Source of the DNA: Halobacterium sp. R2-5
GTDB taxonomy: Archaea; Halobacteriota; Halobacteria; Halobacteriales; Halobacteriaceae
Assembly: GCF_011734195.1 (NCBI RefSeq)
Contig: NZ_JAANTH010000002.1
Coordinates: forward strand, 372,001-436,000
DNA length: 64,000 bases
Direction of reading: 5' to 3'
In this document: positions 1-64,000 of the stretch, one piece after another
Layout of the letters: every line of letters begins with the position of its first letter
Position numbering within the stretch: the first letter of the stretch is position 1
Notes under the pieces: model-generated
Told to the model about the DNA's origin: nothing
The model's database searches: none
Seen by the model: the letters and a program-made list of their open reading frames with translations, nothing else
Translations under genes and position numbers: made by a program

Positions 1-2
1 GC

Positions 3-122
3 TCGCGGTACGCTGGCCGGCAGCGCGCCCGGTCTCTGTCTATCGGCGGCGTGGTGTTCGTCGCCGGTTTCAACTACGGCCACATCGAGCTGGTCGGCGA
101 GGAAGCCGACGTCGAGGAGTGA
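3..122 (+). CDS. C-terminal end of an unidentified membrane protein (partial)
   Basis: An open frame enters from the left edge and ends at TGA (120-122). The 39 visible residues contain one hydrophobic stretch (SIGGVVFVAGF) followed by an acidic tail (VGEEADVEE), so it looks like the last membrane segment and cytosolic tail of a halophilic membrane protein. The start and most of the gene lie outside the window, so no family can be named. Confidence 0.45.
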   Translation, partial: SRYAGRQRARSLSIGGVVFVAGFNYGHIELVGEEADVEE

Positions 123-140
123 CGCGGTCTCGTCGGCGTG

Positions 141-815
141 CTACTCGCTGGTCGTCGCGTCCTCGTAGCGCACCTCGGTCCCGGACGCGACCGGCTGGAG
201 CAGGTACCGGCCGGTCTGTCCGCGCTTCACGGGCGTGAAGTCCGCGACGAACGTCGTCCGCTGGTCCTCGCGGACCTCGAAGGCCTCCTTGAACTGCAGG
301 GGCGCGTCCCCCGGCGTGCCCACGTCGGCCTCGCCGCCGTCCGCGAGCGTGCCCGCCACGGCCGACACGTCGAGCTGGAGGAACTCGTAGCTCCCCGTCT
401 CCACTTCCCGGTCGTCGACGAGCGCCGAGTCGCCGTTCTGAAGCTGCACGAGGTCGGCCTCCTGCGGCTCGTCGAACTCGTGGTACTCGCGGTCGTCTCC
501 CTGGTCGACGTCCGACTCGTCCTGCGTCTCGACCGTCTCCGTGGTCGCCTCGCTGTCGGTGGTCTCCCCGCTCTGGGTCGTCTCGTCTCCACCCTCGCTG
601 GGCTTCAGTCAGATGCCGTCGATGGTGACGACGCACGATTCGAAGTCGGAGATGTCGCCCGGCGCGTCCTTGACGCTCGTGGCAAGCGTGCCCGTGCTCG
701 ATTCACCGCCGCCGAGGCAGCCGGAGAGGCCGGCGGCGCCGGCCAGTCCCACGGCACCCGCGGCTCGGAGGTAGTCGCGTCGGTACGCCGTCGCGTCTTC
801 GTTCGTGTCTCGCAT
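141..815 (-). pseudogene. DUF4382 Tat lipoprotein interrupted by an in-frame TGA
   Basis: The reading frame starts at ATG 813-815. It opens with a twin-arginine-like signal (YRRDYLRAAGAVGLAGAAG) and a lipobox ending LSGC, so the product would be exported by Tat and lipid-anchored. After the signal come GTLATSVKDAP and SCVVTIDGI, typical of the DUF4382 domain. At 609-611 the frame meets TGA where the family normally has Trp in a motif like DGIWLKP. The codons after the stop (L K P S E G G ...) keep the same frame for another 155 residues, through an acidic Thr/Glu linker and the rest of the domain (FVADFTPVKRGQTGRYLLQP), to TAG at 141-143. A single TGG to TGA change or a sequencing error explains this. 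Translation may restart from internal codons, but the anchor would be lost. Confidence 0.75.
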
Positions 816-942
816 ACGACCACTGGAGGCGCCACCGACGGGTAAACCGGGCACACCGTCGCCGCCAGTTCAGCCAAATTCACGCCCGTTTCGCCCGAGT
901 TGGCGTGCGTGTGGCTCGCCGACGCGGACCCGATACGCCGGC

Positions 943-3102
943 TCAGAGCTTCTCGGCGTTCTGCGCCTGCTCGGTCCGGCGGCGCGCCTGTTCGAGGCGG
1001 TTGTCGGTCGCGCGAGCGAGCGCGTCCGGGAGCGAGCCGCGGGCCTCCGAGAGCCGCCGGGAGACGTTCTCGAGCCGCGTCGCGACCGCGTCGAGGTTCT
1101 GCTCGGCGTTCCCGCGGTCCCCCGCCTCGGCGTTCTCGGCCGCTTTCCGCGCGGCGTCCGCGACGGCGCCGAGCGCGTTCGCCAGTCCCTCGACGGCGTT
1201 GCTCCGGCCGCCGCCGTTCTGGTCGTCGTCGCGGTCGTCCGAGTCGCCGTCGCCCTCGACGGCCGCCACTTCCGCGCGCGTCTCCTCGGCGACGTCCGCG
1301 AGGTACGACGCCAGCGGCGCCTTCCCGGTCCGTGGCTCCTCGACGCGGACGCGCTCCTCGTCGCCCGGGTTGACGCGGAACGCGCCGACCTCGTCGTCGC
1401 TGTCCCGGACTTCCGTGGTGAACGCGCCGCCGCGGTGGACGTAGACGGCGTCCGGGCCGGACAGCGGCGCGTCGTACAGCCGGCCCGCGAAGTCGTCCTC
1501 GACGGCGAGGTCGGTGAGGTCGCTGTCGGCCTCGCTCGGGTCGACTTCCAGTTTCACGGCGTGCTCGCGCGCGACCACGGGAATCTCGCCGTCCACGCCG
1601 GCCGCTGTCGGTCCGCCGCCGTCCTCGACGGTCACCGTCTCGCCGTGCGGCGCGACGCCCGCGCCGTTGACGGTCAGCGAGTGCTCGCCCGCGGGGACGT
1701 CCTGCACGACGGCGACGCCGTTGAACGTCGGCACCGCCTCGGGGTCGCTCTGGAGCAGCGCGAACAGCTCCACGCCCGAGGAGACGGTCGTGAGCCCCTC
1801 GTCCTCGGGCGCGTCGTCGTCCGCGACGGCGTTCGTCACGGCCGCGACGACCTGGTTCACGGGGGAGGCGTCGCCGATGGCGTCGTAGCGGTCCGCGAGC
1901 GCCTGCCGGTGGGCGGGCTCGCTGATGTCCGACGCGGGTTCGTCGTAGCGCGTGCTCTGCCACGGCACCGCCGTCGTCGTGATGTGGCTGGCGAAGGCGT
2001 CCTCGGCGAACTCGGGAACCGCGAACTCGAAGCTCAACTGCGGGCCGGTGAAGTCGGCGACGTGTTCGAGCTCCGCGGTCGGAGCGAGGTCGTAGGTCAC
2101 GTCCGGGTCGGCGTCGGTCGCGCCCTCGTAGTCGAACCGGTAGCCCGTCTCGCGCTCGGGGAGGTCCGGCGGCGACTGCAGCGCGTCGAAGTCCCGGACC
2201 GTCAGCGCGTCCGCGACGAGGTCGTCCGCGTCCACGGACGGCAGGTCGTCGTGCTCGTAGACCGGTTCGCCGTCGAGTTCGGGGACGGCGTACGGCAGCG
2301 TCAGGCCCTCGTCGCGGGGGAGCCCGTACGCCAGCGGGATGTCCGCGATCGCCTCGACGCTGTCGACGACGCTGTTCGTGATGTCCGCGACGCTGCCGTC
2401 CAGCGGCAGGCGCTGGAAGTGCTCGGCTTCCTCGTTCACCGAGAGGCCGCTGGAGTGCGAGCCGAGCTCCGTGAGGATTCGCGGGCGGCGGCTGCCGTCC
2501 GGGTCGAGGAACTCGTTGTTCGGCACCTTCCGGGAGTGCGAGCTCGCGACGTACAGCTGTGGCTCGTCGGTGTCGGTGTCCACGAACACCTGCAGGAGCT
2601 CCCAGTCGTGCCAGTGGAAGTTCGTGGTGAACTGGTCGAACGCCGAGTAGAACCAGAACTGGACGACCGCGAGCGGCGAGGACTCGTACTCGACGACGTG
2701 GTAGAACGCCGTCGGGTCCGCGGGCTCGTCGCCGCTGCGCTCGACGTAGCCGTCGAGGGCATCGAAGCCGTCCACGACCGTCTCGCCGTCGCGCTCGCGC
2801 TCGTACGGCCGCGGGTCGGTCGGGAACCACTGCTCGTGCTCGTCGAAGTACAGCGTCGGCGCGAACCGCTCGGCGAAGGCGAGCGCGCGCTCGCCGTCGA
2901 CCGTCGACGACTCCCCGTCGGCGTCCCGGTCGAGCAGCGCGCAGCCCGCCAGCGACGCGGCCGCACCGCTGGCGACGCCCGCGAGCAGTTCGCGTCGGCC
3001 GACTCCCGCTTCTGCCGCCTCGCACGTCCGCTCGCGTCCCGCGTTGTTTCGGCTGATAGTACTCGATTCTGGGGCGGAGCGTGGAAACCGCTTGTGGTGG
3101 CC
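943..3102 (-). CDS. Tat-exported lipoprotein with a Vps62-like N-terminal region and a coiled-coil C-terminus
   Basis: A large secreted protein of about 719 residues. The N-terminus has a GRRELLAG twin-arginine motif and an SLAGC lipobox, so the mature protein is probably lipid-anchored outside the cell. The mature start (FAPTLYFDEHEQWFPTDPRP, then FNWHDWELLQVF-type text: NFHWHDWELLQVFVDTD) resembles the Vps62/DUF946 domain found in several lineages. The last 130 residues are rich in Ala/Glu/Arg (ATRLENVSRRLSEARGSL) and should form helices or a coiled coil. The start is uncertain: GTG at 3100-3102 lies about 25 nt from an A/T-rich TATA-like element (3124-3137) as expected for leaderless genes, while ATGs at 3129 and 3159 would make a longer leader. 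It is divergent from the MetE-like gene. Function is unknown. Confidence 0.7.
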   Translation of the reverse strand, partial: GHHKRFPRSAPESSTISRNNAGRERTCEAAEAGVGRRELLAGVASGAAASLAGCALLDRDADGESSTVDGERALAFAERFAPTLYFDEHEQWFPTDPRPYERERDGETVVDGFDALDGYVERSGDEPADPTAFYHVVEYESSPLAVVQFWFYSAFDQFTTNFHWHDWELLQVFVDTDTDEPQLYVASSHSRKVPNNEFLDPDGSRRPRILTELGSHSSGLSVNEEAEHFQRLPLDGSVADITNSVVDSVEAIADIPLAYGLPRDEGLTLPYAVPELDGEPVYEHDDLPSVDADDLVADALTVRDFDALQSPPDLPERETGYRFDYEGATDADPDVTYDLAPTAELEHVADFTGPQLSFEFAVPEFAEDAFASHITTTAVPWQSTRYDEPASDISEPAHRQALADRYDAIGDASPVNQVVAAVTNAVADDDAPEDEGLTTVSSGVELFALLQSDPEAVPTFNGVAVVQDVPAGEHSLTVNGAGVAPHGETVTVEDGGGPTAAGVDGEIPVVAREHAVKLEVDPSEADSDLTDLAVEDDFAGRLYDAPLSGPDAVYVHRGGAFTTEVRDSDDEVGAFRVNPGDEERVRVEEPRTGKAPLASYLADVAEETRAEVAAVEGDGDSDDRDDDQNGGGRSNAVEGLANALGAVADAARKAAENAEAGDRGNAEQNLDAVATRLENVSRRLSEARGSLPDALARATDNRLEQARRRTEQAQNAEKL

Positions 3103-3120
3103 CACCCACGGCCTATAACC

Positions 3121-3160
3121 ACTATGCATATTTATAGATATTATACTATCGCAAGGCATA
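3121..3160. promoter_or_regulatory. Divergent A/T-rich promoter region
   Basis: This short A/T island in GC-rich DNA has overlapping TATA-like elements (ATATTTATAG, ATTATAC). On the plus strand they sit 40-60 nt before the MetE-like start at 3192. On the minus strand they sit about 25-30 nt before the proposed GTG start of the lipoprotein at 3102. Shared use by both genes is inferred from position. Confidence 0.45.
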
Positions 3161-3191
3161 TTGTCGTCGTAGTGGTCTGTACGGGCAACGA

Positions 3192-4337
3192 ATGAGCGAC
3201 GAGCACATCTCGACGACGCACATCGGCAGCCTCCCGCGCGCGCCGGAACTTCTCGAACTCCTGAAGCGACGGCAGGACGGCGAGGAGGTCGACGACGACG
3301 AGTGGCACCAGACCGTCCAGGACGCCACCGAGTCGGTCGTCCGCAAGCAGGCCGACGTGGGACTGGACGTCGTGAACAACGGCGAGCAGCCCCGCGTCTC
3401 GTTCAACTGGTACGTCGCCAACCGCCTCACCGGCATCGGCGGCGACCGCGACGCCCCGATGTGGGACGACCTCGCGGACTACCCCGAGTACGCCAGCGAC
3501 GCCTTCGACACGGAGACCATCGACCTCACGAAACAGCCCTCCGTCGTCGGGCCCGTCGAGTACGACGGCGCGGCCGCCCGGGACGAGGAACTGGAGACGT
3601 TCGCCGAGGCACTCGACGCCGTCGACGCCGACTTCGAGGATACGTTCATCACGGCCGCCTCGCCCGGCGTCGCCGCCGCCACGCTCGTCAACGAGCACTA
3701 CGACTCCCACGAGGAGTTCGTCTACGCCATCGCCGACGCCCTCGAGCAGGAGTACGAGGCCATCGCCGACACCGGCGCCATCCTCCACCTCGACGCCCCC
3801 GACCTCCTCACCACGGGCCACCGCGGGTTCGGTGACCGCCCCGTCGAGAAGCTCAAACCGATCGTCCGGCTGCACGTCGACGCGCTCAACGAGGCCACGA
3901 AGGACATCCCCGACGACCGCCTCCGCCTCCACACCTGCTGGGGGAGCTACGAGGGCCCGCACCACCGCGACACCCCCCTCGAAGACGTGCTCCCGGAGCT
4001 CTACGAGCTGAACATCGGCGGGCTCTCCGTCGAAGAGGCCAACCCTCGCCACCAGCACGAGTACCGCGTCTTCCGCGAGCAGCCGCTGCCCGACGGCTGG
4101 GACCTCCTGCCGGGCGTCGTCGACGTGAAGACCAACGTCGTCGAACACCCGGAGGTCGTCGCCGACCGCATCGAACGCGTCGCCGACGCCGTCGGCGACC
4201 CCTCGCGCATCGTCGCCGCGCCCGACTGCGGCTTCGACACGCAGGCCGGCCTCGCGATGGTCCACCCCGACATCGCGTGGACGAAGCTCGAAGCGCTCGT
4301 CGACGGCGCCGAACTCGCCTCCGAGCGGCTGTTCTAA
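3192..4337 (+). CDS. MetE-like cobalamin-independent methyltransferase family protein
   Basis: A 381-residue protein of the UROD/MetE TIM-barrel superfamily, matching the length of single-domain MetE C-terminal homologues. It begins with the family's TTHIGSLPRAPEL motif. The zinc site is recognisable as LHTCWGSY (His/Cys pair, about residue 244), SVEEANPR (acidic residue) and AAPDCGFD (second Cys, about residue 340). Members transfer methyl groups to thiols such as homocysteine using methylated cofactors, but many archaeal copies are paralogues with unknown substrates, including coenzyme-M-type transferases. It is transcribed alone, divergent from the lipoprotein gene, and ends 6 bp from the convergent downstream gene. 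Family membership is secure; exact substrate is not. Confidence 0.85.
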   Translation: MSDEHISTTHIGSLPRAPELLELLKRRQDGEEVDDDEWHQTVQDATESVVRKQADVGLDVVNNGEQPRVSFNWYVANRLTGIGGDRDAPMWDDLADYPEYASDAFDTETIDLTKQPSVVGPVEYDGAAARDEELETFAEALDAVDADFEDTFITAASPGVAAATLVNEHYDSHEEFVYAIADALEQEYEAIADTGAILHLDAPDLLTTGHRGFGDRPVEKLKPIVRLHVDALNEATKDIPDDRLRLHTCWGSYEGPHHRDTPLEDVLPELYELNIGGLSVEEANPRHQHEYRVFREQPLPDGWDLLPGVVDVKTNVVEHPEVVADRIERVADAVGDPSRIVAAPDCGFDTQAGLAMVHPDIAWTKLEALVDGAELASERLF

Positions 4338-4343
4338 CCGGGC

Positions 4344-5213
4344 TTACTCCCCGGGTTCGGCGTTCGCCGCCGTCAACCCCTCTCGGATGTGCTGGACCAG
4401 CGCCTCGACGTCCTCCGGGTCGGCGTCTACGTCTACTTCGAGCGTGAGCGCGTGTGCCTCGCGGTCGCCGCCGCCGTCGGTCTCCGTCTCGGCCCCGCCT
4501 TCCGCGGATGCGAGCTCCTCGACGAGCTCCGCCACGTCTGCCGCGTCCGTTTCTCCGAGCACCTCCACAGGGTCGCCGGTCTCGCTTCGCTCTCCCCCGG
4601 ATTCGGGCGGGCTCCCGAGCGAGATGCCGCAGCGGGCTGCCGCTGCTTCCTCGTCCGCCGTAGCCGTCGGCGAGGCGACCCCAGGACTCGCGGCCGCCGA
4701 CGACTCGCGTTCGCCGTCGTCAGGGAGCCGGTACCGACCGTCCTCGTCGCGCTCCAGTATTCCCGCCCAGTCGTAGCAGTCCAGCAGCGTCGTCACGCCG
4801 CTCCGGACGCGGCTCGCTTCGGGGTCGTGGCCGGTGACTGCGGCGACGATGGGGACGAGCTCGCCCTCGTCGCTGGGGTTCCCGCGGACGACGCCACGAA
4901 CCGTCTCGGTCACGGGCCAGTCCGCCAGCAGGCCGCGAGCGCGTTCCCGCGCCCGCCCGTCGTCGCCGACCGCGAGCGCGCCGGCGAGCGCCTGCCCGCG
5001 CTCGGTCAATCGGTGCTCCTGGCCGTCCGCTTCGAGCACGCCGACGTCCTCGAGGAACCGGGTCTGGCGGCCGACCGCGTCCGCGAGCCCCGTGGCGTCC
5101 TCGACATCCGCGGTGTGCTTCGGCTCGGCTGCCGCGCCGACCGCCTCCCAGCCCGCGACGACGTCTTCGAGCGTGTCCCGGCTCACGCCCTTCGGGATGT
5201 GGTGGGTCGTCAT
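4344..5213 (-). CDS. Hypothetical haloarchaeal protein with a winged-helix-like N-terminal domain
   Basis: A 289-residue acidic protein starting MTTHHIPKGVSRDTLEDVV. Residues 1-85 (DAVGRQTRFLEDVGVLEADG, then LTERGQALAGAL) read like a winged-helix repeat in which a strand-turn-strand wing follows the recognition helix. A second similar segment follows near residues 95-170 (GVTTLLDCYDWAGILERDEDGRYRL). The middle is a low-complexity Ala/Ser/Glu linker. The last 40 residues (HALTLEVDVDADPEDVEALV) resemble a small alpha-beta dimerisation module. This suggests a DNA-binding or regulatory role, perhaps DUF5343-like, but no catalytic residues are visible. I start at 5213 because upstream codons lose halophilic composition. 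Confidence 0.7.
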   Translation of the reverse strand: MTTHHIPKGVSRDTLEDVVAGWEAVGAAAEPKHTADVEDATGLADAVGRQTRFLEDVGVLEADGQEHRLTERGQALAGALAVGDDGRARERARGLLADWPVTETVRGVVRGNPSDEGELVPIVAAVTGHDPEASRVRSGVTTLLDCYDWAGILERDEDGRYRLPDDGERESSAAASPGVASPTATADEEAAAARCGISLGSPPESGGERSETGDPVEVLGETDAADVAELVEELASAEGGAETETDGGGDREAHALTLEVDVDADPEDVEALVQHIREGLTAANAEPGE

Positions 5214-5427
5214 CGTGGACCGCGAGGCACCGCCCCTACAAAAATTGGGTGGCCGAACTGACACGCGCCAACCGAACTGCCGATTCGGCAGAACGACGCC
5301 GCGCGCTCCCACGACCAGTCGGCTACGCTGCACAGAACCGACTGGTTGGCGGCCAGATGTCTGTCTGATGTGGCATATACTGCATGTCCGTTTGTTCCAC
5401 TCGGATTTCTGCGGGCGGATGCCAACC

Positions 5428-5434
5428 CTTATAC
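5428..5434 (+). promoter_or_regulatory. TATA element of the first cold-shock gene
   Basis: CTTATAC lies 27-33 nt before the ATG at 5461, the spacing expected for a leaderless haloarchaeal transcript. It is the strongest A/T cluster in the upstream 200 bp. Confidence 0.6.
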
Positions 5435-5460
5435 GTGAGCCGAGTTTGTATAAGGATGTA

Positions 5461-5655
5461 ATGGCAGAAGGTACGGTTGACTTCTTCAACGACACGGGCG
5501 GCTACGGTTTCATCGAGACTGAGGACGAGGACGAGGACGTGTTCTTCCACATGGAAGACGTCGGCGGCGAGGACCTCACCGAGGGCACCGAGATCGAATT
5601 CGACATCGAACAGGCAGAGAAGGGTCCGCGCGCGACGAACGTCGTCCGGCTCTAA
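5461..5655 (+). CDS. cspA: Cold-shock domain protein
   Basis: A 64-residue single cold-shock (OB-fold) domain. It carries both nucleic-acid-binding motifs in slightly altered haloarchaeal form: GGYGFIET (RNP1-like, usually KGFGFI) and DVFFHMEDV (RNP2-like, usually DVFVH). It binds single-stranded RNA or DNA and is expected to act as a cytosolic RNA chaperone. The gene is monocistronic, with a TATA element just upstream and a hairpin terminator downstream. A close paralogue lies at 24941; the two differ mostly at acidic surface positions. Confidence 0.93.
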   Translation: MAEGTVDFFNDTGGYGFIETEDEDEDVFFHMEDVGGEDLTEGTEIEFDIEQAEKGPRATNVVRL

Positions 5656-5666
5656 CTAGGTTCTAC

Positions 5667-5702
5667 TGTCGCCTCCGGCGACACCGGAACTCCGTTTCTT
5701 TC
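5667..5702 (+). terminator. Hairpin terminator after cspA
   Basis: A perfect 7-bp inverted repeat, TGTCGCC and GGCGACA with a 3-nt loop (5667-5683), lies 11 nt after the stop codon and is followed by a pyrimidine run with TTTCTTT (5695-5701). Confidence 0.55.
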
Positions 5703-5792
5703 GACGCGACGCCGACCAGCAGCCGCACTGTGCGGTCGCGTCGGCGCGCGAAAATAGCTGACCGATAGCGAGCGGCGGCGACGGCGGAGGCG

Positions 5793-7253
5793 TCAGGCCC
5801 GCTCGTCGGAGTCGTCGTCCTCGATCTGGGACTCGGCGCCCGGGGAGACGACGAACCGACCGCGCTCGTCGACGCCCTGGACCTGCTCCGGGCGGAGGCC
5901 GTACTCGCCCTGGTCGTCGCCCCAGCCGAGCGCGGAACTGATGCTGTCGACGAGCCCGGACTTCGGCTCGACGAACGCCGCGCCCGCCTCCACGTGGTCG
6001 ATCTCGCCGATCTTGTCGCCGTCCGCGGAGACGACGGTCTCGCCCTCGTCGCTCTCCGTGAACGACCGGCCGAGCGAGCCGCTCGTCTCCGTTGTCTCCG
6101 CGGGGCCGCCCGCGACGTCGGGGGTTCCCGCGGTCTCCGCAGCGGTCGGCTCCTCGCCGTCCCGCTCGATGACGTCGGTGTCTACCCGTTGCGTGTCGAT
6201 GGTTTCGGTCTCGACGACGTCGCTGTCGACGTTCTCGAAGCGGAACTGCTTCCGGCGACGGACCTCGTCCTCGAACACCTGGCGCTCGACCAGTACGCTC
6301 TCGAACTGGCCCTCGTCGAGGCGCTCGGTCTCGACGAGGTCGGCCGTGTCACCGGACGTGTCGACGTCCGCGCCCACGGCGTCGCTCGCGAACACCGTCT
6401 GGTGAACGTCCGTCGTGTCTATCCGCGACTCGGCGGTCTCCGACTCGGCGGTGTCCGGACCGGTCGCGTCCATCCGCGTCGTGTCCGACCCTGTCGTGCC
6501 CGAGTCGGCCGTCGTCGTCTCCGCCTCGACTGTGTCGTGGGTCTCGACGTCGACGTCGACGACCCGCGTCTCGACGGTCGCCTGCTCGTCGACGACCCGC
6601 CGGACGCGCCACATCTCCTCGATCTCCGCCGTGAGGTAGCCGTCGAGGCGCGTGCCGAGCTCGATGTCCGTGTAGTCGAAGTACTCGCTCCCGCCGGCCA
6701 TCATCACGTCCCGGCCGACGATGTCCTGAGCCGGCCGGAGGTCGAAGTCCGAGCCGGTCTCCAGTACCTCCCAGTCGAGGAGGTCGGCCTCCGTGATGCG
6801 GCTGCTGACGACCTCGCGGTCGACGACTTCCGTCTCCAGCTGGTCGTGCTCGACGACCTCCCGCTGGACCACCGTCCGGTCGGTCACCTCCGTCACCACC
6901 GTCTCGCCGTCGAGGAGCTGCTGTTCGACTTCCTCGTCGGCGATCGAGGCGCGCGCGGTCGCCTCGTCGCGGTCGAGAATCTCGTAGTGCCCGGGGTCGC
7001 TCTCGCCCTCGCTGTAGATGAACACGCGGTCGCCGCCCTCGAACCAGTCGAAGAACTCCGACCACGTGCTCTCGCTGGTGTCGGCGCTCGCGTTCGCGTC
7101 CCGGACGAACTCGTAGCGGTGCTCGTCCGAGTCGGGGTCCTCCCGGGTGACGAGCGCCGCGTTGTGGTCGTCCGCCCAGCTCCGGATCGTGTCGCGGTCT
7201 CTCGTGATTCGTCGCTCCGCCGTGCCCGTGTCGTCGCGCTCGTTCCCGTTCAT
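5793..7253 (-). CDS. PRC-barrel-type protein with a long acidic Thr/Val/Glu repeat-like region
   Basis: A 486-residue cytosolic protein. Residues 10-110 form a globular N-terminal part (DTIRSWADDHNAALVTRED, WSEFFDWFEGGDRVFIY). The middle 250 residues are built of short alternating hydrophobic/acidic phrases such as VTEVTDRTVVQREVVEHD and VETETIDTQRVDTDVIERD, interrupted by a Thr/Asp/Ser-rich linker. The final 85 residues (GETVVSADGDKIGEIDHVE, YGLRPEQVQGVDERGRFVV) match the PRC-barrel beta fold, which often binds partners or RNA. There is no signal peptide or membrane segment. Similar haloarchaeal proteins exist, but no function is established. It stands alone between cspA and the oxidoreductase. 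Confidence 0.8.
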   Translation of the reverse strand: MNGNERDDTGTAERRITRDRDTIRSWADDHNAALVTREDPDSDEHRYEFVRDANASADTSESTWSEFFDWFEGGDRVFIYSEGESDPGHYEILDRDEATARASIADEEVEQQLLDGETVVTEVTDRTVVQREVVEHDQLETEVVDREVVSSRITEADLLDWEVLETGSDFDLRPAQDIVGRDVMMAGGSEYFDYTDIELGTRLDGYLTAEIEEMWRVRRVVDEQATVETRVVDVDVETHDTVEAETTTADSGTTGSDTTRMDATGPDTAESETAESRIDTTDVHQTVFASDAVGADVDTSGDTADLVETERLDEGQFESVLVERQVFEDEVRRRKQFRFENVDSDVVETETIDTQRVDTDVIERDGEEPTAAETAGTPDVAGGPAETTETSGSLGRSFTESDEGETVVSADGDKIGEIDHVEAGAAFVEPKSGLVDSISSALGWGDDQGEYGLRPEQVQGVDERGRFVVSPGAESQIEDDDSDERA

Positions 7254-7498
7254 GCGTAACCGTTCAGAACCACTCTCAGCAGTCCCTTTGTTATACCCGT
7301 GATTCCGGGCGTAATCCCGCGCAAACGACCGCTCGGGCGGTTTCTCTCCGTCGAGCCGACCGGGCGTAGCGGCCGCTGTCGCGAGTAAGCTCGCGTTACT
7401 CGGCTCAGCGCACCGACCTCGGGACGCGGAGCGGGAAACGGCCTTCGTCGACTGGCGGGGAACCGCGGTCGACGACCCGCGCGAACGTCGAGCGCGGC

Positions 7499-9091
7499 TC
7501 AGTCGTCTAACTCCTGTTCTCGCTCCCTGCGGACGTCGATGCCGATTTCGGCGAGGTCCCGCACGCTGTACGCGTCCAGGTCATCGACGGCGGGCGCGTG
7601 GAGGACGCTGCCGTCGTGGTCGAACCGCGAGCCGTGACACGGGCAGTCCCAGGACCGCTCGCCGTCGTTCCACTCGACGCGGCAGCCCATGTGCGGGCAG
7701 ACCGTCGAGACCGCGTGGAGCCGGTCGTCTCCGTCGCGGTAGACGCCGACCGGTCCGTCGTCGGACTCCACGACTGTCGCCTCGCCCGGGTCCAGTTGCG
7801 CGTGGCCGCCCGCGCCCTGCTTCAGCCGGTCGCCGACGAAGTGCCTGACCGCGCCAGCGTTGTGCTCCACCAGCGCCTTCGCGGACGCCCGCGGCTCGAA
7901 CCGGCTCGGCTCGTAGACGTCCGCCCACGGGTTCGAGCGCCCGCGCACGAGGTCCGACAGCAGGAGTCCGGCCGCGGTGCCGTTCGTCATCCCCCACCCG
8001 CCGAACCCCGTCGCCACGTAGACGTGGTCGGTGTGGGGCGCGAGCCGCCCGACGAACGGCACCCCGTCGACGGATTTGACGTCCTGCGTCGACCACCGGT
8101 ACTCGACGGACTCGACGTCGAAGCGACTGCGCGCCTCTCGTTCGAGGCGCCGGTAGCGCTCCTCGCCGCTGTCCTCGTGGCCGGTCTTGTGGTTCTGCCC
8201 GCCGAGCAGCACCAGCGACTCGTCGCCCGCGGGGTGCGGGCGCACCGAGAAGTGCGGGTCGCTCACCCGGTAGTACATCCCCTCGGGCGTCTCGCCGGCG
8301 AGCCGCGCAGCCAGCACGTACGAGCGCTTCGGCTCCAGGCGCGCGAAGTACAGCCCCCGGTCGAAGAACGGGACGTTCGTCGCGACCACGACGTCGTCGG
8401 CGACCAGTTCGCCGCGGTCGGTCGGCACGCGGCACGGCTCGCCCGCGTCCACGTCGAGCGCGCGCGTCTCCTCGAAGACGTACCCGCCGTCGTCGACCAC
8501 GCCCCGCGCGAGCGCGAGCAGGTACTTCCGCGGGTGGAACTGCGCCTGGTTCTCGAAGCAGACGGCCGCCGCCACGTCGAACGGCAGCGACGTCTCGTCC
8601 GCGTACGACGCCGGCAGCCCCAGCCGCCGCGCGGCGTCGACCTCCCGCTGGACGTCGCGTCGCCGGTCCCGCGACTCCGTGTACGTGTACGCTGGTACGC
8701 GCTCGAAGTCGCAGTCGACGCCCCGGTCCTCGACGGTCGAGGCCACCTCCTCGATTGCGCGCTGGTTCGCGTCGGCGTACTGTCCGGCGCGCTCCCGGCC
8801 GAACTGCTCGACGAGGGAGTCGTAGACGAGTCCGTGCAGCGACGTCAATTTCGCCGTGGTGTGGCCGGTGACGCCCGCGAGAATCCGGTCGCGCTCCACG
8901 ACCGCGACTGTCTGCCCCGCCTCGGCGAGCTTCGACGCCGTCGTGACCCCGACGATACCGCCGCCGACCACGACCGTGTCGACGCTCGTGCCGCCGTCCA
9001 GCGCCTCGTAGTCGGTCCCCTCGCTGGTGTCCATCCAGATCGACTCGTGACGCCCCTCGCCCGCCTCGCTGTCGGTGTCTCTGGCGTTCAT
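7499..9091 (-). CDS. FAD-dependent oxidoreductase with a C-terminal Rieske [2Fe-2S] domain
   Basis: A 530-residue fusion. The N-terminal two-thirds is a DAO-type flavoprotein with the dinucleotide-binding motif VVVGGGIVGVTTA, a VVERDRI strand and a late FAD motif (VYVATGFGGWGMTNGTAAG). The C-terminus is a Rieske domain: Cys465-Pro-His467 and Cys483-Pro-Cys485-His486 ligate the cluster, and Cys470/Cys485 are placed for the usual disulfide. Members of this fusion family oxidise amines or similar substrates and pass electrons through the Rieske centre; the substrate here is unknown. Start chosen at ATG 9089-9091 (MNARDTDSEAGEG), since upstream codons read through an unlikely, Cys-containing leader. 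No export signal. Confidence 0.9.
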   Translation of the reverse strand: MNARDTDSEAGEGRHESIWMDTSEGTDYEALDGGTSVDTVVVGGGIVGVTTASKLAEAGQTVAVVERDRILAGVTGHTTAKLTSLHGLVYDSLVEQFGRERAGQYADANQRAIEEVASTVEDRGVDCDFERVPAYTYTESRDRRRDVQREVDAARRLGLPASYADETSLPFDVAAAVCFENQAQFHPRKYLLALARGVVDDGGYVFEETRALDVDAGEPCRVPTDRGELVADDVVVATNVPFFDRGLYFARLEPKRSYVLAARLAGETPEGMYYRVSDPHFSVRPHPAGDESLVLLGGQNHKTGHEDSGEERYRRLEREARSRFDVESVEYRWSTQDVKSVDGVPFVGRLAPHTDHVYVATGFGGWGMTNGTAAGLLLSDLVRGRSNPWADVYEPSRFEPRASAKALVEHNAGAVRHFVGDRLKQGAGGHAQLDPGEATVVESDDGPVGVYRDGDDRLHAVSTVCPHMGCRVEWNDGERSWDCPCHGSRFDHDGSVLHAPAVDDLDAYSVRDLAEIGIDVRREREQELDD

Positions 9092-9226
9092 GGTCTCCCC
9101 CGGACGCGCGGCCCGGCGTGGGTACGACAAGACGCGCGCTCGCCCGTTAAGCGTGCACCCGGCACAGGCCACGCCTTATTCCGAGCGCGAGAAACGGCGG
9201 CCAGTAAACCGCTGGCGAGCCCTCAG

Positions 9227-10351
9227 CTAGTCGTCGCCGTGCCGTCTGTGGCCCTTGCCGTTCCCCTTCTCGTGGCCTTTGCCCTTCCCGGGGTGGTCGC
9301 CGTTGTTGCCCTTTCCTTTGCCCTTCCCCGGGTGGTCGTCGTCCTCTTCTTCTTCCTCGTCTTCTTCCTCTTCGTCCTCCTCCTCCTCATCGTCATCATC
9401 TTCGTCTTCTTCGTCTTCTTCGTCATCTCCGTCTTCCTCTTCTTCGTCCTCATCGTCGCCTTCGTCCTCGTCGCTGTCTCGGTCGTCGTCTTTCTCTTCG
9501 TCTTCCTGCTCCTCTTCGTCCTCAGTCTCCTCCTCGTTCTCCTCTTCCTCCTCCCTTTCCTCGTCGTCGCTCTGCTCTTCGTCGTGGTCCTCGTCCGCCT
9601 GCTCGTCTCCGTCGTCGGTCTGGTCGTCGCTCCCGTCGCCGCCCGTGCCGTCGGTCGAGCACGCGCCCCGGCGGAGGACGACTGGCTCGTCGAGCGCGAG
9701 CGACGTCCGGTCCGGGTCGGAAAGCGACCCCGACAGGACCTCCCACGCGGTGATTTCGCCGTCGTAGTGCTCGCCGTCGAGGGCCGCGGCGTCGTTGAAC
9801 GCCGGCTCGATGCGGAGTTCGAGGTCGGGCTGGTCGGCGAGCCCGCGGTAGACGCCGCCGTCCGTGCGGCTCGCGCCCCACGTCCAGTCGATAGCCGCGG
9901 TGCCGTCCCCGGTCACCCAGCGGTCGAAGTTCGATTCGCCGTCGTAGTAGTCGTCCCTGACGACCCACTCGCCGTCGACCGGGAGGCCGGTTATTTCGAA
10001 CGTCGCGGACCCGCCGTCGGTCTCGTCGCCGTACTCGTCGTGGACGAGCACGAGGCTGAGACCGTTCGGGCCGTCGTAGAGGAACAGGATGCTCGTGTCC
10101 GGGCGCTGTAGCTCGGTGAGACCCGCGGCGCTGAAGTCGCTGTCGTCGGTGTTCCAGTCGTACAGTTCCTCGACGGGGGCGTCCCCGGACAGCGGCGTCA
10201 CGGGGACGCAGCGGTCGCCCTGTTCGAGCGCGAACGACTCGTCGGCCGCCGCGCCTGACCCGGACGCGACGCCGAGCCCGGCGAGCGTCAGGCCGATGGT
10301 TCCGAGGAACGAGCGCCGCGATGTCGGTGTGCCCTGGCTGTCGCGCTGCAT
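9227..10351 (-). CDS. Tat-exported protein with a roughly 110-residue Asp/Glu tract and HPGKGKG tail
   Basis: A 374-residue secreted protein. It starts MQRDSQGTPTSRRSFLG, a good twin-arginine signal, cut after an Ala-rich core (SGSGAAA) with no lipobox Cys. The globular part (about 30-235) includes DTSILFLYDGPNGLSLVLVH and NFDRWVTGDGTAAIDWTWG, suggesting a beta-rich extracellular domain. Residues from about 240 to 345 are almost only Asp and Glu with scattered Ser, Gln and Lys. The end is a basic Gly/Lys/His tail (HPGKGKGKGNNG twice). Several haloarchaeal secreted proteins carry such HPGKGKG endings; role unknown. The coding strand of the tract is an extreme purine run (GAA/GAC/GAG codons, about 9340-9600). 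Confidence 0.8.
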   Translation of the reverse strand: MQRDSQGTPTSRRSFLGTIGLTLAGLGVASGSGAAADESFALEQGDRCVPVTPLSGDAPVEELYDWNTDDSDFSAAGLTELQRPDTSILFLYDGPNGLSLVLVHDEYGDETDGGSATFEITGLPVDGEWVVRDDYYDGESNFDRWVTGDGTAAIDWTWGASRTDGGVYRGLADQPDLELRIEPAFNDAAALDGEHYDGEITAWEVLSGSLSDPDRTSLALDEPVVLRRGACSTDGTGGDGSDDQTDDGDEQADEDHDEEQSDDEEREEEEENEEETEDEEEQEDEEKDDDRDSDEDEGDDEDEEEEDGDDEEDEEDEDDDDEEEEDEEEEDEEEEEDDDHPGKGKGKGNNGDHPGKGKGHEKGNGKGHRRHGDD

Positions 10352-10501
10352 GCCCTCGTAGACGCGGGATACCCGGATTGTAATGAGACGCCTACTGAGC
10401 GTACTCGCCGCTCGAACGCGAACAGGACCGGAGAATGAGGGTAGCGTGGCTACCCGGCAGGAAAGAGAGAAAAACCGCTCGCAGCTCACGCCGCGGGGCC
10501 G

Positions 10502-10786
10502 TTAGTTGATGTGGCCTTCTTCGCGGAGCTGGTCGGCGTCCTGCTCGTCGTAGCGCCACTCGATGTTGGCCTTCTCGTCCTGCCAGTCCCACGGCTCCAC
10601 GAGGACGACGTCGCCCTCGTTGATCCAGGTGCGGTACTTCATGCGGCCGGGGATGCGGCCCATCCGGTTCTCGCCGTCCTCGCACCGCACTCGCACGTGA
10701 TTCCCGCCGTTGTGTTCCGTCACGACGGCGAAAAGCTCGTCTCCGTTGGGCATCCGCAGGTTGCGGCGCCCGGATTCTTCGCTCAC
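10502..10786 (-). CDS. eif1A: Translation initiation factor aIF1A
   Basis: A 94-residue S1/OB-fold factor that binds the small ribosomal subunit A site and promotes initiator tRNA and start-codon selection. The OB core is clear: [34 protein letters not shown] and [11 protein letters not shown], which are family-diagnostic. Its length is normal for archaeal aIF1A. The start is GTG (10784-10786), and a TTTAAAT-like TATA element at 10810-10816 lies about 25-30 nt upstream, so the mRNA is probably leaderless. Confidence 0.97.
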
Positions 10787-10809
10787 ACCTACTGTAGCCG
10801 TCCGAGACG

Positions 10810-10816
10810 TTTAAAT
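10810..10816 (-). promoter_or_regulatory. TATA element of eif1A
   Basis: The minus-strand ATTTAAA at this site is 25-30 nt from the GTG start, consistent with leaderless initiation. Confidence 0.5.
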
Positions 10817-10912
10817 GAACGGGGAGGCGTGGTACCACGAGTCATCCGACGCGGCCGGATTGCTGCTGTCGAAACGTAGAAGCGTTCCACCGCCGAGAGT
10901 GGAGACGAACTG

Positions 10913-11872
10913 ATGGTCGACGTCCTCGGCATTTTCCTCGGCGCGGTCGGCCCTATCGTCGCCATCGCCGGCGTCGGCTACGTCCTCGGGACGTTCAAGG
11001 ACGTCGACCCGGGACCGCTGAACACGGCGGTCGTCTACGTGCTCGCGCCCGCGCTCGTCTTCCACAGCCTCGCAGTCACCGAACTCGCGGCGTCGACGCT
11101 CCAGTGGTTGACCGTCGGCATCGTCGCGTTCACGGTCGCGATGTGGGCCGTCGGGGAGTTCGCCGGCCGCCTGCTCGGCGAGCGGGAGCCGATTCTGAGC
11201 GCGCTCGTGCTCACCGTGATGTTCACGAACGCCGGCAACCTCGGCATCCCCGTCTCGGACTTCGCGTTCGGCGGCGTCGGCCGACAGACCGCGGTCGTCT
11301 TCCTCTCCGTGCAGTCCGTGCTCATGTACACCCTCGGCGTCTACGTCGCCTCCCGGAGCGGGGGTTCGCCGGGGCTCGCGGGCGTCAAGCGGGTGTTCCG
11401 GCTCCCGCTCGTGTACGCCGTCGTCGCTGCGCTCGGCGCCCGAGCGCTCGACCTCGTCCCGCCGACCTCCAACGCCGGCATGGAGGCAATCCAGCTCACC
11501 GGCGATGCCTCCATCCCCATCATGCTGCTCATCCTCGGTGTCCAGCTCGCGCGCACCGACGCCGGCACCGCCGTCTCCCGCACGTGGTCGGCGACCGTGC
11601 TGCGACTCGGCGTCGCGCCCGTGGTCGGTCTCGCCGTCGCGCTCGTGCTCCCCTTCGGAGACGCGACGGTCGCGCGCGTGTTCGTCCTCGAAGCCGCGAT
11701 GCCGGCGGCCGTCACCCCAGTCATCCTCGTCGGCGAGTTCGCCGCGGGCGTGCGCTCCGACGGCGTCTCAGTCCCCGAGTACGTCTCGACGTGCGTGCTC
11801 GTCACGACGCTGCTCGGCGTACCCGTGCTGACGGCGCTCATCGCGGTGCTGCAGTCGGGCGTCGTGCTCTAG
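10913..11872 (+). CDS. AEC-family (auxin efflux carrier type) permease
   Basis: A 319-residue integral membrane protein with about ten hydrophobic helices in two five-helix halves. The first half opens with FLGAVGPIVAIAGVGYVLG and contains TNAGNLGIPVSDFAFG, which corresponds to the Asn-Gly-Pro crossover of the family. The second half contains AMPAAVTPVILVGEFA, the matching crossover. AEC proteins export or exchange organic anions such as malate or malonate; the haloarchaeal substrate is unknown. The stop codon shares its CTAG with the stop of the convergent gdx gene. Confidence 0.9.
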   Translation: MVDVLGIFLGAVGPIVAIAGVGYVLGTFKDVDPGPLNTAVVYVLAPALVFHSLAVTELAASTLQWLTVGIVAFTVAMWAVGEFAGRLLGEREPILSALVLTVMFTNAGNLGIPVSDFAFGGVGRQTAVVFLSVQSVLMYTLGVYVASRSGGSPGLAGVKRVFRLPLVYAVVAALGARALDLVPPTSNAGMEAIQLTGDASIPIMLLILGVQLARTDAGTAVSRTWSATVLRLGVAPVVGLAVALVLPFGDATVARVFVLEAAMPAAVTPVILVGEFAAGVRSDGVSVPEYVSTCVLVTTLLGVPVLTALIAVLQSGVVL

Positions 11873-12198
11873 GCGTGCCCGCTGCCGGTCACCTGGAGGC
11901 CCGCGATGCCGACGACCACCAGCCCGATGCAGGCCGCGCGCACGACGGACACCGGCTCGTCGAAGAGGTAGACGCCGAGAATCGCCGTGGAGACCGCGCC
12001 GATGCCCGTCCACACCGCGTACGCCGTGCCGACCGGAATCTGTTCGACGGCCCGCGACAGCAGGTAGACGGAGATACCCATCGCCGCCAGCGTCGCGACC
12101 GACGGCAGCGGCTCCGTGAACCCGTCCGTGTACGCCAGTCCGATCGCCCACACGGTCTCGAACAGTCCGGCGACGAGCAACACCAGCCACGGTGACAT
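11869..12198 (-). CDS. SMR-family exporter, Gdx/SugE type
   Basis: A 109-residue protein with four membrane helices of the small multidrug resistance family. The central SMR glutamate is present in AGLFETVWAIGL (Glu14) together with the Trp17 typical of the Gdx subgroup. LPSVATLAAMGIS and PVGTAYAVWTGIGAV also match Gdx rather than EmrE. Characterised bacterial Gdx proteins exchange guanidinium for protons as dual-topology dimers; that activity is inferred here. Start taken at ATG 12196-12198 (MSPWLVLL), ten codons inside a longer frame, because the membrane helix begins there. Confidence 0.9.
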   Translation of the reverse strand: MSPWLVLLVAGLFETVWAIGLAYTDGFTEPLPSVATLAAMGISVYLLSRAVEQIPVGTAYAVWTGIGAVSTAILGVYLFDEPVSVVRAACIGLVVVGIAGLQVTGSGHA

Positions 12199-12247
12199 GG
12201 CCGGAGTGTCGCCGCTCGCCTCCCTCAACGTGTCGGTCCCGGCAGCG

Positions 12248-13438
12248 TCAGTTCGTGGTGACGATCTCGACGACGTCCCGCGGGTCGAGCTCGTGGTCGG
12301 CCGCTATCTGGCGGTTCGCGCGGCAGTCCTTCGCGTGCAGGAAGCCGTCGCCGACGTCGCTGTGGACGTGGTACGCGAACTCCTCGGCGGTCGCGCCCGC
12401 CGGCAGCAGGAAGACGTCCGGGAGCACGCGGCCGTCGGTCGTCCCGAGGCCGTTCGCCGACCCCGGGAAGACGGGGACGACGCCGAGCTCGTCGAACAGC
12501 GCGGTTTCGAGCGCCTGCTGGACGCCCGTGCCGCCGAACTCGTCGAGGAACTCCCGGATGGATTCGAGGCCGGCGGCCTGCTCGTCGCCGACGTCGCCCG
12601 TGATCTCGAAGTCGTCGCTGCCCGGGAGGTAGTCGACGACGCCGCCCTCGCTGGCCTGCTTGAGCGCCTTCTCGGCGTGCGCGCTCGTCGGTACGATGGT
12701 CAGATGTTCGTAGTCGGGGTCGTTCGTGATCTCCTCGTAGTTCGCCTGCGCCGCCGGCGTGTCCATCTTGTTCGCCGCGACGACCATCGGCTTCGTGCGC
12801 TTGCGGATCTCGCGAGCGAGCGCCATCCGGTCCTCGTCGTCCCACGTCGCGGGGTCGAGTTCGAGGCCCAGCGAGAGGATGACCTGCTTGATCTCCTCGT
12901 CGGTGGTGCGGAACGCGCTCATCTGCTCGGCGAGTTCGACTTCGAGCGCGGTCTCGCCGGCGTGCTGGCCCTCGAAGCGCTCGATTCCCTTCTCGAGGAT
13001 GTCGAGGTACCACTGGTCGAGTTCGTCTTCGAGGAAGTCGATGTCCTCCCGGGGGTCGTGGCCCTCGGTCGCCTCGCCCTCCATGTCCGTCGTCCCGGAG
13101 AAGTCGACGACGTGGACGAGCACGTCCGCCTCGTTGAGGTCCGTGAGGAACTGGTTCCCGAGGCCCTTGCCCTCGTGGGCGCCCGGGATGAGCCCCGCGA
13201 CGTCCACGAGCTTCGTCGGCACGAACCGCGTGCCGTCCTCGCAGTACCCCGTCGAGGGGGTGCACGTCTCGCCGAACTCCGGGGCCGCGCAGTCCACTCG
13301 CACGTACGCCTCGCCGACCGCCGGGTCGATCGTCGTGAACGGGTACGCGCCCTCCGGCACGTCGTTCATCGTCGCCGCGTTGAAGAACGTGGACTTCCCG
13401 ACGCTGGGCTTGCCCACGAGCCCAATCCGATAACTCAT
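12248..13438 (-). CDS. ychF: YchF/OLA1-family GTP/ATP-binding protein
   Basis: A 396-residue Obg-related P-loop NTPase. The G1 motif is GKPSVGKST (residues 9-17), G3 is DVAGLIPGA with the YchF-typical HEGKGLGNQFL, and the base-recognition motif is NKMD. Bacterial and eukaryotic YchF/OLA1 prefer ATP and associate with ribosomes. A TGS domain follows at the C-terminus (LPAGATAEEFAYHVHSDVG). The long helical insert (DFLEDELDQWYLDILEKGIE) is normal. It is transcribed alone, divergent from the cupin gene. Confidence 0.95.
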   Translation of the reverse strand: MSYRIGLVGKPSVGKSTFFNAATMNDVPEGAYPFTTIDPAVGEAYVRVDCAAPEFGETCTPSTGYCEDGTRFVPTKLVDVAGLIPGAHEGKGLGNQFLTDLNEADVLVHVVDFSGTTDMEGEATEGHDPREDIDFLEDELDQWYLDILEKGIERFEGQHAGETALEVELAEQMSAFRTTDEEIKQVILSLGLELDPATWDDEDRMALAREIRKRTKPMVVAANKMDTPAAQANYEEITNDPDYEHLTIVPTSAHAEKALKQASEGGVVDYLPGSDDFEITGDVGDEQAAGLESIREFLDEFGGTGVQQALETALFDELGVVPVFPGSANGLGTTDGRVLPDVFLLPAGATAEEFAYHVHSDVGDGFLHAKDCRANRQIAADHELDPRDVVEIVTTN

Positions 13439-13555
13439 TGGCGGACACAGTGGACCGTCGTACAAACGGGTTGCTACCCGCGCTCGGTCTGTGAGTGGCT
13501 GGCACGCCGCACGAGCGTCGAACGACCTTTCGCCCCGCAGCGCCCAGTACGGCGC

Positions 13556-13930
13556 ATGGAAGCGCGCTCGCTCGCTGAGGCCTTCGAGTCGTTCGAGGAG
13601 ACGTGGGAGCCCCGCCTGCTCGCGGAACTGAACGGCCAGCACGTGAAGGTCGCGCGGCTGGACGGCGAGTTCGTCTGGCACGCCCACGAGGACGCCGACG
13701 AGCTGTTCTACGTCGTCGACGGCGACCTCACGGTCGAGTACCGCGAGGACGACCGGGAGGACGCCGTCCACCTCGGCCCCGGCGACCTGACGGTCGCGCC
13801 GGCGGGCGTCGAGCACCGCCCGGTCGCCCACGAGGAGACGAAGGTCGTGCTGTTCGAGCCGGCTGGGACGACGAACACGGGCGACAGCGAGGACGAGGAG
13901 CTGACCGCCGACGAGCTCGAACGGCTCTAG
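13556..13930 (+). CDS. Cupin-domain protein
   Basis: A 124-residue single-domain cupin. Motif 1 is FVWHAHEDADELFYVVDG, giving His42, His44 and Glu49 as probable metal ligands. Motif 2 is GDLTVAPAGVEHRPV, giving the fourth ligand His. A short acidic tail follows. Such small cupins bind divalent metals and may be isomerases, dioxygenases or binding proteins, so the substrate cannot be told. Its stop overlaps the stop of the convergent membrane-protein gene by 4 nt (13927-13930). Confidence 0.9.
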   Translation: MEARSLAEAFESFEETWEPRLLAELNGQHVKVARLDGEFVWHAHEDADELFYVVDGDLTVEYREDDREDAVHLGPGDLTVAPAGVEHRPVAHEETKVVLFEPAGTTNTGDSEDEELTADELERL

Positions 13931-14796
13931 ATGCCGCCGCGGAACCGGTCTTGGAGCCCGGACTGGCTCGCCGCGTCGGTGTCGCCGACATCGAAGTCGA
14001 CGTTCTCGAAGTAGTGGGGCGGCTCGCCCGTGGTCGCGTACTCGTAGAGCGCGACCTTCGCGATGCCGTTCAGCGTGGACGCGACGACGAACGCGACCAC
14101 CACGAGCGGCAGGCCGACCGCGGCGGCGACGGCGAAACTGCCGGAGACGAGGAAGGCGAGGGCGGCGACCGCGACGACGCCGAGGAAGAGGACGCCGTGG
14201 ACGAAGCCGAGGCCGAACTCCGCGCCGAGGGACTCGCCCCACGTGTCGCGGACGATGTCCGTGCTCCGGCCGAACACGCCCCGGATGGTCTCGTCCTCGA
14301 AGACGACCACCGGGACGACGAAGTACGTGACGACCGCCCACGACACGCTCAGCAGCGCGCCGACGACGACCGTCGCGAGGTTGTCCGACTCCTGGAGCGC
14401 GCGCACGACGAGGCCGACGACGGTGCTCAGCACCGCCCACGCGAACAGCGTGCCCTTGTGCTCCCAGGCCGCGGAGACGCCGCCGCGCACGCTCGGCTCG
14501 CGGCCCTCCATCACCTCGCGGGTCGCGAACATCAGCCCCGCGGTGAACAGCACGGCGACGAACGACGCGCCGAAGTAGCCGATTGCGAGCGCGGCGTACA
14601 TCGCGGCTTCCGGCGCGTTCGCGAGCACAGCGAGCGGGACCAGCCCGAGGCCGGTGCCGAACGCCAGCAGGAAGAACGCGACGCCGCCCGCGCCCGCGAA
14701 CACCGGGAACCACAGCAGGCTCGGGTGGTCGCGGAGGAGCGTGACGCTGTCACGGGCGAGCGTGATACCCGTCCAGAGGCGGCTTCGGAGGCCCAT
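13927..14796 (-). CDS. DUF6159-like multi-spanning membrane protein
   Basis: A 289-residue membrane protein with about six helices, beginning MGLRSRLWTGITLARDSVTLLRDHPSLLWFPV. That amphipathic start followed by a helix is characteristic of the haloarchaeal DUF6159 family. A conserved-looking loop (VVVFEDETIRGVFGRSTDIVRDTW in two parts: FEDETIRGVFGRS, IVRDTWGESLG) joins the helices. The C-terminal tail is cytosolic. No enzymatic motif is visible; the function is unknown. Start at 14796 rather than 14817 is preferred because the family begins with the amphipathic helix. Confidence 0.8.
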   Translation of the reverse strand: MGLRSRLWTGITLARDSVTLLRDHPSLLWFPVFAGAGGVAFFLLAFGTGLGLVPLAVLANAPEAAMYAALAIGYFGASFVAVLFTAGLMFATREVMEGREPSVRGGVSAAWEHKGTLFAWAVLSTVVGLVVRALQESDNLATVVVGALLSVSWAVVTYFVVPVVVFEDETIRGVFGRSTDIVRDTWGESLGAEFGLGFVHGVLFLGVVAVAALAFLVSGSFAVAAAVGLPLVVVAFVVASTLNGIAKVALYEYATTGEPPHYFENVDFDVGDTDAASQSGLQDRFRGGI

Positions 14797-14914
14797 AGCC
14801 GCTCGTTGCGCGGGCACGGGCTTCAGTCCCGTCCCGCGTTCGCAGCCGCCGCGAACGGGAGCGAGGAGCGCGGACAGCGACAGCCCTTACTGCGATGACG
14901 ACGACAGTAGTGGT

Positions 14915-15733
14915 ATGAACCGCCGCGCGTTCCTCGCAGCCAGCGCCACGGGGTCGCTGGCCGCCGTGTCGGGCTGTCTCGGGCTGTTCGGCTCTTCGGC
15001 GTCGTCCGTGAACCACGTCGGCAACCTCGACGCGGAGTTCCACGCGAACACGTCGCTGCCCGAGGACGACGACCCCGCCGACGGCTACCCGCCGGAGCAC
15101 GGCGACCCCGGACAGCGTACCGTCGACCCGTCGTCGTTCCCGACGACCACCGCGAACGGCGAGACGATCCGGCTCGCGCCCATCGATGTGGCGCGGTACT
15201 GGCACCAGCGCGCCGACGCGCGCTTCGTGGACGCCCGCGGCACCGACTACTACGAGCAGGCGCACATCTACGGCGCAGTGAGCAGCCCCGCCCAGCGCGG
15301 CTCCTCCGGCGGCGGCATCAGCGGGTGGGCCAAGGACGACCGCATCGTCTGTTACTGCGGCTGCCCGCACCACCTCTCGTCGGTGCGCGCGTCCGCGCTC
15401 CAGCAGGCCGGCTTCTCGAACGTCTTCGTCATCGACGAGGGGTTCGGACCGTGGCGGAACAACGGCTACGCGATGCGCGGCACGACGTTCGCCGCGCCGC
15501 AGGAGGCCCTCATCGAGGGCGAGGTCGACCCCCAGTACGCCGACGAGTACGCGTGGGCGACTCACGAGCCCACCGGCCAGTCGGAGGCCGCGCCCATCGC
15601 CGAGGACGGCAGCTTCGAGGTCCACTTCAAGTTCTACGACCTCCCCTCGGACGCCCCGATTCTCGTCCAGACGCCCGCCTTCGAGGTCACGCGCCCGCTC
15701 GCCGACCTGGAGGGCGCGGTGCTCACGGGCTGA
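14915..15733 (+). CDS. Exported lipoprotein with a rhodanese-like domain
   Basis: A 272-residue protein with a Tat-type signal (MNRRAFLAASATGSLAAVSG) and a lipobox Cys (VSGCLG), so it is probably anchored outside the membrane. The middle is a rhodanese fold: FVDARGTDYYEQAHIYGAV, then the active-site loop IVCYCGCPHHLSS, with Cys-Tyr-Cys-Gly-Cys at the catalytic position, and ALQQAGFSNVFVIDEGF. The triple-Cys loop is unusual for a sulfurtransferase and could bind a metal. The C-terminal 90 residues form a separate beta domain (FEVHFKFYDLPSDAPILVQ). It may carry sulfur or sense redox state; the substrate is unknown. Confidence 0.88.
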   Translation: MNRRAFLAASATGSLAAVSGCLGLFGSSASSVNHVGNLDAEFHANTSLPEDDDPADGYPPEHGDPGQRTVDPSSFPTTTANGETIRLAPIDVARYWHQRADARFVDARGTDYYEQAHIYGAVSSPAQRGSSGGGISGWAKDDRIVCYCGCPHHLSSVRASALQQAGFSNVFVIDEGFGPWRNNGYAMRGTTFAAPQEALIEGEVDPQYADEYAWATHEPTGQSEAAPIAEDGSFEVHFKFYDLPSDAPILVQTPAFEVTRPLADLEGAVLTG

Positions 15734-15776
15734 CGCTCCCGGAAGCGTTACGCCGAGTCGCGCCGTCGTCTCCGTC

Positions 15777-16451
15777 ATGACGACAACGGTAGCGGTGACC
15801 GGAGCGACCGGCGGCCTCGGGGAAGCGGTCGCGCGGGCGTTCGCCGACGAGGGCGCGACGGTCGTTGTGGGCGGGCGGGACCGGGACGCGCTCGACGCGC
15901 TCGCCGCGGAACTGGGCGGCGAGTCGCTGCGGACGGACGTCCGCGACGAGTACGAGCTCGAACGCCTGCTGGAGCGGGCGTCGAAGGCCGGCGACGGCTC
16001 CGGCGTCGACGTCTTGGTCCCCTGCGCCGCAGTCTACCATGGGGACGCGGGCGAGACGCCGCTCCCCGGGGAGTCCTACAGCGCGTTCGACGACACGATG
16101 CGGACGAACGCCCGGGGCGTGTTCGCGGCCGTCCGCGAGGCGCTCCCGCACATGGACGAGACGGGGCGCGTGGTGATTCCGACCGGGAGCGTCGGCCGCG
16201 ACGCGGACGCCGGATTCGGCGCGTACGCCGTCTCGAAGGCCGCCGTAGAAGGGATCATGCGGCAGTTCGCGGCGGACTGCGAGCAGGCGGTCGGCTGCGT
16301 CGACCCGGGCGCCGTCGACACCGCACTCCACGGGATGGGCGGCCGCGGCCCCGGGGACGTCGCGGGGCTGTTCACGTGGGCGGCCTCCGCGCCCGACCGC
16401 CTCGACGGCGCGGTCCTGGACCTCGCGGACTGGCGGGCGGCGACCGCGTAG
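15777..16451 (+). CDS. Short-chain dehydrogenase/reductase
   Basis: A 224-residue SDR. The cofactor motif is TGATGGLG (residues 8-15), and GGRDRDAL after beta-2 suggests NADP(H). The catalytic Ser-Tyr-Lys set is seen as IPTGSVGRDADAGFGAYAVSK. After this comes CVDPGAVDTAL, the usual PG motif. It is somewhat shorter than the 250-residue norm, with a compact C-terminus. The substrate is not predictable. The stop abuts the stop of the convergent DUF2071 gene. Confidence 0.9.
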   Translation: MTTTVAVTGATGGLGEAVARAFADEGATVVVGGRDRDALDALAAELGGESLRTDVRDEYELERLLERASKAGDGSGVDVLVPCAAVYHGDAGETPLPGESYSAFDDTMRTNARGVFAAVREALPHMDETGRVVIPTGSVGRDADAGFGAYAVSKAAVEGIMRQFAADCEQAVGCVDPGAVDTALHGMGGRGPGDVAGLFTWAASAPDRLDGAVLDLADWRAATA

Positions 16452-17135
16452 TCAGACCACGCGCACCTGCTCGGCGGTGACGTCCACGCCGGGGCTGTAG
16501 AGGAGGTGCGGGACCGAGTTCGGGTGCTCGAAGCCGTTCGCGGCGAAGAGGTCGTTCGTGCGGAACGTCGCGTCGGCGTGCGCGACCCGCCACGGGTCGT
16601 GGCTGACCTCGCCGCGGAACACCCGCGAGCTGCCCGCCGCGTAGAAGCGATAGCGCTCCACGAGGAACTCCTCGAACGTGCCCGGGGCGGGCTCCTCGGG
16701 CTCGCCGACGGGCCGGTAGGTCGCGTCGAAGTCGAGGTCGGAGACGCCGGAGTGCGTGCGGTGGCTGCGGAAGTCGAGGGTGTCGCCGCGGCGCTCGACG
16801 CGCATCTCCGCGCGGTAGTACGGCAGCCGGAACAGCAGCCGGGCGAGCGCGACGCCGAGGCGGTCGTTCGCGTCGAGGTTGAAGAAGAAGACGCCGTGCC
16901 CGGCGTCCCCGGTGACGTACGTGCGGAGGTTGAGCTCGCCGAACGTCCGGCCGATAGACGCGGGGACGCCGAACGGCCGTACGTCCCCCATCACGAACGG
17001 CACCACGGAGAGCCACGCGCGCCCGTCGAACGTGTCCACGTCGAGGCCGGCGGGGAGTCGGGTCGCTATCACGTCGGGGTCCACGGGCCAACTCGCGACG
17101 AGCACGTCCCGCCACTCCATCGAGACGACGTCCAT
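16452..17135 (-). CDS. DUF2071 (YqjF-like) protein
   Basis: A 227-residue protein matching the DUF2071 family, related to the acetoacetate-decarboxylase-like fold. Diagnostic text is VASWPVDPDVIATRLPAGLDV (20 of these from ASWPV on) near the start, RTFGELNLRTYV in the middle, and VFFFNLDANDRLGV. The conserved RLPYYRAEM segment follows. Enzymatic function is not established for the family. Start taken at ATG 17133-17135 (MDVVSMEW); a second ATG five codons later is equally possible. Confidence 0.88.
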   Translation of the reverse strand: MDVVSMEWRDVLVASWPVDPDVIATRLPAGLDVDTFDGRAWLSVVPFVMGDVRPFGVPASIGRTFGELNLRTYVTGDAGHGVFFFNLDANDRLGVALARLLFRLPYYRAEMRVERRGDTLDFRSHRTHSGVSDLDFDATYRPVGEPEEPAPGTFEEFLVERYRFYAAGSSRVFRGEVSHDPWRVAHADATFRTNDLFAANGFEHPNSVPHLLYSPGVDVTAEQVRVV

Positions 17136-17184
17136 ACGCCCCGTGGGGCCCCTGGGGTCTTCGGCGTGCCGGCCAACCGACACG

Positions 17185-17213
17185 CTATTAACATCGGAGA
17201 TTATATTATTAAT
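17185..17213 (+). promoter_or_regulatory. Promoter region of the ZIP transporter gene
   Basis: CTATTAA at 17185-17191 lies 26-32 nt before the ATG at 17217, the expected TATA position. A second A/T block, TTATATTATTAAT (17201-17213), covers the likely transcription start. Metal-responsive control is possible but is not shown by a recognisable operator. Confidence 0.45.
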
Positions 17214-17216
17214 CGA

Positions 17217-18080
17217 ATGACCGTCACGCAGTCCGTCACGGCGGCCCGAGCGCGTACCTCGAAGCTCGGTGCCGTCAGCCTGTTCGCGTTCCTCGCGCTG
17301 TCCGCGTACGTCTTCAGCACGGGCGAAGCCCGGAAGCTCCTCGGCATCGCGTGGGTCGCGTTCGCCGCGATGGCCGGCGCCGCCGCCCTCGGCGCGCGCG
17401 CCAGCAACGAACACCCCACGGGGCTCGTCTGGGGGTACGGCCTCGCCAGCGGCGCGATGGTCGCCAGCTCCGCCGCGTTCCTCGTCCCGCAGGCCATCGG
17501 CTACGCCCCCAAGCCCGGCGGCTTCGGCATCGCCGCCGGCATCCTCGTCGGCTTCGGCGCCCACACCGTCGGCCACCTCGTCACGCACCGCGACCTCCCG
17601 CTCGACCGCACGAGCGCCGAGCTCGCCGCGCACTCGCTGACCGCCGGCTCCATCATCGGCGTCGTCTACACCGCGATGCCCGAACTCGGGCCGCTGCTCG
17701 GGCTCGCCATCGTCTCACACAAGGGCCCCGCGGGCTACGCCGCCGCGCGCCGGCTCACCGCGCAGGGCCGCTCCCCGATGATGCTGCTGCTCCCGTCGGC
17801 TGGCGTCGGCATCGCTGCGCTCGCGGTCACCGTGCTCTCGTTCCCGACCGACGCCACGTTCCGCGCCGTCGTCTTCGGGTTCGCCGCCGGCATCTTCCTC
17901 CACGTCGCGATGGACTTCCTCCCCGAGTGCGAGACCGGCAGCGAGGTCCACGCCGCCGCCACCCGCGGTAGCGACGACGGCCACGACCACGCGGTCCTCG
18001 ACCGCCTCCGCCTGCACGCCGTCGCCTCGACCGCGCTCGGCGGCATCGCCGTCGCCGCCGCGTGGCTCCTGCTCCAGTAG
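17217..18080 (+). CDS. ZIP-family metal transporter
   Basis: A 287-residue membrane protein with about eight helices. The metal-path helices are visible: ELAAHSLTAGSIIGVVYTA contains the HSxxxG motif of helix 4, and GLAIVSHKGPAGYAAA the H-K/E-x-P-x-G motif of helix 5. These define the ZIP family, which brings Zn, Fe or Mn into the cytosol. A His/Asp loop near the C-terminus (GSDDGHDHAVLD) may bind metal. It is monocistronic with an A/T-rich promoter. Confidence 0.9.
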   Translation: MTVTQSVTAARARTSKLGAVSLFAFLALSAYVFSTGEARKLLGIAWVAFAAMAGAAALGARASNEHPTGLVWGYGLASGAMVASSAAFLVPQAIGYAPKPGGFGIAAGILVGFGAHTVGHLVTHRDLPLDRTSAELAAHSLTAGSIIGVVYTAMPELGPLLGLAIVSHKGPAGYAAARRLTAQGRSPMMLLLPSAGVGIAALAVTVLSFPTDATFRAVVFGFAAGIFLHVAMDFLPECETGSEVHAAATRGSDDGHDHAVLDRLRLHAVASTALGGIAVAAAWLLLQ

Positions 18081-18117
18081 CTCACTCTCCGGGTTCGACG
18101 CTCGGGAACCGGCGAAA

Positions 18118-18432
18118 TTAGCTGTAATCCCGCCACCGGCTCCCGCACTCCTGGCACTTGAAGAATCGCGTCGGCGGCTCGTCCGCGCTCCCGGTCTGCT
18201 TGATGGTGTACCACGCCTCGTCGTGGCCGCACTCCGGACACGTCTCCTCGGCGGTCGGCTTCCCCTCGAAGTTCGCGTCCTCGCTCGTCTCGATGACGTC
18301 GCTGGTGTCCTGGGCGGCCGTCGTGACGAACTCGCCGTCGTCGCCCGCGGGCTCGGTGTTCTCGCAGCCCGAGCACACCAGCTCGTCGTCCTGCTTGTGC
18401 ATCATCGACCCGCACTCGTCGCAGAACTGCAT
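18118..18432 (-). CDS. tfs: Transcription factor S (TFIIS-like RNA cleavage factor)
   Basis: A 104-residue protein with two zinc ribbons. The N-terminal ribbon uses Cys4, Cys7, Cys20 and Cys23 (FCDECGS, VCSGC). The C-terminal ribbon uses Cys65, Cys68, Cys93 and Cys96 (CPECGHDEAWY, FFKCQECGSRW). Between the last two pairs is the acidic hairpin SADEPPTRF with Asp84-Glu85, which stimulates RNA cleavage by backtracked RNA polymerase. All catalytic features are intact. It is the last gene of a compact minus-strand run with the Cys-rich protein (8-bp gap), the coiled-coil protein and the RecA-like ATPase. Confidence 0.96.
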   Translation of the reverse strand: MQFCDECGSMMHKQDDELVCSGCENTEPAGDDGEFVTTAAQDTSDVIETSEDANFEGKPTAEETCPECGHDEAWYTIKQTGSADEPPTRFFKCQECGSRWRDYS

Positions 18433-18440
18433 ACCCCGCG

Positions 18441-18881
18441 TTACTGGCTCTCCGCGGAAAAATCACTCGCCTCGTCGTCCTCGCGGGCCGCGACCACGGG
18501 GCAGTTCACCACCCGGAAGTGGTCGGTGTCGACCTCCGCCGCGATGGTCGTCCCGTCGTGCGTGCACGCGGTCTGCGGCGGGTCCGTGAAGTGCGGGCAC
18601 TCCTGGCAGAGGCGCTTCTCCACGACGCGCACGTCGTCGTCCGCCGCGTGCTCGGAATCGGCCGGTTCGTCGACACCCGCGGCGTCCACGCCCGCCGCGT
18701 CCGCGACCGGCTCGTCGGCCGACTCGGAGAGCTCGTCCCAGACCTCGTCCTGGTCGACGCTGCCGACGTCGACGTCCGTGAACAGCTCCTCGAAGTCGTC
18801 GTCATCGTCCTCTTCGCGGCGGCGCTCGACGTCCTCTCGGAGGTCTGCCAGCGGCTCGCGCTCGCGGTCGTCGTCACTCAT
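18441..18881 (-). CDS. Small Cys-rich acidic haloarchaeal protein of unknown function
   Basis: A 146-residue protein starting MSDDDREREPLADLREDVE. The first 95 residues are highly acidic and probably unstructured apart from a helix. The C-terminal 50 residues form a possible metal or redox module with cysteines at LCQECPHFTDPP, TACTHDG and VVNCPVV. Spacing C-x2-C-x9-C-x20-C could bind zinc or an iron-sulfur cluster. The start overlaps the end of the coiled-coil zinc gene by 8 bp, indicating translational coupling, and the gene is followed 8 bp later by tfs. I do not recognise a named family. Confidence 0.8.
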   Translation of the reverse strand: MSDDDREREPLADLREDVERRREEDDDDDFEELFTDVDVGSVDQDEVWDELSESADEPVADAAGVDAAGVDEPADSEHAADDDVRVVEKRLCQECPHFTDPPQTACTHDGTTIAAEVDTDHFRVVNCPVVAAREDDEASDFSAESQ

Positions 18882-19848
18882 CGCGCTCACCCATAGGGTT
18901 GCCCGCGACGTCGACGTCGTCGAGCACATCGTCTAGTTCGTCGTCGTCGACCGGTTCCGGGTCGACGACCGCCGGGCCGCCGTCGTCGCCGTCGCCGCCC
19001 TCGGCCATCGCTTCGAGCGTCCCGTCGTCCGTTCCGAGCCACGAGTCGCCGAGCTCCGGGTCCTCGCCGGGCAGCGCGGGCGCCGACCCCGTCACGAGGA
19101 CGTGCGTGCCGAACCACCCCGGGTTCGCGTCGACCGCCTCGAACGTCGCCGCGCAGAACGGGCACTCCGGCGCCGCCAGCAGCGCTACGGTCACCGACTC
19201 CCCGCACTCCCCGCAGTCGGCCTCCTCGACGCCCGCGAGGTTCGCCTCGCGCTTGAGGCGCTCGGCGCGCTCGCGGCGCGCCTCCGCGGACGCCAGCGAC
19301 GCCACCGAGTCCCGCATCGACACCACCGCGGTCGCCAACGTCCCCGCCTTCCGGTCGAGGGCCGCCGCCTCGTCCCGGAGGTAGGCCAGCACTTCCTCGA
19401 AGTTCTCGAAGCCCGCGTCGACGCGCTCGCGAAGCCGGCGCACGCGCTCGGCGACCTCGGCGGCCTCCCGTTCGGCGTTCTGCGCCGCGCTCACGGCCTC
19501 CTCCGCGCGGTCGGACAGCTCCGGGTGGTCGTGGTCCGCGGGCGCCTTCGCGTCGGCGTCCCGCTTGACCTGGATGACGCGATCGCGGACGTCCTGAATC
19601 TTCTCGTCGAACTCGCTGTCGACGTCCTCGATGCGGGACTCGAAGTCGTCCTCGACGGCCGCGAGGCGCTCGTCGAGCGCGTCGTCGGTGACGACGTCGC
19701 TCTCGCCGTCGGCGGCACGGAACGCCGCGACGACCTCCGCGAGGAACTCCTCGGGAGTCACGCCGAGGTCGTCGGCACGCTTCTCCACCCACGACGCGAC
19801 GGGCCCCTCGAGCGTCGTCTCGACCGCCTCCGACGTGCCGTCGGCCAT
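18874..19848 (-). CDS. Coiled-coil protein with a zinc-ribbon-like module
   Basis: A 324-residue acidic protein. Residues 1-50 (VASWVEKRADDLGVTPEEFLAE in part: WVEKRADDLGVTPEEFL) resemble a ribbon-helix-helix or small helical head. Residues 55-200 are heptad-rich and predicted coiled coil (AEEAVSAAQNAEREAAEVAE). Then ADCGECGESVTVALL and APECPFCAATF form a four-cysteine ribbon. The end is an Asp/Gly-rich tail. It lies between the RecA-like ATPase gene (42-bp gap) and the Cys-rich gene (8-bp overlap), so these proteins probably act together. No function has been assigned that I can cite. Confidence 0.8.
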   Translation of the reverse strand: MADGTSEAVETTLEGPVASWVEKRADDLGVTPEEFLAEVVAAFRAADGESDVVTDDALDERLAAVEDDFESRIEDVDSEFDEKIQDVRDRVIQVKRDADAKAPADHDHPELSDRAEEAVSAAQNAEREAAEVAERVRRLRERVDAGFENFEEVLAYLRDEAAALDRKAGTLATAVVSMRDSVASLASAEARRERAERLKREANLAGVEEADCGECGESVTVALLAAPECPFCAATFEAVDANPGWFGTHVLVTGSAPALPGEDPELGDSWLGTDDGTLEAMAEGGDGDDGGPAVVDPEPVDDDELDDVLDDVDVAGNPMGERDE

Positions 19849-19890
19849 TCACCCGGGCTTGGTCCCGTGCGCTCTTAACCGTTCGCCCGG

Positions 19891-20730
19891 CTATCGGATC
19901 TTCCGAACGTCGCTGACGTCGAAGCCCGCGTCGTGAATCTCGGTCTCGAACTGCACGATGTCCTCCTCTTCGAGGCGGCCGAGCACGCCCCGGAACTCCC
20001 GGACGAACATCGTCCGCACGCGCTCGTTCCCGCCGCTCTCCCACGCGAACTGCACGGTGCCGTCCACGGACGTCATCAGGCTCCCGAACTCCTCGTCGGT
20101 GACCGCGTCGCGGGTCAGGTGCAACAGGAGCAGGCCGTCCCAGCCGCGTGCGGCCTTCCGCAGCCCCTTCAGCGTCATCACGATGTCGCTGAACGCCATG
20201 TCCTGCTGGCGCGCGCCGATGAGGTCGGTCAGCGAGTCCACCACCACGAGGCTGCCGCTGGCGTGCTCGTCGAGGTAGTCCGCGAACGCCTCCAGGACGT
20301 CTCGCCGGTCGCTGTCGGTGTTCCCGAGGTCCGAAATCGAGCGGTGCTCGCCCGCGTACCACTCCCGGGGGACGGGGCTGAGCTGGAAGTACTCCGGGGA
20401 GAAGTCCTCGAAGGTGACCGCGTCGAGGCCCGCTTCGACGATCTCGTCGTCCATCGTGAACGAGATTTCGCGGCGGAGCTCGTCCTCGTCGGCGGTAAAG
20501 GAGACGTAGTGGATGTCCTCCGGCGGCACCGCCGAACCGTGGAGGTCGCCGTAGTGTAGGTCGAACAGCTCGGGGTCCGCCGACTGCAGGCCGTTGAGGA
20601 CCGCGCTCGTGTAGACGAACTCGCGGGCGCCCGCGCCCGCCTCGCCCGACAGCAACACCACGCTCCCCTCGGGGGCGCCGCCCCCGATGCGGCCGTCCAG
20701 CCGCGAGACGCCGAACGGAATCGTCGCCAT
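19891..20730 (-). CDS. RecA/KaiC-fold ATPase-like protein (HTR-like) with degenerate Walker A
   Basis: A 279-residue single RecA-fold protein of the haloarchaeal HTR-like group. It starts with the KaiC-type entry GVSRLDGRIGGGAPEGSVVLL. The P-loop reads GEAGAGARE (residues 29-37), so the Walker lysine and Ser/Thr are replaced by Ala35 and Arg36. Walker B is intact-looking (GSLVVVDSLTDL), and LLLLHLTRD corresponds to the sensor strand. It may bind nucleotide weakly or have become a structural or signalling protein. It begins 24 bp after the GHMP kinase gene and leads into the coiled-coil zinc gene. Confidence 0.82.
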   Translation of the reverse strand: MATIPFGVSRLDGRIGGGAPEGSVVLLSGEAGAGAREFVYTSAVLNGLQSADPELFDLHYGDLHGSAVPPEDIHYVSFTADEDELRREISFTMDDEIVEAGLDAVTFEDFSPEYFQLSPVPREWYAGEHRSISDLGNTDSDRRDVLEAFADYLDEHASGSLVVVDSLTDLIGARQQDMAFSDIVMTLKGLRKAARGWDGLLLLHLTRDAVTDEEFGSLMTSVDGTVQFAWESGGNERVRTMFVREFRGVLGRLEEEDIVQFETEIHDAGFDVSDVRKIR

Positions 20731-20754
20731 ACGTGCGCCTCGCGCGGGCGGCGT

Positions 20755-21741
20755 TTACGCTTTTCCCTGCCCGGATTCGGCGACGCGGGCGCCCTCGTTC
20801 CGCGGCGCGACCACGCGCACGTCGCCGCCGACGCCCGCCGCGTCCAGCGCCTCCCGTCCGGCCGCCAGCGCCGCGTCCGCGCGGTCCGCGTCGGTGACGC
20901 CGTACACCGCCGGTCCCCACGAGGACTGCCCGGCGCCCGAGACCGCGGGACTCCCGGCGAGCGCGTCGACGATGCACCCGACGGGTGGACGGTAGACGCC
21001 GCCCTGCTCGTCGGCGTACCACGCGCCGTTCAGCCGCCCGACCTCCGCGACCGCCGCGCCGAACGCCGCGACGTCCCCGCTCGCCAGCGCCGGGAGCACG
21101 CGCCGCGTCACGACTCCCGAGATGCGGTCCGCGAGCCCGGGGTCGGCGGCCTCGACGGCCGACCGCATGCTCTCGTCCTCGTCGCTGCCGTTCTTCCCCG
21201 TGTCGGCGTCCGGCACGACGAGCAGGAACCGCCAGTCGTCGGGAATCCGGTGGCGCGCAGCGACCGGCGGCACCGCCCACTCGCCGCGCGCCGGCGCCTC
21301 CGTCGTGAACAGTCCCGTCGGGTGGCCGGCGTCCAGCACGAACCCGCCGGCTTCGAACGTCGCGACGCCGACGCCGCTGCGGCCGCCGCGACCGAGTTCC
21401 GGCGCGAATTCGCGCACGTCCGCGTCTCGGCCGTGGGCTCGCGCGACCGCCGACAACACCGCGAGCGCGAGCTGCGTCCCGGAGCCGAGGCCGACGTGCG
21501 GCGGCAGCTCCCCGCAGACCGAAATGGCCGCGCCCGGCACGTCCAGCAGTTCACAGGCGCGCTCGGCGTGCTCGCGCGCCCGCTCGTGGTCGCAGCGCAG
21601 CGCGTCCGCGGGCTCGGCCTCCACCGCCACCCGTGGCTGGTCGAGTGCCACGCCGAGGCTGCCGTACAGCCGGTCGTGGGACAGCGAGAGGTTCAGGAAG
21701 CCGAAGTGGAGCCGGCCGCCGCTCTCGACCCGGACGGACAT
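20755..21741 (-). CDS. GHMP-kinase family protein, beta-ribofuranosylaminobenzene 5'-phosphate synthase type
   Basis: A 328-residue protein starting MSVRVESGGRLHFGFLNLS, the typical beginning of the RFAP synthase group. The GHMP nucleotide motif is ELPPHVGLGSGTQLALAV, and GRGGRSGVGVATFEAGGFV is a second conserved loop. In methanogens this enzyme condenses p-hydroxybenzoate-type acids with PRPP as the first step of methanopterin-like cofactor synthesis. In haloarchaea the product is uncertain. The same window encodes Mch, which uses that cofactor class. Start at ATG 21739-21741. The RecA-like gene follows after 24 bp. Confidence 0.88.
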   Translation of the reverse strand: MSVRVESGGRLHFGFLNLSLSHDRLYGSLGVALDQPRVAVEAEPADALRCDHERAREHAERACELLDVPGAAISVCGELPPHVGLGSGTQLALAVLSAVARAHGRDADVREFAPELGRGGRSGVGVATFEAGGFVLDAGHPTGLFTTEAPARGEWAVPPVAARHRIPDDWRFLLVVPDADTGKNGSDEDESMRSAVEAADPGLADRISGVVTRRVLPALASGDVAAFGAAVAEVGRLNGAWYADEQGGVYRPPVGCIVDALAGSPAVSGAGQSSWGPAVYGVTDADRADAALAAGREALDAAGVGGDVRVVAPRNEGARVAESGQGKA

Positions 21742-21867
21742 ACCACTCGCTTCGCCATCGACGGTGTTGCCGGTTCTGCCGTGGGCAAACCTTCCCGCTA
21801 CCCCACTTGTGGTGGCGAACATCATCGCCTCGCGGCGAGCCACCGGCAACATCTGTTCAGTCGGCGC

Positions 21868-21874
21868 GTTTTAA
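21868..21874 (+). promoter_or_regulatory. TATA element of ilvD
   Basis: GTTTTAA lies 25-31 nt before the ATG at 21899, as expected for a leaderless transcript. Confidence 0.5.
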
Positions 21875-21898
21875 CCCCTGCGCGCGCAACCAGATGGT

Positions 21899-23608
21899 AT
21901 GAGCCAGCAGAAGGACCCGGACTTGCCGAGCAACGACGTCACGGAAGGCGTCGAACGCGCCCCCCACCGCGCGATGTTCCGCGCGATGGGCTACGACGAC
22001 GCCGACTTCTCCTCGCCGATGGTCGGCGTCGCGAACCCCGCGGCGGACATCACGCCGTGTAACGTCCACCTCGACGACGTGGCCGACTCCGCCGTCGACG
22101 GCGTCGAAGACGGCGACGGGATGCCCATCGAGTTCGGCACCATCACCATCTCGGACGCCATCTCGATGGGGACCGAGGGGATGCGCGCGTCGCTCATCTC
22201 CCGGGAGGTCATCGCGGACTCCGTCGAACTCGTGGCGTTCGGCGAACGCATGGACGCCTTAGTGACCGTCGCGGGCTGCGACAAGAACCTCCCCGGGATG
22301 ATGATGGCCGCCATCCGCACCGACCTCCCGTCGGTGTTCCTCTACGGCGGCTCTATCATGCCCGGCGAGCACGACGGCCGCGAGATCACCGTCCAGAACG
22401 TCTTCGAGGGCGTCGGCGCGGTCGCTTCCGGCGACATGAGCGAGGACGAACTCGAGGACATGGAGCGTCACGCCTGCCCGGGCGCGGGCGCCTGCGGCGG
22501 GATGTTCACCGCGAACACGATGGCCTCGATCTCGGAAGCCATCGGGCTCGCGCCGCTCGGCTCCGCCAGCCCGCCCGCCGAGTCCGACGGCCGCTACGAC
22601 GTCGCCGAGCGCGCCGGCGAGCTCGCCGCGGAGTGCGTCCGCGAGGACCGCCGCCCCTCTGACATCCTCACGCGGGAGAGCTTCGAGAACGCCATCGCGA
22701 TCCAGGTCGCGCTCGGCGGCTCCACGAACGCCGTCCTCCACCTGCTCGCGCTCGCCGCGGAGGCCGGCGTCGAGCTCGACATCGAGGACTTCAACACGAT
22801 CAGCGACCGCACGCCGAAGGTCGCGAACCTCCAGCCGGGCGGCTCGCGCGTGATGAACGACCTCCACGAGGTCGGCGGCGTTCCCGTCGTCCTCAAGCGC
22901 CTGCTGGACGCGGACCTCATCCACGGGGACGCGCTCACGGTCACCGGGCGCACCATCGAGGAGGAACTCGACCACCTCGGCGTCGACGGCGAAGTGGACG
23001 AAGACGTCGACTTCCTGAAGCCCGTCGACGACCCGTTCCACGAGACCGGCGCGATCACGGTGCTGACGGGGAACCTCGCGCCCGACGGCGCGGTCCTCAA
23101 GGTCACCGGGAAGGACGAGACCCAGCACACGGGGCCCGCGCGCGTCTTCGAGTCCGAGGAGGACGCGATGGCGTACGTCCAGGAGGGCCACATCGAGTCC
23201 GGGGACGTCATCGTCATCCGGAACGAGGGCCCGCGCGGCGGCCCCGGGATGCGCGAGATGCTCGGCGTCACCGCCGCGGTCGTCGGGCAGGGCCACGAGG
23301 ACGACGTCGCGCTGCTCACGGACGGCCGGTTCTCCGGTGCGACCCGCGGCCCGATGGTCGGCCACGTCGCGCCCGAAGCCGCCTCTGGCGGCCCCATCGC
23401 GCTCGTGGAGGACGGCGACGAGGTGACCGTCGACGTGCCGGAACGCGAGCTCTCCGTCGCGGTCTCCGAGGAGGAGATGGACGAACGCCGCGAGGACTGG
23501 GAGGAGCCCGAGCCGCGCTACGACGCGGGCGTGCTCCGGAAGTACGGCGTCCAGTTCGGCTCCGCCGCGGACGGCGCGGTCACGAACCCCGCGGCGAAAC
23601 GCGAGTAG
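21899..23608 (+). CDS. ilvD: Dihydroxy-acid dehydratase
   Basis: A 569-residue enzyme of the IlvD/Edd family, which dehydrates 2,3-dihydroxy acids to 2-keto acids in valine, leucine and isoleucine synthesis. Iron-sulfur ligands are visible at Cys54 (ITPCNVHL), Cys127 (TVAGCDKN) and Cys199 ([13 protein letters not shown]). [19 protein letters not shown] is the diagnostic C-terminal signature with the catalytic Ser. Length is normal. It is monocistronic and no other branched-chain gene is adjacent. It converges with the small gene pair on the minus strand, ending 1 bp before the neighbour's stop. Confidence 0.97.
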
Positions 23609-24049
23609 CTACTTCCGCGAGAGGAAGTCGGGGAGCCGCAGCCGGTCGAGGTCCTTCCTGGGGAGCGTGTCGAAGTCGATTCGGTCGAGGAGCTCCGGGA
23701 GGTCCATGCGGTCGCCGTCGCCCCCGCCGGCCTCGATGTCGCCGCCCTCCTCTTCTTTGTACGTGATGAGCTTCGACCACACCGCGCGCTCGCGGGACGG
23801 GAACTCGGCGGGGTCGAGGTCTGCGTCGTCCGAGGCGAGCCGGCTGTCCAGGTCCGCTGCCGAGGTCTTCCCCTCGTCGTAGGCCATCTCCACGAGCGAC
23901 CGGCCCGCCGCGGCGACGAGCTCGCGGTACTCTTTGGGGTTGCGGTCGCCGAGCGCCGCCGAGACGCCGAGCGCGTACGCCCGCCAGATGGCCTCCTCGC
24001 GGTCGAGCTCGTCGCCGTCCCAGTCCCGGGAGAACGCTTCGTCGTACAT
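23609..24049 (-). CDS. Small partner protein of the RAD55-like ATPase, unknown function
   Basis: A 146-residue acidic protein beginning MYDEAFSRDWDGDELDREEA. The first 80 residues are mostly helical (AIWRAYALGVSAALGDRNPKEY, last 18 shown in family position; SLVEMAYDEGKT). The C-terminal half has a linker and a short basic helix pattern (DTLPRKDLDRLRLPDFLSRK). Its start codon overlaps the stop of the RAD55-like gene (TGATG at 24047-24051), so the two are translationally coupled and probably work in one complex. No family name recognised. Confidence 0.78.
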   Translation of the reverse strand: MYDEAFSRDWDGDELDREEAIWRAYALGVSAALGDRNPKEYRELVAAAGRSLVEMAYDEGKTSAADLDSRLASDDADLDPAEFPSRERAVWSKLITYKEEEGGDIEAGGGDGDRMDLPELLDRIDFDTLPRKDLDRLRLPDFLSRK

Positions 24050-24738
24050 CACTCCGGCCGGACCTTCCGTCCGGGGTCGACCTGCAGCCCCGAGCCCGTG
24101 AAGGAGACGTCCCGGATGTCGCAGTCGATGTTCGTCCCGCGCATCTTCACTAGCTGGACGCCGCGTGTCATCCCGCCGTTCTCCAGGAAGTTGTGGAGGA
24201 AGATGACGCCGTGGGCGAGGTAGTGCTCCTCGGCGTACGCGGTCGGGTCGGTCATCTCCGACACCAGGAGGACGGTGGCGTCGGTCTGCTTGAGGCCGGT
24301 CGCGAAGTGCGTGACCTCCGCGTCCGCGTCGTCCGCGAAGTGCGCCAAAAGCATCGTGGAGTCGACGACCACGCGGTCGTAGTCCTCCTGGCGGATCATC
24401 GACGCGAGCCGCGAGGACAGCCCGGACTCGCGGCCGTACTGGGTGAGCGAGCGCCGCGAGCGCTCCCGCGTGAGGTTCAGGAACTCGAAGTTCTCGGCGT
24501 TCGCCGCCCGCGAGAACCCAAACTCGTAGTTCGACATGTCGTCGACGAGTTCGTTGCGCGTCTCGTGCATCGTCACGTACAGCACGTCCTCGCCGTTCTT
24601 CACGCCCTCCGTGACGTACTGGGCGGCGAGCGTGGTCTTCCCGCTGCCCGGCGGCCCGCTCAGCGTGTACAGGCGGCGCGCCGGGAGCCCGCCGTCGAGG
24701 AGGCTGTCGAGCCCGGCGACGCCGGTCGAGATTCTCAT
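24049..24738 (-). CDS. RAD55/KaiC-family RecA-like ATPase
   Basis: A 229-residue single-domain ATPase. The opening ISTGVAGLDSLLDGGLPA is the KaiC/RAD55 entry. The P-loop is intact: GPPGSGKTT (residues 28-36). Walker B is YDRVVVDSTMLL, and the late motif VQLVKMRGTNIDCDIR, with conserved KMRGT, is typical of KaiC-like proteins. Such short haloarchaeal copies are associated with signalling or motility-related regulation rather than recombination. It heads a two-gene operon. Compare the degenerate paralogue at 19891. Confidence 0.88.
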   Translation of the reverse strand: MRISTGVAGLDSLLDGGLPARRLYTLSGPPGSGKTTLAAQYVTEGVKNGEDVLYVTMHETRNELVDDMSNYEFGFSRAANAENFEFLNLTRERSRRSLTQYGRESGLSSRLASMIRQEDYDRVVVDSTMLLAHFADDADAEVTHFATGLKQTDATVLLVSEMTDPTAYAEEHYLAHGVIFLHNFLENGGMTRGVQLVKMRGTNIDCDIRDVSFTGSGLQVDPGRKVRPE

Positions 24739-24906
24739 CGGTGGGGCCCACGAGGCCCACGCTTAAATCCTCCAGTGTTCTGGCGCTTTCACGTTTCCTC
24801 GCAGCCCTCCCGGAGTTCTCGGTGCGCCGCGGTCGTCCCGCGTGTGTCTGCAGGCTCGCTCCGCGAATCGTGTGTCACCGGGGCGTGGTAATCGTACCCT
24901 CGGAAG

Positions 24907-24914
24907 TGTTATCC
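24907..24914 (+). promoter_or_regulatory. TATA element of the second cold-shock gene
   Basis: TGTTATCC lies 27-34 nt before the ATG at 24941, the same geometry as at the first cold-shock gene. Confidence 0.45.
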
Positions 24915-24940
24915 GTGTACCCGGCCTACCCGTAGTTGCA

Positions 24941-25135
24941 ATGGCAACCGGTACGGTTGACTTCTTCAACGACACGGGCGGTTACGGTTTCATCGACTCT
25001 GAGGACGCGGACGAGGACGTTTTCTTCCACATGGAGGACGTCGGCGGTCCGGACCTCGAGGAAGGGCAGGAAGTGGAGTTCGACATCGAGCAGGCCGACA
25101 AGGGCCCGCGCGCGACGAACCTCACCCGGCTGTAA
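24941..25135 (+). CDS. cspA: Cold-shock domain protein (second copy)
   Basis: A 64-residue cold-shock domain nearly identical in plan to the copy at 5461. It has GGYGFIDS and DVFFHMEDV motifs and the conserved end KGPRATNL. It differs at about a dozen positions, mainly in the acidic loop after residue 20 and in the segment GPDLEEGQEVEFD. It is expected to bind single-stranded RNA as a chaperone. Monocistronic, probably leaderless. The first 20 codons are almost identical at DNA level to the other copy, suggesting duplication or gene conversion. Confidence 0.93.
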   Translation: MATGTVDFFNDTGGYGFIDSEDADEDVFFHMEDVGGPDLEEGQEVEFDIEQADKGPRATNLTRL

Positions 25136-25239
25136 TCCCGGCGCTCCTTCACAGCAACTAACCTACTTTCCCGATTTTCACGCCGCGTAGCGACACGCTC
25201 GCCTACAACACAGCGTTACTCGCGTAGCCGGCGGCTCGC

Positions 25240-25626
25240 CTAGCCGTCGCCGTGCACGCGCACGAGCAGGTCGCCGCGGACGTCCCCGAGGATGGTGGCG
25301 TCCCCGCGGCGCTCGATGCGGTCGCGGTCGACCTCGTGTGCCTTCCGGACGACGACGCCGCCCGCGTCGTCGGTCTCGATCGCACGGACCTTCACGAGCC
25401 GGTGGGGCTTGACGTACGCGTAGACGTCCCGGAGCGCCGCCGCGTCCCGCGTGTCGACGGCGCCGACGGTCGCGGCCTTCAGGCGGTCGTCGGGCGCGAG
25501 GTCCGCCGGGTGGATCGAGACGCGGCTCCCGAACTGCTGGGACATCGCGGGCAGCACGCTCTCCTGGGTCTGGCGGGACGGCTGGGTCTCCGTCGACCGC
25601 AGCACCGCCCGGAACGTCACGGCCAT
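25240..25626 (-). CDS. Conserved hypothetical haloarchaeal protein
   Basis: A 128-residue soluble protein. Its C-terminal half reads as a string of beta strands (HRLVKVRAIETDDAGGVVVRK read in parts: RLVKVRAIETDD, GGVVVRKAHEVD, DLLVRVHGDG), suggesting a small barrel. The central phrase LAPDDRLKAATVGAVDTRDAAALRDV is moderately conserved in style. There is no signal, membrane helix or cysteine motif. An A/T-rich block (25640-25665, ATATCATACCACATGATA) upstream probably holds its promoter. I do not recognise the family. Confidence 0.65.
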   Translation of the reverse strand: MAVTFRAVLRSTETQPSRQTQESVLPAMSQQFGSRVSIHPADLAPDDRLKAATVGAVDTRDAAALRDVYAYVKPHRLVKVRAIETDDAGGVVVRKAHEVDRDRIERRGDATILGDVRGDLLVRVHGDG

Positions 25627-25789
25627 AGTGCTCCTACCACGTCACAGTATATCATACCACATGATAACTGTCCGAATGGTAATCGGAAGGTTGAGCGGGC
25701 CGTGAATCCTGCGCTCCGACCGTCACAGTCGATCTAGGAAACTGGTAGGTACCCTCGTTCTTTTACTCGCGTACCACCTACTGTTCGTC

Positions 25790-26227
25790 ATGAGTAATAA
25801 CGCGTATTCGAACGGCAACGGGGGCGAGCGAACGGGGGGTCCGGCCGCCCCCGCCTCGACTGACGTCGGCACGTCGCTGTCGCCGAGCGTCGCGTTCGCG
25901 CTCCTCGCCGACGAACGCGACCGCTTCGCGCTCTACGTGCTCGCCGCGCAGGAGGTCTCCGTCCCGGTCGACGAGCTCGTCACTCGCGTCACCGCGCTGG
26001 AGAACGAGACCAAGCCCGCGTCGGTCACCCAGAAGATGGAACGCCGCACGCGCACCCGGCTCTGTCACTCCACGCTCCCGAAGCTCACCAGCTACCGCAT
26101 CGCCACCAGGGACGCCGACGCCGTGGAACTCACCGACCGCGGCGAACAGCTGCAGCCGTACCTGGAGTTTTCGAAGGAACGCGAACGCCGGTACGTGCAG
26201 GCGCTGCTCGAACAGCACGGCGAGTGA
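25790..26227 (+). CDS. Winged-helix protein of the DUF7344 type
   Basis: A 145-residue probable DNA-binding protein. After a Gly/Asn/Pro-rich N-terminal 30 residues it has LSPSVAFALLADERDRFALYVL, a typical haloarchaeal DUF7344 helix (20 residues shown or fewer per part: VAFALLADERDRFALYVL). The recognition part is RTRLCHSTLPKLTSYRI, followed by the wing DADAVELTDRGEQLQPYLEF. These proteins act as small transcription regulators, targets unknown. It stands alone after an A/T-containing leader. Confidence 0.78.
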   Translation: MSNNAYSNGNGGERTGGPAAPASTDVGTSLSPSVAFALLADERDRFALYVLAAQEVSVPVDELVTRVTALENETKPASVTQKMERRTRTRLCHSTLPKLTSYRIATRDADAVELTDRGEQLQPYLEFSKERERRYVQALLEQHGE

Positions 26228-26370
26228 GTCGGCGGCGGATAGCGGGGGCGACGCTGAGGATACGCACGAGGTTCGTGTGCAGATTCGGGAACGCGATTCT
26301 CTCGGACCGCGTCGGTCTGCCGTGGAATACCTGAGGAAACCCCCTCGGGGACCTCGATCTGCTCGACGGT

Positions 26371-26378
26371 TTTATTAT
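26371..26378 (+). promoter_or_regulatory. TATA element of the zinc micro-protein gene
   Basis: TTTATTAT lies 22-29 nt before the ATG at 26400, within an A/T-rich patch, fitting a leaderless mRNA. Confidence 0.55.
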
Positions 26379-26399
26379 GTAACTTGATGATACTGACCT

Positions 26400-26534
26400 A
26401 TGGGACAGTGCCCCCATTGCGGGCAAGACGTTGACGAGCTCGTGGTTTCTGAGACGGAAGTCGTGAGTGGAATCGTCTACGAGTGTCCGAGTTGTGAAGC
26501 GATCTTAGGCACGTCGGACGCGACTGACATCTAA
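26400..26534 (+). CDS. 44-residue CPxCG zinc-finger micro-protein
   Basis: A short reading frame with ATG at 26400 and TAA at 26532-26534. The product has CPHCG at residues 4-8 and CPSCE at residues 30-34, a four-Cys zinc ribbon separated by a beta-like stretch (DELVVSETEVVSGIVY). Such CPxCG micro-proteins are a recognised abundant class in haloarchaea, some linked to biofilm or swarming behaviour. A TATA element at the leaderless distance and strong G/C third positions support that it is real. Confidence 0.8.
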   Translation: MGQCPHCGQDVDELVVSETEVVSGIVYECPSCEAILGTSDATDI

Positions 26535-27137
26535 TCCGGGGGTGTACTCGTATCGGGGATAATCTGCCGCACGCTCCGCGTTCAGTACCCGAACACTGGC
26601 AGAGGTGACCCAGATAGGATTACCGGACGGTATCTGTCCCCCTGTACTTCTCCACGCCGTGGGCCGCGTCGGTAGTTGAGTGGGCGAGAACAGCGACGAG
26701 CGTCCCGGTGAGGGGTGTGGATACCGGGGTCGGGGTAGACCGCCGTGAGCGCGTAGACGGCGGCCCAAAACTGCATCCAGTACCCGTAGCGGAGACCGGG
26801 CTGGCTGCGGGCCGTGCTACTCGACACGGCCGGTCACCTCCTCGAACAGCGGCGCGCCGTGGTCGTCGTTGAGCTCCCCGAGTGGATTCAGCCCCGCGTC
26901 TTCGGGGTCGTGGTCGGCGAGGTGGTCGGGCCGGGACTCGTCACGGTCGAATTCACACCCGCAGAACGAGGAGTGCGTGGGCCGGACGAATCGGCGGCTC
27001 CGCGAGTAGGTCCGAGCGCGGAAGCTCACGCAGACCACTCATTGATAAAGGGACGTGTTGAATACAGACGGGTCTGTCCGAAAGTTAATTCAGCAGGCCC
27101 GGAGACGGACGCAATCCGAATCCGGGCTGAAGTGAAG
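26535..27137. other. About 600 bp without a convincing gene; possible decayed ORFs
   Basis: No complete gene is supported. On the minus strand, two overlapping GTG-started frames (26817-27038 and 26582-26827, joined by a short overlap) show halophilic codon use in parts, with phrases such as SRPDHLADHDPEDAGLN and YALTAVYPDPGIHTPHRD. They have no start context and no recognised family, so they look like a decayed gene remnant beside tRNA-Pro. The 27040-27110 part is A/T-richer and holds the likely upstream region of nothing identified. Confidence 0.4.
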
Positions 27138-27208
27138 TGGGACCGCCGAGATTCGAACTCAGGTCCTACGGACCCCATCCGCAGAGGATACCACTACCCT
27201 ACGGTCCC
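27138..27208 (-). tRNA. tRNA-Pro(GGG)
   Basis: The minus strand folds into a complete cloverleaf. The 7-bp acceptor stem is GGGACCG/CGGTCCC, the anticodon arm is TGCGG-loop-CCGTA with loop ATGGGGT, giving anticodon GGG, and the T arm is CTGAG-TTCGAAT-CTCGG. The discriminator is A. CCA is not encoded and no intron is present. Confidence 0.93.
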
Positions 27209-27260
27209 GCGTTTCGAACGAGGACGCTTCCAACATTAAGGCCTTCGTTTCGGAATCGCC

Positions 27261-28154
27261 CTACACGAGGACGCGTTCGAGTTCGACGACGGTCCCGGAG
27301 TCGGCGTCCGGGTCGCCGACGCGGCGGCCGAGGCAGACCGCGGCGCCGTTCGGCGTGTAGCACGCGACGAGCGCGTCCCGGTCGGCGTCGTCCGCGTCGA
27401 TGACGCCCGGGGCGTAGACCGGCGCGCCTTCGGCGACCTGCTCGGCGGCCGACGGCGCGATAGTCACCGATGGAAGGTGTTCGAGCGCGCGCTCCGCGGG
27501 CGCGAGGACGTCCCGGAGCGCGGCCTCGGGGTCGCCGCCCGGGGGCGTGGTGTCGTCCTCGTCCCGAAGCCACGCGAGCGCGTCCGCGAGGTCGTGCAGC
27601 GTCGACAGCGTCGCGTCGTCGAACGGCGTGGTGGCGGTGCGGCGGAGGTGGCCCATGTGCGCGCCCGTGCCGAGCGCGCGCCCGAGGTCGTGGCAGAGCT
27701 TCCGTACGTACGTCCCGGACTCGCACTGGATGCGGAGCAACGCCTGCCGGTCGCTGACTTCGAGCACGTCGAGGGCGTGAATTTCGCGGACGCGCAGGCG
27801 GCGCGCGACCGCGGACTTCCGCGGCGGCTTCTGGTAGGTCGGTCCCTCGAACTCCGCGACGACGTCGCGGAGGTTCGCGGGCGGGTCGGCGTGCAGTTCG
27901 AGCACGGCGACGTACTCTTTGGGGCCTTCGAGCAGCGCGGGCGCGAGTCGCGTCGCTGCGCCCGTCAGCACGGGCAGACAGCCCGTGACCTTCGGGTCGA
28001 GCGTGCCCGCGTGCGCGGCCTTCTCGACGCCGACCATGTCCCGGATCCACGCCGACACCTGGTGGGCCGACGGCCCCGGCGGCTTGTCCAGGTTCACGAC
28101 TCCGAACTCGCGGAGAGCGTCCGGGTCGCGGTCCGCGGGGGCGTCTCGCAGCAT
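27261..28154 (-). CDS. truB: Archaeal tRNA/rRNA pseudouridine synthase (TruB/Cbf5 family)
   Basis: A 297-residue enzyme. It carries the TruB opening VVNLDKPPGPSAHQVSAW, the catalytic GTLDPKVTGCLPV with the nucleophilic Asp, and the family's YQKPPRKSAV and SGTYVRKLCHDLG motifs. A PUA RNA-binding domain forms the C-terminus (APVYAPGVIDADDADRDAL in parts). In archaea this Cbf5-type protein works with Nop10, Gar1 and L7Ae in H/ACA guides and also modifies tRNA position 55. The gene follows cmk after 2 bp on the same strand. Confidence 0.95.
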   Translation of the reverse strand: MLRDAPADRDPDALREFGVVNLDKPPGPSAHQVSAWIRDMVGVEKAAHAGTLDPKVTGCLPVLTGAATRLAPALLEGPKEYVAVLELHADPPANLRDVVAEFEGPTYQKPPRKSAVARRLRVREIHALDVLEVSDRQALLRIQCESGTYVRKLCHDLGRALGTGAHMGHLRRTATTPFDDATLSTLHDLADALAWLRDEDDTTPPGGDPEAALRDVLAPAERALEHLPSVTIAPSAAEQVAEGAPVYAPGVIDADDADRDALVACYTPNGAAVCLGRRVGDPDADSGTVVELERVLV

Positions 28155-28156
28155 CG

Positions 28157-28735
28157 TCAGAACTCGTAGTCGACGTTCTCGATGGGGACCGGCCCCTCGT
28201 CGTTGCTCGGCTCGTAGTTGTCGACGGCGTACAACACGATGTCGGTGACCTCGTCGGGCCCCCACCGCGCGGTGTTCACGAACAGGTCGTAGATGGTGAG
28301 GTCGTCGAAGTCGATGCCGTAGTAGTCGGCGTACCGCGCGGTCTCGGAGTCCTCGCGCTTCTCCGTCTCGGCGCGGGCGGCGGCGGGCGTCTTGTCCTCG
28401 CGGTCGGCGATGCGCCGCGCGCGCACCCCCATCGGCGCGTCTAGCCAGATCTTGATGTCCGCGTACTCGCCGGCCATCCAGCCCGCGAGCCGGGACTCCA
28501 GGACCACGTCGTCCTGCTCCCGGGCGGTCTCGCGGAGCTGGCGGTCGAGGTCCTTGTCGATCTGGGGGTCTTCCTCGGCGAGCTCGTTGAACTCCTCGAG
28601 GCTGAGCCCGCGGTCCTCGGCGAGCTCGCGGAAGATGTCGCCGCCCGAGATGTGCTCGTAGCCGAGGTGGTCCGCGAGCGCGGACGCCACCGTGCTCTTC
28701 CCGCTGCCCGGTGGGCCGGAGATCGTGACTAACAT
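28157..28735 (-). CDS. cmk: Cytidylate kinase, archaeal type
   Basis: A 192-residue P-loop kinase phosphorylating CMP/dCMP. Walker A is GPPGSGKST (residues 7-15). [22 protein letters not shown] is the archaeal Cmk signature around the nucleotide-binding helix ([17 protein letters not shown]). The lid contains [11 protein letters not shown]. Length and start (MLVTISGPP) are family-typical. It lies between DUF106 and truB, a conserved archaeal order. Confidence 0.96.
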
Positions 28736-28909
28736 ATCCGTGCTGGGACCGGCGCGGACAAAGAGGTTTTGAACCCGAGCGGTCCGTGACACCGCCTCGC
28801 GGAGCGATAGGAAGCGTTCGCGCTCGCTCCGCTCGCACGATTCACTCCGCGACCGAGCGCAGCGAGTGAGTGGAGGCCGACGACTGAGCGGAACGAAGTG
28901 AAGCGAAGG

Positions 28910-28980
28910 AGGAGTGCTTTTTCCGCAAGTTTTTGCCGAACGAGGCGCGGCGAAGCCGCGCCTCGTGCAGCGCAAAAAGT
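28910..28980 (-). terminator. Hairpin with T-runs after the DUF106 gene
   Basis: Just past the DUF106 stop, the minus strand shows TTTTTGC, then an 8-9 bp inverted repeat (GAGGCGCGG and CCGCGCCTC around a short loop, about 28950-28972), then further T-runs (AAAAACTT, AAAAAGC read on plus). This fits an archaeal transcription terminator. The rest of the 252-bp gap (28736-28909) has only haloarchaeal low-complexity GAGCGA/GCGAGT repeats. Confidence 0.5.
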
Positions 28981-28987
28981 GCGTGTG

Positions 28988-29854
28988 CTAGGTCGGCGTC
29001 GTCTGGATGTTCAGCGCTTTGCGGATGATGTTCGAGAAGCTGAACGAGCAGACCATGTACCAGATGATCCACGTGGGGAACACGAGCAGGCGGCCGTGGT
29101 TGAAGTCGACCTCGCCCGCGAGCGGGAGCACCATCACGATCTCCTGGCCGGAGTAGACGGTGCCGAGCTTCCAGTACATCCAGAGGAACGCCGGGATCGT
29201 CAGGAGCATGATCCACGCCATCGGGCGGAACTGCTCTTTGAGCATGCCGGCCTGGTCGCCGAACGCCTCCATCTGTTCCTCGCGCAGGCGCTCGATTTCG
29301 GCTTCGTCGCCGCGCTCCTTGGCGTCGGACATCTTGTCCTGGAGCTTCTGGGCGCGCTCCTGGTACTCGGACATCTTGTCCATGTCGGTGAGGTTGGCCT
29401 GCAGGAGCGTGGAGTACAGCCCCGTCAGGACGGCCAGCGCCATCACGACGACGTAGAACGGGAGCACCGACTCGAGCGGGCTGAGCACGATGTCGACGGC
29501 GCCGCCGATGGTGTTCTGGATCGGCTGGAAGTTGTAGCCGAGGATGGCCGCGAACGACCCGACGGCGGCGAGCTTGTCCCACTTCGACCAGGACGACGAT
29601 TCGGGGCTGTCCTCGAGTTCTTCCTCGGGTTCGAGACCCTCGCGGACGCCCTCGGGGTCGGCGAACTCGAAGCCGTCGTCGGCCTCGACGAGGATGTCCT
29701 TCTCCAGCAGGCGCCCCCACTGGCCGCTGGAGACGTCGTCCTTGACGTCCCGCCAGCGGAGTTCACCCTCGTGGTCGAGGAGGTCGTCGAGTGCAGTGGC
29801 CAGTTCCGGGTCCTCGCGGACCAGCGAGCGGACTTTCTCCGCGGTTCGAGACAT
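28988..29854 (-). CDS. DUF106 membrane protein (EMC3/Oxa1-superfamily insertase-like)
   Basis: A 288-residue protein. Residues 1-95 are an acidic soluble region (WRDVKDDVSSGQWGRLLEKD). Three membrane segments follow: near 115-135, LPFYVVVMALAVLTGLYSTL (about 130-150) and MAWIMLLTIPAFLWMYWKL. Between them lies a charged helical hairpin (YQERAQKLQDKMSDAKERG), the mark of DUF106/EMC3/TMCO1 proteins, which belong to the YidC/Oxa1/Get1 insertase superfamily. It probably helps insert membrane proteins. Its place beside adk, cmk and truB near secY is conserved in archaea. Confidence 0.92.
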   Translation of the reverse strand: MSRTAEKVRSLVREDPELATALDDLLDHEGELRWRDVKDDVSSGQWGRLLEKDILVEADDGFEFADPEGVREGLEPEEELEDSPESSSWSKWDKLAAVGSFAAILGYNFQPIQNTIGGAVDIVLSPLESVLPFYVVVMALAVLTGLYSTLLQANLTDMDKMSEYQERAQKLQDKMSDAKERGDEAEIERLREEQMEAFGDQAGMLKEQFRPMAWIMLLTIPAFLWMYWKLGTVYSGQEIVMVLPLAGEVDFNHGRLLVFPTWIIWYMVCSFSFSNIIRKALNIQTTPT

Positions 29855-29987
29855 CTTCTTGTGACTCCTTTGCGGCGCCCGCTTGAACCTCTTACGGAAC
29901 GACCGACCCCGGGACGCGGCTCACTCGACGGTGACGGCAGCCGGCATCACACGAGAGAACGAGTTCGAGAGCGCGACTGCGCGCGAG

Positions 29988-30638
29988 TTAGTTCGCGTTC
30001 GCTTCGACGGCCGCCTCCACGTCCTCCCAGACGTCGTCGGGGGTCTGTTCGCCGTCGACCTCTTCGAGGACGCCCTCGTCGCGGAAGTACTCGACGACGG
30101 GCGCGGTGTTCTCCTCGTAGACGTTGATGCGCTCGCGGGCGGTATCCTCGGTGTCGTCCTCGCGCTGGTAGAGGTCGCCGCCGCACTCGTCGCAGACGCC
30201 CGCTTCCTCGGGCGGGTCGAAGTCCACGTGGAACGTCGCGCCGCAGTCCTCGCAGACGCGGCGGCCGGTGAGCCGGCGGACGAGCTCGTCCTCGTCGACG
30301 TCGAGGTAGAGCACGACGTCGAGGTCCGTGATGGAGTCGAGGTACTCCGTCTGGGCCTCGTTGCGCGGGTAGCCGTCGAGGACGAAGCCGTCGGCCTCGC
30401 CGAGCGCGGTCTTCACGATCTCGTTGACGACCTCGTCGGGGACGAGCTCGCCGGCGTCCATGTACTCGCCGGGCGTGTCGTACTCGAGGTCGAGGTGGCT
30501 GATGTCCATGCCCTTGTTCGCCCGGAGCGCGTCCCCGGTGGTGACGTGCTCGACGCCGAATTCGTCCGTGAGACGGCGGCTCTGCGTGCCTTTGCCGGCG
30601 CCCGGCGCGCCCAGAATCAGGATTCGCGGGTTGCTCAT
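29988..30638 (-). CDS. adk: Adenylate kinase
   Basis: A 216-residue AMP kinase. The P-loop is GAPGAGKGT (residues 10-18), [12 protein letters not shown] is the AMP-binding signature, and the LID carries a zinc site: [12 protein letters not shown] and [11 protein letters not shown]. The long-lid form matches bacterial-type Adk, usual in haloarchaea. A minus-strand CCTTAAT (30661-30667) lies 23-29 nt before the ATG and is a probable TATA element. In many haloarchaea adk follows secY directly; here about 7.4 kb intervenes. Confidence 0.97.
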
Positions 30639-30739
30639 GCAGACCCGTTCCGCGGCATCGATTAAGGAGGTGTTGTTTCCGGCCGAACTCTCGCGACGAC
30701 ACCCGACCTGCTTAGTGGCCAGGCCGTCAATCCCGTCGC

Positions 30740-31150
30740 ATGACTCGCTTCGACGCCGACACCGAGACCGAGCGCATCGAACTCGTCGCGGACACCGTCG
30801 CCGCGCACCGCGAGCGCGACAGCGCGTTCTGCACGCTGGAGGCCGACGAGGACCCCAGCGGCGACCCGGAGTTCCTGCCGCCGTGGGTGCAGTTCGCGGA
30901 CGGGACACTCAACCTCGACTGCACGGACGACGAGCTCGACCGGCTCTCGACGCTGGTCTCCCGGTACGGGGCGTTCACCGTCACCGAGCGCGAACACGTC
31001 CCCGCGGAGTCCGGCGAGGAGTCCCCCGGGACGAACGTCCGCGTCGAGGCGCGCGCCGACGACGAGCGCGTCGCGCAGTTCGTCGACGCCGCCTTCCGCG
31101 AGGTGTACGGCCTCCCCGAGGACTTCCGGCTGTGGGCGGTCGAACTGTAG
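30740..31150 (+). CDS. Conserved hypothetical haloarchaeal protein
   Basis: A 136-residue acidic soluble protein, starting [21 protein letters not shown] conserved-looking middle is [17 protein letters not shown], followed by [15 protein letters not shown] and the C-terminal [19 protein letters not shown]. The alternation of helix and strand suggests a small alpha/beta fold. No catalytic or metal motif is visible, and I do not recognise a named family. It is divergent from adk. Confidence 0.7.
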
Positions 31151-31178
31151 TTCCGGTGGCGTCGGCCCAGAGTCAAAG

Positions 31179-31186
31179 GTATAAGG
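31179..31186 (+). promoter_or_regulatory. TATA element before the uspA region
   Basis: GTATAAGG is centred about 26-27 nt before ATG 31210, and not before the uspA ATG at 31277. This predicts transcription starting at or very near 31210. Confidence 0.55.
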
Positions 31187-31209
31187 CCGATGGGAACACA
31201 CCCCCGAGT

Positions 31210-31284
31210 ATGAGATTCTCGCGTGTTACGTCCGTAGGAGTGAGTGTTCGCCCGGCGCGACCACCAGGTGGTCGACATGGGTAG
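31210..31284 (+). CDS. Possible leaderless 24-codon upstream ORF overlapping uspA
   Basis: ATG at 31210 sits at the exact leaderless distance from GTATAAGG (31179-31186). The frame encodes 24 residues (MRFSRVTSVGVSVRPARPPG then four more) and stops at TAG 31282-31284, eight nt inside uspA, which starts at 31277 in another frame. The peptide is basic, unlike typical halophilic proteins, so its role may be in controlling uspA translation rather than as a protein. No homologue recognised. Confidence 0.4.
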   Translation: MRFSRVTSVGVSVRPARPPGGRHG

Positions 31285-31714
31285 CCTCCTCGAAACCGTC
31301 GTCGTCCCCGTCGCCAGCGAGGCGGACGCGGAGACGACGATGCGAGCGGTGCTGCCGCGGGTCCGGGAGGCCGGCGGCCGCGTCGTCACCGTCCACGTCG
31401 TCGAGAAGGCCGGCGGCGCGATAGACAAGGCCAGCGTCGAGCAGCGCGAACAGTTCGCCGAGGACGTCTTCGCGGTCGCCGCGGACGCTTGCGCGGACGC
31501 CGGCGTCGACTGCGAGACCGACCTCCGGTTCGACGAGGACGTCGCGGACGGCATCTTCGCGGCGGCCCGCGACCACGGCGCGAGCGCGGTCGCGTTCACG
31601 CCCCGCGAGAGCAGCCGCTGGCTCGACCTGCTCACCGGCGACCACGCCCGCGACCTCGTGAAAGGAGCGGACCTCCCGGTGATCGTGTTCCCGGCGGAGG
31701 ACGCCGATGAGTGA
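31277..31714 (+). CDS. Universal stress protein (UspA family)
   Basis: A 145-residue single Usp domain: LLETVVVPVASEADAETTM at the start, GGRVVTVHVVEK as the second strand, and DHGASAVAFTPRESSRW followed by DLPVIVFP at the end. The usual ATP-binding G-x2-G-x9-G-S/T motif is not clear, so it may be a non-ATP-binding type. The gene overlaps the following transporter by 8 bp, and the transporter itself ends in Usp domains, so the two probably act as one unit. Confidence 0.87.
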   Translation: MGSLLETVVVPVASEADAETTMRAVLPRVREAGGRVVTVHVVEKAGGAIDKASVEQREQFAEDVFAVAADACADAGVDCETDLRFDEDVADGIFAAARDHGASAVAFTPRESSRWLDLLTGDHARDLVKGADLPVIVFPAEDADE

Positions 31715-33944
31715 CCAGGAGCTCGCGAAGGACCTCGGCCCGCTCGCCGCGCTGACTATCGGCGTCGGCACCATGATCGGCGCCGGCATCTTCGTGCTGC
31801 CGGGCGCCGCCGTCGAGACCTCCGGGCCGCTGTCCGCGTTGGCGTTCCTCGTCGGCGGCGGCATCGCGCTGCTGACCGCGCTGGCGGCCTCCGAGCTCGG
31901 CACCGCGATGCCGAAGGCCGGGGGCGCGTACTACTACATCAACCACTCCATGGGGCCGCTGTTCGGCTCCATCGCGGGCTGGGCGAACTGGATGGGGCTG
32001 GCGTTCGCGTCCGCGTTCTACATGTTCGGGCTCGGCCAGTACGTCGTCACGTTCCTCGCGGTCCCCGGGTTCGAACTCGGGCCGCTCGCGCTGCCGCCCG
32101 CCAAAGTCGTCGCGCTCGCCGGCGCCGCGTTCTTCGTCGGCGTGAACTACGTCGGCGCGAAGGAGACCGGCGGCCTCCAGAACGTCATCGTCATCACGCT
32201 CGTCGCCATCCTCGCGGTGTTCACCGCGGTCGGGGCGTGGAACGCCGACCTGAACTCGCTGTTCCCGCTCGTCCGCGAGGGGAAGGGCTTCTCCACCGTG
32301 CTGCCCGTCACCGGGCTCGTGTTCGTCTCCTACCTCGGGTTCGTCCAGATCACGAGCGTCGCCGAGGAGATCAAAGACCCCGGGAAGAACCTCCCGCGGG
32401 CGGTCATCGGCAGCGTCGTGCTCGTCACGCTCATCTACGCGCTCGTGCTGCTGGTGGTGCTCGCGGCGGTGCCGAACGAGCTCGTCTCCGGCAACGACAC
32501 CGCCGTCGTGGACGTCGCACGCCGCCTCATGGGGCCCGCGGGCGCCGTCGCCTTGCTGTTCGGCGGGCTGCTCGCGACCGCGTCGTCGGCGAACGCCTCG
32601 ATTCTGGCGTCCTCGCGCATCAACTTCGCGATGGGCCGGGACAAGCTCGTCTCCGACAGCCTGAACTCGATTCACGAGCGGTTCGCGACGCCGTACCGCT
32701 CCATCGCGCTGACGGGTGTGTTCATCCTCGTGTTCGTGCTGCTCGGGAACCTCGAGACGCTGTCGACGATGGGGAGCACGCTCCACCTCGTCATCTACGG
32801 CCTGCTGAACGTCGCGCTGGTCGTGATGCGGACCGTCGACCCGCCCGAGTACCAGCCCGACTTCCGCGTGCCGTTCTACCCGGTGACGCCGATACTCGGC
32901 GCCATCACGTCGTTCGCGCTCATCGCGTTCATCAACCCCGTCATCGTCGCGGCCACCGCGGCGTTCGTCGTGTTCGCGGCGGCGTGGTACCTCGTGTACG
33001 CGCGCTCCCGGGCGACGAAGACCGGCATCCTCTCACAGCACCTCCAGCGTAACCCCGAGTCGGCGCCCGACGCCGCCGTCTCCGCGGCGGAGTCGCTCGC
33101 GCCCGACGGCTCGGACTACCGCGTGGTGGTGCCGCTCGCGAACCCCGAGCACGAGACCAACCTCATCTCGGTGGGAGCGGCCGCGGCGAAAGCCAACGAC
33201 GGTCGCGTTATCGCCGTCCACATCGTCCCCGTCCCCGACCAGACGAACCTCGCGTACGCCAACGAACATCTCGACGAGTTCACGGACACCGCGGACAGCG
33301 AGCAGTTGCTCGCGGACGCGAAGGCCGACGCCGAGGACTTCGGCGTCCCGGTCGAGACCCACACCATCCTCTCGCACCGCTCGTTCGAGGAGGTCTTCGA
33401 CGCCGCGGAGTCCCACGACGCGGACCTGCTCGTGATGGGGTGGGGCGAGGACAGCCACGGGTCGCCCGGCCGCGCGGAGTCCGCCGTCGACGAACTCGCC
33501 GGCGACCTGCCCTGTGACGTGCTCGTGTTCAAGGACCGCGGCTTCGACCCCTCGCACGTCGTCGTGCCGACCGCGGGCGGCCCGGACACCGAGCTCGGCG
33601 CCGCGATGGCGCGGTACTTCCGCGACCAGTTCGACAGCGAGATTACGCTGTTGCACGTCGCCGACGACGTCGACGAGGGCCGGGCGTTCCTGGAGACGTG
33701 GGCCGAGGAGAACGGCCTCTCGGACGCCGAGCTCCGCGTCGAGAGCGGCGACGTCGAGGAGTCTATCGCGCGTGCCGCCGAGGACGCGTCGATGCTCGTC
33801 GTCGGTGCGACCGAGCGCGGCCTGCTCGGGCGGCTCGTCCGCGGGTCGCTCGTCCTCGACGTGCTCTACGACGTCGACTGCTCGGTCCTGCTCGCGGAGA
33901 AAGAACGCAGTCGGTCGCTACTCAACCGGCTGCTCGGCAGATAA
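31707..33944 (+). CDS. APC-superfamily amino-acid transporter fused to two UspA domains
   Basis: A 745-residue fusion. Residues 1-435 are a 12-helix APC-type amino-acid permease: LTIGVGTMIGAGIFVLPGA is the conserved unwound helix 1 (GxGIF motif). After a linker come two universal stress domains, about 465-605 (DYRVVVPLANPEHETNL) and 610-735 (SHVVVPTAGGPDTELG). The second ends VVGATERGLLGRLVRGSL, a good G-x2-G-x9-G-S ATP-binding motif. Such haloarchaeal permease-Usp fusions may gate transport by nucleotide state; substrate is inferred as a cationic or neutral amino acid. Confidence 0.92.
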   Translation: MSDQELAKDLGPLAALTIGVGTMIGAGIFVLPGAAVETSGPLSALAFLVGGGIALLTALAASELGTAMPKAGGAYYYINHSMGPLFGSIAGWANWMGLAFASAFYMFGLGQYVVTFLAVPGFELGPLALPPAKVVALAGAAFFVGVNYVGAKETGGLQNVIVITLVAILAVFTAVGAWNADLNSLFPLVREGKGFSTVLPVTGLVFVSYLGFVQITSVAEEIKDPGKNLPRAVIGSVVLVTLIYALVLLVVLAAVPNELVSGNDTAVVDVARRLMGPAGAVALLFGGLLATASSANASILASSRINFAMGRDKLVSDSLNSIHERFATPYRSIALTGVFILVFVLLGNLETLSTMGSTLHLVIYGLLNVALVVMRTVDPPEYQPDFRVPFYPVTPILGAITSFALIAFINPVIVAATAAFVVFAAAWYLVYARSRATKTGILSQHLQRNPESAPDAAVSAAESLAPDGSDYRVVVPLANPEHETNLISVGAAAAKANDGRVIAVHIVPVPDQTNLAYANEHLDEFTDTADSEQLLADAKADAEDFGVPVETHTILSHRSFEEVFDAAESHDADLLVMGWGEDSHGSPGRAESAVDELAGDLPCDVLVFKDRGFDPSHVVVPTAGGPDTELGAAMARYFRDQFDSEITLLHVADDVDEGRAFLETWAEENGLSDAELRVESGDVEESIARAAEDASMLVVGATERGLLGRLVRGSLVLDVLYDVDCSVLLAEKERSRSLLNRLLGR

Positions 33945-33992
33945 CGACGCGCTACTTCGATTTCGGAGGGAGAGTACGAGTTCGCAGGACCG

Positions 33993-35336
33993 TCAGAGCT
34001 TCGCGGAGACCTCGTCGTGGGCGTCCGCCTGCACGAACGCGACGACGTGGTCGCCGACCTCGACGACGGTGTCCCCGCGTGGGGTGACGTACTCGCCGTT
34101 CCGCGTGATGGCGCCGACGACCACGCCGTCGGGCAGGTCAGCGGACGCGTCCAGGATGGTGCGGCCCGCGAGCACGCTGTCCTCGTCGACCTCGACTTCG
34201 ACGACCTCCGCGCCGCCCGGTTCGATGATGGCGACGTTCTCCGCGCGGCGCTCGCGGGTGAACCGCGTGATCTCCTCGGCGGTCACGCGGCGGGGGTTGA
34301 CTGCGACGTCGACGCCGACCGTCTCGAAGAGGTCGACGTACCGCGCCTGCTCGACCACTGCGATGGCGCGCTCGGCGCCCTCGCGTTTCGCGAGCAGCGC
34401 CGCCAGCAGGCTTCGCTCGTCGGTGCCGAGCGTCGCCACCACGGCGTCCGCGTCCTCGATGTGCTCCCGGGAGAGGAACTCGGGGTCGGTGGCGTCGTGG
34501 GAGTAGACGGTCGCCGCCGGGAGTCGCTCGGCGAGCTCGCGGGCGCGGTTCTCGTCGAACTCGATGATTCGGGGGTGGATGCCGCGGCTCGCGAGCCGTT
34601 CGGCGGTGAGCTCGCCGGTCGTCGACCCGCCGATGACGACGACGTCCTCGACGCGGCCGGCCGCGCCCTCGGGTTCGATGCTGCGCGCGAACTCGCGGAC
34701 ACTCTCCGGCCGGCCGACGACGACCACGCGGGAGTCCCCCTGAATGACGGTGTCGCCGCGAGCGACCTCCGCGTGCCCGTTGCCGTTCTCGAGGACGGCG
34801 ACGAACGTGAGTTCCTCGAAGCGGTCGGCCTCCGCGACCGTCTCGCCGGCGATCGGGCTGTCCGCCGGCACGTCGAACTCCGCCATCTCCACGCAGCCGT
34901 CGGCGAACGGGTCGACCTCGTGGGCGGTCGGCAGACCGACGACGCGGACGATGGCCTCCGCCGCCAGCAGGTCCGTACACACCATGAAGTCGACGCCGAA
35001 CGCGCCCTCGTGGCCGCGCCAGGTTTCGAGGTAGTTCGTGTGCTCGACGCGGCCGATGGTGAACGCGTCGCTGACGACGTCGACGGTCGCGCACGTCGCG
35101 AGGTTCGTCTCGTCGTCGTCCGTGCTGGCGATGACGACGTCCGCCTTCTCGACCTCGGCCTCTTCGAGGACGTCGAGGTCGGTGCCGTCGCCGGTCACCG
35201 CGAGGACGTCCTCGGAGTACGTGAGCGCCTCGACGCGCTCCGGGTCGATGTCGACGACGACGACCTCGTGGGAGTCCGAGAGGCTGCTGGCGATGCTCGA
35301 ACCGACCTCGCCCGCGCCGACGACGAGGACGCGCAT
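33993..35336 (-). CDS. trkA: Trk potassium uptake regulator TrkA
   Basis: A 447-residue protein with two Rossmann RCK-N domains and two RCK-C domains, as in full-length TrkA. The first NAD-binding motif is VLVVGAGEVGSSIA with VVVDIDPERVEAL. The second half begins VEDVVVIGGSTTGELTAE. C-terminal RCK-C segments are CVEMAEFDVPADSPIAG and GAEVVEVEVDEDSVLAG. TrkA is the cytosolic gate of Trk/Ktr potassium channels and senses NAD(H) or ATP/ADP. No trkH is visible in this window. Confidence 0.94.
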   Translation of the reverse strand: MRVLVVGAGEVGSSIASSLSDSHEVVVVDIDPERVEALTYSEDVLAVTGDGTDLDVLEEAEVEKADVVIASTDDDETNLATCATVDVVSDAFTIGRVEHTNYLETWRGHEGAFGVDFMVCTDLLAAEAIVRVVGLPTAHEVDPFADGCVEMAEFDVPADSPIAGETVAEADRFEELTFVAVLENGNGHAEVARGDTVIQGDSRVVVVGRPESVREFARSIEPEGAAGRVEDVVVIGGSTTGELTAERLASRGIHPRIIEFDENRARELAERLPAATVYSHDATDPEFLSREHIEDADAVVATLGTDERSLLAALLAKREGAERAIAVVEQARYVDLFETVGVDVAVNPRRVTAEEITRFTRERRAENVAIIEPGGAEVVEVEVDEDSVLAGRTILDASADLPDGVVVGAITRNGEYVTPRGDTVVEVGDHVVAFVQADAHDEVSAKL

Positions 35337-35482
35337 CAGGTCACCACCCCTTCGTGCATGGGCGGTACGTGAGCCCCCGCCGTGAATAGCGCTTCGGAAC
35401 GCCGGGTCGGCCGCGCGGCCAGTCTCCGCGACCAGTAGAGGCCGCCGCGGTGACCGGCGGTCCCGCCGCCCTGACGCCCGCG

Positions 35483-36706
35483 TCAGGCGCCGTCTGTGAC
35501 GATGCTGGCGACGCGGTCGCGGTCGAACAGCTGCTCGTCGGCGGGAATCTCGGGGTAGTGCTGGCCGTCCTCGTAGGCGGGCCACTCGCCGAAGACGTCC
35601 GGGTAGAGCTGCTTGGCCGTCATCTCCAGCTGGAAGAGGTTCATCAGCGGGCCCTGGTAGCGCATCCCGGAAGCGTACACGCGGTCGTTCTCGACGGCCG
35701 AGAGCCGTCCGCCGGTCTCGCTGTTCCGGAGCCGCTCGCGGACCGACGACATCTCGTAGCGCGGCGTCGCCCCCCAGAGGTGGAGGACGACGTCGGGGTC
35801 GGCGTCGAGCATCGTCTCGTAGCCGACCGAGCCCCAGAGGCTCGACCAGTCCTCGTCGGCGAACGCGTCGTGGGCGCCCAGCGGTCGCGTGTCCGCGAGC
35901 CAGTAGCCGGGCTTGTTGAGGTGGTACGTGTAGAAGGTGCCCTCCGCGTAGGTAACTCGGACCGCAGTCGGGCGTTCCTCCTCCGGCGGCAGGTCGGCCT
36001 CGATGGTCGCGACGAGGTCGTCGTGGACTTCGCGGAGCGCCTCGGCGCGCTCGCGCTCGCCGAAGACGTCCGCGACGTGGCCGAACAGCTCCCAGAGCGT
36101 GTAGTACTCGTAGGCGTCGCGGTACTGCTCGGGCGGCTGGTCGTGGGTGCCGCTGTAGAAGTTCCCGAACCACGGCGCGACGTTGGTGGCGACGTCCTCG
36201 GCGTCCCCGACCGACCAGTTGTCCTGCGTGACGAGGTACGCGGGGTCGAGGAAGTGGACGTCGCTGTCGAGGCTGTACAGCTGTTCCTCGTCGATGCCGT
36301 CACCGAAGGGGTCCGGGAGCCCCTCCCAGTCGAAGGAGACGCCGTCGAGGCGCTCGTAGTAGTGGTTCATCGTCGTCCCCGACATCTCCGGGACGAAGAG
36401 GGAGTTGACCGTGTCGCCGTAGCCGAGCGCGACGGCCATGTCGGCGTACTGCGGGAACAGCACGAACGTGCTCTCCGGCGGCTCGTCGAAGGAGACCTCG
36501 CCGACCGGCGCCAGCGACGCGGTGTACGACGGGTCGGTCGTCGTCGGGTCGCCGCTCCCGTTGCTCGTCGTCGCTCCGTCGCCGCTGCTGCCACCGTCGC
36601 CCCCGTCGCTCGGGCTGGCGCAGCCCGCGAGCAGGCCGGAAGCGGTGGCTGCGGCGGCTCCCTTCAGATACGACCGTCGCGTGAACGGCAGAGTTCGCTC
36701 GCCCAT
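35483..36706 (-). CDS. ABC-transporter substrate-binding lipoprotein, iron/siderophore type
   Basis: A 407-residue exported protein. FTRRSYLKGAAAATASGL is a Tat signal, and LLAGC gives the lipobox Cys29. A Gly/Ser/Thr linker precedes a type-III periplasmic-binding fold: FVLFPQYADMAVALGYGDTV near the N-lobe, DPDVVLHLWGATP and NDRVYASGMRYQGPLMNLFQ in the C-lobe. These are features of Fe(III)-siderophore or cobalamin binding proteins. No permease or ATPase gene is adjacent, so it must pair with distant subunits. A DtxR-like palindrome overlies its transcription start, pointing to iron repression. Confidence 0.88.
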   Translation of the reverse strand: MGERTLPFTRRSYLKGAAAATASGLLAGCASPSDGGDGGSSGDGATTSNGSGDPTTTDPSYTASLAPVGEVSFDEPPESTFVLFPQYADMAVALGYGDTVNSLFVPEMSGTTMNHYYERLDGVSFDWEGLPDPFGDGIDEEQLYSLDSDVHFLDPAYLVTQDNWSVGDAEDVATNVAPWFGNFYSGTHDQPPEQYRDAYEYYTLWELFGHVADVFGERERAEALREVHDDLVATIEADLPPEEERPTAVRVTYAEGTFYTYHLNKPGYWLADTRPLGAHDAFADEDWSSLWGSVGYETMLDADPDVVLHLWGATPRYEMSSVRERLRNSETGGRLSAVENDRVYASGMRYQGPLMNLFQLEMTAKQLYPDVFGEWPAYEDGQHYPEIPADEQLFDRDRVASIVTDGA

Positions 36707-36710
36707 GTGG

Positions 36711-36726
36711 TTTAGGCTGGCCTAAA
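36711..36726. promoter_or_regulatory. DtxR/SirR-type iron-responsive operator
   Basis: TTTAGGC-TG-GCCTAAA is a perfect 7-bp inverted repeat lying 5-20 nt before the ATG of the binding-protein gene. It matches the TTAGG...CCTAA form bound by DtxR-family metalloregulators such as haloarchaeal SirR/Idr. Its place between TATA and start codon predicts that a bound repressor blocks initiation. Confidence 0.75.
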
Positions 36727-36728
36727 CG

Positions 36729-36736
36729 AATAAATG
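36729..36736 (-). promoter_or_regulatory. TATA element of the binding-protein gene
   Basis: Minus-strand CATTTATT lies about 23-30 nt before the start at 36706, next to the palindromic operator. Confidence 0.55.
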
Positions 36737-36814
36737 GATTCGGATTTCCCTCCGTGTGGCTAAGCCGTCGATCGGGGGTATGGGGCGGACAGAGCGGTAC
36801 GCCCCCTCACAGCC

Positions 36815-36824
36815 GTTATATAAC
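36815..36824 (+). promoter_or_regulatory. Palindromic TATA element
   Basis: GTTATATAAC lies 22-31 nt before ATG 36846, suggesting a leaderless transcript that would run on into the EamA gene at 37040. Confidence 0.5.
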
Positions 36825-36845
36825 TCGTACGGGGGTTGTCCGGGT

Positions 36846-36996
36846 GATGCCGCCGGATTCGACGCGTCTGTCCGACCTCGTATCGCGACCGAAACTCGTC
36901 GCGACGACCGGCGTGAAGACGGCGAGGAGAGAACTGATATGTATTCTCACACCGATGGCGAAAGCGATGAGACGCGTACGGGTGAGCGACGAGTGA
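36846..36996 (+). CDS. Possible leaderless 50-residue ORF upstream of the EamA transporter
   Basis: ATG 36846 to TGA 36994-36996 encodes a basic 49-50 residue peptide (begins MPPDSTRLSDLVSRPK, later RRELICILTPMAKAMRR). The only support is position relative to the strong TATA element; codon use is unlike neighbours and an alternative frame over the same bases is also open. The remaining 313-bp gap (36727-37039) otherwise holds only the two promoters. It may be a leader peptide or simply untranslated leader. Confidence 0.3.
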
Positions 36997-37039
36997 AACG
37001 GCGGTCTCTCTGTATCGAGGCGAGACGGAGCGTGGCAGC

Positions 37040-37945
37040 ATGACCCTCGGTGGGGATGTGCTCACCGTCGGTGTTCTCCTGGCTGCCTTCGGTGCGTGCG
37101 CGCTCGCTGTGCAGTCGCTCTCCATCCGCTACGGGACGATCACGAGCGCCTCCTCGGAGGCACTCGTCGTCGTTCTCCTCGTGAACGTTCTCGCGCTCGT
37201 TCCCGCGGCGTTTCTCCTGGGGTCCCCGATCGAGGAGCTAACGGCCACATCACTCGCGGCGTTCACCGCGGCGGGGCTACTCGGAACGATGGTCGGGCGA
37301 GCGATGCACTACGAGGGAATCAAGCGGATCGGGTCCAGCCGCGCGGAACCGATCAAGGCCTCACAGCCGCTTCACGCATCGCTCGTCGCCGTGGTCGTGC
37401 TCGGCGAGGTCGTCACTGCCGGCCACCTCGCCTCGATGATCGCTATCGTCGTCGGCATCGCAGTGATCACGTACGAACACGGCCAATCCGATATCGGGAG
37501 CAGTGCAGGATACGCGGGACTGGCGTTTCCACTGGCGGCGGCGTTCTTCTACGGGATCGAACCGACGCTCGCGAAAATCGGATTCGGCGAGGGTTCGGCG
37601 GTTCTCACTGGGTTGGCCGTGAAGACGGTCAGCGCCGGTATCGGCTTCCTCACGTACCTGTGGTGGAAGCGCGGACTCCCGGACCTGCGGACAGTCGACC
37701 GACGCGAACTACCGTGGCTCGTCGCTGCCGGCGTCGCGAACACGCTCTTCCTCCTCGGTTACTACAGCGCTCTCGAACTCGAACCGGTCTCGCTCGTCGT
37801 CCCCCTCGTGCAGTCGAGCCCGCTCGTCGTCATTCTTCTCTCCGTGCTGTTCGTCAGCGACGACCTGGAGCAGATTACCTGGCGACTCGCTGCCGGCGCA
37901 CTCATCGCGGTCGCTGGCGCAATCGGCGTAACGCTTCTCAGCTGA
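37040..37945 (+). CDS. EamA/DMT-family transporter
   Basis: A 301-residue protein with ten membrane helices in two EamA repeats. The first ends SSRAEPIKASQPLHASLVAV and the second ALELEPVSLVVPLVQSSPLV, the repeated Pro/Ser-containing helix of the drug/metabolite transporter superfamily. It likely exports a metabolite across the membrane; substrate unknown. Third codon positions and overall GC are lower than in neighbouring genes, suggesting recent acquisition or relaxed codon use. It begins 191 nt after the nearest clear TATA element. Confidence 0.88.
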   Translation: MTLGGDVLTVGVLLAAFGACALAVQSLSIRYGTITSASSEALVVVLLVNVLALVPAAFLLGSPIEELTATSLAAFTAAGLLGTMVGRAMHYEGIKRIGSSRAEPIKASQPLHASLVAVVVLGEVVTAGHLASMIAIVVGIAVITYEHGQSDIGSSAGYAGLAFPLAAAFFYGIEPTLAKIGFGEGSAVLTGLAVKTVSAGIGFLTYLWWKRGLPDLRTVDRRELPWLVAAGVANTLFLLGYYSALELEPVSLVVPLVQSSPLVVILLSVLFVSDDLEQITWRLAAGALIAVAGAIGVTLLS

Positions 37946-38095
37946 ACGGGAGCGGTCAGACTCCGGTCGGCTGAGAACCACGCGCGGGGTCACCACCACG
38001 CAGTCAGTCAGAACGACGCGAAGCCGTCTCTGCGGCGCCGGTGTTGCAGCCGCTACGGGACCGCTCGACAAAAGATGGAGAAGACAGCGTGTCGC

Positions 38096-39571
38096 TCAGT
38101 CGCCGCCGCCGAACATCTCCCGCATCATCGGGTGCATCTCCATCATCTGCTCTTCGGCGATCTCCTCGTAGAGCTTGTACGTGATAGAGATCGTCAGCAG
38201 CAGGCCCGTCCCGGTGACGTTCCCGATGGTGCCGAGCATGTTCGCGACGACCGCGAGCAGCCCGACGAGCGCGCCGCCGAGCACCGTGACCTGCGGGATG
38301 TAGCGCTCGAGGACCTTCTCGATGACCCCGAGGTTCTTCCGGAACCCGGGAATCTGCATCCCCGAGTTCTGGATCTGTTTCGCGGTCGCCTCCGGACCCA
38401 TGTCCGTGGTCTCCACCCAGAAGATGGCGAAGACGGCGCCGCCGACGATCATGAACGTCAGGTCGACCGCGATGCGGATCATGATCTGCCACGGCTCCAC
38501 GGCCGCCGGCGTGCCGCCGAGCCACCACATCCAGCTCTGCCGGTTGTACACCGGCGAGAGGTAGTAGAACAGCCCGCCGACGGCGCTGCCGTCCACGTAG
38601 ACGCCGAGCCACGACGGGATGCTCATCGTCGAGTTCAGGATCTGGCCGAGGAACTGGATGTTCGCCTGCAGCGCGCGAACGAGGATCATCGGCAGGACGC
38701 TCGCGTAGATGAGCTTCACGGGGAACCGACCGCGCGCGCCCTTCACGCGCGCGTGGCTCAGCGGAATCTCGACGCGAACGCTCTCCGCGTACACGACCGT
38801 GACGTAGATGAGCAGCGTCGTGAACAGCCCGAGGATGCCGCCCTGGATGAGCAGGAAGGATAGCCCGTCCATCGAGAGCAGCGGCGGGATGTTCGAGACG
38901 TTGCCCAGCGCCAGGTCGATCCAGTTCGGGAACAGCCCCTGGTTCGGGAACTCTCCCTCCCAGAAGATGAACCCGCCGACGAGGCGCTGGCTCACGCCCG
39001 CGATGATGAACAGGCCGATGCCGGAGCCGACGCCCCACTTCGAGATGACCTCGTCCATGAACAACAGGAGAATGCCACCGGCGGCAATCTGGGCGAACAG
39101 CAGGAGCTGGACGCCCAGCGTCCCGATGCCGAGGCTCTGCGCGAGCACCTGGCTCGGGCGCAGGAAGTTCCCGAAGAACACCATCGGGATGCCCGTCAGG
39201 AACACCATTACGACCACCAGCATCTTCTGGAGCCCCTGGTAGATCGCCTGGTCGCGGGGGTCGTTCGTATCCAGCCCGAGCAGGTTCGCGCCACCGAGCA
39301 GCTGCAAGACGATGCTACCGGTGACGATGGGGCCGATACCGAGCTGGAGCACTGTTCCCTGTCCGCCCGCGAGCAGGCTCCGGAACTGACCGAAGAGGTC
39401 CTGGCTCGCGCCGGTGTCCAGCCCCCAGAGCGTGACGTTCGTCAGGAAGAAGTACAGGACGAGCACGCCGGCCGTCCAGTACATCTTGCGTCGGAACGGC
39501 ACGTGTCCCTCCGGACGCTGGACTGCGGGCATCCGCGTGAGTACCGGTGCGGCAGTCTCCTTCCATCCCAT
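38096..39571 (-). CDS. secY: Preprotein translocase subunit SecY
   Basis: A 491-residue ten-helix channel protein. VPFRRKMYWTAGVLVLYFF opens helix 1, and GIGPIVTGSIVLQLLGGANL is the plug/helix-2 region. PGFRKNLGVIEKVLERYIP is the conserved cytosolic loop before helix 9-10. Length is normal for archaeal SecY. It translocates unfolded proteins and inserts membrane proteins with SecE and Sec61-beta. It closes the spc-like ribosomal cluster, 3 bp after rpl15. Confidence 0.97.
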   Translation of the reverse strand: MGWKETAAPVLTRMPAVQRPEGHVPFRRKMYWTAGVLVLYFFLTNVTLWGLDTGASQDLFGQFRSLLAGGQGTVLQLGIGPIVTGSIVLQLLGGANLLGLDTNDPRDQAIYQGLQKMLVVVMVFLTGIPMVFFGNFLRPSQVLAQSLGIGTLGVQLLLFAQIAAGGILLLFMDEVISKWGVGSGIGLFIIAGVSQRLVGGFIFWEGEFPNQGLFPNWIDLALGNVSNIPPLLSMDGLSFLLIQGGILGLFTTLLIYVTVVYAESVRVEIPLSHARVKGARGRFPVKLIYASVLPMILVRALQANIQFLGQILNSTMSIPSWLGVYVDGSAVGGLFYYLSPVYNRQSWMWWLGGTPAAVEPWQIMIRIAVDLTFMIVGGAVFAIFWVETTDMGPEATAKQIQNSGMQIPGFRKNLGVIEKVLERYIPQVTVLGGALVGLLAVVANMLGTIGNVTGTGLLLTISITYKLYEEIAEEQMMEMHPMMREMFGGGD

Positions 39572-39574
39572 GGG

Positions 39575-40036
39575 TTACTCCTCGCTGTCCTCTGAGCCGC
39601 GCTCGGAGACGACGGCGTCGCCGCCCTCGCTCTCGATGAGTTCGACGGCGCCCGCGGAGAACGCGTCCGCCGTCACTTCGAGCTGTTCGTACACCTGTCC
39701 GCCGCCGAGCACCTTCACCACGTCGGCCTCCCAGCCGTCCTCGGCGACGTCGCGGGCGTCGACGCGGTAGCCGAACTCCGTCTCCTCGGCCACGTCGTCC
39801 TCGACGAGCAACGCGATGTCCTCGTCGAGCTTCTGGACGGACACCTCGCGGACGTCCTCGTCGGTCTTCTCCGGTCGCTTGAAGCCGGACTTGCCGACGT
39901 CCTCGTAGTTGTGTTGCTCGTGTTTCTTGCGGCCCGCGCGACCGCGACCGCCGCGGTTACCGGCGCCGCGCCGGTTCTTGTGCGTGCCGCCGCCGTGCGT
40001 GCGGGAGCCGCGCTGTCGTCGTTTCTTGCTCGTCAT
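39575..40036 (-). CDS. rpl15: Large-subunit ribosomal protein uL15
   Basis: A 153-residue protein. The basic Gly-rich extension that threads into 23S rRNA is clear (SRTHGGGTHKNRRGAGNRGG), followed by the GKSGFKRPEK segment. The C-terminal domain is acidic, with KVLGGGQVYEQLEVTADAF and an unusually acidic end (SERGSEDSEE), as in haloarchaeal L15. It lies between rpl30 and secY with 2-3 bp gaps. Confidence 0.97.
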   Translation of the reverse strand: MTSKKRRQRGSRTHGGGTHKNRRGAGNRGGRGRAGRKKHEQHNYEDVGKSGFKRPEKTDEDVREVSVQKLDEDIALLVEDDVAEETEFGYRVDARDVAEDGWEADVVKVLGGGQVYEQLEVTADAFSAGAVELIESEGGDAVVSERGSEDSEE

Positions 40037-40038
40037 GG

Positions 40039-40503
40039 TTAGTGCATGTCGGTGAGGAGGTCGTCGATCTCCTCGGTGGTGTGTTTGCCGAGCTGGCCGC
40101 CGTCGCTGACCGGCTTCTTGATGCCCTCGTGGCCGCCACGCGGCGGGTGCAGGCGGAGCGCGGGCGCCAGGCCGGCCTCGCGGAGCGTCGTCTCCTCGTC
40201 GAGGAGCGCGTCCGCGAGGTCGTCGACGTCGTCGTAGTCGGTGTTCTCGGCGACCCACTCGTCGTCGACGTCCGCCGACCCCGTCTCGGGCTCGGCGCGC
40301 GTCTCGATGAGGTCAGCGAGCACGTCTGCGCTCGGCTCGCCGAACGCGACGTAGTCGTTGACCTTCGCGACCATCCCCGCGTACGCGTCCGTCTCGGGGA
40401 CGAGCGCGCAGTGGTTGACGCTGTGGATGTTCAGCATCTCGAACGTGTCCTCGACGTCGTCCGGGATGTTGACCTCGCCGCGGAGCTTCACGACTGCCTC
40501 CAT
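40039..40503 (-). CDS. rpl30: Large-subunit ribosomal protein uL30
   Basis: A 154-residue protein of the long archaeal/eukaryotic type. [21 protein letters not shown] (first 20 shown as family start) and LNIHSVNHCALVPETDAYAGM define the L30 ferredoxin-like domain. The extra C-terminal part ends RLHPPRGGHEGIKKPV. Start at ATG 40501-40503 overlaps the rps5 stop (TGATG), so it is coupled; a GTG one codon earlier is possible. Confidence 0.96.
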   Translation of the reverse strand: MEAVVKLRGEVNIPDDVEDTFEMLNIHSVNHCALVPETDAYAGMVAKVNDYVAFGEPSADVLADLIETRAEPETGSADVDDEWVAENTDYDDVDDLADALLDEETTLREAGLAPALRLHPPRGGHEGIKKPVSDGGQLGKHTTEEIDDLLTDMH

Positions 40504-41141
40504 CACTCGATCACCTCACGCTGCTCGTGGGCGTGCTGGGGGACGCGCGCTTCGGCGGTCTTCCGGAGCGCGTTGAACGTCGCCTTCGCGAAGTTCACGG
40601 TCGTCCGGGTCTTCCCCGAGGAGCGCGTCCACACGTCCTCGATGCCCGCGAGCTCGAGGACGTGACGCACCGTCTCGCCGCCCGCGAGGCCGAGGCCGCG
40701 CGGTGCGGGAATCAGTTCGACTTCGACGCTCCCGGCCTGCCCGGTCGTCTTGAGCGCGACGGTGTGGGGGCGCCCACAGCCGCACTCCCAGGACCCGCAG
40801 CCGCGGGAGACGTCGATGATGTTCAGTTTCGCGACCTCGATCGCCTTCTGGATGGCGCCGCCGACCTGGTCGTCGCGGCCCTCCGCGTAGCCGACGTAGC
40901 CGTCGCGGTTGCCGACGACGACGACGCAGCGGAACTTCACGCGTCGACCGGAGTCGGTCATCCGCTGGACCATGTTGATGTCCAGGACTTCGTCGTCCAG
41001 GCCGGGCAGCAGGTTGTCGACGATCTCCGGCTCCTTCAGCGGCAGCCCGCTGTCGAGAGCGTCGGACATATCCTCGATTTCGCCGTCCTTGACGAGGCGA
41101 CCCAGGCGTGTCTTCGGTTCCCAGGTGTCGTTGTAGCTCAT
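40503..41141 (-). CDS. rps5: Small-subunit ribosomal protein uS5
   Basis: A 212-residue protein. The double-stranded-RNA-binding-like domain contains [20 protein letters not shown], and the C-terminal domain has [20 protein letters not shown]. Archaeal insert [20 protein letters not shown], with four closely spaced Cys, may bind zinc. It sits at the mRNA entry channel and affects decoding accuracy. The stop overlaps rpl30; the start overlaps the rpl18 end by 4 bp. Confidence 0.97.
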
Positions 41142-41695
41142 TCGTTGTCCTCCATGATGGCCTCCCGCACCTCGTCGAAGTGCTCGGGAAGCTCCGTTGC
41201 GTCGAACTCGCCGCTGTACAGCGGCTCGTCGAGAGACTCGGCGTACTCCGCGATGTGCTCGCCGCGCGTGCGCGACCAGTCCGCGAGGACCGAGTCGTTG
41301 TGCGGGACGTCCAGGCCGGCGTCGATTGCGCCCTCCTGAATCGCGAACACCTTCGAACCCGGGGTCGCGGTGTTGAGGCCGATGTCGAGGACGGCCTCGT
41401 CAGCGTCCGAGTCCTGCGCGCGCGTCCCAGCGAGCAGCCCCGTCAGGTACGCCGCCGGCAGGTTCCCCGTGGGAGCCTCCCAGCCGTACGCTTCGAGGTC
41501 ACTGGAGTGCGCGCTCGCGATCGTTTCGTCGCCGTCGGGGCCGGTCTCGACCAGCTGCGCCGTGACGTGCTTGTTGCTCTTCCGAGCAACGAGCCGAGGT
41601 TTCCCTGACTTCAGGAGGCGCAACCTCTGATGGTAGTCGGTCCGGACCTCGCGGCGGCGTCGCATCGGCACCTTGTATCGTGGTCCTGTCGCCAT
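41138..41695 (-). CDS. rpl18: Large-subunit ribosomal protein uL18
   Basis: A 185-residue 5S-rRNA-binding protein. It begins [20 protein letters not shown] and contains [20 protein letters not shown], the conserved basic RNA-contact surface, and [12 protein letters not shown]. The archaeal C-terminal extension is acidic. Its start overlaps the rpl19e stop by one base (TAATG). Confidence 0.97.
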
Positions 41696-42144
41696 TAGCT
41701 ATCACCGTAGTTTTCGTCGACGTAGTTCTGTAGGCGCCGGACGCTGTCGAACTCGCCGCCGTTCGCCATGTTGTACAGCTCGCGGTACTGGCTCTGGGTG
41801 ATCTCCCCGTCGTCGCGGAGCTCCCGGAGCGTCCGTCGCTGCGCGCGAATCCGGTCCTGGTAGGCCTCCTTGTCGTTCTGCCGAGCGCCGGACTTCCCCT
41901 TGCGGGTGCCGGGGCCCTTCCGGTGGCCGTAGGACCGCTTCTGGTCGCGCTCGCGTGCGCGACCGCGCGAGTTGCCGTTCTTCTGTTCCGCCTGGATCGT
42001 CCCCTCGTCGACGAGCTCGCGGATCTCCTCTCGGGTGATCGCGTCCGCGATCTCGGCTTGGGCCTCGGGGTCGAACCAGACGCGATTCTTCCCGACGTCG
42101 AGGACGTCCGCTGCGAGTCGCTTCTGTGCGCTGAGGTCGCTCAT
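41695..42144 (-). CDS. rpl19e: Large-subunit ribosomal protein eL19
   Basis: A 149-residue archaeal/eukaryote-specific protein. [20 protein letters not shown] is the diagnostic opening, followed by the basic bridge [19 protein letters not shown] and a long helix ([19 protein letters not shown]). It links subunits through bridge helices. Coupled with rpl32e and rpl18 through 1-4 bp overlaps. Confidence 0.97.
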
Positions 42145-42854
42145 TCTTCAACCTCCACTTCGACGTAGGTCGGATTCAGAACGCGGATGCCCGCCTCTTC
42201 GGCCTGCTCCTCGATCCGTTCGCGCTTGCGCGCGCCGACTTTCGAGGCGATGCGGGCTGCCTCCGTGTCCGGGTCGATACCGTCGAGGTCGTCCGCGTTG
42301 TGCACGCGAACCTCCTCGAAGCCGCTCGGGTGCTTACCGCGGATCGCTTCCGGCGTCCGGAAGCCGGCCTCGACCTTGTCACCCTTGCCTTTGACGCCGC
42401 GGCGCTGCTTCGACAGCGTGCCCTTCGGGCGACGCCACGACTTCGGCGTCCGCTTCTTCTTGTGGTAGTCCTGCCGGTTGAACTGCGGCTTGCCCTCGCG
42501 ACGGCGCTTGTTCAGCAAGCGCTGCTCGTCGTCGCTGAGCTCCGGCGTCTTCTCGGTGAGGCCGCGGGGACGGAGCTCCGTCTCCACGTCCTCCTCGGAC
42601 TCTTCTTCCTCGGGTTCGGCTTCCTCGACCTCGGCCTCGGTCTCCTCTTCGACCTCGAGACCGCCGACGTCGGCCTTGATGCGCGCCGCGAGCGCGTTGC
42701 CGACGCCGTCGACGTCCGCGAGTTCGTTCTGGCTCGCCGCCTGCACGTCCTCGACGGACTCGTAGCCGGCCTCTTCGAGGGCTTCCGCCTTCGACGGGCC
42801 GACGCCCGAGATGTCCTCCAGCGTCTCTGGCGTGTCGTTGTTCTCTTCTGCCAT
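42141..42854 (-). CDS. rpl32e: Large-subunit ribosomal protein eL32 with N-terminal helix-hairpin-helix extension
   Basis: A 237-residue protein. The C-terminal 130 residues are standard eL32 ([39 protein letters not shown]). The N-terminal 60 residues add a helix-hairpin-helix pair ([37 protein letters not shown]), and an acidic linker follows. This extension is a known haloarchaeal feature, absent from most archaeal eL32, and could bind nucleic acid. Confidence 0.96.
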
Positions 42855-42857
42855 CTA

Positions 42858-43394
42858 TCAGGCACCTCCCTTGCTGGGCTTCTCGACGATGTACACGCCG
42901 TCCTGGAAGACGCGCGTGTCCTTGTCGGTGACGCGCGTCAGCTGTTCGATGTCGGCCGCCGTCTGGCCGACGTCCTCGATGCTCGGGCCGTTGAGGGTCA
43001 CTTCTTCGCCGTCCACGGACACTTCGGTGTCGCCGCGGATCGGCGTCCGCCGCGGTGCCTTCTCGCCGAGGAAGTTCTGGATGACGACCTCGCCGCCCTC
43101 GACTTCCACCTGCATGGGGAAGTGAGAGTAGTGGACTTCGAGCTGGTACTCCCAGCCCTCGGTGACGCCGTGGAACATGTTCTCCACGTGGCTCTCGAAC
43201 GTACCGACCGTCGAGAGCGTCTTCGCGTCGTCGACGTCGCTGGTGACGACGACCGCGTCGTCTTCGACGTCGACGTCGACGTCGGGGTACCAGAGGCGTC
43301 GCGACACGGACCCTTCGGGGCCTTCGACGGTGAGGTCGAGGTGGTCGACCTCCGCCGTCACGTCGTCCGGAATTTCGATTTCGACTCGTGCCAT
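42858..43394 (-). CDS. rpl6: Large-subunit ribosomal protein uL6
   Basis: A 178-residue protein with two L6 repeats: ARVEIEIPDDVTAEVDHLDL near the start and VVIQNFLGEKAPRRTPIRGD in the archaeal signature, then VTLNGPSIEDVGQTAADIEQ at the end of repeat 2. It lies near the sarcin-ricin loop. Separated from neighbours by 2-3 bp. Confidence 0.97.
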   Translation of the reverse strand: MARVEIEIPDDVTAEVDHLDLTVEGPEGSVSRRLWYPDVDVDVEDDAVVVTSDVDDAKTLSTVGTFESHVENMFHGVTEGWEYQLEVHYSHFPMQVEVEGGEVVIQNFLGEKAPRRTPIRGDTEVSVDGEEVTLNGPSIEDVGQTAADIEQLTRVTDKDTRVFQDGVYIVEKPSKGGA

Positions 43395-43396
43395 TG

Positions 43397-43789
43397 TTAG
43401 TATACGTACGCGATCACTTGGCCACCGATGCCCTTCTCGCGGGCCTCGTAGTGGCTCATGATGCCGTGGCTCGTCGTGACGACGAGCGCGCCGTAGTCAC
43501 GAGCGGGGAGGTAGCGCTTCTCCCACTTCTCGTAACCGTCGGCTGCCACGGAGTACCGTGGGTTCACGGGGCCACACTCGTTGATGGCACCTTTCAGTTC
43601 GACCTCGAACCTGCCGGCCTTGCCGTCGTCGACGAACTCGAAGCCGTCGATGTACCCGCGGTCGTAGAAGACCTCGAGGACGGAGCCGACCAGGTTGGAG
43701 GCGGGCTCTACCGTGTGCGTGAGGTGCCCGACGCTCTCGGCGTTGTCGATGCCGGAGACCGCGTCGGACAGGGGATCGTTTGCCGTCAT
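43397..43789 (-). CDS. rps8: Small-subunit ribosomal protein uS8
   Basis: A 130-residue protein beginning MTANDPLSDAVSGIDNAESV. The C-terminal RNA-binding segment is ARDYGALVVTTSHGIMSHYE with the conserved Thr-Ser-x-Gly pattern. It binds helix 21 of 16S rRNA and is a primary assembly protein. Start at 43789 leaves 2 bp to rps14. Confidence 0.97.
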   Translation of the reverse strand: MTANDPLSDAVSGIDNAESVGHLTHTVEPASNLVGSVLEVFYDRGYIDGFEFVDDGKAGRFEVELKGAINECGPVNPRYSVAADGYEKWEKRYLPARDYGALVVTTSHGIMSHYEAREKGIGGQVIAYVY

Positions 43790-43791
43790 AG

Positions 43792-43947
43792 TTAGCTGTA
43801 CTTCTTGAAGCCCATCGAACGGGCAATCTCGCGGAAGCACTGTCGACAGAGCCAGATGTCGTACTTGCCGACGAGGCCCTGCTTGCGGCCACAGCGCCGG
43901 CACTCGTGTGTCTGGCCAGTCTCCTCTACTTCCTCTGTCTCGCTCAT
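43792..43947 (-). CDS. rps14: Small-subunit ribosomal protein uS14 (zinc-binding)
   Basis: A 51-residue protein translated directly from 43947 to 43792. The zinc site has Cys16, Cys19, Cys34 and Cys37 ([22 protein letters not shown]), and the C-terminal MGFKKYS is the universal S14 end. An acidic N-terminus ([11 protein letters not shown]) is haloarchaeal. It overlaps the rpl5 stop by 4 bp. Confidence 0.97.
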
Positions 43948-44468
43948 TCGTTGACCTCCACGTCGAAGTTGGCTTCGAGGAACGCCACTGCGTCCTCGGG
44001 GTCGAGTCGGTGGTTCGACGGAATCTGGCGGCTCGCCTGGTCGCGCTTCGAGACCCGGTAGCCCGGGCGCACGAGGTTGACCGTCACGTCGAGCCCGTAG
44101 ATTCCGATGTCCGGGTCGTACTCCTGGCTGGGGAAGTCCGTGTGCTCCTCGATACCGAAGCTCACGTTCCCCGTGTCGTCGAACTGGCGCTCCGCGAGGT
44201 CAGTGTTCGGGAGCGCGCGGTCGAGGAAGTCGTACGCGTCGTCGCCGCGAAGGGTGACCTTCGCGCCGATCGGGTCGCCCTCGCGGATACCGAACTCGGG
44301 CTCGGTCCGCTTGGCGGTCGTCCGGACCGTCTCCTGGCCCGTGATCTCCTCGAGGATGTTCTCGGCGTTCTGGAGGTCGACACCACCCTGGCCGACGCCC
44401 ATGTGGACGACGACTTTCTCGATGCGCGGCTCGCGCATCTCGTGGAAGTCGGACTCAGCCTCGCTCAT
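43944..44468 (-). CDS. rpl5: Large-subunit ribosomal protein uL5
   Basis: A 174-residue 5S-rRNA-binding protein. [19 protein letters not shown] is the archaeal opening, [20 protein letters not shown]-like text ([20 protein letters not shown]) marks the P-site-facing loop, and [20 protein letters not shown] is the conserved core. It joins 5S rRNA to the 50S central protuberance. Coupled by 4-bp overlaps on both sides. Confidence 0.97.
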
Positions 44469-45184
44469 TCGTCATCACCCGGGAGCTCGGCGTCGTCCTC
44501 GACGAAGTTCTCGTCGATGACCACGACGTACTCTTCGACCGTCTCGAAGCCGCCGTCCGCGCCCTCCACGGTGACCGTGTTGTCGGCGCTGCCCGGCTGC
44601 ACCGAGATGTCCTCGATGCGGCCGATGTCGCCGGCGTGCTGGCCGGCGACGGCGGTGACGAGTGCGCCCTCCTCGTACTCGAAGTGCGCGACGACGTCGT
44701 TCGTCTCGTTGTCGACGACGATGGAGTCGCCGCCGCTGTAGACGTCCTCGTCGACGAGCAGGTTCGAGCCGTCGTGGAGGTTCAGCTGGACGTCGCCACC
44801 GGTGACGGTGGTCTTGTCCTCGATCTTGCTGAGCTTGCTGTCCGCCGAGTCCGCGTCGATGGAGGTGAGGCCGAGCCGGCCGCCCTCGTCCGGGAAGACC
44901 CGGTAGTACTCGTCGCGCTCGGGGAACGCCAGGATGTCGAACATCCCGATGGGGCGTTTCACGTCGCCGACGGAGTCACCGTTGACGAGCACGCCGTCGT
45001 TGTTGAGGACGTACTGCGCCTCGCTGGTGTCGTCGACGTAGCCCAGGACGTCCCGGAGCACGACGACGAGCGGTACGCCCGACTCGCCGTGCGGACCGGC
45101 CCCGGCCTTCGCGGTGAACGTCTCCGTCTTCCGCTCGACCGGCCAGGACTTCGGTACCGAGAGTCGCTTCTGGTGGTTCGTCAT
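44465..45184 (-). CDS. rps4e: Small-subunit ribosomal protein eS4
   Basis: A 239-residue archaeal/eukaryotic protein. It starts [20 protein letters not shown], has an S4 RNA-binding domain ([40 protein letters not shown]) and a C-terminal KOW motif ([16 protein letters not shown]). Halophilic acidic surface. It overlaps rpl5 and rpl24 by 4 bp each. Confidence 0.97.
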
Positions 45185-45537
45185 TCGTTGTCACCTTCGA
45201 GCCGCTCGGCGCGCACGTCGTCTTCGAGGTCGAGGTCGGTGACGCGGAGGTTGCTCGCGTCGAGGGGCTTCGGCAGCTCCTCGCCGTCGGCCTTCTCCAC
45301 GGTGACGTCCTCGACCTTGACGGTCTCGTCGCGCAGGTCGACGTCGACGACCTCGCCGGTCTCGCCGGCGTCGTCGCCGCGCATCACTTCGACGGTGTCG
45401 CCGACGTTGACGCGGACGCGTCGCTGGCCGTACTCCTCGCGGAGGTCCTCGGACAGCGTCGCGTGAACCTGCTTCTGCCGCTCGTGCAGCGGCGCGCGCT
45501 CCGTGCGGGTTCGCTGTTTGTGTGGTTGTTCGCTCAT
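45181..45537 (-). CDS. rpl24: Large-subunit ribosomal protein uL24
   Basis: A 118-residue protein. The KOW motif is [20 protein letters not shown], and the N-terminal basic helix ([20 protein letters not shown]) is archaeal-type. It is an early assembly protein near the exit tunnel. It follows rpl14 by 2 bp and overlaps rps4e by 4 bp. Confidence 0.97.
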
Positions 45538-45539
45538 GT

Positions 45540-45938
45540 CTATACGATCATCGTCGCGGTACTCGCGATGGTACCGTACCGTTCCGCCACTTCGCGCGAA
45601 ATCGGACCCTTGATCTCGGTCCCGCGGGGCTCACCGAGGTCGTCGATGATGACCGCGGCGTTGTCCTCGAATTTCACGCGCGTGCCGTCCGGCCGTCGGA
45701 TGGGCTTGCGCTGGCGCACGATGACTGCCTCGAGGACCTGGCGACGCATCTCCGGCGTCCCCTTGGTCACCGAGACGGTGATCGTGTCGCCGAGCCCGGC
45801 CTTCGGGTGGCGGTTCTTCGTTCCTTGGTAGCCCTGTACGCTCGTGATCTTGAGCTCGCGTGCGCCAGTGTTGTCGGCGCAGTTGATGAGCGAGCCCTTC
45901 TCCAGGCCCTGCGTGACGTCTGCCTTGATGGCTTCCAT
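45540..45938 (-). CDS. rpl14: Large-subunit ribosomal protein uL14
   Basis: A 132-residue protein with [20 protein letters not shown] near the start and [40 protein letters not shown] toward the end, all L14 signatures. It forms an intersubunit bridge. Its start overlaps the rps17 stop by one base. Confidence 0.97.
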
Positions 45939-46267
45939 CAGGCGTCACCTCCGTCAGTGACTTCGACGACCACGTGGGACTTGGTCTTCGAGAGCGGTCG
46001 GGTTTCTGCGATACTGACCGTGTCGCCAACCTCTACGTCGAGGCAGTCCGGCTGGTGGGCCGGCACTCGCGACCGCCGCTTCATGTAGCGGTCGTACTTG
46101 GGCACGAATACGTCGTATTCGCGCTCGACGACGATGGTCTTGTCCATGTCGGTGGAAGCCACTTCACCCTCGAGGACCTGGCCGCGCACGGAAAGATTCC
46201 CGTGGAACGGACAGTCCTCGTCGGAGCACGTGCCTTCCGGTTCTGTTACGTTCAGTCCTATCGCCAT
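45938..46267 (-). CDS. rps17: Small-subunit ribosomal protein uS17
   Basis: A 109-residue OB-fold protein. The archaeal N-terminal [16 protein letters not shown] is present, followed by [20 protein letters not shown] and [20 protein letters not shown], both characteristic. It binds helix 11 of 16S rRNA. It overlaps the upstream rnp1 gene by 10 bp. Confidence 0.97.
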
Positions 46268-46644
46268 TTCGAATCAACTCCGGTTTCGGAGCGTGTAGCG
46301 GGTCGTGAGAGCAACGCGACCCCATCCACCGTAACGTAGGCCGCGCCCTCGCCAGTGGTTTGACTCTCGCCACCTGCAGGTTGAGACGCGGTCCCGGCTC
46401 CCTTCGGGGAAGCCGCAGCTTCATCTGTGAGTCGGAACTCGAATGTGGCCCCCCGCTTGGGGACCTGCTTGACGCCCGAGGTGCCGCTGTCACCGTCCGG
46501 GTCGGCGTCGATTACGAGCGTCCGCATCGTCTCGCGGACGACCTCGCCCTCGATGCCGACCCGGGACGGGTCGGTCGACTCGACGACCCGCGCGTGCAGG
46601 CCGACGAGTTCGTGTCGCGGCAGTGTTTCGGGCGTCAGTGGCAT
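46258..46644 (-). CDS. rnp1: Ribonuclease P protein component 1 (Rpp29/POP4)
   Basis: A 128-residue Sm-like beta-barrel protein of archaeal RNase [21 protein letters not shown] and [16 protein letters not shown] mark the fold, and RGATFEFRL is the usual late strand. Between that strand and the last ([20 protein letters not shown]) lies a low-complexity Ala/Gly/Ser/Gln insert of about 25 residues, not usual in non-halophiles. Its position in the S17-L29 gap is conserved in archaea. Confidence 0.94.
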
Positions 46645-46645
46645 G

Positions 46646-46873
46646 TTATTCGCTCTCCGTGTCCGCTTCGTCCAGGTCGCCTTCCTCGCGCTGAATCGTC
46701 TTGATTCGCGCGACGGTGCGACGGAGCTCGCCGATGCGGCCCGGGTTGTCCGGGGCGCCGCCGGCGGCCTTCACGGCCTTGGCGTTCAGCAGCTCCGTCT
46801 CGATGTCTTCGAGCTCTGCTTCGCGTTCCGCGGGCGTCATGTCCCGAATCTCTTCGGTGTGGAGAATCGCCAT
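46646..46873 (-). CDS. rpl29: Large-subunit ribosomal protein uL29
   Basis: A 75-residue two-helix protein: [20 protein letters not shown] forms helix 1, and [20 protein letters not shown] is the conserved second helix. It lies at the polypeptide exit and helps SRP and chaperone docking. It overlaps rps3 by one base and precedes rnp1 by 1 bp. Confidence 0.96.
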
Positions 46874-47832
46874 TATTCCTCACCCTCCTCGGACTCGGAA
46901 TCGTCGTCGGCTTCCATCTCCTCGAGGAGCTCCTCGGCGGTCTCCTCGGCTTCCTCGTCGACGTCCTCGAACTCCTCGACGTCCTCGGCGAGCTCGTCGA
47001 GTTCCTCCTCGACGTCGCCGTCGGTGTCCGGGGGCGACGTCGCGGCCGCGCCTTCCTCGGCCTCGACGTCTTCCTCGACGATCTCCTCGACGGCGGCCTC
47101 CGTGGCCGCCTCGGTCTCCGCGGCGTCCTCGGGCGCTTCGCCCTCGTCGGCTTCGGCCTCCTCGCCTTCGCCCTCGAGGAGCTCTTCGAGCTCCTCGCCG
47201 GCTTCCTCCTCGTCGACGACGAGGTCCTCGATGTTCGCGTCCTCTTGGATCTCGAAGTCGTCGGGGAGCTTCGCGTTCGGCGGGATGATCTTGACGCTGA
47301 CACCGATGGTGCCGAGCTTCATCACCGCGACGCCCTTGCCGTGGTCGACGATCTCCTCGGCGGGCTCGCCGTTGTGCTTGATGTAGCCGCGGTTGAACTT
47401 CTCCACGCGGCCGCGGTTGCCGGTGACCTTCCCGCTCAGGACGATCTCGGCGCCGAGCGCGCCGGCCTCCATGATGCGGTCGATGGTCGTGTGTCCGGCC
47501 TTCCGGAAGTACCAGCCGCGCTCGAGCGCGTTCGCGAGGCGGTCCGCGACGATCTGTGCGTTCAGGTCGGGTTCGTCGACCTCCTGCACGTCGATCTGCG
47601 GGTCCTCGAGGTCGAAGCGCTCCTCGAGCTGCGTCGTGATCTTCCGGATGTTCTTCCCGCCCTTCCCGATGACCATCCCGGGCTTCTCGGCCTTCAGGAC
47701 GATCTGCATGCCCATCGGGGTCGGCGCGAGCTCCATGCCGCCGTAGCCGGCGCGGGCCAGCTCCTCGGCGAAGAACTCGTCGATCTGGGAGCGCTGGAGG
47801 CCCTGCTCGATGAACTCCATCTCGTCGGCCAT
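46873..47832 (-). CDS. rps3: Small-subunit ribosomal protein uS3 with long acidic tail
   Basis: A 319-residue protein. The KH domain has the [10 protein letters not shown] loop, and the C-terminal S3 domain contains [20 protein letters not shown] and [18 protein letters not shown]. The last about 105 residues are a low-complexity Glu/Asp/Ala tail ([20 protein letters not shown]), as in haloarchaea. S3 forms the mRNA entry site. It overlaps rpl22 by one base. Confidence 0.97.
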
Positions 47833-48305
47833 CAGGCGCTCACCTCCTCCTCGGGCTCGGCGACCACGAGCTCGACGTCACAGATGGTCGTGTTCCACGG
47901 GTCCGCCTTCCCCATCGCGCGGGGCTTGCGGCCGCGGCTCTCGTCGACCTTGTGTGGGGCGACGTGTTCGATGACCATCTCCTCGGCGTCGAAGCCCTGC
48001 TGGTCGGCGTTGTTCGCCACGTTGTCGAGGAGCTTCTGGAAGTTCTTCGAGGCCTTCTCCGGGTAGCGCCCGGCGTCCCAGCCCTCGATGTCGTTCCGGT
48101 GGCCGACGCCGCTGTTGTGCTGCTTGAACGGCACCGACTGCTCCTCGTTGATGACGGCGTCGAGGTACTCTCGCGCCTCGGCGACCGTCTTGCCCTTGAT
48201 CTCGCGGGCGATGGCTTTGCTGTGCTTCAGGCTGATGGACCGCTCCCGGAGCATCGCTTTCGCGGTGGTCTCGGGGTCTGTGTCCACGCTGTAGCTGATT
48301 CCCAT
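47832..48305 (-). CDS. rpl22: Large-subunit ribosomal protein uL22
   Basis: A 157-residue protein. MGISYSVDTDPETTAKAMLR is the haloarchaeal start, SLKHSKAIAREIKGKTVAEA the conserved helix, and EHVAPHKVDESRGRKPRAMG the extended loop that lines the exit tunnel. It follows rps19 by 3 bp. Confidence 0.97.
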   Translation of the reverse strand: MGISYSVDTDPETTAKAMLRERSISLKHSKAIAREIKGKTVAEAREYLDAVINEEQSVPFKQHNSGVGHRNDIEGWDAGRYPEKASKNFQKLLDNVANNADQQGFDAEEMVIEHVAPHKVDESRGRKPRAMGKADPWNTTICDVELVVAEPEEEVSA

Positions 48306-48308
48306 GGT

Positions 48309-48731
48309 TTACTTGAGCGGCACGAACTTCGAGGAGCGGGTCGCGCCGATGCCCGCCTGCCCGTGTTCGACGGACGTTCGCGTGAGCTGGAACTCGCCGA
48401 GGTAGTGCCCGATCATCTCGGGCTGAATCTCGACGCGCTCGAACTCCTGACCGGTGTACACCGCGAACGTCAGGTCGACGAACTCCGGCAGCACCGGCAT
48501 GTCGCGCAGGTGCGTCCGGATGGGGTCGTTGGCCGTCTCCTCGGGCTCCGATTCGCGGGCCTCCTCGAGCACCTTCTGGTGCTCGTCGGAGAGCCCGCGG
48601 GTGATGGTTCGCCGCTGGCGTGCGGGGAGCAGTTCCGCGACTTCCTCCAGGCTCATCTCCTGGAGTTCGTCGAGGTCGTGGCCGCGGTAGGTGAACTCAC
48701 CCTCGCGGCCGGTTCGGTATTCCGTGCTCAT
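48309..48731 (-). CDS. rps19: Small-subunit ribosomal protein uS19
   Basis: A 140-residue protein of archaeal/eukaryotic length. [20 protein letters not shown] and [13 protein letters not shown] are the conserved S19 core near the decoding site, and the N-terminus has [19 protein letters not shown], an archaeal extension. It lies 2 bp after rpl2. Confidence 0.97.
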
Positions 48732-48733
48732 GA

Positions 48734-49456
48734 TTACTTGTTGCTCTTGCGGCCGGTTCGCTTCGACGCGATGTCACCGACCTTCCGGCCCGGCGGCGCG
48801 TTACGCGACACGCTCTTCGGGCGACCGGGGTGCTGGCGGCCGCCGCCACCGAACGGGTGGTCGACGGCGTTCATCGCGACGCCGCGGACTTTCGGCCACT
48901 TGCCGCCGCGGGTCTTCATCTTGTGGTGCTTGTTCCCGGCCTTCACGAACGGCTTGTCCGTGCGGCCGCCGCCGGCGACGACGCCGATGGTCGCCCGGCA
49001 GTCCGGGGACAGGCGCTTGACTTCGCCGCTCGGCAGCTGGACGACCGCGGCGTCGCGCTCGTGCGTGACGAGGTCCGCGTTGACCCCGCTCGCGCGAGCG
49101 AACTTGCCGCCGTCGCCCGGCTGGCTCTCGACGTTACAGATGGGCACGCCCTCGGGGATCTCCCCGAGCGGCAGCGTGTTGCCCTCCTCGATGGACGCCG
49201 AGATGCCGACTTCGAGGGTGTCGCCGACGGCGACGCCCTCGCTGGCGAGCACGAGGCGCTGGTCGCCGTCCTCGAACTCGACGTTCGCGACCGGCGCGCT
49301 GCGCGCGGGGTCGTGCTCGATGTCGACGACCTCGCCCGCCAGCACGTCGGTGTCCTCGGTCTTCCGGTGCGACAGCTCCGCCTTGTATCGGTGCGACGGC
49401 GCGCGGAACGTCGAACTGCCGCGCCCGCGTCGCTGACCCTGGATTCTGCGTCCCAT
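48734..49456 (-). CDS. rpl2: Large-subunit ribosomal protein uL2
   Basis: A 240-residue protein beginning [20 protein letters not shown]. The conserved C-terminal loop reaches the peptidyl-transferase centre ([20 protein letters not shown]), with the near-universal catalytic-region His in [10 protein letters not shown]. Length is typical for archaea. It needs no partner for recognition; gaps to neighbours are 2 bp. Confidence 0.98.
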
Positions 49457-49458
49457 GT

Positions 49459-49713
49459 TCAGAACACCCCGATGCGGGAGGCGACGTCCTGCGCGTCGTC
49501 GTCCTCCGAGAGTGTGACTGTCGCCTTCTTCTCTGCCTCGGGCGTAATCTGCGTGTTGACGTTCGTGACGGTGACGTCGTACTGCTCCTCGATGGCGTCC
49601 CGGATCTCGGGCTTGGCAGCGTCGACGTCGACGACGAACTGGAGCTTGTTCTGGAAGTCCATCTCGTCCATCGCCTTCTCCGTCACGATGGGGTAGTCGA
49701 TGAGGCCGCTCAT
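49459..49713 (-). CDS. rpl23: Large-subunit ribosomal protein uL23
   Basis: An 84-residue protein. IDYPIVTEKAMDEMDFQNKL is the opening, VDVDAAKPEIRDAIEEQYDV is the conserved helix, and TVTNVNTQITPEAEKKATVT closes it. It docks SRP and chaperones at the exit. It overlaps rpl4 by 4 bp. Confidence 0.97.
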   Translation of the reverse strand: MSGLIDYPIVTEKAMDEMDFQNKLQFVVDVDAAKPEIRDAIEEQYDVTVTNVNTQITPEAEKKATVTLSEDDDAQDVASRIGVF

Positions 49714-50462
49714 CGCTGGGCCACCTCCTCGACGGCGCTCTCCGTCCAGAGCGTGAGTCGCCCGGGCTCGGCGCCCGGCGCGAGGTCCTCGGCGTTGACT
49801 TCGCGGCCCGTCGCGACGTCGACGCCCGCGAGGTTCCGCGCCGCCTTCGACGGCCCGGACTCGCTGGAGGTCACGACCAGCAGCGACGAGGGCTCCTGGT
49901 ACTTCCGGCCGCGGAGCGTCCCCTGGCCGGCGCGGACGTTGCGTCCGTCGTCGGCGCGCTCGACGTCCGCGTGGACGCCGACCGCTTCGAGGAACGCCAC
50001 GACCTCCTGGGTCTTCACGAGGTCCTCGAAGTCGTCGCTGACGACGAGCGGGAGCTCGACGTCGTCGTCGAACGCGTGACCGCGCTCGGCGACGACCTCG
50101 CTGTCCGTCGTCGCCGCGATGGCGCTCCGGACGGCGGCCTTCCGCTCCTTGTCGTTGACGTCGAGGCCCGGGTCTTTCTCGGCTTTCGGCGGGTGCGCCT
50201 TGCGACCGCCGACGGTCTGCGGGACGCGCGCGCCACGGCCCTCCGTCTTCGGGACGTGAGCCATGCCGCGTCCGCTACCGTGGGACTCGGCGGAAGTGCG
50301 CAGGCCCGCGTACTCGTCGGAGCCGTGCTTCTGGGTTCGGTTGGCCTGAGCGGCGAGGACGGCGCGCTTGACCAGGTCCGGTCGGACGGGTTCCGAGAAC
50401 ACGTCCGGGAGGTCGAGCGTCCCGTCGTCGTCGCCGTTCAGGTCGCGTACAGTTGCCTGCAT
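49710..50462 (-). CDS. rpl4: Large-subunit ribosomal protein uL4
   Basis: A 250-residue protein. RPDLVKRAVLAAQANRTQKH is the archaeal start of the globular part, and the tunnel loop contains GSGRGMAHVPKTEGRGARVP, the conserved arginine-glycine stretch. The C-terminus has SLLVVTSSESGPSKAARNLA. In bacteria L4 represses its own operon; no such role is established here. Confidence 0.97.
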   Translation of the reverse strand: MQATVRDLNGDDDGTLDLPDVFSEPVRPDLVKRAVLAAQANRTQKHGSDEYAGLRTSAESHGSGRGMAHVPKTEGRGARVPQTVGGRKAHPPKAEKDPGLDVNDKERKAAVRSAIAATTDSEVVAERGHAFDDDVELPLVVSDDFEDLVKTQEVVAFLEAVGVHADVERADDGRNVRAGQGTLRGRKYQEPSSLLVVTSSESGPSKAARNLAGVDVATGREVNAEDLAPGAEPGRLTLWTESAVEEVAQR

Positions 50463-50464
50463 GG

Positions 50465-51478
50465 TTATCCTTGGTTAGATTCGGTGCTCACGTAGCGCAC
50501 CTCGGGGTCGAGGCGCGGCGACTCGCTCGGCCGGACGGCCGGGCGGAACCGCACGAGGCGCTGCTCGGGACCGGGCACCGAGCCCTTCACGAGCGTGTAG
50601 TTGCCGTCGACTTCGCCGTAGTTCGGGAAGCCGCCGGCGGCGTTGACGTCCTCGTCGTCACCGTTACCGATGTCGATGACGCGCTTGTTGAGTTCGGTGC
50701 GCTGGTGGTAGCCGGTCTGCCCGAGCTGCGGGACCGTCGAGCGGACCCGGGACGGGTTCCACGGGCCGAGGTTCCCGATGCGGCGCCGCCAGCCCTGGCG
50801 GGCGTGCTTGCCTTTCCGCTTCTGCACGCCCCAGCGCTTGACGGGGCCCTGGGTCCCTTTGCCCTTGGTGACGCCCGCGACGTCGGTGAACTCACCGGCG
50901 CGGAAGACGTCGCCGAACGCGTGTTCGCCGCCGTCCTCGAGGAGGTCCGCGGCGAAGTCGACGCGCTCCTCGAGGGAGCCGCCGCCGACGCGCGTCTCCA
51001 TGACGTCGGGCTGTTTCTTCGGTACGCTCGAGAGTTCGCCGGGGACCGTGTGCGTGATGACACGGACGTCCGCGACGTCCTCCGCTTCGAGCGCTTCGGT
51101 CAGTGCGTCTGTCTCTCCGCCCGTTTCCGGGACGGAGAGCGCGCGGTCGAGAGACTCGTGGGTGTCGTCGGCCCAGACTTCCGTGAGCGGCTTCTTGCCG
51201 TACGGCGTGTCCTCGTAGAGGCGGACGGCCGCCGCCCGCATGGGCGGCGTCTCGACGACGGTGACGGGCACGGTCGTCTCCATGCCCTCCGTCGGCGCGT
51301 TCGCCTTGTCGTCGACGAGGACGACGTGGGTCATGCCGGCCTTGTAGCCAGCGAAGCCCTGAAGACCGACTTGACCGTCGTCTTCGGGCCACGAGTTGAA
51401 GCGCGGTACTTCGCTCTCCGCGCGCTTGCGGGGACTGAACCCCATCGAGCCTTTGCGTGGTCGGTTTGGCTGTGGCAT
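50465..51478 (-). CDS. rpl3: Large-subunit ribosomal protein uL3
   Basis: A 337-residue protein of the archaeal/eukaryotic type. It begins MPQPNRPRKGSMGFSPRKRA, contains GYKAGMTHVVLVDDKANAPT and the GTQGPVKRWGVQKRKGKHAR finger that approaches the peptidyl-transferase centre. It follows the SPOUT methyltransferase gene by 4 bp, an order conserved in archaea. Confidence 0.98.
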   Translation of the reverse strand: MPQPNRPRKGSMGFSPRKRAESEVPRFNSWPEDDGQVGLQGFAGYKAGMTHVVLVDDKANAPTEGMETTVPVTVVETPPMRAAAVRLYEDTPYGKKPLTEVWADDTHESLDRALSVPETGGETDALTEALEAEDVADVRVITHTVPGELSSVPKKQPDVMETRVGGGSLEERVDFAADLLEDGGEHAFGDVFRAGEFTDVAGVTKGKGTQGPVKRWGVQKRKGKHARQGWRRRIGNLGPWNPSRVRSTVPQLGQTGYHQRTELNKRVIDIGNGDDEDVNAAGGFPNYGEVDGNYTLVKGSVPGPEQRLVRFRPAVRPSESPRLDPEVRYVSTESNQG

Positions 51479-51482
51479 CGTA

Positions 51483-52334
51483 TCACTCCGTGAGCGTCAG
51501 GCAGCCGAGGGAGGCGAACATCGCTTCTTCGGTTCGCACGACCTCACTGCCCTGCTGAGGGATGGTGTTGAGCCAGGCGTCGAATCGCGCGGGTGCGTCG
51601 GTGGATTGGTCGGCGACCGCCTCGCTGACCTCGTCCCCGGTGAGCCCGAGCATGGGCGGGAGCCCGCGTTCGGGCGCACCGAAGGCGACGGTCAGTCCGT
51701 CCCGGGCGGCGCGTTCGACGTACCCCCCGAGGGAGGCCGCGGAAAGCGGCGTCCCGTGGCGGGAGGTGGCGATGCGAACGCCCGCGTCGGGCCGGTCGAG
51801 AGCGTCACCGAGGGCCGTGCGTTCGACCGAGAACCCCGGGAGGGGTTCGTCGACCAGCTTCGCACGGACCGGTCGTCGCGAAGAGACCCTGATGGTCACG
51901 CGCTCCCCCTCCTCGACCTCCATACCGGGAGGCGTCTGGAGCGAGATTGGGTGTTGCATTCCGCAATTGACCCGAACGCGCCCTTCAGATCCGACCTGGG
52001 TCACGATTCCCTGTCGTAACGACCCAGACCCGCTCGAGTCTGAGCCGGTCCATGACGAGAGACGGAGCGGCGGCAGGACACCGGCGTACTCCAGTTCGTC
52101 GCGCGTGTCGAAGGCCTCCTTTCGGAGGTACGGTGGCGTCGCGGCGTACCGCAACACCGTTTCGACGAACCCGCCGCCCCACTTCCTCTCGCCGTCTTCG
52201 TCGGGGAAGACGACGAGGCGGTCAGTCCGGAACACCGCCGCCGCGCGGGCGACGTAACCGAGCTTGCGAGTCGCCTCGCGTTTGTCCTCGGCTTCCCGGA
52301 CGAGGGACGACGGCACGAGTACGCTGCGTGTCAT
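51483..52334 (-). CDS. SPOUT-family RNA methyltransferase (putative RNA uridine N3 methyltransferase)
   Basis: A 283-residue protein of the SPOUT family found beside rpl3 in archaea. The N-terminal SVLVPSSLVREAEDKREATR and VARAAAVFRTDRLVVFPDED are family text, and ETVLRYAATPPYLRKEAF marks the trefoil-knot entry. An OB-like insert (VTQVGSEGRVRVNCG) follows. Its C-terminal knot contains FGAPERGLPPMLGL. Eukaryotic relatives methylate 28S rRNA uridine; the haloarchaeal target is inferred as rRNA. It starts the S10-spc transcription unit, at ATG 52332-52334. Confidence 0.88.
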   Translation of the reverse strand: MTRSVLVPSSLVREAEDKREATRKLGYVARAAAVFRTDRLVVFPDEDGERKWGGGFVETVLRYAATPPYLRKEAFDTRDELEYAGVLPPLRLSSWTGSDSSGSGSLRQGIVTQVGSEGRVRVNCGMQHPISLQTPPGMEVEEGERVTIRVSSRRPVRAKLVDEPLPGFSVERTALGDALDRPDAGVRIATSRHGTPLSAASLGGYVERAARDGLTVAFGAPERGLPPMLGLTGDEVSEAVADQSTDAPARFDAWLNTIPQQGSEVVRTEEAMFASLGCLTLTE

Positions 52335-52350
52335 GCCGTGTCGCGTCCGT

Positions 52351-52365
52351 GTCTCGTCACGAGAC
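52351..52365 (-). promoter_or_regulatory. Perfect palindrome at the predicted 5' end of the ribosomal operon
   Basis: GTCTCGT-c-ACGAGAC is a perfect 7-bp inverted repeat 16-31 nt before the methyltransferase start. A minus-strand CCTTTTAC (52391-52398) is the likely TATA element, which would place the transcription start close to 52366. The palindrome would then be the very first transcribed bases, either a 5' hairpin or an operator. Confidence 0.45.
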
Positions 52366-52390
52366 TGTAGCGTAGTTACCGACGCCTCCG

Positions 52391-52398
52391 GTAAAAGG
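52391..52398 (-). promoter_or_regulatory. Candidate TATA element of the S10-spc operon
   Basis: CCTTTTAC on the minus strand, the only A/T cluster within 70 nt of the first gene, about 57 nt before the start codon. Confidence 0.4.
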
Positions 52399-52457
52399 GT
52401 GGCGTTTCCGCCGCCGGCCTGTGAGACCGTTTCACGGCCGTCTACCGCCGAATTCGT

Positions 52458-52474
52458 GTGCGAACTGTTCGCAC
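52458..52474. repeat. Inverted repeat upstream of the ribosomal operon
   Basis: GTGCGAA-CTG-TTCGCAC is a perfect 7-bp inverted repeat followed on the plus strand by TTTT. It lies about 60 nt beyond the candidate TATA element. It may be an upstream operator or a structural element; there is no gene on the plus strand for it to terminate. Confidence 0.35.
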
Positions 52475-52560
52475 TTTTCGGCAACTTACGGTACTCGCGT
52501 GCGCGACCCGGGTGCCGTCCCCGTATGTCGGTTTCTCCCAAAGCCGTCTCCAAAGCGTGG

Positions 52561-52570
52561 ATTTATATAC
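52561..52570 (+). promoter_or_regulatory. TATA element of tRNA-Gly
   Basis: ATTTATATAC is a strong archaeal TATA box 38-47 nt before the tRNA, allowing a short 5' leader for RNase P processing. Confidence 0.6.
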
Positions 52571-52607
52571 AACCCTGCCGTTGTTCGGAATGCGAACGAA
52601 GACAGGC

Positions 52608-52678
52608 GCGCTGGTAGTGTAGTGGTATCACGTGACCTTGCCATGGTCACAACCGGGGTTCAAATCCCCGCCAGCGCA
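52608..52678 (+). tRNA. tRNA-Gly(GCC)
   Basis: A complete cloverleaf. The acceptor stem is GCGCTGG/CCAGCGC, the anticodon arm is TGACC-TTGCCAT-GGTCA with anticodon GCC, and the T arm is GGGG-TTCAAAT-CCCC. The discriminator is A and CCA is not encoded. Its 3' 20 bases plus a few flanking bases recur twice downstream. Confidence 0.95.
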
Positions 52679-52947
52679 CTTCTCACAGTACAACGCCGAC
52701 GAGCGACGCTTGTGTCGGTCGTCGCGTTTCGACGTGAAGTGCATGGGATTTGGGCTCGGAACGAGCGACCAGCGGGAGCGAAGTTCCGGCGTTCAAATCC
52801 CCGCCAGCGCACTTCTCTACTAATTCTCACCGCTGAGCGACGTTTTTGTCGATCTGCGTGAGTGCGTCGGGATTTGAACCTGCGAGACGCAGCCGAACGA
52901 AGCGAGGACCGTCTCGCTCCGTTCAAATCCCCGCCAGCGTACTTCTC
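52659..52947 (+). repeat. Three tandem copies of the tRNA-Gly 3' end, period about 130 bp
   Basis: The string from the T-loop through the acceptor 3' side and about 6 flanking bases (TTCAAATCCCCGCCAGCG, then a 7-8 nt tail ACTTCTC) occurs at 52659 (inside the tRNA), 52792 and 52922. Copies 1 and 2 match over 26 bases; copy 3 has one change. Between copies, weaker similarity remains (GGGATTTG at 52745 and 52869), so the whole 130-bp unit is repeated. This looks like successive attachment-site duplications by a tRNA-targeting integrase, or tandem duplication. The later copies lack the 5' tRNA half and cannot make tRNA. The rest of the gap, 52948-53196, shows no gene. Confidence 0.8.
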
Positions 52948-53162
52948 TGAACGCTACGCCCCGCAGCGATGGCCGTGTCGCGTCGGGCGTTCGGCGGTGT
53001 GTGTTAGCAGTAGTTGTGGTGTTACGTATCTACCGCTCGATGCAGTCTGGATTCAGCAAGCATCTCCATCGCTGATGGTGAGAAATACGGTACCGTTTCG
53101 CCCCCGGAATAACGTGTTAGCAGTTCATAGCAAGGGTAAGCCCTTGCCGTTGCAGGCTGATC

Positions 53163-53170
53163 GTTTATCC
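53163..53170 (+). promoter_or_regulatory. TATA element of the small four-Cys gene
   Basis: GTTTATCC lies 27-34 nt before ATG 53197, the leaderless spacing. Confidence 0.5.
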
Positions 53171-53196
53171 AGCTACTGAACATTTTCTCGGATGAA

Positions 53197-53331
53197 ATGT
53201 CCCTCCCAGAGACCGTCTCGAAGATCGACAGCCTGAGCGACGAGCGACGCGAGTGCATCGAAATCTGTGACGAGGCCGCCGAGGTCTGCGAGTGGTGTGC
53301 CGAAAGTCGCCGGCAGATGGCGAACGCATAA
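53197..53331 (+). CDS. 44-residue protein with four regularly spaced cysteines
   Basis: ATG 53197 to TAA 53329-53331. The peptide reads MSLPETVSKIDSLSDERREC onward; the cysteines fall at ECIEICDEAAEVCEWCAES, that is C-x3-C-x7-C-x2-C on a predicted helix. This resembles one helical unit of the four-helix copper-binding (CIEAC...CEWCA) ferritin-like proteins, which are normally over 100 residues. It may be a free-standing small metal-binding protein or a truncated relative. G/C third positions and a leaderless promoter support expression. Confidence 0.6.
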   Translation: MSLPETVSKIDSLSDERRECIEICDEAAEVCEWCAESRRQMANA

Positions 53332-53453
53332 CCGAACGACCGACGGAATCACTTATTTTCTATCATCAACCCGCACGTGGTCACGGTCGGCCCGCATACA
53401 GGTCTCACAAGATGACGAACCAACCCGAAGATCGACTCTACTAGGGGGACAAA

Positions 53454-54455
53454 ATGAATCTACTCTACCTCGTTGTTGGCGTAATCTTTCTCCTGCTGAC
53501 CGTGGTTGACATGCTTTGGACGACGCTGTGGGTCGAGGGGGAGGCCGGCCCCCTCACCTCTCGACTGATGTCCAGTACCTGGACGATACTCGAGAAGGTG
53601 TCCGGTGAGCGTCCCCGCGTGCTCTCACTTTCCGGACCGTTAATTCTCGTCCTCGGACTCACCATGTGGATTGCACTTCTCTGGGGCGGATGGACGTTCC
53701 TTTTCGCAGGCGGCGAGGAGAGTCTACTCGACACGCGAAACACCGGTCCGATCTCCTGGACAGAGCGGGTCTACTTCGTCGGATACACGGTCTTCACGAT
53801 GGGGAACGGAGATTTCACGCCGAACGGCGGGATCTGGCGGATCGCGACAGCGCTCACAACGGCCAGCGGGATGTTCTTCGTCACGCTCAGTGTCACGTAC
53901 GTTCTCAACGTCCTCAGTGCTGTTACACAGAAACGCTCGCTGGCGGGCAGCATCCACGGACTCGGCGAACAGAGTACGGAGATTCTCGAAACGAGTTGGG
54001 ACGCCGACTCGTTCCAGGGACTAGAAGTACCGCTAAACCTGATCGTGAACGAGCTCGATACGCTGACAGCGAACCACAAGGCGTACCCCATTCTCCACTA
54101 CTTCTTCACGCCAGAGCGGTCGCAGGCCCCGACGACAAACGTCACCGTCTTGGACGAGACGCTCACGCTTCTCCAATTCGGCGTCGAACCAGAGCACCGT
54201 CCGAGTGAGCCAACCATCACGCAAGCTCGGTCGAGCGTACAGTCGTACCTCGATACACTGGAGAGCGAGTTCGTCGGACCAGCGTCGCAATCCCCGCCTG
54301 CCCCCGATCTCGAACAGTTGCGCGACAGTGGAATCCCTACTGTCTCGGACGAGGAGTTTACCAACTCGCTTGTGGAGGTAGACGATCGACGCCGACTTCT
54401 ACTGGGCCTCGTCGAATCGGATGCACGATCCTGGCCCAACACCGACAGCCAGTAG
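53454..54455 (+). CDS. Ion-channel-like membrane protein with altered selectivity filter
   Basis: A 333-residue protein. Membrane helices at about 4-24, 61-83 and 128-155 surround a pore-loop segment (WTERVYFVGYTVFTMGNGDF). The filter reads T115-M-G-N118-G-D120 where potassium channels have T-x-G-Y-G-D, so Tyr is replaced by Asn and selectivity may differ. Residues 160-333 are soluble (SIHGLGEQSTEILETSWDAD) with no RCK or cyclic-nucleotide domain seen. A GGGGGA element 9-14 nt before ATG could serve as a Shine-Dalgarno. Codon use is less G/C-biased than neighbours. Confidence 0.8.
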   Translation: MNLLYLVVGVIFLLLTVVDMLWTTLWVEGEAGPLTSRLMSSTWTILEKVSGERPRVLSLSGPLILVLGLTMWIALLWGGWTFLFAGGEESLLDTRNTGPISWTERVYFVGYTVFTMGNGDFTPNGGIWRIATALTTASGMFFVTLSVTYVLNVLSAVTQKRSLAGSIHGLGEQSTEILETSWDADSFQGLEVPLNLIVNELDTLTANHKAYPILHYFFTPERSQAPTTNVTVLDETLTLLQFGVEPEHRPSEPTITQARSSVQSYLDTLESEFVGPASQSPPAPDLEQLRDSGIPTVSDEEFTNSLVEVDDRRRLLLGLVESDARSWPNTDSQ

Positions 54456-54599
54456 GCAATCACCTACAAGCCACGTCTTGAGCAGTGGATCCTTCACCTG
54501 TACTGAACGGCAGTTTCACACCTCACTCTGCACAAAGAAACCGTACTAGCAACTGCTGGTAGGACTCGATATTACCGACGGCAGTGAAAGGTCGCCAGT

Positions 54600-54779
54600 T
54601 TACAGGCGGTCCCGGAGCGTCGCCACGACGGCGACGCCGACGGCGGCGATAGCGACGGCGAACGCGACGGGGTTGGTGGTGCCGTCGCCGAACCGCCAGC
54701 CGAAGACGACGTAGCCGACGACGCCGAGGACGCACGCGAGGACGGCGACCAGTGCGAACGGGCCGGAGCGCTGTCGCAT
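54600..54779 (-). CDS. 59-residue small membrane protein
   Basis: ATG 54777-54779 to TAA 54600-54602 encodes a 59-residue peptide with two hydrophobic helices: FALVACVL-like text (PFALVAVLACVLGVVGYVVF) and VAFAVAIAAVGVAVVATLRD, joined by a short loop GWRFGDGTTNP. Basic residues at both ends (MRQRS, RDRL) suggest both termini are cytosolic. Strong G/C third positions support coding in this frame against the overlapping alternatives. Small two-helix proteins of this kind are common in haloarchaea; function unknown. Confidence 0.65.
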   Translation of the reverse strand: MRQRSGPFALVAVLACVLGVVGYVVFGWRFGDGTTNPVAFAVAIAAVGVAVVATLRDRL

Positions 54780-55011
54780 ATGTTAGACTGTTCCCGTGCG
54801 CACGTAAACCGCCCGACCGTCTGCACGCGCTGCGAGACCACTCGTATCACCGCTGTTACTGAAATTTCATTCATCTGACGACCGACCGTCGAGCGCGAGA
54901 GACCGGCTACTCACTCGCTGCGTGACGGTTTTGCCGCTTCTCCCGTGCCGCTGTGTACCACTCTTACGGAGGGTTTATGGCTCCGTTACATAATCACTCG
55001 GACAGTCGCTC

Positions 55012-56298
55012 ATGTCCCGGCTCTCCGCCTCCACGGTCGTCCGCCGGTACTACCTCTACCGGGCGACCGCGCGCCCCGGCTTCCACTACCCCGTCTACAC
55101 GCTGTTCCTGCTGTTCAACGACCTCACGCTCGCGCAGATCGGTCTCATCGCGAGCATCCAGTCGGTCGTCGTCGTCACCTCCGAGGTCCCCACCGGCTAC
55201 ATCGGCGACCGCATCGGCCGCCGGAACAGTCTCGCGGTCGGCGCCGCCATCATGCTGGTATCGAACGCCAGCTACCTCGTCGCGACCGACTTCGTCGGGT
55301 TCACGTTCACGTTCGTGACGCTGTCGTTCGGCGGCACGTTCGTCTCCGGCAGCGGGAGCGCGTGGCTCTACGACACCCTCCGGGAGCACGACATGGAAGC
55401 GGAGTTCACGCGCGTCAGCGGCCGCGGCCGCGCGCTCGGCCAGTGGCTGCGCGCGGTCACGCTCGTCGTCGGCGGGTTCCTGTACGCCGTCAACCGCTAC
55501 TACCCCTTCTACGCGGGCGTCGTGGCCGCCGCTATCAGCCTCGTGCTGGTTCTCAGGCTGCCGCAGAATCGCGCGTACGACGACGCCACCGACGGCGACG
55601 CCGCCGACGAGCGCATGACCATCGTCGACGCCCTCCCCGTCATCCGCGACCAGCTCACCGCGCCCGACCTGCGGTGGTTCGTCGTCTACCTCGCGCTGTT
55701 CAGCGGCGCGATTCTCACGATGGACATGTGGATTCAGCCCATCGCCCAGGACACCCTGGAGACGACGTTCGGTCCCACGCTCGACGGCTGGGCCATCCCC
55801 GAAGGTGGCGTGCTCGGCATCCTGTACGCCGCGTTCACCGTGGTGTCGGCGGTCACCAGCGACTACGCCAGCGACGTCGAGGAGCTGCTCGGCGTCCGCA
55901 CGGCGATACTGTTGATACCCGTCGCTATCGCCGCGACGTACGTGCTCGCGGGCCTCGTGCCGCTGCTCGTGTTCCCGATGTTCTTCGTGATGAAGGGCGG
56001 GCATTCCCTCGTTGGCCCCATCACGAACCGCTACATCAACGACCAGGTGCAGTCCGTCGGGCGCGCGACGCTGCTGTCGTCGGTCGCGATGCTGCGGAAC
56101 GTCGCCGGCGTCCCGTTCCGCGTCGGCAGCGGCATCCTCGCGACGTGGTACACGTCGATGACGGCGGTCGCCGTCCTCGGCGCCGTCTTCCTGGCCGTCG
56201 CGGTCGTCCTGTGGACGGTCGTGCCGCCCGTGAGCGAGGACTACGAGCCCCCGCAGTCGTCGAACGCCGTCGCCGCCGACGCCGCCGGCGAGGACTGA
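55012..56298 (+). CDS. Major facilitator superfamily transporter
   Basis: A 428-residue 12-helix transporter. The loop between helices 2 and 3 carries TGYIGDRIGRRNSLAVGAAI, the classic MFS G-x3-D-R-x-G-R motif. RYYLYRATARPGFHYPVY precedes helix 1 and GRGRALGQWLRAVTLVVGG marks helix 5. It may export drugs or metabolites; no substrate is predictable. Candidate TATA elements are GTTACATAAT (54985-54994) and GTTTATGG (54973-54980). Confidence 0.92.
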   Translation: MSRLSASTVVRRYYLYRATARPGFHYPVYTLFLLFNDLTLAQIGLIASIQSVVVVTSEVPTGYIGDRIGRRNSLAVGAAIMLVSNASYLVATDFVGFTFTFVTLSFGGTFVSGSGSAWLYDTLREHDMEAEFTRVSGRGRALGQWLRAVTLVVGGFLYAVNRYYPFYAGVVAAAISLVLVLRLPQNRAYDDATDGDAADERMTIVDALPVIRDQLTAPDLRWFVVYLALFSGAILTMDMWIQPIAQDTLETTFGPTLDGWAIPEGGVLGILYAAFTVVSAVTSDYASDVEELLGVRTAILLIPVAIAATYVLAGLVPLLVFPMFFVMKGGHSLVGPITNRYINDQVQSVGRATLLSSVAMLRNVAGVPFRVGSGILATWYTSMTAVAVLGAVFLAVAVVLWTVVPPVSEDYEPPQSSNAVAADAAGED

Positions 56299-56338
56299 CG
56301 CCGCCGTCGCTAAGTGCGAGCGCGTCGCAGTAGTCGGT

Positions 56339-56650
56339 ATGACGGTCATCGCGTTCCTGAGTGTCGCACCGGTCACCGAACAGAGCATGGCGGGCGACGT
56401 CGCCGGCGCCGTCGCGGCGCTCGACGACTTCGACGTCGCCTACGAGACGAATCCGATGGGGACGGTCGTCGAGGCCGACGACATCGACACGCTACTGGAC
56501 GCGGTCGGCGCCGCCCACGAGGCCGTCGACGCCGACCGCGTGAGCACGTTCCTGAAAATCGACGACAAGCGCACGAGCGACCAGTCCGCCCGCGAGAAGG
56601 TCGACGCCGTCGAGCGCGAGCTCGGCCGCGAGGCGCGCTCGGAGCGCTGA
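56339..56650 (+). CDS. Thiamine-binding protein of the MTH1187/UPF0045 family
   Basis: A 103-residue ferredoxin-like protein. MTVIAFLSVAPVTEQSMAGD and FDVAYETNPMGTVVEADDID are the family signatures. Characterised members bind thiamine or its derivatives in the cytosol. It starts 40 bp after the MFS gene and ends 48 bp before mch, on the same strand, so it could share a transcript with them. Confidence 0.93.
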   Translation: MTVIAFLSVAPVTEQSMAGDVAGAVAALDDFDVAYETNPMGTVVEADDIDTLLDAVGAAHEAVDADRVSTFLKIDDKRTSDQSAREKVDAVERELGREARSER

Positions 56651-56698
56651 CCGCGCGGACTGAGAAACCTCTTGTGTGGGGGCGCCGAAGCCGGCGGC

Positions 56699-57634
56699 AT
56701 GGACAGTCTCAACCGGATGGCGCTGGAGCTCGCCGACGAAGCCCTCGAGTTCACCGAGGAGCTCGACGTCGGCGCGTTCGAGCTGGACAACGGCGCGACG
56801 GTCATCGACTTCGGCGTCGAGCACCGCGGCGGCCTCGAAGCGGGCCTGCTGCTCGCGGAGCTCCAGACGGCGGGCCTGGCGACCGTCCAGACCCGCGTCG
56901 ACGAGGTCGCGGGCGCGACGTTCCCGCACGTGGAACTGGCCTGCGACCGCCCCGCAATCGCACTGCTCGGCGCGCAGAAGGCGGGCTGGGAGCTCACCGT
57001 CGACGACTACGAGGGGCTCGGCAGCGGGCCGGCGCGCGCGCTGGTCGCCCGCGAGGGCGAGTACGAGGCCATCGACTACGTCGACGCCTTCGAGTTCGCG
57101 GTGCTCGCCCTGGAGAGCGAGGCGTACCCGACCGAAGCGGCCGCCGACCAGGTCGCGGAGCTCGCGGGCGTGAACGCGGAGAGCGTCTACCTGCCCGCGT
57201 ACCGCACCGCGAGCGTCGCGGGCAGCGTCACCGCCGCGGCCCGCGCCGCCGAACTCGCGCTGTTCCGGCTGTACGAACTCGGATACGACCCGACGAACGT
57301 CCTCACCGCGTCGGGGAGCGCGCCCGTCGCGCCCGTCGCCGGCGACGAGGAGGAGGCAATCGGCCGCACGAACGACGCCCTCGCGTACGGCGGTCGCGTC
57401 CACCTCACGGTCACGGAGGACTTCGACGCGTTCGACGCGGTGCCGTCGTCGGCCGCCGACCGCTACGGGAAGCCGTTCGCGGACATCTTCGCGGACGTCG
57501 ACTGGGACGCCAGCGCCGTCGACGAGGGCGTCTTCGGGCCCGCCCAGGTCACCGTCGACGTCACCGGCGGCCCGACGTACGCGCTCGGCGAGGTCCGCGA
57601 GGACCTGCTCGCCGAGGGCTTCGACGTCGCCTGA
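56699..57634 (+). CDS. mch: Methenyltetrahydromethanopterin cyclohydrolase
   Basis: A 311-residue enzyme that hydrolyses the methenyl form of tetrahydromethanopterin-type (or folate-type) C1 carriers to the formyl form. Diagnostic text includes MDSLNRMALELADEALEF, GATVIDFGVEHRGGLEAGLL and the C-terminal TYALGEVREDLLAEGF. In methanogens it belongs to CO2 reduction; in haloarchaea it is thought to serve one-carbon metabolism. The RFAP-synthase-type gene at 20755 is compatible with a related cofactor. Start at ATG 56699-56701. Confidence 0.94.
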   Translation: MDSLNRMALELADEALEFTEELDVGAFELDNGATVIDFGVEHRGGLEAGLLLAELQTAGLATVQTRVDEVAGATFPHVELACDRPAIALLGAQKAGWELTVDDYEGLGSGPARALVAREGEYEAIDYVDAFEFAVLALESEAYPTEAAADQVAELAGVNAESVYLPAYRTASVAGSVTAAARAAELALFRLYELGYDPTNVLTASGSAPVAPVAGDEEEAIGRTNDALAYGGRVHLTVTEDFDAFDAVPSSAADRYGKPFADIFADVDWDASAVDEGVFGPAQVTVDVTGGPTYALGEVREDLLAEGFDVA

Positions 57635-57692
57635 CCCAGTCGGAGTCGCCGGAGGGCGGCGTTTTATCATCCGCGCGACCAACGTTGCGGCC

Positions 57693-59228
57693 ATGAACGC
57701 GCTGTCGGGGAAGTCGGTCGCCGTCGTCGGCGCGGGCTTCGGCGGGCTGTCGACGGCCTGCTACCTCGCGGACGCGGGCGCGGACGTCACCGTCGTCGAG
57801 AAGAACGAGCAGGTCGGCGGGCGCGCGAGCGCGCTCGAACGCGACGGCTTCACGTTCGACATGGGGCCGTCGTGGTACCTGATGCCCGACGTCTTCGAGC
57901 AGTTCTTCGGCGACTTCGGCCGGGAGCCCTCTGAGTACTACTCGCTAGAGCACCTCGACCCGCACTACCGCATCTTCTTCAAGGACAACGCCGGCCGGCG
58001 CCCCGGCCGCGACGCGCCGGGCCTCGACGTGAACGCGGACGGCGACGTCGTCGACGTGACGCCGGACCGCGAGCAGGTCAAGGAGGTGTTCGACGCCTAC
58101 GAGCCGGGCGCGGGCGAGACGCTCGACGACTACCTCGCGAAGTCCCGGGAGAACTACGAGGTGGGGATGGAGCACTTCGTCTACGAGGACCGCCCCCGAA
58201 TCCGGGACTGGCTCGACCCGGACCTCGCGGAGTACGCCCGCGGGCTCAGCCTGCTCGGGTCGATGCAGGACCACGTCGAGGGCTACTTCGACCACCCGAA
58301 GCTCCAGCAGATCATGCAGTACACGCTCGTGTTCCTCGGCGGCGCGCCGAACACGACCCCCGCGCTGTACAACCTGATGAGCCACGTGGACTTCAACCTC
58401 GGCGTCTACTACCCCGAGGGCGGCATGTCCGGGGTCGCGGACGGCATCGCCGACCTCGCGGCGGAGCTGGGCGTGGAGTTCCGCACGAACCACCCGGTCA
58501 CGAAGATTCACGGCTACCGCGGCGGGTTCAAAGTCGAGACCGACGGGGAGACCGACGTGCTCGCGGACGTGGTGGTCTCGGACGCCGACTACGCCCACAC
58601 CGAGCAGGAGTTACTCCCGCCCGAGAAGCGCCAGTACGACGCCGACTACTGGGAGTCCCGGACGTACGCGCCATCGGCGTTCCTGCTGTACCTCGGCGTG
58701 GAGGGCGACGTCGAGCCGCTCGCCCACCACACGCTCGTGCTGCCCTCCGACTGGGAGGCGCACTTCGGCCAGATTTTCGACGACCCCGAGTGGCCAGACG
58801 ACCCCGCGTACTACCTCTGCGTGCCGTCGAAGACCGACGACTCGGTCGCGCCCGACGGCCACAGCAACCTCTTCGCGCTCGTCCCCATCGCGCCCGGTCT
58901 CGACGACACGCCCGAGGTCCGCGAGGAGTACCGCGACCTCGTGCTCGACGACATCGCGGAGAACACCGGCGTCGACCTCCGGGACCGCATCGTCGTCGAG
59001 GAGCGGTTCTCCGTCTCCGAGTTCGCCGACCGCTACAACAGCTATCGTGGAACTGCGCTCGGGCTCGCGCACACGCTCCGGCAGACGTCGCTGTTCCGGC
59101 CGCCCCACCGCTCGGAGGCCCTCGACGGCCTCTACTTCACCGGGTCGTTCACCACGCCGGGCATCGGCGTGCCGATGTGCCTCATCAGCGGCGAGATCAC
59201 GGCCGACTGCGTGCTCGAAGACGCGTAG
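57693..59228 (+). CDS. crtD: Carotenoid 3,4-desaturase (CrtI/CrtD family)
   Basis: A 511-residue flavin desaturase. The FAD motif is VAVVGAGFGGLSTACYLADA, followed by VVEKNEQVGGRASALERDGF and FDMGPSWYLMPDVF, with FTGSFTTPGIGVPMCLISGE at the end, typical of phytoene-desaturase relatives. Placement in front of lyeJ and cruF matches the crtD of the Haloarcula bacterioruberin cluster, so 3,4-desaturation of dihydroxy-C50 precursors is likely; a phytoene desaturase (crtI) role cannot be excluded by sequence alone. Its TAG stop is immediately followed by the lyeJ ATG. Confidence 0.9.
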   Translation: MNALSGKSVAVVGAGFGGLSTACYLADAGADVTVVEKNEQVGGRASALERDGFTFDMGPSWYLMPDVFEQFFGDFGREPSEYYSLEHLDPHYRIFFKDNAGRRPGRDAPGLDVNADGDVVDVTPDREQVKEVFDAYEPGAGETLDDYLAKSRENYEVGMEHFVYEDRPRIRDWLDPDLAEYARGLSLLGSMQDHVEGYFDHPKLQQIMQYTLVFLGGAPNTTPALYNLMSHVDFNLGVYYPEGGMSGVADGIADLAAELGVEFRTNHPVTKIHGYRGGFKVETDGETDVLADVVVSDADYAHTEQELLPPEKRQYDADYWESRTYAPSAFLLYLGVEGDVEPLAHHTLVLPSDWEAHFGQIFDDPEWPDDPAYYLCVPSKTDDSVAPDGHSNLFALVPIAPGLDDTPEVREEYRDLVLDDIAENTGVDLRDRIVVEERFSVSEFADRYNSYRGTALGLAHTLRQTSLFRPPHRSEALDGLYFTGSFTTPGIGVPMCLISGEITADCVLEDA

Positions 59229-60056
59229 ATGCTGCGCTACCTCCTCGTCCTCTCCCGGCCGCGGTTCTGGTTCTACCTCGCCGGCCCCGTCGTCGTCGGC
59301 GTCGCGTACGCGGCCGGGACCGTCCCCGAGCTGTTCTCGCTGCCCGCGGTCGCGCTGTTCGCGTACTTCCTCGTGCCCGCGAACGTCTTCCTCTACGGCG
59401 TCAACGACGTCTTCGACCGCGACGTCGACGAGGTGAACCCGAAGAAAGAGGAGAAGGAGGCGCGGTTCCGGGGCGGCCGCGCAGTCGCCGCGGTCGTCGT
59501 CCTCTCGGGGCTCCTGCTCGTCCCAGTCGCCGCAGTGCTGCCGGCAGTCGCGTACCCGTGGCTCGCCGCGTGGGTCGTCCTCTCCGTGGAGTACAGCGCG
59601 CCGCCGCTCCGATTCAAGACGACGCCGCTGCTGGACTCCGCGTCGAACGGCCTCTACATCCTCCCGGGGGCCGCCGCGTACGCCGCGGTCGCCGGCCAGC
59701 AGCCGCCGCTGCTCGCGGTCGCCGGCGGCTGGCTGTGGGCGATGGGGATGCACACGTTCTCCGCCATCCCCGACATCGAGCCCGACCGCGAGGCCGGCAT
59801 CACTACCACCGCCACCGCGCTCGGCGAGCGCCGCACGTACGTCTACTGCGCGGCGTGCTGGCTCGCCTCGGCCGCCGTCTTCGCGGCCGTCGACTGGCGG
59901 CTCGGCGCCGTCCTGCTCGCGTACCCCGTACTCGTCACCGGTATCGTCGCCTCGGACGTGGACGTCGACCGCGCGTACTGGTGGTACCCGTTCGTGAACA
60001 CCGCCGTCGGCGCCGCGCTCACCATCGGCGCGCTCTGGAGGCTCGCGAATGGGTGA
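59229..60056 (+). CDS. lyeJ: Lycopene elongase/1,2-hydratase (UbiA-type prenyltransferase)
   Basis: A 275-residue membrane prenyltransferase with about eight helices. The first Asp-rich motif is NDVFDRDVDEVNPKKEEKEA (NDxxDxxxD form), and the second is FSAIPDIEPDREAGITTTA (DxExD form). By comparison with Haloarcula and Halobacterium, it adds C5 units and water to lycopene ends, building the C50 backbone of bacterioruberin. It follows crtD with no gap and overlaps cruF by 8 bp. Confidence 0.93.
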   Translation: MLRYLLVLSRPRFWFYLAGPVVVGVAYAAGTVPELFSLPAVALFAYFLVPANVFLYGVNDVFDRDVDEVNPKKEEKEARFRGGRAVAAVVVLSGLLLVPVAAVLPAVAYPWLAAWVVLSVEYSAPPLRFKTTPLLDSASNGLYILPGAAAYAAVAGQQPPLLAVAGGWLWAMGMHTFSAIPDIEPDREAGITTTATALGERRTYVYCAACWLASAAVFAAVDWRLGAVLLAYPVLVTGIVASDVDVDRAYWWYPFVNTAVGAALTIGALWRLANG

Positions 60057-60879
60057 CGCTCGCGCCCGCGTCGAGCGCCGCCTCGACGAACTCGTCGCGA
60101 GCAACCGCTTCGAGATCGCCGTCGTCTTTCCGGTCGTCGGCGCCGTCCTCCTGCTCGCCTCGGCGTGGGGGTGGCTGCCGGAGCCGCTCGCGTTCAACCC
60201 CTACCTCGTGCTCGCGGGCGTCGCCGTGATGCGCCTCCCGCTGATCGCGGGCCTGCTCCCGCTCACGGACCGCCGGGCCGCCGTCGCCGTGCTCGCGCTC
60301 ACCGCGTACGCGTTCGGCGTCGAGTTCGTCGGCGTCGCCACCGGCTGGCCGTACGGCCACTTCGAGTACCTCGTCGACCTCGGGCCGATGCTCGCCGGCA
60401 GCGTCCCGCTCGGCCTCCCCGTGTTCTTCCTGCCGCTCGTCGTCAACAGCTACCTGCTCGTGCTCCTGCTGTTCGGCGAGCGCGCCCGCCGCGCCGTGGT
60501 GCGGCTACCCGCCGTCGTCGCGGTCGTGCTCTGGATGGACGTCGTCCTCGACCCGGGCGCGGTCGCGCTCGGCTTCTGGGCGTACGACGCCGGCGGCGCG
60601 TACTACGGCGTCCCGCTGTCGAACTACCTCGGCTGGGTGCTCTCCGCGACCGTGTCGGTCGCCGTCCTCGACTGGGGGTACGACGGGGACGCGCTCCGCG
60701 ACCGCCTCGACGCCTGCCCGTTCTTCCTCGACGACCTCGTGAGCTTCGTGCTGCTGTGGGGCGCGGTGAACCTCGCGTTCGGTCAGCCCGTCCCGGCGCT
60801 CGCAGCGGGCGGGCTGGGCGCCGCGCTGCTCGCTACGGACCGCTTCGACTTCGACGTGCGCGCGAGAACAGCGAGCTAG
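60049..60879 (+). CDS. cruF: Bisanhydrobacterioruberin hydratase (CruF family)
   Basis: A 276-residue carotenoid-synthesis membrane protein with about seven helices. PLTDRRAAVAVLALTAYAFG, FVGVATGWPYGHFEYLVDLG and VLDPGAVALGFWAYDAGGAY are the CruF-type signatures. It hydrates the terminal double bonds to give bacterioruberin, the red C50 pigment that stabilises haloarchaeal membranes. Last gene of the crtD-lyeJ-cruF unit; its stop abuts the convergent crtB stop. Confidence 0.92.
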   Translation: MGDARARVERRLDELVASNRFEIAVVFPVVGAVLLLASAWGWLPEPLAFNPYLVLAGVAVMRLPLIAGLLPLTDRRAAVAVLALTAYAFGVEFVGVATGWPYGHFEYLVDLGPMLAGSVPLGLPVFFLPLVVNSYLLVLLLFGERARRAVVRLPAVVAVVLWMDVVLDPGAVALGFWAYDAGGAYYGVPLSNYLGWVLSATVSVAVLDWGYDGDALRDRLDACPFFLDDLVSFVLLWGAVNLAFGQPVPALAAGGLGAALLATDRFDFDVRARTAS

Positions 60880-61848
60880 CTACGGCGCCGGGTGGGGGTC
60901 GCCGTGTCCCCGCCGGTGGTCGGTCGACGACGAGATGCAGCTCGCGCGGTAGAACACGTACTCGGGGTCCCGGTAGAACGACCACAGCGCCCGCGTCTTC
61001 GCGAGCAGCCAGAGCTTCCGCGACGTCGAGAGGCTCGGCGTCTCCGTCAGCACGTCGTAGTTCCGCGCGCGAATCTCGCGGTGGTGGTCGGCGTACAGCA
61101 CCGCCGACAGCAGCACCGCGAACTGGCAGTCCTCTGGGAGGTACTTGATGCCCGCGACGCCCTCGCGGTACTTCGTCTCCGTGCGCGCCATCTCGGTCCG
61201 CATCGCCTCCCGGAACCCCGCCGTGACCTCGCCGCGGCGCAGCTGGTCGACGGTGACGCCGTGCTCGCGGCGCGTCTCCCCCGGGAGGTAGACGCGGTCG
61301 TAGTCCTCGACGTCCTCGCCGACGTCCCGCAGGAAGTTGCTCAGCTGGAACGCCTCCGCGAGCGCCGCCGCGTGCGGGGCCGCCGTTTCGGCCTCCTCGA
61401 CGCCCATCACGGCGACCATCATGTTCCCGACCGCGACCGCGGACCCCCGCATGTACGACTCCAGGTCCTCGTGGGTGTCGTAGCGAGTCTCTTCGAGGTC
61501 CGTCAGCATCGCGTCCACGAACGTGTTCACGTCTTCTTCGGGGACGTCGTGGCGATCGGCGAGCTCGCGGAACGCCGCCAGCACCTGCTCGGTCTCCCGG
61601 TCGAGCCGGCCGGTTTCGGCGTCCTCGCCGAGCGCGGCGTCGCGAATCGCTTCGAGTTCCGCGCGCTGGGCGTCCGGGTCGCGGTCCTCGGTCGTGTCCA
61701 CCACGTCGTCGGCGACCCGGAAGAACGCGTACAGGACGTACGTCGAGTGGCGTACGCGCTCGGGGAGCAGTCGGGTCGCCAGGTGGAACGTCTTCCCGGT
61801 GCGCTGCTGTATCGCCTTGCTCGTGGATATCTGGGTGCTGTCGACCAT
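60880..61848 (-). CDS. crtB: Phytoene synthase
   Basis: A 322-residue trans-isoprenyl condensing enzyme joining two GGPP into phytoene. Asp-rich motifs are AFFRVADDVVDTTEDRD and NFLRDVGEDVEDYDRVYLPG. SYMRGSAVAVGNMMVAVMG and EFQLSNFLRD-like text complete the fold. It supplies the carotenoid pathway completed by the convergent crtD-lyeJ-cruF genes. Start at ATG 61846-61848. Confidence 0.95.
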   Translation of the reverse strand: MVDSTQISTSKAIQQRTGKTFHLATRLLPERVRHSTYVLYAFFRVADDVVDTTEDRDPDAQRAELEAIRDAALGEDAETGRLDRETEQVLAAFRELADRHDVPEEDVNTFVDAMLTDLEETRYDTHEDLESYMRGSAVAVGNMMVAVMGVEEAETAAPHAAALAEAFQLSNFLRDVGEDVEDYDRVYLPGETRREHGVTVDQLRRGEVTAGFREAMRTEMARTETKYREGVAGIKYLPEDCQFAVLLSAVLYADHHREIRARNYDVLTETPSLSTSRKLWLLAKTRALWSFYRDPEYVFYRASCISSSTDHRRGHGDPHPAP

Positions 61849-62002
61849 TGGTGGGGCCAGACGCGGCACTCCGGCGTGCAGCTCCCGGCTGTGCTACTTC
61901 CACGTATGGAGTGAACAATCAAAAAACACGGTGGCAGGAGCGGCCACCGCCGCCTCTCGCCGTGTCGCCGTACTCAAGACCGTCCGGGGCTGACCCACGG
62001 GT

Positions 62003-62482
62003 ATGCAGCGCAAACCCGTGCCGCCGGCGCCGGACTCCCTGGACCGCGTCCGCGAGGTCCGGGACGCCGTCCCGCTGGTCCCCGAGTCCGAGGACGACTG
62101 CTGTCGCCGCCTCGTCGAGCGCGCGGGCGCCCACGACCGCGGGGCGGCGTCCGCGTGGCTCGTCTTCCTCGCCGCGCTCGGCGCCGTCGAGGAGACGGAC
62201 CTCGGGTACGGCCGGGTACGCGACGACCTCGACCGCGACGACCTCGCCGACCGCTTCCGCGAGAACGTCTTCCTCGCCGCCGACGCTCTCGACGCGCTCG
62301 GCGACGACACCCAGACATCGGAGGCGGTGTTCGAGGCCGTCAGCGAGCGCGTGCCGCGCTGGGAGCGCACGAAGCGACAGGACTGGGAGGGGTTCTGGAC
62401 GGAGCGCGTCGAGCGCCGCCTCGACTGGGCGGTCCTGCTCGGCCTCGCCGAGCGCGCCGACGGCGGCTACCGCCGCGTCTGA
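62003..62482 (+). CDS. Conserved hypothetical haloarchaeal protein
   Basis: A 159-residue mostly helical protein, beginning MQRKPVPPAPDSLDRVREVR. Conserved-looking parts are SAWLVFLAALGAVEETDLGY and ERTKRQDWEGFWTERVERRL, ending in a short strand pair (ADGGYRRV) that could be a winged-helix wing. No signal peptide or metal motif. It converges with the small membrane protein gene, stops adjacent. Confidence 0.72.
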   Translation: MQRKPVPPAPDSLDRVREVRDAVPLVPESEDDCCRRLVERAGAHDRGAASAWLVFLAALGAVEETDLGYGRVRDDLDRDDLADRFRENVFLAADALDALGDDTQTSEAVFEAVSERVPRWERTKRQDWEGFWTERVERRLDWAVLLGLAERADGGYRRV

Positions 62483-62851
62483 CTACCCGATGTACCGGCT
62501 GTTCCGCGCGTAGAAGACCGCCTGCCCGGCGAACACGCCGGTCGCGGCCGCGACCGCCGACGCCACCGGTCCCGTCAGCCCGTTCGAGAGCACGAGGTAG
62601 CCGCCCGCGAGCCCGACGACCGCCGTCGCCGCCGCCGCGAGCGCGCCGTCGACGACCTGCTCGGTGCTGGACTTCGCGGCGTCGTAGCGCGTCCTGTTCA
62701 GGCGCATGCTCGTGCGGACGAGCGCCGGCGTCCCCGCCGCCAGCCCGACCGCGAGCGCGTACGGCATCTCCACGTACAGCGACAGCCCGCCCGCCACGGT
62801 GGCGGCCGCGACGATACCGACGACGAACTCCAGCGTGCGGCGTTCGACCAT
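62483..62851 (-). CDS. Small multi-spanning membrane protein, unknown function
   Basis: A 122-residue protein with four hydrophobic helices: FVVGIVAAATVAGGLSLYVE, ALAVGLAAGTPALV, ALAAAATAVVGLAGGYLVLS and VASAVAAATGVFAGQAVFYA. A charged loop (RLNRTRYDAAKSSTEQV) separates the halves. Length and Ala/Gly richness resemble several haloarchaeal membrane proteins without assigned roles. Confidence 0.75.
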   Translation of the reverse strand: MVERRTLEFVVGIVAAATVAGGLSLYVEMPYALAVGLAAGTPALVRTSMRLNRTRYDAAKSSTEQVVDGALAAAATAVVGLAGGYLVLSNGLTGPVASAVAAATGVFAGQAVFYARNSRYIG

Positions 62852-62890
62852 ACGCCCTCCATCGAAACGGGGGTCCGAGAAGCTTCGCCT

Positions 62891-64000
62891 TCAGTCCGAG
62901 ACGCTCGTCACCGTGCCGACGCCCTTGCTCGCGCCCTCCCGGAACACGAAGCGCTGGCCCTCCTCGACGAGGTACGGCCGGAACTTGAACCGGACGCTCG
63001 TCTCGCCCGAGTCGCCGGGCAGCAGCTGGCCGTCCGCCGGCTCGAAGCGGGCGGCCTCCCCGATGGTCTCGAGGTGGACGACCGGCTCGTAGCCCGCGTC
63101 GATGCGCGTCGGGTGGTTCAGCACCATCACCTCCGCCTGGAACTCCTGGACGGGGTCGGGGTCGGCGTCCGCCGGCAGCAACACCATCCCCCGCTCGACG
63201 TCGGCCTCCCGGACGCCCTTCAGCGCGATGCCGACGATGCGGCCGGCCTGCGCGCGGTCCACGCGGTGGTAGTGCATCTCGATGGACCGCACCTCCACCT
63301 CGCGGAACTCGCCGTCCGGGAACGGCCCGAGCAGGAGTTCGTCGCCCGCCTCCACGGTGCCGGACTTCACGGTGCCGGAGGCGACCGCGCCGACGCCCGT
63401 CACCTTGTACGAGCGGTCGATGTACATCCGGAACGGCCCGCTCGCCGCTGTCGTCTTCGGGAGCCGCCGGAAGCACTCGTCGAGGACGTCCAGGCCCTCC
63501 ATCGTCACCGCGCTCGTGCGCACGATGGGGACGACGTTGTCCCCGATCTCGTCGATCGCGGCGTCGACGCCGTGGCGCTCCACGGGGAGGGGCGTGCGGC
63601 CGGCGTTCCGGAGCAGGCGCTCGACCTCGCGCTCGACGTCCGCGACGCGCTCGTCGTCGACGAGGTCGGTCTTCGTGATGGCGACGATGGTCGGCAGGTC
63701 CGTCGCCAGCAGCACGCCGATGTGCTCGCGGGTCGTGTCGGTGGGGCCGTCGTCCGCCGCGACGGTCAGCAGCCCGTAGTCGAGCTTCTGGCCGACCAGC
63801 CCGCGAATCGTCGTCGACAGCCACGGCTCGTGGCCGACCGTGTCCACGAACGACACCACGCGGTCGGCGTTCTCCACGACGGCCGCGCGCTCGTCCTTCC
63901 GGTGGGGGTTGCGGACGCGCATCGGCCCGTCGCCGTCGAAGCCGTAGACGCCGTACGAGAGGTCCGCCGACAGCCCGCGCTCGACCTCGTGGGGCTGGAC
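62891..64000 (-). CDS. GTPBP1/elongation-factor-like GTPase (partial, 5' end missing)
   Basis: The visible 369 residues are the C-terminal two-thirds of a translational GTPase. VSFVDTVGHEPWLSTTIRGL holds the G3 DTxGH motif, ITKTDLVDD the G4 motif (TKTD, usually NKxD), and PIVRTSAVTMEGLDVL the G5 region. Two beta-barrel domains follow ([37 protein letters not shown]). The N-terminal visible HEVERGLSADLSYGVYGF is typical of the GTPBP1/GTPBP2 family, which may act in ribosome rescue or RNA decay. P-loop lies beyond the window edge. Confidence 0.9.
   Translation of the reverse strand, partial: VQPHEVERGLSADLSYGVYGFDGDGPMRVRNPHRKDERAAVVENADRVVSFVDTVGHEPWLSTTIRGLVGQKLDYGLLTVAADDGPTDTTREHIGVLLATDLPTIVAITKTDLVDDERVADVEREVERLLRNAGRTPLPVERHGVDAAIDEIGDNVVPIVRTSAVTMEGLDVLDECFRRLPKTTAASGPFRMYIDRSYKVTGVGAVASGTVKSGTVEAGDELLLGPFPDGEFREVEVRSIEMHYHRVDRAQAGRIVGIALKGVREADVERGMVLLPADADPDPVQEFQAEVMVLNHPTRIDAGYEPVVHLETIGEAARFEPADGQLLPGDSGETSVRFKFRPYLVEEGQRFVFREGASKGVGTVTSVSD

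Follow-up and report, generated by a model that had tools for sequence, protein, structure and literature searches.

Arrangement of the genes

The 64,000-nucleotide stretch of Halobacterium sp. R2-5 DNA analyzed here (contig NZ_JAANTH010000002.1, positions 372,001 to 436,000; below, the window) contains a gene for transcription factor S (TFS) that is packed together with genes for a RecA/KaiC-like protein and two cysteine-containing proteins. What do these genes do together, and does TFS belong with them? The original prediction was that they form a compact operon whose products make up a transcription-associated or stress-signalling complex around TFS.

All genes concerned are on the minus strand. 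The most upstream one is a GHMP-kinase/beta-RFAP-synthase-like gene (GHMP, 20755..21741; its likely start is at 21741, within an open reading frame of 20755-21852). It is followed by genes for the 279-amino acid RecA/KaiC-like protein (RAL, 19891..20730), a coiled-coil protein with a Zn ribbon (CC, 18874..19848), a protein with a predicted Zn site (Cys, 18441..18881) and TFS (18118..18432). The consecutive gaps are 24, 42, −8 and 8 bp, the negative value being an 8 bp overlap between CC and Cys. Re-reading of the coordinates thus bore out the predicted head-to-tail order of four genes with gaps of −8, 8 and 42 bp, and the distance between GHMP and RAL was again 24 bp. The RAL of the window is 96% identical to that of Halobacterium sp. 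CBA1126, and a contig search with one RAL sequence retrieved seven loci. The gene at 17220-18080, convergent with TFS, is similar to ZIP metal transporters, but its score of 22.8 bits falls short of the Pfam threshold of 35.1.

RAL, CC and Cys are inherited together in Halobacteria

Among 116 genomes drawn from the class Halobacteria, RAL was found in 101, CC and Cys in 99 each and TFS in every one. Ninety-seven genomes contain all three of RAL, CC and Cys, 14 contain none, and five are mixed. Wherever CC and Cys occur together (97 of 97 genomes), they share a strand and are no more than 700 bp apart. The distance between RAL and CC is at most 3 kb in 86 of 98 genomes, and Cys and TFS are found on the same strand within 3 kb of each other in 87 of the 98 genomes with both. 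Given these distance counts over 116 genomes, linkage of RAL, CC, Cys and TFS exceeds chance. The gene order is therefore kept class-wide, far beyond the genus, and the joint inheritance of RAL, CC and Cys agrees with the view that they form a functional set.

When the five mixed genomes were re-read, most turned out to carry a CC paralogue, a CC remnant or signs of decay: the CC matches of G014 and G066 are the CC paralogue, G025 and G091 have a CC remnant, RAL and Cys are both diverged in G066, and G021 has RAL and RAL2 (a second KaiC-family protein described below) with CC and Cys absent. At the G021 locus (C2, L116), RAL and RAL2 are adjacent and a gene for a 112-amino acid TFS is located ca. 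2 kb beyond, with neither CC nor Cys, an intermediate-looking arrangement. A second, diverged RAL copy (ca. 32% identity, loci L136, L137 and L138, genera g10 and g23), whose P-loop has decayed further, sits between genes that by eye are PEP-synthase-like and MetG-like.

TFS and GHMP are probably inherited neighbours

The 15 genomes that lack RAL are informative as to which genes belong together. TFS is retained in all of them, as is GHMP where the RAL, CC and Cys set is lost. In one of the 116 genomes, G103, the only TFS among the matches is a 46% paralogue. In 10 of the 15, GHMP and TFS are on one strand, 48-816 bp apart, with TFS directly behind GHMP, as if RAL, CC and Cys had been excised as a block. 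This juxtaposition sets TFS and GHMP apart as neighbours whose fate differs from that of the set, and TFS is probably not a partner of RAL, CC and Cys. By its sequence, TFS is an ordinary transcription factor S: it passes the NCBIfam TIGR01384 cut-off (71.2 vs 64.75 bits) and matches PF02150 and PF01096, i.e., two Zn ribbons. Two further TFS paralogues (47% and 43% identity) are encoded in G000 at C1:754821-755123 (L002) and C1:1517425-1517736 (L003). The latter is without the Asp-Glu pair of the C-terminal hairpin, which we take to be the catalytic acids, and for this reason may not be a cleavage factor.

GHMP, which passes the beta-RFAP synthase family cut-off (TIGR00144), was suggested to be part of the same unit. 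This holds insofar as it is an old same-strand neighbour: GHMP and RAL share a strand in 63 of the 64 loci with both and are no more than 300 bp apart in 53 of 64, and a RAL gene found apart from CC and Cys usually remains with GHMP. It does not hold for gene loss, since GHMP stays when the set is gone. PMC8305020 casts doubt on whether HVO_2628, the Hfx. volcanii relative of GHMP, makes methanopterin.

Promoter-like signals

Sequences upstream of start codons were analyzed in 73-77 class loci per gene (taken from the loci fetched in L036-L120), with 500 shuffles as a control. At positions −33..−26 the AT content was 0.60 (RAL), 0.57 (CC) and 0.61 (TFS), compared with background values of 0.32-0.40, and none of the 500 shuffles reached the peak of any of these genes. 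Upstream of Cys, no TATA-like peak was present at these positions in the class loci (AT content of 0.31, background 0.29; 431 of 500 shuffles reached this value). The peaks are locked to the start codon regardless of the gap to the upstream gene; that of TFS is weaker where the gap is at least 100 bp (reached by 35 of 500 shuffles). In the window, the conserved positions correspond, on the minus strand, to 20756..20763 for RAL, 19874..19881 for CC (TTAAG) and 18458..18465 for TFS (ATTTTTC). Since TATA-like peaks are present at RAL, CC and TFS and absent at Cys, a single operon across the four genes is doubtful and CC-Cys is likely a bicistron. The pattern suggests that RAL, CC and TFS each have their own promoter, with read-through possible. 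Of the predicted compact operon, the tight spacing was confirmed, whereas transcription as one unit has to be weighed against likely separate promoters at RAL, CC and TFS.

RAL has a KaiC fold and lacks the Walker A lysine

RAL passes the gathering cut-off of the Pfam KaiC family PF06745 (37.8 vs 26.6 bits). Its structure model (mean pLDDT 89) matches the structures of KaiC, PH0284 and FlaH/ArlH; VIA-align superposition on two FlaH structures gave Z scores of 21.4-21.6 and an rmsd of 3.2-3.3 over 220 aligned residues. RAL scores below the curated ArlH cut-off NF052589 (46.3 vs 215 bits) and weakly matches DUF7504 (PF24336; 17.9 bits, cut-off 27).

The Walker A pattern GxxxxGK[ST] is not matched by RAL: the lysine is absent from 78 of 78 class sequences and from 20 of 20 sequences from outside the class. 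The motif instead reads GExGAG[A/S]REF (GEAGAGAREF in the window), with Arg36 in 77, Glu37 in 76 and Phe38 in all 78 aligned class sequences. Asp165 of Walker B is invariant (78 of 78). Because the lysine is absent, we refer to RAL as a KaiC-fold protein and withhold the label of ATPase. That the lysine is lost while what replaces it is strongly conserved points to a retained, non-catalytic role.

CC and Cys

Neither CC nor Cys matches any family above cut-off. CC consists of a ribbon-helix-helix (RHH)-like segment (residues 16-48), a helical hairpin (55-101/109-204), a C-terminal CxxC..CPxC Zn ribbon conserved in 76 of 76 sequences and an acidic tail. Its structure model (pLDDT 82, pTM 0.44) has no Foldseek match at E 0.001 or better. 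The two short helices of the modeled N-terminus resemble RHH antitoxin/repressor domains with Foldseek probabilities of 0.96-0.97, at E values of only 0.3-0.5. The turn of the hairpin (residues 101-109, window positions about 19522-19548) carries an HxH motif, each histidine of which is found in 72 of 76 sequences; located at the tip of the modeled hairpin, it is a possible metal or contact site. The CC paralogue adjoins another KaiC-like family in six of six loci where both were called (L118, L141-L145), and one such neighbour, when scanned, was a DUF7504 protein. CC-type proteins may thus be habitual partners of KaiC-like proteins without a P-loop.

Cys combines an acidic N-terminus with a Zn-site-like CxxC...PP...C...CP domain, the four cysteines of which are invariant in 75 of 75 sequences. 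Beyond single weak matches, no Pfam family was found among 52 members, and no solved relative was retrieved below E 0.03.

Relatives of RAL outside the class are found next to RAL2 and pil genes

We searched 196 genomes of the phylum (33 from Halobacteria and 163 others) with a RAL profile at E 1e-20 or better. Matches were obtained in 84 genomes, 28 within the class and 56 of the 163 outside, and 20 of the latter 56 loci were read. All 20 relatives have no Walker A lysine and keep an acidic residue and the phenylalanine; the outside relatives also match the KaiC family PF06745. In 19 of the 20 loci, alignment places the gene of another KaiC-family protein, RAL2, next to RAL; in the twentieth, RAL2 is an over-long open reading frame of the same cluster. 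The GTGKT motif of RAL2 is intact in almost every copy. An ATPase with T2SSE/PilB3_C domains (PilB) is encoded in 16 of the 20 loci and a T2SSF membrane protein (PilC) in 15, while four loci have no pilB/pilC nearby. RAL lies ahead of RAL2, and in 15-16 of the 20 loci it is divergent from pilB/pilC.

No match to CC, Cys, TFS or GHMP was found in these 20 loci. Cys was present in 27 of the 33 class genomes and in none of the 163 others. CC and Cys are therefore probably class-specific additions.

RAL tracks RAL2 and PilB3 within the class

In the class loci that were read, RAL is not adjacent to pil genes, and RAL2 is located separately from RAL (e.g., at C2:226270-226959 in G000) with the sole exception of G021. 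Most RAL2 genes are near two genes that by eye are NAD-kinase-like and universal-stress-like (UspA-like). Class RAL2 proteins (L184-L202) have a long acidic N-terminal extension.

The RAL2 profile splits the class genomes in two, with scores of at least 264 bits in 100 of them and of 148.5 bits or less in the rest. With the thresholds for RAL2 and PilB3 chosen after the lists were seen, strong RAL2 matches are present in 100 of 101 genomes with RAL and in none of the 15 without; the exception, G066, has PilB3 and the diverged RAL. A form of PilC like that linked to RAL was seen in at least 66 of the 101 genomes with RAL and in none of the 15 others, among the matches listed (down to ca. 382 bits). 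This PilC score class is incomplete as a marker, so the PilB3_C domain was used, a marker picked after the synteny result. Its best match scores at least 57.4 bits in 101 of 101 genomes with RAL, while in the 15 without it is at most 44.6 bits in 14 and absent in one; the gap of 44.6-57.4 bits is modest. Presence of RAL and PilB3 is concordant in 116 of 116 genomes (Fisher p 4e-19, kinship ignored). The set thus tracks PilB3, an assembly ATPase of type IV pili, rather than TFS.

To take kinship into account, RAL presence was placed on a tree built from TFS and GHMP. This two-gene tree is short, has a very long branch for G021 and covers 86 of the 116 genomes, including the 15 that lack RAL. 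RAL presence changes nine times on it, and eight changes are forced by well supported branches. In the eight independent pairs, RAL2 and PilB3 follow RAL every time (sign test p 0.008). ArlH and CheA, which on average follow RAL in 2.4 and 1.9 of the same eight pairs, serve as controls.

The archaellum and chemotaxis were also considered as targets of RAL and rejected. ArlH scores above its cut-off in 92 of 116 genomes. Its presence correlates with that of RAL (p 4e-5), yet the two disagree in 19 genomes (14 with RAL and without ArlH, five the reverse) and in most independent pairs, and CheA is uncorrelated with RAL (p 0.27).

Possible roles of the set

Membership in a PilB3-type type IV pilus system can be judged from the co-presence with PilB3 (101 of 101 vs 0 of 15) and the linkage to pilB/pilC, seen outside the class. 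Considering class co-occurrence, outside-class synteny, the altered P-loop and the fold, we think it likely that RAL, CC and Cys make up an accessory module, located in the cytoplasm, of the archaeal type IV adhesion pilus of the PilB3/PilC3 type. TFS and GHMP are, on this view, inherited neighbours. How such a module would act is a more tentative matter. Non-catalytic RAL could pair with catalytic RAL2 to form a ring or switch resembling ArlH, which would act on PilB3 in the way that ArlH acts on ArlI; CC and Cys would be class-specific adaptors, with CC perhaps tying the switch to DNA via its RHH-like end. On a bolder reading, to which we give somewhat less credence still, adhesion pili would own an equivalent of ArlH, a mixed ring of dead RAL and live RAL2 gating PilB3, which in Halobacteria has been scattered and rewired to RHH-coiled-coil-Zn and Cys adaptors.

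The pilus could be reached by another route, whereby RAL and RAL2 signal through the RHH end of CC to switch pilus and archaellum genes and leave PilB3 itself untouched. The resemblance of the CC N-terminus to antitoxin/repressor domains speaks for such a gene regulator, as do the company of the CC paralogue with a DUF7504 protein and the effects of the KaiC-like proteins CirA and CirD of Hfx. volcanii on motility and archaellum expression reported in PMC13286277. The RHH match, however, is not significant by its E value, and outside the class, where CC and Cys are absent, RAL and RAL2 are already found with pilB/pilC, which makes the core function of RAL and RAL2 older than CC. We regard this regulator as rather unlikely.

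It is also conceivable that a change of lifestyle makes several surface systems dispensable, so that RAL, RAL2 and PilB3 disappear together without sharing a machine. Surface structures do tend to vanish jointly, since 10 of the 15 RAL-lacking genomes are also without ArlH. Yet of the eight independent pairs, ArlH and CheA agree with RAL in no more than about two, against all eight for RAL2 and PilB3, and RAL, RAL2 and the pil genes are physically adjacent outside the class; joint loss of unrelated systems is accordingly improbable. Least credible, to the point of being nearly dismissed, is the TFS-centred transcription or stress complex of the original prediction. The tight linkage of Cys and TFS is in its favor, but TFS outlasts the set in all RAL-lacking genomes, adjoining GHMP in two thirds of them, has a TATA-like element of its own and is missing beside RAL in all 20 outside loci.

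If a P-loop-less subunit is indeed paired with an intact one, the KaiC signalling family would gain a pseudo-enzyme pair. To our knowledge, no counterpart of ArlH has been established for PilB3 in the control of archaeal type IV pilus assembly. RAL, RAL2, CC and Cys are four concrete candidates, co-inherited with PilB3 near-perfectly and present in genetically tractable genera. The locus also illustrates that a conserved neighbourhood can mislead, its eye-catching partner, TFS, being the one gene that probably does not belong.

Comparison with known systems

TFS itself is an ordinary transcript cleavage factor of the TFS/TFIIS type and is not co-inherited with the other three genes. CC resembles HP0958 (FlgZ) of Helicobacter in layout, a helical hairpin with a Zn ribbon after it, and in a proposed role with a surface filament; it differs by its added RHH-like end. 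The comparison is one of layout, HP0958 not being among the sequence or fold matches of CC. A coiled-coil hairpin with a Zn ribbon is ascribed to HP0958 in the title of a reference cited in PMC4858521. The haloarchaeal DUF7504 proteins, weak matches of RAL and neighbours of the CC paralogue, are a separate family found at other loci.

A link between KaiC-like proteins and pili in general is already known. According to the available part of PMC4858521, KaiC families arCOG01172 and arCOG01173 are possibly co-transcribed with VirB11/TadC in Methanomicrobia, and the PilB3 locus is required for PilA pili. These families adjoin VirB11/TadC genes, as the relatives of RAL and RAL2 do, and are probably the same families as RAL and RAL2. 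That part mentions neither the RAL-CC-Cys set of Halobacteria nor the P-loop without lysine nor co-inheritance with PilB3. None of these three features, including joint loss with PilB3, was found in the open-access literature searched, where no paper on the RAL-CC-Cys set was retrieved, nor by guessed Hfx. volcanii locus tags beside HVO_2628. Two further papers report that the Halobacterium ortholog PilB1 is required for adhesion pili (PMC4292770) and that other KaiC-like proteins steer motility and shape (PMC13286277).

Among the closest known systems is ArlH (FlaH), the regulator of the archaellum motor. PMC8978795 describes ArlH as a protein that binds ATP without hydrolysing it, undergoes autophosphorylation and governs its own contact with ArlI. 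RAL shares the KaiC/RecA fold with ArlH, and its relatives similarly adjoin a VirB11-type ATPase and the membrane platform of that ATPase. It differs in scoring below the ArlH cut-off, in having lost the Walker A lysine and in tracking PilB3 instead of the archaellum.

Follow-up and report, generated by a model that had tools for sequence, protein, structure and literature searches.

Short hairpin units ending in a copy of the tRNA 3' end form gene-free arrays behind haloarchaeal tRNA genes

The 64,000-nucleotide stretch of the Halobacterium sp. R2-5 genome analysed here (called the window below; positions 372,001 to 436,000 of contig NZ_JAANTH010000002.1) contains a tRNA-Gly(GCC) gene that is followed by repeats of its own 3' end, which raises the question of what these spare tRNA ends are and how they came to lie in tandem. 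The original prediction had described tail copies with a period of 130–133 bp and had interpreted them as marks of repeated site-specific integration and excision, or of an accretion of attachment (att) sites. The tandem arrangement was confirmed, with two copies of the tail after the tRNA gene at spacings of 133 (tRNA to the first copy, T' 1) and 130 (T' 1 to T' 2). Each copy ends a strong hairpin in which part of the tail, in inverted orientation, makes up the 5' side, and a second hairpin (H1) is predicted by folding between the tRNA and the inverted arm. The features of the array, all on the plus strand, are the following.

52608–52678, +: tRNA-Gly(GCC), found with ARAGORN (which places the 3' end at 52679) and the Rfam tRNA model
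52659–52678, +: tail of tRNA-Gly(GCC), T54–N73, the block that is copied
52692–52728, +: spacer hairpin H1 of unit 1 (fold; orthologue alignment)
52745–52755, +: inverted tail arm, rc(T), of unit 1, GGGATTTGGGC
52756–52789, +: inner stem of unit 1, type B core GGAACGAGCG..GCGAAGTTCC (fold, orthologue alignment)
52791–52811, +: T' 1, copy of tRNA-Gly G53–N73, exact over T54–N73 (52792–52811)
52826–52862, +: spacer hairpin H1 of unit 2 (fold)
52869–52880, +: inverted tail arm, rc(T), of unit 2, GGGATTTGAACC (inverted repeat)
52881–52919, +: inner stem of unit 2, type A core AGACGC..CGTCT (covariance-model match)
52921–52941, +: T' 2, copy of tRNA-Gly G53–N73, with one mismatch over T54–N73 (52922–52941)
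52942–52990, +: trailer after T' 2, CTTCTC and a GC-rich stem (inspection), probably a further H1 with no unit behind it

The two strong hairpins of each unit fold better than shuffled sequences (z of -4.3 and -3.5), and the covariance-model match at unit 2 extends over window positions 52859–52941 (genome positions 424859–424941, E 1.1e-12). The H1 of unit 1 is a fast-evolving sequence that retains its shape, being about 52% diverged in the orthologue alignment. When the Rfam covariance models were run on positions 52000–54600, the tRNA alone was matched, and no Rfam family corresponds to the units. The array consists of two copies of a haloarchaea-specific non-coding unit family that is tied to the 3' flanks of tRNA genes.

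The genes immediately downstream had been proposed as residual cargo, which is not borne out by their context. The 44-aa ORF at 53197–53331 matches no Pfam family above the cut-off, and the gene at 53454–54455 codes for an Ion_trans_2 channel protein. It stands between the array on one side and, on the other, a conserved gene for a small membrane protein (54600–54779, minus strand), which in relatives lies directly behind the tRNA. The channel gene is patchy (present in 7 of 25 relatives, and away from this tRNA in other congeners), and its closest relative found, at 77%, is from another family. Since no further tail copy bounds either the ORF or the channel gene, the latter is an accessory insertion and shows no sign of being the cargo of a unit.

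The same anatomy was found far beyond this locus. In a set of 211 units behind tRNAs of 32 isotypes (tail exact in 137), the order is fixed: H1 hairpin, rc(T), a variable inner stem, and T', which ends at the discriminator base. The units are mostly of a narrow size, about 110–165 nt, and have no genes inside. The copied block is G53–N73 of the preceding tRNA and has two sharp edges (166 units), identity being 0.99 at G53 and 0.32 two bases upstream, and 0.95 at N73 and 0.63 just downstream. Such an extent, in which the identical block begins within the tRNA and stops at the 3' end, is typical of a tRNA att site. Of 200 distinct units, 145 have an rc(T) arm with no more than 2 mismatches in 11, where shuffling would give about 2, and the outer boxes read ATTTGAAC / GTTCAAAT. 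There are at least three types of inner stem: type A (AG[TA]CGC..CGTCT), the type B already given for unit 1, and type C (CACGC-n5-CGAGCG..AGCGAG-n5'-GCC). Cores are sometimes identical behind different isotypes (47 of 47 nt between Arg-CCT and Gly-TCC), and no foreign tails, as would be expected of units jumping together with their tail, were found inside the arrays. That cores are common to several isotypes and tails never are shows that the tails are made from the target or corrected later. The nearest relative of a core belongs to the same isotype in another genome in 10 of 36 cases and to the same genome in just 6 of 36, and we consequently rejected recent bursts of units within a genome. 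Two variants of this anatomy were seen. In several units, at L063 (tRNA-Ala CGC), L076 (tRNA-Ala GGC), L010 and L028, the T-stem of T' is split by a nested hairpin insert of about 60 nt of the CCAGACTCG..CGAGTCTGG type. Some distal copies (copy 2 of tRNA-Gly(TCC) in congener G010, and copy 2 of L387) include more of the tRNA, namely the anticodon arm or variable region, and are possibly older or larger duplications.

The hairpin shows covariation. When the type-A covariance model was aligned over 89 matches, 15 pairs had changes on both sides, with 217 double-changed cells compared to 81 in shuffled alignments, a value reached in none of 500 shuffles. The outermost helix joins the arm to the acceptor part of T', which is specific to the tRNA; 67% of its cells are paired, and all six pairs show double changes.

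In the genome of strain R2-5, 17 of 42 tRNA genes have a copy of their own isotype-specific tail 86–190 nt downstream, and about half have the unit arrangement (including those for Asn, Met, several Arg, Phe, Ser, Glu, His and two Gly), and a purely local att relic was rejected for this reason. Every one of the 20 covariance-model matches with E < 1e-4 in this genome immediately follows a tRNA gene, in 19 cases on the same strand as the tRNA, and a dispersed mobile repeat was rejected on these grounds. Across four congeners, 50 of 169 tRNA genes are followed within 400 nt by their own tail (no more than 3 of 20 positions mismatched), compared to 0.125 expected from the tails of other isotypes, and the upstream flanks of the same 169 genes contain no such copy. 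The counts per genome are 17/42 for R2-5, 18/43 for G001, 16/40 for G010 and only 2/44 for G007. Within one family (f1), the type-A model gives low unit numbers for G007, G015, G017, G018, G021 and G024, and high ones for G000, G001, G003, G010, G014 and G020. In G001, two strong matches lie away from tRNA genes, one behind a decayed tRNA-Val-like tail and the other being the tRNA-Phe array displaced by an integrative element described below. On a larger scale, the covariance model has matches in 281 of 293 Halobacteriales genomes (96%; each at least 90% complete), and the number of genomes lacking them is an upper bound, as the type-A model misses other core types. In a draw across the phylum, 33 of 35 Halobacteriales genomes had matches and none of the 162 other genomes did. 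An exact-pattern search of named haloarchaea placed 44 of 54 matches within 400 nt downstream of a same-strand tRNA gene, several of the remaining ones being at contig ends. Carriage by viruses or plasmids was rejected: the exact pattern was absent from 2.9 million viral contigs, blastn gave no unit match in plasmids, and the single match in phages was due to chance and not relevant. A separate observation concerns the pattern GATTTGAACC..G..AGTCGC, which is also present at, or a few bases from, the ends of several rumen MAG contigs (L264, L266, L272, L282, L285 and similar ones), and which there looks like a common adapter sequence rather than biology.

The comparison of filled and empty sites that the original prediction had called for could be made in synteny for a tRNA-Gly(TCC) set from one genus. 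The empty site of L394 reads T|TTCTACAGCAACAAAAACGACCAGCC, with the flank directly after the tail, while the filled site of L391 reads T|unit|T'|unit|T''|TTCTGTGTCAGCAAAAACGATCAGCC, with the corresponding flank after the last tail copy. L379, L382, L383 and L393 have the Gly(TCC) unit at differing stages of decay. Units thus appear to be gained or lost precisely at the tail, and copy number at one orthologous tRNA gene ranges from 0 to 4 among relatives, so that the arrays differ instead of being identical in all of them. The arrays are also polar: where two or more copies are present, and up to 3 mismatches are allowed, the poorer match to the tRNA is the distal copy in 18 arrays and the proximal copy in 3 (p 0.0015); with up to 4 mismatches it is distal in 27 and proximal in 4 (p 3e-5). 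A looser count (50 against 9) admits chance matches and was not relied on. Since the distal copies are the more decayed, the youngest unit seemingly lies next to the tRNA.

Actual integrative elements use the same tails. Congener G001 has an element of about 77 kb at the T of tRNA-Phe(GAA) (from L397 9540–10976, C1:381543–382975, to C1:459129), with a tyrosine integrase (PF00589) beside the far attachment site, and the tRNA-Phe array has been moved by about 77 kb. The att region of this integrase reads GGCATTTGAACC-CCT-GGTTCAATGC, which is nearly palindromic, and that of related integrases has the near-palindromic form TTTGAACC-3 to 5 nt-GGTTCAAA; in both, as in the units, an inverted T-loop arm precedes the tail copy, here by 3–5 nt. 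Related integrases are present in 153 of the 293 genomes, the family being widespread in Halobacteria; the R2-5 genome, with its roughly 20 units, has no integrase of the family examined. By inspection, a unit with its tail hairpin can be seen past the attachment site in about a dozen of 30 integrase loci; only five pass the type-A model at E ≤ 0.01. The elements enter between the tRNA and the array and leave the latter intact. Elements and units have a common target and inverted-arm design, and the units are not left behind by the elements.

These results are best brought together, if only tentatively, by considering the units as cargo-less, att-like mini-elements mobilised in trans. Integrative elements, whether resident or visiting, would provide in trans a site-specific recombinase that recognises the T-arm/acceptor part of the tRNA (T) as its attachment site, with the palindromic rc(T)-stem-T' hairpin serving as the partner site. 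A unit would enter at T beside the tRNA, restoring the tRNA 3' end and moving the older tail copy outward, while recombination among T copies would remove or duplicate units precisely and keep the near copies identical to the tRNA. The recombinase, its action in trans and the entry step are inferred. The att-like interpretation is supported by the G53/N73 boundaries of the block, the specificity for the gene's own tail, the rc(T) arm and the covariation, as well as by the restriction to tRNA flanks and to Halobacteria, the precise L394/L391 site, the polarity and the integrases using the tails. Against it, no recombinase is tied to the units, and the integrase family considered above is missing from the very genome under study; the att palindrome of the integrases has a spacer of 3–5 nt compared to a stem of 30–50 nt in the units; cores cross isotypes while tails never do, so that a carried-in tail would need later conversion; and plasmids, phages and viral contigs gave no related match.

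The preservation of the core at orthologous sites with diverged flanks rather suggests host selection, and the main rival, which we consider somewhat unlikely, is a hairpin of use to the host, acting as a tRNA trailer RNA or as folded DNA, which selection would retain, for instance to process, terminate or insulate tRNA transcripts. It is possible that rc(T) pairs with either T or T', giving a two-state trailer. Its main support comes from such constraint. In the Gly-TCC set, core divergence is 0.08 per site compared to 0.41–0.55 in the following flank and 0.19–0.34 in H1, even in a unit family in which T', at 0.25, is the more decayed of the two; these loci were picked by their core, which biases them towards conservation. 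The type-C core is a single copy in most genomes of this set, and is thus not simply refreshed by conversion from a second donor copy. Similarly, orthologous Gly-GCC units of three congeners show 0/60 differences in T' and about 10% in the inverted arm and core (a hairpin about 90% identical), next to H1 and following flanks that are about 50% diverged, i.e. saturated. The covariation and the near universality in Halobacteriales also agree with a host function, although a congener with two units for 44 tRNA genes, other genomes with none, the variation from no to four copies at one orthologous gene and the persistence of decayed units do not. Wobble pairs, considered as a guide to RNA versus DNA structure, give a mixed picture: in the spacer hairpin they are unbiased for the sense strand (11 G-T vs 10 A-C), though in the inner stem of type A the counts are 7 and 0 (a symmetric scan, which misregisters the GAGCG/AGCGAG loops, was left out of account).

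An ancient trailer repeat with no enzyme of its own, whose T copies would slip or recombine homologously with each other so that units are multiplied and lost, is in our opinion unlikely. Concerted evolution with the tRNA would fix the tails and gene conversion would shuffle the cores, which is consistent with the exact tandem duplicate units at the tRNA-Glu of G010, with tails that follow recent acceptor changes (Asn, three congeners), with near copies being more alike than distal ones, and with the 10 of 36 nearest core relatives pointing to vertical descent. The origin of the inverted arm and stem at 32 isotypes, and the persistence of easily deleted direct repeats in 96% of genomes, are however left unexplained. 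The original prediction of scars left where integrative elements had integrated and excised time and again (with remnants of their deletion as a variant) stands in part. The tail block coincides with an att identity block, att-like sites do exist, copy number varies and integrative elements use these tails. The part that takes the array for the residue of a past cargo element is very improbable given a uniform family of narrow size with a conserved hairpin of its own, occurring at so many isotypes in nearly all haloarchaea, with neither cargo nor integrase in the units and with elements that enter upstream of an undisturbed array. Least probable is a Cas1- or casposase-like addition, in which the tail would be duplicated with each insert of about 110 nt entering on the tRNA-proximal side; the polarity and the exact duplication of a block of about 21 nt would fit, but the inserts are homologous to each other and are not captured DNA.

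Several known systems share features with the units. Archaeal tyrosine-integrase att sites in tRNA genes (SNJ2-like and related; PMC8371274) also have direct repeats that reach the 3' end of the tRNA, make use of the T-arm/acceptor region, and are gained and lost precisely, as the units appear to be. The units differ from them in having no integrase or cargo between copies, integrases, where present, being between tRNA and array with the elements inserted upstream of it, and in forming tandem units of 110–165 nt with a conserved inner stem of 30–50 nt at 32 isotypes. Integron attC arrays, including those of archaeal integrons (PMC9668308), are alike in their imperfect hairpins with conserved outer boxes, variable inner stem and asymmetric unpaired bases, in being anchored at one site and in having the youngest unit seemingly by the anchor. 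The folded, imperfect hairpin with a variable inner stem is found in the units too (covariation, several core types), but the T-loop box GTTCAAA does not correspond to the R boxes of attC (RYYYAAC / GTTRRRY), the anchor is a tRNA gene, and the units contain no genes. The resemblance to integrons is one of working principle, and membership fails on box sequence. REP/BIME sequences with RAYT transposases similarly comprise short palindromic units with compensatory changes, tandem arrays and alternating box orientation; the present units are not dispersed, occurring only behind tRNA genes, and their box follows the host tRNA. The small mobile repeats, PATEs and MITEs of Haloquadratum, for which repeat-mediated deletion has been reported (PMC3119063), are likewise transposase-free haloarchaeal palindromic repeats, but are dispersed, whereas the units are tied to tRNA tails and not found on plasmids. 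In a CRISPR-like array, constant repeats separate unrelated spacers, unlike the unit inserts, which share one structure and core families. No description of tail hairpin units was found in the open-access papers searched (most subscription journals being outside this scope), and the units are apparently undescribed in that literature, which is no proof of absence elsewhere. The closest reports are of single partial tRNA repeats bounding proviruses (PMC3119063) and of archaeal attachment sites (PMC8371274).

Taken at its broadest, the comparison leads to a possibility that we regard as rather doubtful, that of an order-wide system in Halobacteria in which tRNA genes anchor an integron-like array of cargo-less folded units with spare tRNA 3' ends, added on the tRNA-proximal side by dedicated recombination. 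The hypotheses raised here lend themselves to direct tests in laboratory haloarchaea. A tail repeat behind a tRNA gene of a haloarchaeon should not count as proof of a genomic island. With units in 96% of the sampled haloarchaeal genomes and behind most tRNA isotypes, this feature is relevant to the emergence of integration hot spots at tRNA genes, to concerted evolution in polyploid archaea, and to the question of whether there are folded-DNA cassette systems other than integrons.
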